From assembly GCA_003233295.1 (NCBI GenBank), contig QILJ01000442.1, positions 1 to 5,648 on the forward strand: a stretch of DNA of 5,648 nucleotides, in the 5' to 3' direction. Shown in pieces: positions 1 through 5,648 of the stretch. How positions within the stretch are numbered: the first letter of the stretch is position 1; each line of letters starts with the position of its first letter. Both the position numbers and the translations under genes were made by a program. Source of the DNA: Ignavibacteria bacterium. Its GTDB lineage: Bacteria; Bacteroidota; Ignavibacteria; Ignavibacteriales; Melioribacteraceae. The notes beneath the pieces were generated by a model, which saw only the letters and a list, made by a program, of their open reading frames with translations, made no database searches and was not told the DNA's origin.

Positions 1-175
1 AAAATACGAATTATTCAAATTAATTTCAGGATGAAATTATAGTCTTTGCCCTTTATTCTGAAGAGATGATGATTTTACGACCAAGTACTATCTAGCGATT
101 TAGAGCTTAATTTTCTTAACAAATTAGTGACAAAAGCCGTTGTCTGTGAAGCTCCCAAGGAGAAACGGTTACGCT
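1..175. other. Left flank of the IS with no recognisable gene
   Basis: The stretch is AT-rich with stops in all frames I read. Joining it to the DapA fragment across one AATT copy gives only 19 further codons (SVTVSPWELH…) before a TAA at 116-118. They do not resemble the next DapA strand. A minor stem (CTCC 152-155 / GGAG 159-162, with CCGTT/AACGG outside) is too weak to call. I see no tRNA, promoter or repeat array. Confidence 0.5.
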
Positions 176-179
176 AATT
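176..179. repeat. Probable target-site duplication, left copy (AATT)
   Basis: AATT here and AATT at 1662-1665 directly flank the terminal repeats. The motif is short, AT-rich and palindromic, so it could equally be part of a longer terminal repeat or chance. Confidence 0.5.
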
Positions 180-191
180 AGGGTCTGCTCA
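180..191 (+). repeat. Left terminal inverted repeat of the IS
   Basis: AGGGTCTGCTCA matches the reverse complement of 1650-1661 at 11 of 12 positions. The transposase stop is only 5 bp inside it (197-199), so this end has no spare non-coding DNA. Confidence 0.82.
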
Positions 192-196
192 GAAAG

Positions 197-1594
197 TCAG
201 AAATGGAAGTTGTGTAATTGGGCAAATCTAACAATGTTAGCCACAAAGAGCGTAAGCCCAATCCAAGTTTCAGAAGTACCTTTTAGTTTAGCTTTTATTT
301 GATTAAGTCCAAAGGCTTGTTTTGCTTGCCCAATTTTACCCTCTATTTGATTACGTCTTCCATATTCTTTTTTGCGTTTAGCTTTTTGGTAAGCAGATAA
401 TTTTTTAGGTTTTCCTTTCGGAGTAGCTGACAATCGGATATTATTGTTTCTACACCAAACTCTGTTTTTATTAGTTGCATAGATCTTATCTGCAAGAATT
501 AGTTCGGGATAATAACCATAAAGGGTTTTATAGGCTTCAGCCTGCATTATTAAATCAGAACTTTCATTGTAAGCATCCCAACTTAATGTGTCGCCTTTTA
601 CAAATCCATTGGCGAGAGAAAGCCCTAATTTAGAACCGAACTCTACTTTTCGTCCTTGCTTGCCTCTTACTATCGGACGAACATGCGGCTGTGAAATGCT
701 TAGAATTCTGTCATCACATCGGTTCGTTTTTTCTCGATACATTTTCCTTTGCTGCTCATTTAATGTCTGTATTACCCAGAACTGACGCATCTGTTTATAT
801 TCTAACGGATTTTCTTCCAACATATCCAGCATCATATTTATGCTGCGTATGTTTCTATCTAAGCAATTTAACTGATATCTGATAGCGCTGCGTAAGGTTT
901 TCTTATTCTTTTGTCGCTTCTTTGCTTCCGACATATATTTTTTATGCGCTACCTTACGGTATGTTCTTGGTTTTACCTTTATTTTTGTTTTAAGTTCTTC
1001 AAATAAAAAATCTATAATGTCTTCTGTCTTTTCCCTTGCATCATTTAATAATCCTAGGTCATTTGGATATTGTATGTATTGGTCGGCAACGGTAGCGTCT
1101 ATTTTCATTTCGCCTTTGTTTTCTGCCGATTCTTCTTTGCTTATCTTTTCGGGAAAACAAATCTTTATCAATTCATCACTAAATTGATTAAAAACATCGT
1201 TGCCTAATCTCTTTCTTATATCAACAAATACAGTTTGCGAAAAAAGGAAATTTGGATTAAATGAATTGCAATCAAGGAAAAATTGCATATACGGGTTCTC
1301 GCTAATGATTTGGAGAGTCTCTTGATCAGATAGTCTAAGAACATGTTTTATGATAAGACTTCCAATAATCCATCGCGGGTTAATTGCCGGCGTTCCTTGT
1401 TTGCTTGAGAACTTAGATTTATATATCTTTACCAGAGCATCCCAAGGAAGAAGACAACCGAGTTGAATCCATCTATTAGATTGATTCAACTCAAGAGAAT
1501 AGAGATTGTTAAATTCTGTTATTTTTGTTTGATATTGAGAAGTATATTCAACCATATGCAAGGTTTTATTGTAAACATACGTTATTCCTTGCAT
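197..1594 (-). CDS. IS5-type DDE transposase
   Basis: The protein has 465 residues from the first ATG and cuts and joins the IS ends. The N-terminal part (about 40-130: NRWIQLGCLLPW, WIIGSLIIKHVLRLSDQETLQIISENPYMQFF) is the DUF772-like DNA-binding region of IS5-type transposases. The catalytic triad is Asp166 (MKIDATVAD), Asp369 (LILADKIYA) and Glu418. Glu418 sits in the C-terminal signature Y411-R414-E418-K425, a perfect Y(2)R(3)E(6)K. A long basic helical stretch (about 205-290) separates the first two Asp residues. Two starts are possible. Met1 (1594) has a weak AAGGG nine bases upstream. Met14 (1555) begins MVEYTSQ, close to where I recall relatives starting, but has no ribosome binding site. 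No frameshift or stop interrupts it, so it is probably active or recently active. The exact IS5 subgroup cannot be set by eye. Confidence 0.92.
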   Translation of the reverse strand: MQGITYVYNKTLHMVEYTSQYQTKITEFNNLYSLELNQSNRWIQLGCLLPWDALVKIYKSKFSSKQGTPAINPRWIIGSLIIKHVLRLSDQETLQIISENPYMQFFLDCNSFNPNFLFSQTVFVDIRKRLGNDVFNQFSDELIKICFPEKISKEESAENKGEMKIDATVADQYIQYPNDLGLLNDAREKTEDIIDFLFEELKTKIKVKPRTYRKVAHKKYMSEAKKRQKNKKTLRSAIRYQLNCLDRNIRSINMMLDMLEENPLEYKQMRQFWVIQTLNEQQRKMYREKTNRCDDRILSISQPHVRPIVRGKQGRKVEFGSKLGLSLANGFVKGDTLSWDAYNESSDLIMQAEAYKTLYGYYPELILADKIYATNKNRVWCRNNNIRLSATPKGKPKKLSAYQKAKRKKEYGRRNQIEGKIGQAKQAFGLNQIKAKLKGTSETWIGLTLFVANIVRFAQLHNFHF

Positions 1595-1596
1595 AT
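1554..1596 (-). promoter_or_regulatory. Inverted repeat spanning both candidate transposase start codons
   Basis: The minus strand has ATATGCAAGG (1596-1587), 23 bases, then CCTTGCATAT (1563-1554), a perfect 10-bp stem. The ATG of Met1 lies inside the first arm, and two bases of the Met14 ATG lie at the end of the second. In a transcript reading in from the operon both starts would be paired. Several IS elements use a hairpin in this way to block transposase synthesis from outside promoters. The stem is seen; its role is inferred. Confidence 0.5.
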
Positions 1597-1644
1597 ATCC
1601 AAGCCCTTTTTTGACTTATTCCCTTTTATTTCAATACTTTACGT

Positions 1645-1660
1645 GGGTTTGAGCAAACCC
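1645..1660. repeat. Palindrome at the right IS end
   Basis: GGGTTTG and CAAACCC form a 7-bp perfect stem with a 2-base centre (AG). It overlaps the right terminal repeat and sits between operon and transposase. It has no T-run on the minus-strand side, so it is not a standard intrinsic terminator. Confidence 0.5.
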
Positions 1661-1661
1661 T
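1650..1661 (-). repeat. Right terminal inverted repeat of the IS
   Basis: On the minus strand this reads AGGGTTTGCTCA. It is embedded in a near-perfect palindrome, GGGTTTG-AG-CAAACCC (1645-1660), which the left end does not share. Confidence 0.82.
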
Positions 1662-1665
1662 AATT
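1662..1665. repeat. Probable target-site duplication, right copy (AATT)
   Basis: This partner of 176-179 overlaps the last intact codons of the DapA-family fragment (…Leu-Ile-Ile). Confidence 0.5.
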
Positions 1666-1856
1666 ATCAGTTTTCTTTCTTCAATTGAAAGTTTATTTAC
1701 CTCTCCCGCCATTGCAGTAACCAAAATCCCGACACCTCCACATTCAACAACATAATTCACATATCGTTTTATAGAATCGAAATCGATTTCATTATCATCG
1801 GTGAAAGGAGTGTTCATAACTCCAACAATACCATTTAATTTCCATGCGGAATTCAT
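1662..1856 (-). pseudogene. DapA/N-acetylneuraminate lyase-family gene, 5' fragment cut by the IS
   Basis: The first 65 codons are intact and begin with ATG at 1856-1854, one base after the TAA of the FAH gene (1858-1860). Translational coupling is therefore likely, and I see no strong ribosome binding site. GIVGVMNTPFTDD and DFDSIKRYVNYVVECGGVGILV match the first strands and helix of the DapA TIM barrel. T-A-M-A-G-E (47-52) replaces the usual GTTGE pyruvate-binding loop, with Met49-Ala50 for the two threonines. The family is about 290-310 residues, so roughly four fifths are missing, including the Schiff-base lysine. The frame runs on into the IS end and stops at 1626-1628, adding 11 foreign residues. 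There is no signal peptide, unlike the two genes before it. The left side of the IS does not carry the remainder. As it stands the gene should be non-functional. Confidence 0.85.
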
Positions 1857-1857
1857 C

Positions 1858-2742
1858 TTATTTTTTCGCTACTATTTTGCTTGAAAATTTTCCGAGTCCG
1901 TCAATCTCAATTGTAACAATATCACCGATGCCGGCGGTAAAAGATTTTGCAGTACCGGATGAAATGATATCGCCTGGATTTAGCGTTAAAACTTTTGAAA
2001 GATCACTTACTATTTTTTCCGGTGTGTAAAGGATATCGGAAGTATTTTCAGAATATTCAACTTCTTGCTCACCTACCGCAGAAGTAATAGTTAACTTTTT
2101 AGCTCTATTCTTCCAATCAATTCCTTGATAAATAAATGGTCCGAACGGTTCAAATCCATCGCCAATTTTTAACCCCGACCCTAATAAAGCTCCGGCAGAT
2201 TCCGGCGACTCATTATTCTTTTCTAGATATGATTGTTTATTCCCGACAATATCATTCCCAATCGTGTAACCGAAAATTGCTTTTGCTGCCTCTTCTGGTG
2301 AAGCGTTTTTAATTCTCTTTCCGATCACGATCACTAACTCAACTTCAACTTTAATCTCATTTAAGGAAGCAGGCAGAATAAGATTATCATCAGGATTCCC
2401 CGCAGAAGTAGGCGGTTTGAGAAACCAACGAACAGTTTTAGGCGGAGTTTTCCCCACCCATGATTGCTTGTAAGAACTCCCTAATCCCAATATTACCTGC
2501 GGTTCGCTTGGGTGAAGTAATTTTACTTTTTCTAGTTCAATTCTCTCGCCGGTCTCACTTCCACCCAACCAAGGAGCTTTATCCAATTCAGTAATAAATT
2601 TCCCTTCAACTCTTCCATAGTGATCAGATCCATGAATTTCATAACGACAGTACTTTGTTTGTGCGAACATAATAGTATTTCCAATAGTTATCATTAGTAA
2701 CAGAATTATAGCTGCTGTTTTTTTGCTCATCATTATTTCCAT
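1858..2742 (-). CDS. Exported fumarylacetoacetate hydrolase (FAH)-family protein
   Basis: The protein is 294 residues from the first ATG. The better start is Met5 (ATG 2730-2728), which has GGAAA (2736-2740) five bases upstream and gives a classic signal peptide: MSKKTAA, a hydrophobic core, then MFAQ. The FAH domain covers about 80-292. RWFLKPPTS and LILP are the usual substrate-side segments. The metal site E-x-E is Glu133/Glu135 in VEVELVIVIGK, with Asp164 in YTIGNDIVGN. Lys192 aligns with the conserved Lys before the 'FxPxGP' motif. The protein ends with LNPGDIISSGTAKSF, then GDIVTIEIDGLG. The His30/Glu33 catalytic pair of FAHD1 ('NYxxHxxE') is replaced by Ser94 and Gly97 (SSYKQSWVG). Metal binding is therefore likely kept, but the reaction may not be the standard acylpyruvate hydrolysis or decarboxylation. 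FAH proteins are normally cytosolic, so the signal peptide is unusual. It is followed after one base by the DapA-family start. Confidence 0.88.
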   Translation of the reverse strand: MEIMMSKKTAAIILLLMITIGNTIMFAQTKYCRYEIHGSDHYGRVEGKFITELDKAPWLGGSETGERIELEKVKLLHPSEPQVILGLGSSYKQSWVGKTPPKTVRWFLKPPTSAGNPDDNLILPASLNEIKVEVELVIVIGKRIKNASPEEAAKAIFGYTIGNDIVGNKQSYLEKNNESPESAGALLGSGLKIGDGFEPFGPFIYQGIDWKNRAKKLTITSAVGEQEVEYSENTSDILYTPEKIVSDLSKVLTLNPGDIISSGTAKSFTAGIGDIVTIEIDGLGKFSSKIVAKK

Positions 2743-2840
2743 TTTTTAAAATTACAATTTTACAGATATTCGAATACGTGATTTACATGCTTGATAGTTC
2801 CGAGATACTCACTGCCTTTATTCGATTGTTCGTCAATCAA
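2743..2840. other. Intergenic gap with a 10-bp palindrome
   Basis: This is the longest gap inside the apparent operon; the others are 1, 25 and 37 bp. It holds a perfect palindrome TATTCGAATA at 2767-2776. It also holds a short GATTG/CAATC inverted repeat (2824-2828 and 2834-2838) just after the aldolase stop. The latter is too weak, and lacks a T-run, for a confident terminator. I found no convincing -35/-10 pair or Bacteroidota-type promoter. The palindrome could be an operator or chance. Confidence 0.3.
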
Positions 2841-3842
2841 TTATTCTTCATTCTGGTTTTTATTATTTATCCACGGCATTTTTCTTTTTGTGAATTCTCT
2901 TCCTATCTCAGCTGCATCTTCTCTTCTCCCAGCGCCTATCATTACACCTTTCTTTATTCTTTTAACTACATTATCTGGTAAAACATTGTCGAGAAAGAAA
3001 AGCCCGTTTTTTTTACAAAGCGTTAAAACACTATCGCCTGCAGCTTGAACTTCCGGTGGAACTGGCGGGTCAGCGCGTCCTTCAGTGTAGCCCAGATAAA
3101 ATCCGTAATCTCTTGGACCATGTTCTGCAAAACACAAACCAGGTGTCGCTAATGTCTTTTCTGCATTGGATAGTGCAATTGGGTCTTCCAATTTAACTCC
3201 CAACATCAATTCTCCTTCCGGATTCAATGGCCAAACATCTGCTTTCTGCAAATATTCTTGTTCACTTATACCCCAGACCCAAGCTGCAAATTTTTGACTT
3301 CCCCATCCTCGGAAACCTTTCCCGATAATATCGATCTTTTCATGATGGATCGGGTATCTGCAAACCTGCACATATTTTTTTACTGCCTCAGGATCCCGCG
3401 CTCGGGCTAAATGAATTCCATGAACACCTTGCGCTAATGCCTGCTGAACCATCCATGAACCGCCCATGAAAGAAACCGAGTCCGTTCCTAAAACCGGTAG
3501 TGACACTATTACTGTTGGTGTTCTATGCCCGCTAGGTGTTGGTCCGCCGTCGACCAATCCTTTCATGAACGCGCGAAGTTTTGTAAAGTCAAGAGGCATG
3601 TGCTCCATATTATATATTAAATAATCTGCCCATGTTTGACTTAATTTCTTTCCTTCCTCGTATCCGCCTTTCCCTACTGCATAATAGATAGGCTGTCCCG
3701 CCTCAAATAATTCGATACACTTATTAACACGTTTCGGCTGCCATTTTGTATCATTATTCTGTGCAAGCAGATCTGACTGCAGCAGTAATAGCGCCATTAA
3801 CAATAGAACAGTCAAATAAGAATTAATTTTTGTTATCAGCAT
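2841..3842 (-). CDS. Exported HpcH/HpaI aldolase-family protein
   Basis: The protein has 333 residues. Residues 1-28 look like a Sec signal peptide: MLITK, a long Leu/Met/Ala core, then LLA before Gln28-Asn29. The rest follows the HpcH/HpaI (class II pyruvate aldolase, TIM-barrel) order. ADYLIYN-MEH-MP has His81 where HpaI has catalytic His45. GVHGIHLARA with DPEA and CRYP replaces the usual 'VPMV...EA...RYPP'. FRGWG stands for the RGVG region. VKLED has Glu219 matching metal ligand Glu149. GLCFAEHGPRDYG matches 'GVDGVFIGPADLS'. Two key positions differ from E. coli HpaI: Arg70 (oxo-acid binding) aligns with Ser114, and metal ligand Asp175 aligns with Cys237, with Glu240 close by. Canonical members cleave 4-hydroxy-2-oxo acids to pyruvate plus an aldehyde in the cytosol. 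Here the location is probably periplasmic and the substrate may differ. The fold assignment is solid; activity is not shown. Confidence 0.86.
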   Translation of the reverse strand: MLITKINSYLTVLLLMALLLLQSDLLAQNNDTKWQPKRVNKCIELFEAGQPIYYAVGKGGYEEGKKLSQTWADYLIYNMEHMPLDFTKLRAFMKGLVDGGPTPSGHRTPTVIVSLPVLGTDSVSFMGGSWMVQQALAQGVHGIHLARARDPEAVKKYVQVCRYPIHHEKIDIIGKGFRGWGSQKFAAWVWGISEQEYLQKADVWPLNPEGELMLGVKLEDPIALSNAEKTLATPGLCFAEHGPRDYGFYLGYTEGRADPPVPPEVQAAGDSVLTLCKKNGLFFLDNVLPDNVVKRIKKGVMIGAGRREDAAEIGREFTKRKMPWINNKNQNEE

Positions 3843-3845
3843 GTT

Positions 3846-3851
3846 TTCTCC
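3846..3851 (-). promoter_or_regulatory. Ribosome binding site of the HpcH/HpaI-family gene
   Basis: The minus strand reads GGAGAA three bases before the ATG at 3842-3840 (slightly short spacing). It is the same hexamer used by the lipoprotein gene upstream and fixes this start, from which a signal peptide follows directly. Confidence 0.7.
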
Positions 3852-3879
3852 ATAATTTTATAAAATATTTTAGAACTCA

Positions 3880-5475
3880 TTATTTAATTCTATAAGTTGA
3901 TAATATATTTATTGTCGTCTCTCCAGAAAATTTCCCCCACAACTCAATTGAATTTGATTTATTTGCTTTTACTACACTCCATCTTTCCTCAACCTTAACA
4001 ACTCTATTCACCAATTCATTTTCTGCAAATTCTTTATTCAATAGTATCATTTCAGTGAAAGAATCTTTTGTAGAGTAATTGGAAGAAGCTATATTCAAAT
4101 TCAAAACATCGTTCTTGAATTTTGGGATTTTTGAATAATTCTTTCCCTCTTTAATTGGATATTGCATATTATTATTGGAAACCTCAGCATCAACATCCTG
4201 TTTATAATCACCCCAAATAATATTATCCTTAACTACAAAAGGTTTTAATCCTTTTTTAGTTTCAACAAGTAAAAAATTATCAAGGATTGTATTTCGAGAG
4301 ATCAATACTTCACTTCTTTGAAAATAAATCCCATTATTAAATGCAGTAATATTATTTGTAAATTCGCCTCGACCTTCCATTGTGAAGCGCATTGCGCCTG
4401 AATTCATTGATGCATTTCTATTTCCTATAATCGTATTGCTTGCAATGGAAACAAAAAATTTATCCCTTGGTGGGATTGGGTCTAAAGGTGCGTCGTAACG
4501 ATGTTCTTGTCCGCCCACAAAGATTGCGCCTGCATCATCTCCGGCTTCATTATCTACAAAAACATTATTAATAATATTTGCCGAACTCCAGAGAGCCACC
4601 CAAACTCCTCCGGCATCATTATGTGCCAATGCAGTATTACCGAGGAAAATATTATTATCGATATCGGCTGTGCTCCATCTAAATATTGAAACTGCTCCAG
4701 CATCACTACTGCGCATAGGATCGTCAAGACCAGCTGTATTATTCAGGAATACATTATTAGCAATTTTCAAATGACATTTTTTATCAGCAGCTACTGCTCC
4801 CCCTCTTCCGTTTTCAGTTTGATTACCGATAAAGAGATTATTTTTAATATTCATCTCAGCACCATCGCTGCAGTATATTGCACCGCCGTCATTAGCTGTT
4901 TCATGCCAGTACTTCGGGTTCCAGTGTTTCGGTTTCAAGGTTTTATTCCCAGCGAATACATTATTCGATACTGTAACATTTTTAGATGTTGTAAATATTG
5001 CAGCACCTTTATCCCTAATTTGTCCTTTCATTAAAGTGAAACCGTCAATCCTCGTATCATCCGATAATGTCATTATCCTGTCCTTTCTTGAACCGGAAAT
5101 TATTGTTTTATATTTCTCAATATTCCGTTCTTTGAATTTCGGGCAATAACCGCCGAACAATTCTGTTCCGTCTTTAATTTTAAGTCCGTCTTCTTCATAA
5201 ATTCCCTCGGCAATCAAAACAGCATTCTTTCCATTGCCATTAATTTCTTCCAGACCTGCCTGAATTGAGTTGAAAGGTTTTTCCTTTGTACCATTACCCT
5301 TTTCATCAGCTTTAATCGAAACATAAATTATATTTGAATATTCATTTAAGTCAACTATTTCGGTAACCGGTCCTTTTCGTGTTACTTCAATAGATCCTTT
5401 TTTCGTTTGATTATCCGGCGCTTTACAAGCTGATAAGAATACAATCAAAACCAAGATCATTATTTTTCTTAGCAT
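3880..5475 (-). CDS. Right-handed parallel beta-helix lipoprotein (pectin-lyase-like fold, DUF1565-like N-terminus)
   Basis: The protein has 531 residues. Residues 1-17 are a lipoprotein signal: basic MLRK, a hydrophobic core, then the lipobox LSAC with Cys17 as the lipidated residue. Lys18 at +2 does not suggest inner-membrane retention, so an outer-membrane or surface location is likely. Residues about 48-110 (IIYVS..., GTKEKPF, IAEGIY, LFGGY) match the usual opening of DUF1565/pectin-lyase-fold proteins. From about 130 to 435 there are irregular coils marked by NN-[VLI]-F-x-x-N at 171, 212, 240, 274 and 303, with looser copies at about 346, 374 and 395. Between them are 'GGAI/DAGAV/DAGGV' turns. 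The stacked asparagines are typical of an Asn ladder in a beta-helix. Residues about 470-531 form a separate beta-rich tail. Such proteins bind or cleave polysaccharides, but I see no catalytic motif that separates a lyase from a binding protein. It is second in the apparent operon, 37 bp before the aldolase-family gene. Confidence 0.85.
   Translation of the reverse strand: MLRKIMILVLIVFLSACKAPDNQTKKGSIEVTRKGPVTEIVDLNEYSNIIYVSIKADEKGNGTKEKPFNSIQAGLEEINGNGKNAVLIAEGIYEEDGLKIKDGTELFGGYCPKFKERNIEKYKTIISGSRKDRIMTLSDDTRIDGFTLMKGQIRDKGAAIFTTSKNVTVSNNVFAGNKTLKPKHWNPKYWHETANDGGAIYCSDGAEMNIKNNLFIGNQTENGRGGAVAADKKCHLKIANNVFLNNTAGLDDPMRSSDAGAVSIFRWSTADIDNNIFLGNTALAHNDAGGVWVALWSSANIINNVFVDNEAGDDAGAIFVGGQEHRYDAPLDPIPPRDKFFVSIASNTIIGNRNASMNSGAMRFTMEGRGEFTNNITAFNNGIYFQRSEVLISRNTILDNFLLVETKKGLKPFVVKDNIIWGDYKQDVDAEVSNNNMQYPIKEGKNYSKIPKFKNDVLNLNIASSNYSTKDSFTEMILLNKEFAENELVNRVVKVEERWSVVKANKSNSIELWGKFSGETTINILSTYRIK
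4558..4965 (-). repeat. Coil repeats inside the beta-helix gene (I-x-NN-x-F-x-x-N)
   Basis: Five clear copies of the motif NN-[VLI]-F fall at residues 171, 212, 240, 274 and 303, spaced 41, 28, 34 and 29 residues. At DNA level several copies share an ATTATT-containing block on the plus strand (for example ATACATTATT near 4960 and 4750). The shared DNA follows largely from the shared Asn-Asn codons. This is a protein structural repeat, not a mobile or CRISPR-type repeat. Confidence 0.7.
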
Positions 5476-5480
5476 AACAT

Positions 5481-5486
5481 TTCTCC
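5481..5486 (-). promoter_or_regulatory. Ribosome binding site of the beta-helix lipoprotein gene
   Basis: Read on the minus strand this is GGAGAA, five bases before the ATG at 5475-5473. It supports that start codon, and the lipoprotein signal begins there. It falls in the 25-bp gap after the upstream stop, leaving little room for a separate promoter and favouring co-transcription. Confidence 0.75.
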
Positions 5487-5500
5487 ATTTAACAAAATTA

Positions 5501-5647
5501 TTAGTTTACAAACTGCATAGAATAAAGTTTCGAACCTCTCATTCTGAAAACTAATTTCACGACTTTCCCTTCTAATGATGAAACATCGCTGCTTGAATTT
5601 ATCTTCTTTGCATTCTCCAGCATTTTATCCTCGTCCTCGCTGAAGAA
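5501..5647 (-). CDS. C-terminal end of an upstream gene, possibly a secreted glycoside-hydrolase-like protein (partial)
   Basis: An open minus-strand frame enters from the right window edge and gives 48 residues before a TAA stop at 5501-5503. Its 5' part lies outside the window. The visible tail ends LEGKVVKLVFRMRGSKLYSMQF-VN. The pattern 'L-x-GK-x-V-x-L-x-F-x-(M/L)-x-x-(A/S)-x-LYS-x-QF' resembles the C-termini of some secreted glycosidase or sialidase-like and concanavalin-fold proteins, where 'LYS-x-x-F' closes the last beta strand. That assignment is from memory of the family and is tentative. That the frame is real is better supported: it is co-directional with the next gene, its stop is 25 bp before that gene's ATG, and the residue composition is protein-like. 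It is probably the upstream member of the same operon. No catalytic residues are visible, so the reaction cannot be named. Confidence 0.62.
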   Translation of the reverse strand, partial: FFSEDEDKMLENAKKINSSSDVSSLEGKVVKLVFRMRGSKLYSMQFVN

Positions 5648-5648
5648 C

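Follow-up and report, generated by a model that had tools for sequence, protein, structure and literature searches.

Sugar acids are usually expected to have their carbon chain cut in the cytosol. What, then, would an exported protein with the fold of a pyruvate aldolase do, and which of the genes around it belong to the same unit? The question is raised by a 5,648-nucleotide stretch of DNA from an Ignavibacteria bacterium of the family Melioribacteraceae (contig QILJ01000442.1; hereafter, the window). In it, a sequence-only reading had recognized an operon of three 2-oxo-acid enzyme folds (HpcH/HpaI, FAH, and DapA), the first two with signal peptides, and had proposed an exported route for a polysaccharide-derived acid or else a noncatalytic reuse of the folds outside the cytoplasm.

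Gene content and organization of the window

On the minus strand, the order of transcription is the tail of an upstream gene, the beta-helix gene, HpcH, FAH, the DapA stump, and the IS5-type element (Table 1). Gaps of 37 and 98 bases separate the beta-helix gene from HpcH and HpcH from FAH, respectively. The genes for the HpcH/HpaI and FAH proteins are genuine and complete. As the sequence-only reading had described, they are consecutive on this strand, and only 1 base lies between FAH and the DapA start; what follows that start is a remnant.

Table 1. Features of the window and the evidence for each
Feature	Position	Strand	Evidence
Tail of upstream gene, last 48 codons (3' end)	5501..5648	-	Tail-to-relative matches
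Right-handed beta-helix lipoprotein, 531 aa	3880..5475	-	Pfam Beta_helix, 47.5 bits; lipobox LSAC
HpcH/HpaI-fold protein, 333 aa, predicted signal at about residues 1-28	2841..3842	-	PF03328, 28.3 bits
FAH-superfamily protein, 294 aa (290 aa from later ATG)	1858..2742	-	PF01557, 127.6 bits
DapA/NAL-family 5' stump, 65 codons	1661..1856	-	DHDPS profile, 2-64 of 289
IS5-type insertion element	181..1660	.	Imperfect terminal inverted repeats; TAATTA direct repeats
IS5-family transposase, 465 aa	197..1594	-	NF033578, 348 bits (cut-off 275); DDE_Tnp_1_2

The DapA open reading frame (ORF; 76 amino acids) aligns only to the first part of the DHDPS profile and is interrupted after 65 codons by the insertion element, into which reading continues to position 1626. 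The element is assigned to the IS5 family by its transposase, its terminal inverted repeats, and the flanking direct repeats at positions 175 to 180 and 1661 to 1666. No DapA-like continuation was seen by eye in the six frames of bases 1 to 186, and the stump does not amount to a full-length DapA/NAL enzyme with a Schiff-base lysine. What had been read as a DapA-family gene is therefore a severed remnant, and an operon of three intact enzymes is ruled out for the window. The stump is 52% identical over 66 residues to L003_09 (308 amino acids) and 47% identical over 62 residues to L007_12 (304 amino acids), intact DapA proteins encoded immediately after FAH in their loci, which suggests what formerly occupied this site. 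A scan of viral contigs for a phage or provirus origin gave nine pattern matches and no confirmed relative.

At the opposite end, the sequence-only reading had placed a possible glycosidase. A gene does stand there, but only its last 48 codons (positions 5501 to 5647) are present. At their C-termini, 22 locus proteins resemble this tail (45 to 79% identity; best E value, 1.25e-15); they comprise 21 of the 22 members of one clustered family (C1) and a fragment, L007_00. Unbroken relatives are about 690 to 1030 amino acids long, and the family occurs in 25 of the 36 related loci described below. The only relative scanned, from L021, carries a LamG-like (Laminin_G_3) domain, and this large protein had no solved relative by sequence at an E value of 0.01. 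The window probably holds the disrupted 3' portion of a cluster for the extracellular degradation of a sugar polymer.

A beta-helix protein as partner of the HpcH protein

A pattern-led search through 84,980 species, each represented by a single genome, yielded 49 loci. All locus counts use the 36 close ones (L001 to L036), the other 13 (21 to 28% identical) being set aside. In 31 of the 36, a beta-helix gene lies directly upstream of HpcH on the same strand or is fused to it; the two share a single open frame in 16 loci, with the HpcH domain C-terminal and a linker of 12 to 18 residues. The window beta-helix protein is 37 to 52% identical to 19 aligned relatives. Three of the five loci lacking the beta-helix gene (L005, L032, and L033) have fewer than 730 bases before HpcH; the HpcH protein of L031 diverges most from the rest (54% identity), and L036 contains no more than a partial HpcH.

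The same association was found in the phylum of genome G002. A beta-helix neighbor (at least 690 bits) was present in 8 of 8 HpcH genomes versus 1 of 74 others. Thirteen of these 82 genomes match the HpcH profile, but only the 8 reaching at least 560 bits were counted as HpcH genomes; the 74 include G638, where the HpcH profile finds at best a fragment (201 bits) at the end of a contig. Chance or a contig artifact as the origin of the neighborhood is rejected on the two sets of counts. Counting against this rejection of chance are G639, which has a beta-helix gene and no HpcH match in the 3.9 kb covered (about 1.3 kb of this downstream), and three genomes that carry, as a second copy, a more distant beta-helix gene (348 to 388 bits). 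The beta-helix lipoprotein, listed in the sequence-only reading as mere company, is indeed present upstream, yet it is a constant partner: together with the HpcH protein, it probably forms the core of the cluster and one functional unit.

FAH has a different standing. Its superfamily membership is clear from PF01557 and a Rv2993c-like_N match, and Glu133, Glu135, and Asp164, which we take to be metal ligands, are invariant across 26 aligned sequences. The gene occurs in only 5 of the 36 loci, being the next profiled gene after HpcH in 4, and DapA directly follows it in 2. FAH as an obligate part is thereby ruled out; it is an optional accessory gene. The three-enzyme unit of the sequence-only reading falls with these counts and with the severed DapA gene.

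Export signals

N-termini were judged by a looser heuristic (hydrophobic stretch plus basic start plus AxA site or lipobox) and a stricter one (hydrophobicity only). The looser rule flagged 4 of 27 presumed-cytosolic proteins (2 of 12 from Escherichia coli and 2 of 15 from the loci) and caught both exported controls, while 1 of the 27 passed the stricter rule. The heuristic is crude, overlooking two of four twin-arginine proteins. By this measure the window beta-helix protein is a lipoprotein, the HpcH and FAH proteins have Sec-type signals, and the DapA start has none, which agrees with the original description of the latter three.

Among the 120 HpcH relatives listed of 2458 above the search threshold, 111 passed the looser rule (2 of them without a cleavage motif) and 107 the stricter one. 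Seven of the nine that failed start late or inside the hydrophobic stretch, and the other two have long extra N-termini. As seven of the nine misses resemble late start calls and 107 to 111 of the 120 pass, export of the HpcH protein is, judged by its N-terminus, a family trait. Likewise, a hydrophobic stretch directly precedes the beta-helix core in 14 of the 16 fused proteins, with a mean hydropathy of 1.86 to 3.58 (11 of the 14 at the stricter limit of 2.4 or more); the other two are L018, which begins within the domain, and L012, for which the position was not found.

Export of FAH varies among its relatives by the same criteria. Of the 120 listed, 85 have a signal by either rule, 14 start no more than 8 residues from the core and have no space for one, and several others resemble start miscalls. 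In L007, where the order is beta-helix, HpcH, FAH, and DapA, the FAH protein has no signal and stops lie upstream of it; 736 bases and two small ORFs separate it from HpcH. The FAH protein of L078, encoded directly after HpcH, also has none by eye. The sequence-only reading had named the same gene order without signals as evidence that would count against it. L007 is such a case for FAH; the signal is a family-wide feature of HpcH but not a constant one of FAH.

Fold and active site of the HpcH protein

The HpcH protein falls into the HpcH/HpaI superfamily by a narrow margin (PF03328 cut-off, 25 bits), and the predicted fold agrees, being the (beta/alpha)8 barrel of class II pyruvate aldolases. 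The structure model used was built from an alignment of 123 rows; a 25-row model (pLDDT, 58.5) was set aside. The closest known-aldolase profile, the TIGR02311 equivalog (4-hydroxy-2-oxoheptanedioate aldolase HpaI), gave 20.3 bits, far under its cut-off of 368.8.

Glu219, Asp245, and His81, which align with the corresponding Glu, Asp, and His of YfaU, are kept in 52 of 52 aligned orthologues and also in 33 of 33 locus rows (the partial L027, L032, L035, and L036 omitted). The first two are presumably metal ligands and the third the catalytic histidine. The aldolase arginine is a different matter. In E. coli HpaI, Arg70 is described in the available text of PMC8560999 as important, with His45, for C-C cleavage and enolate stabilization. 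Its equivalent, position 114, is not arginine in 51 of 52 orthologues, the window protein included, whereas an exported sister family has arginine there in 70 of 71 sequences. Position 115, which meets the YfaU arginine in two alignments, is arginine in none of the 52. The catalytic arginine of a class II pyruvate aldolase was therefore not found at either position, and this loss, given the role of Arg70 in HpaI, argues against an aldolase reading. The single orthologue with arginine at position 114 weakens any claim of a fully fixed swap. Several residues are instead specific to the family: Arg147 is kept in 51 of 52 orthologues, and Glu240, His241, Arg244, Arg256, Asp258, and Asp285 are kept in all 52, all being rare or absent in the sister family.

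Genomic context and distribution

Neighbors up to 10 kb away in either direction were counted across the 36 loci; the profiles used for this were made from the same loci. Because many contigs end near HpcH, some neighbors are undercounted. Large families may be overcounted, since the sulfatase, TonB, and symporter profiles would pick up every family member in that 10-kb range, whether or not it is related. On this basis, sulfatases were found in 15 loci, PhoD-like phosphatases in 14, Tat-type MR/MLE proteins in 14, SSS symporters in 10, cytosolic MR/MLE proteins in 7, and TonB receptors in 6. Aldehyde dehydrogenases, BT_1020-like propellers, PA14/BNR proteins, and DapA were each found in 4, and LacI, PdxA, and the DUF1537 kinase were each found in 3. 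These are neighbors of glycan and sugar-acid catabolism, and the polysaccharide and sugar-acid context proposed from the sequence is borne out.

The propeller protein of L003 matches residues 26 to 595 of BT1020 (PDB 5mqr; 1108 amino acids) with 420 bits. According to the available text of the respective sources, the barrel of BT1020 is GH142 (PMC7263609), and its other site is a GH143 Dha hydrolase on a five-fold propeller (PMC6811678). In the phylum of G002, the GH143-type family was present in 6 of 8 HpcH genomes versus 5 of 74 others, at 3.8 to 12.5 kb from HpcH in 5 of the 6; the distance in L003 is about 5 kb. Four of 15 further HpcH genomes have the gene, including those of L003 and of L001, the locus closest to the window, where it lies on another contig. 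It was found in no Pseudomonadota or Planctomycetota locus among the 36. With only 4 of 15 further genomes and these phylum gaps, Dha cannot be assumed for all loci. Genes of a PdxA/DUF1537 four-carbon acid route occur in L022, L023, and L029, and were the acid Dha, its C4 product would suit this route. No GH143-type gene was found in these three loci or their genomes (G013, G014, and G017), so the link from Dha to PdxA/DUF1537 is speculative.

The family is rare in the phylum and class of G003, the genome of L003 (Melioribacter roseus): in both samples (296 and 341 genomes), the same 2 exceeded 560 bits for HpcH. In a tree of the HpcH domains from 33 loci (L032, L035, and L036 left out), the window stood beside the Melioribacteraceae locus L001 (support, 95/90). 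One supported clade (97/89) took in each of the 15 fused rows along with the unfused L014, L022, and L024. This clade mixes Acidobacteriota, Pseudomonadota, and Planctomycetota, a pattern that suggests transfer across phyla. Named hosts are Hephaestia caeni DSM 25527, Bythopirellula polymerisocia Pla144, and Melioribacter roseus (a metagenome-assembled genome).

Proposed function and alternatives

Aldolases of the HpcH family act on 4-hydroxy-2-oxo-3-deoxy acids, a class to which Dha, Kdo, Kdn, and dehydrated aldonates belong. For a cluster that possibly releases an acid of this class extracellularly, and that exports an HpcH fold joined to a beta-helix, a fold of glycan-binding type, extracytoplasmic cleavage is the simplest reading. 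We tentatively favor, with a little short of even confidence, an extracytoplasmic route that frees a 2-oxo-3-deoxy sugar acid from a glycan and splits it. The cluster would act on a polyanionic glycan that the beta-helix protein binds or cleaves, and glycosidases or the beta-helix module would release a 2-oxo-3-deoxy (4-hydroxy) sugar acid of the Dha, Kdo, or dehydrated-aldonate type. We infer that the HpcH domain would hold the 2-oxo-acid end through a divalent metal on Glu219 and Asp245, with His81 as the acid/base and a relocated arginine (Arg147 and/or Arg244) replacing Arg70. Splitting of the C3-C4 bond would yield pyruvate and an aldehyde or aldehyde acid, and transporters would import the products. 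FAH, where present, could act on such acids as an additional C-C hydrolase or isomerase. The exported route of the sequence-only reading is thus retained as far as HpcH export and the glycan and sugar-acid neighbors carry it, but not as a three-enzyme unit. That two-domain secreted enzymes, each a beta-helix with a rewired class II aldolase, both free the sugar acid and cut its chain outside the cell is possible, although we lean against so specific a form.

The lost arginine could also mean that the HpcH domain is a noncatalytic reuse of the fold, binding an acidic sugar as a sensor, carrier, or anchor for the beta-helix enzyme. The retention of Arg70 in the paralogues would fit this, as would the many invariant Asp, Arg, and His residues of the fused beta-helix protein, possibly the true catalyst. 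We consider it unlikely because the metal Glu and Asp and the histidine are invariant and the family-specific polar residues are fixed, so that the site looks re-tuned rather than decayed. The constancy with which the two proteins are paired, and their fusion, suggest that one of them makes the substrate of the other, and the right-handed beta-helix is a common lyase fold. The beta-helix protein might then act as a polysaccharide lyase with a 4,5-unsaturated uronate as its product; the open-chain form of this uronate, 4-deoxy-5-keto uronate, is a 2-oxo-3-deoxy acid and would be the HpcH substrate. We give this a low probability: against PDB sequences, the beta-helix family gave two matches, both tRNA ligases (E values, 0.00068 and 0.0099) and taken as chance, the window protein matches no lyase family in Pfam or NCBIfam, and sulfatases and BNR/GH143-like proteins indicate hydrolysis in some loci.

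The MR/MLE proteins raise a further alternative, an exported nonphosphorylative aldonate route in which a Tat-type dehydratase-like protein makes a 2-keto-3-deoxy aldonate for HpcH to split and no ulosonic acid is involved. Relatives of galactonate-dehydratase type occur in the 14 loci counted above, and that of L029 scores 286 bits with NF010624 (cut-off, 311). In the four inspected, the start is of the twin-arginine type, and the positions of the acidic ligands (Glu replacing the first Asp) and both histidines of E. coli dgoD are retained; the roles of these residues are assumed. However, the protein was not seen in L001, L003, and L007 (Melioribacteraceae and KSB1, on limited contigs), and this route appears quite improbable.

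Should the favored route of extracytoplasmic release and cleavage be correct, glycan breakdown in some bacteria would proceed outside the cytoplasm as far as pyruvate or similarly small acids, which would affect which community members obtain the carbon. The family with its exported aldolase fold, often fused to a beta-helix, spans several phyla; its near-complete swap of the catalytic arginine is a natural test of how a class II aldolase site can be re-tuned, and the named hosts make the proposal testable.

Comparison with known systems

Each part of the cluster comes from a known superfamily. The exported, arginine-swapped HpcH family and its beta-helix fusion were not found described; in the open-access literature, titles and openings of abstracts (weak evidence) revealed no exported or beta-helix-linked HpcH/HpaI protein. 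In Bacteroides thetaiotaomicron, BT1020 (GH143) releases Dha from rhamnogalacturonan-II, and relatives of its N-terminal half lie near HpcH in L003 and in genomes of the phylum of G002; the GH142 half is outside the match. For that system, the available text of PMC6811678 mentions no HpcH or beta-helix partner.

Compared with the class II aldolases HpaI/HpcH, YfaU (RhmA), GarL, and SwHKA (PF03328), to which it is 16 to 22% identical in structural alignments, the window family is exported, lacks the catalytic arginine in 51 of 52 orthologues, has an arginine at position 147, and is often fused to a beta-helix. The exported sister family (P0241 to P0360) has a signal-like N-terminus in 101 (looser rule) or 97 (stricter rule) of the 120 members listed and has NK, MEH, and DVWPLNP motifs in common with the window family. 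Unlike the latter, it keeps the Arg70 equivalent, and its members are 21 to 31% identical to the window protein. In their source records, some bear the name HpcH/HpaI aldolase and some 4-hydroxy-2-oxoheptanedioate aldolase.

The cytosolic, nonphosphorylative rhamnonate route of E. coli (rhmD/yfaU) likewise has clustered genes for a dehydratase and an HpcH-family aldolase. YfaU and RhmD have no signal, whereas the family described here has one on the HpcH protein and, at some of the loci, on the dehydratase-like protein as well.

Enzyme folds and neighboring genes in the clusters

The same clusters appear, from their sequences, to export another sugar-acid enzyme fold, of the mandelate racemase/galactonate dehydratase type. 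Relatives of these enzymes with twin-arginine N termini were found at four loci (see table), and their active-site residues are conserved.

The DapA gene of the window is interrupted by an IS5-type element. As the rest of the gene is apparently absent from the far flank of the element (window 1-180), another rearrangement or deletion is likely to have occurred at this locus besides the insertion. In the full-length relatives that directly follow the FAH gene at L003 and L007, a Lys is retained in the usual strand, but the usual Tyr, judged by eye, is seemingly missing. For the L003 members of the two conserved neighbor families, no Pfam match over the cut-off was obtained.

Features in the window and in related loci (L, locus; G, genome; C, contig)
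Feature	Location	Remark
IS5-type element with flanking TAATTA direct repeats	window 175-1666	interrupts DapA gene
DapA-family relatives, full length	L003:11903-12829; L007:12516-13430	
Conserved neighbor family, ~360 aa	L003:12817-13899; L007:13435-14517	
Conserved neighbor family, ~410 aa	L003:16837-18066; L001:4337-5572	
Mandelate racemase/galactonate dehydratase relatives	L029:4471-5766; L021:4704-6011; L019; L015	twin-Arg N termini
Distant second beta-helix copies	G642:C10:28804; G018:C182:3839; G006:C5:61200	three genomes

The beta-helix family and a second exported HpcH/HpaI family

Numerous Asp, Arg, His, and Trp residues are invariant across the beta-helix family (window 3880-5475), including Asp196, Arg255, Asp258, Asp287, Asp313, His325, Arg363, and Arg369. 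Judging from the alignment, their number would seem to exceed the apparent need of a mere scaffold. At L095, a locus in genome G639, the beta-helix protein occurs without HpcH in the ~1.3 kb of downstream DNA.

A second, distinct exported HpcH/HpaI family comprises the relatives P0241-P0360 and the proteins at loci L083, L087, and L088. Planctomycetota, Acidobacteriota, Latescibacterota, and Verrucomicrobiota are among the names of its sources, and the catalytic Arg is retained in nearly all aligned members (70/71).
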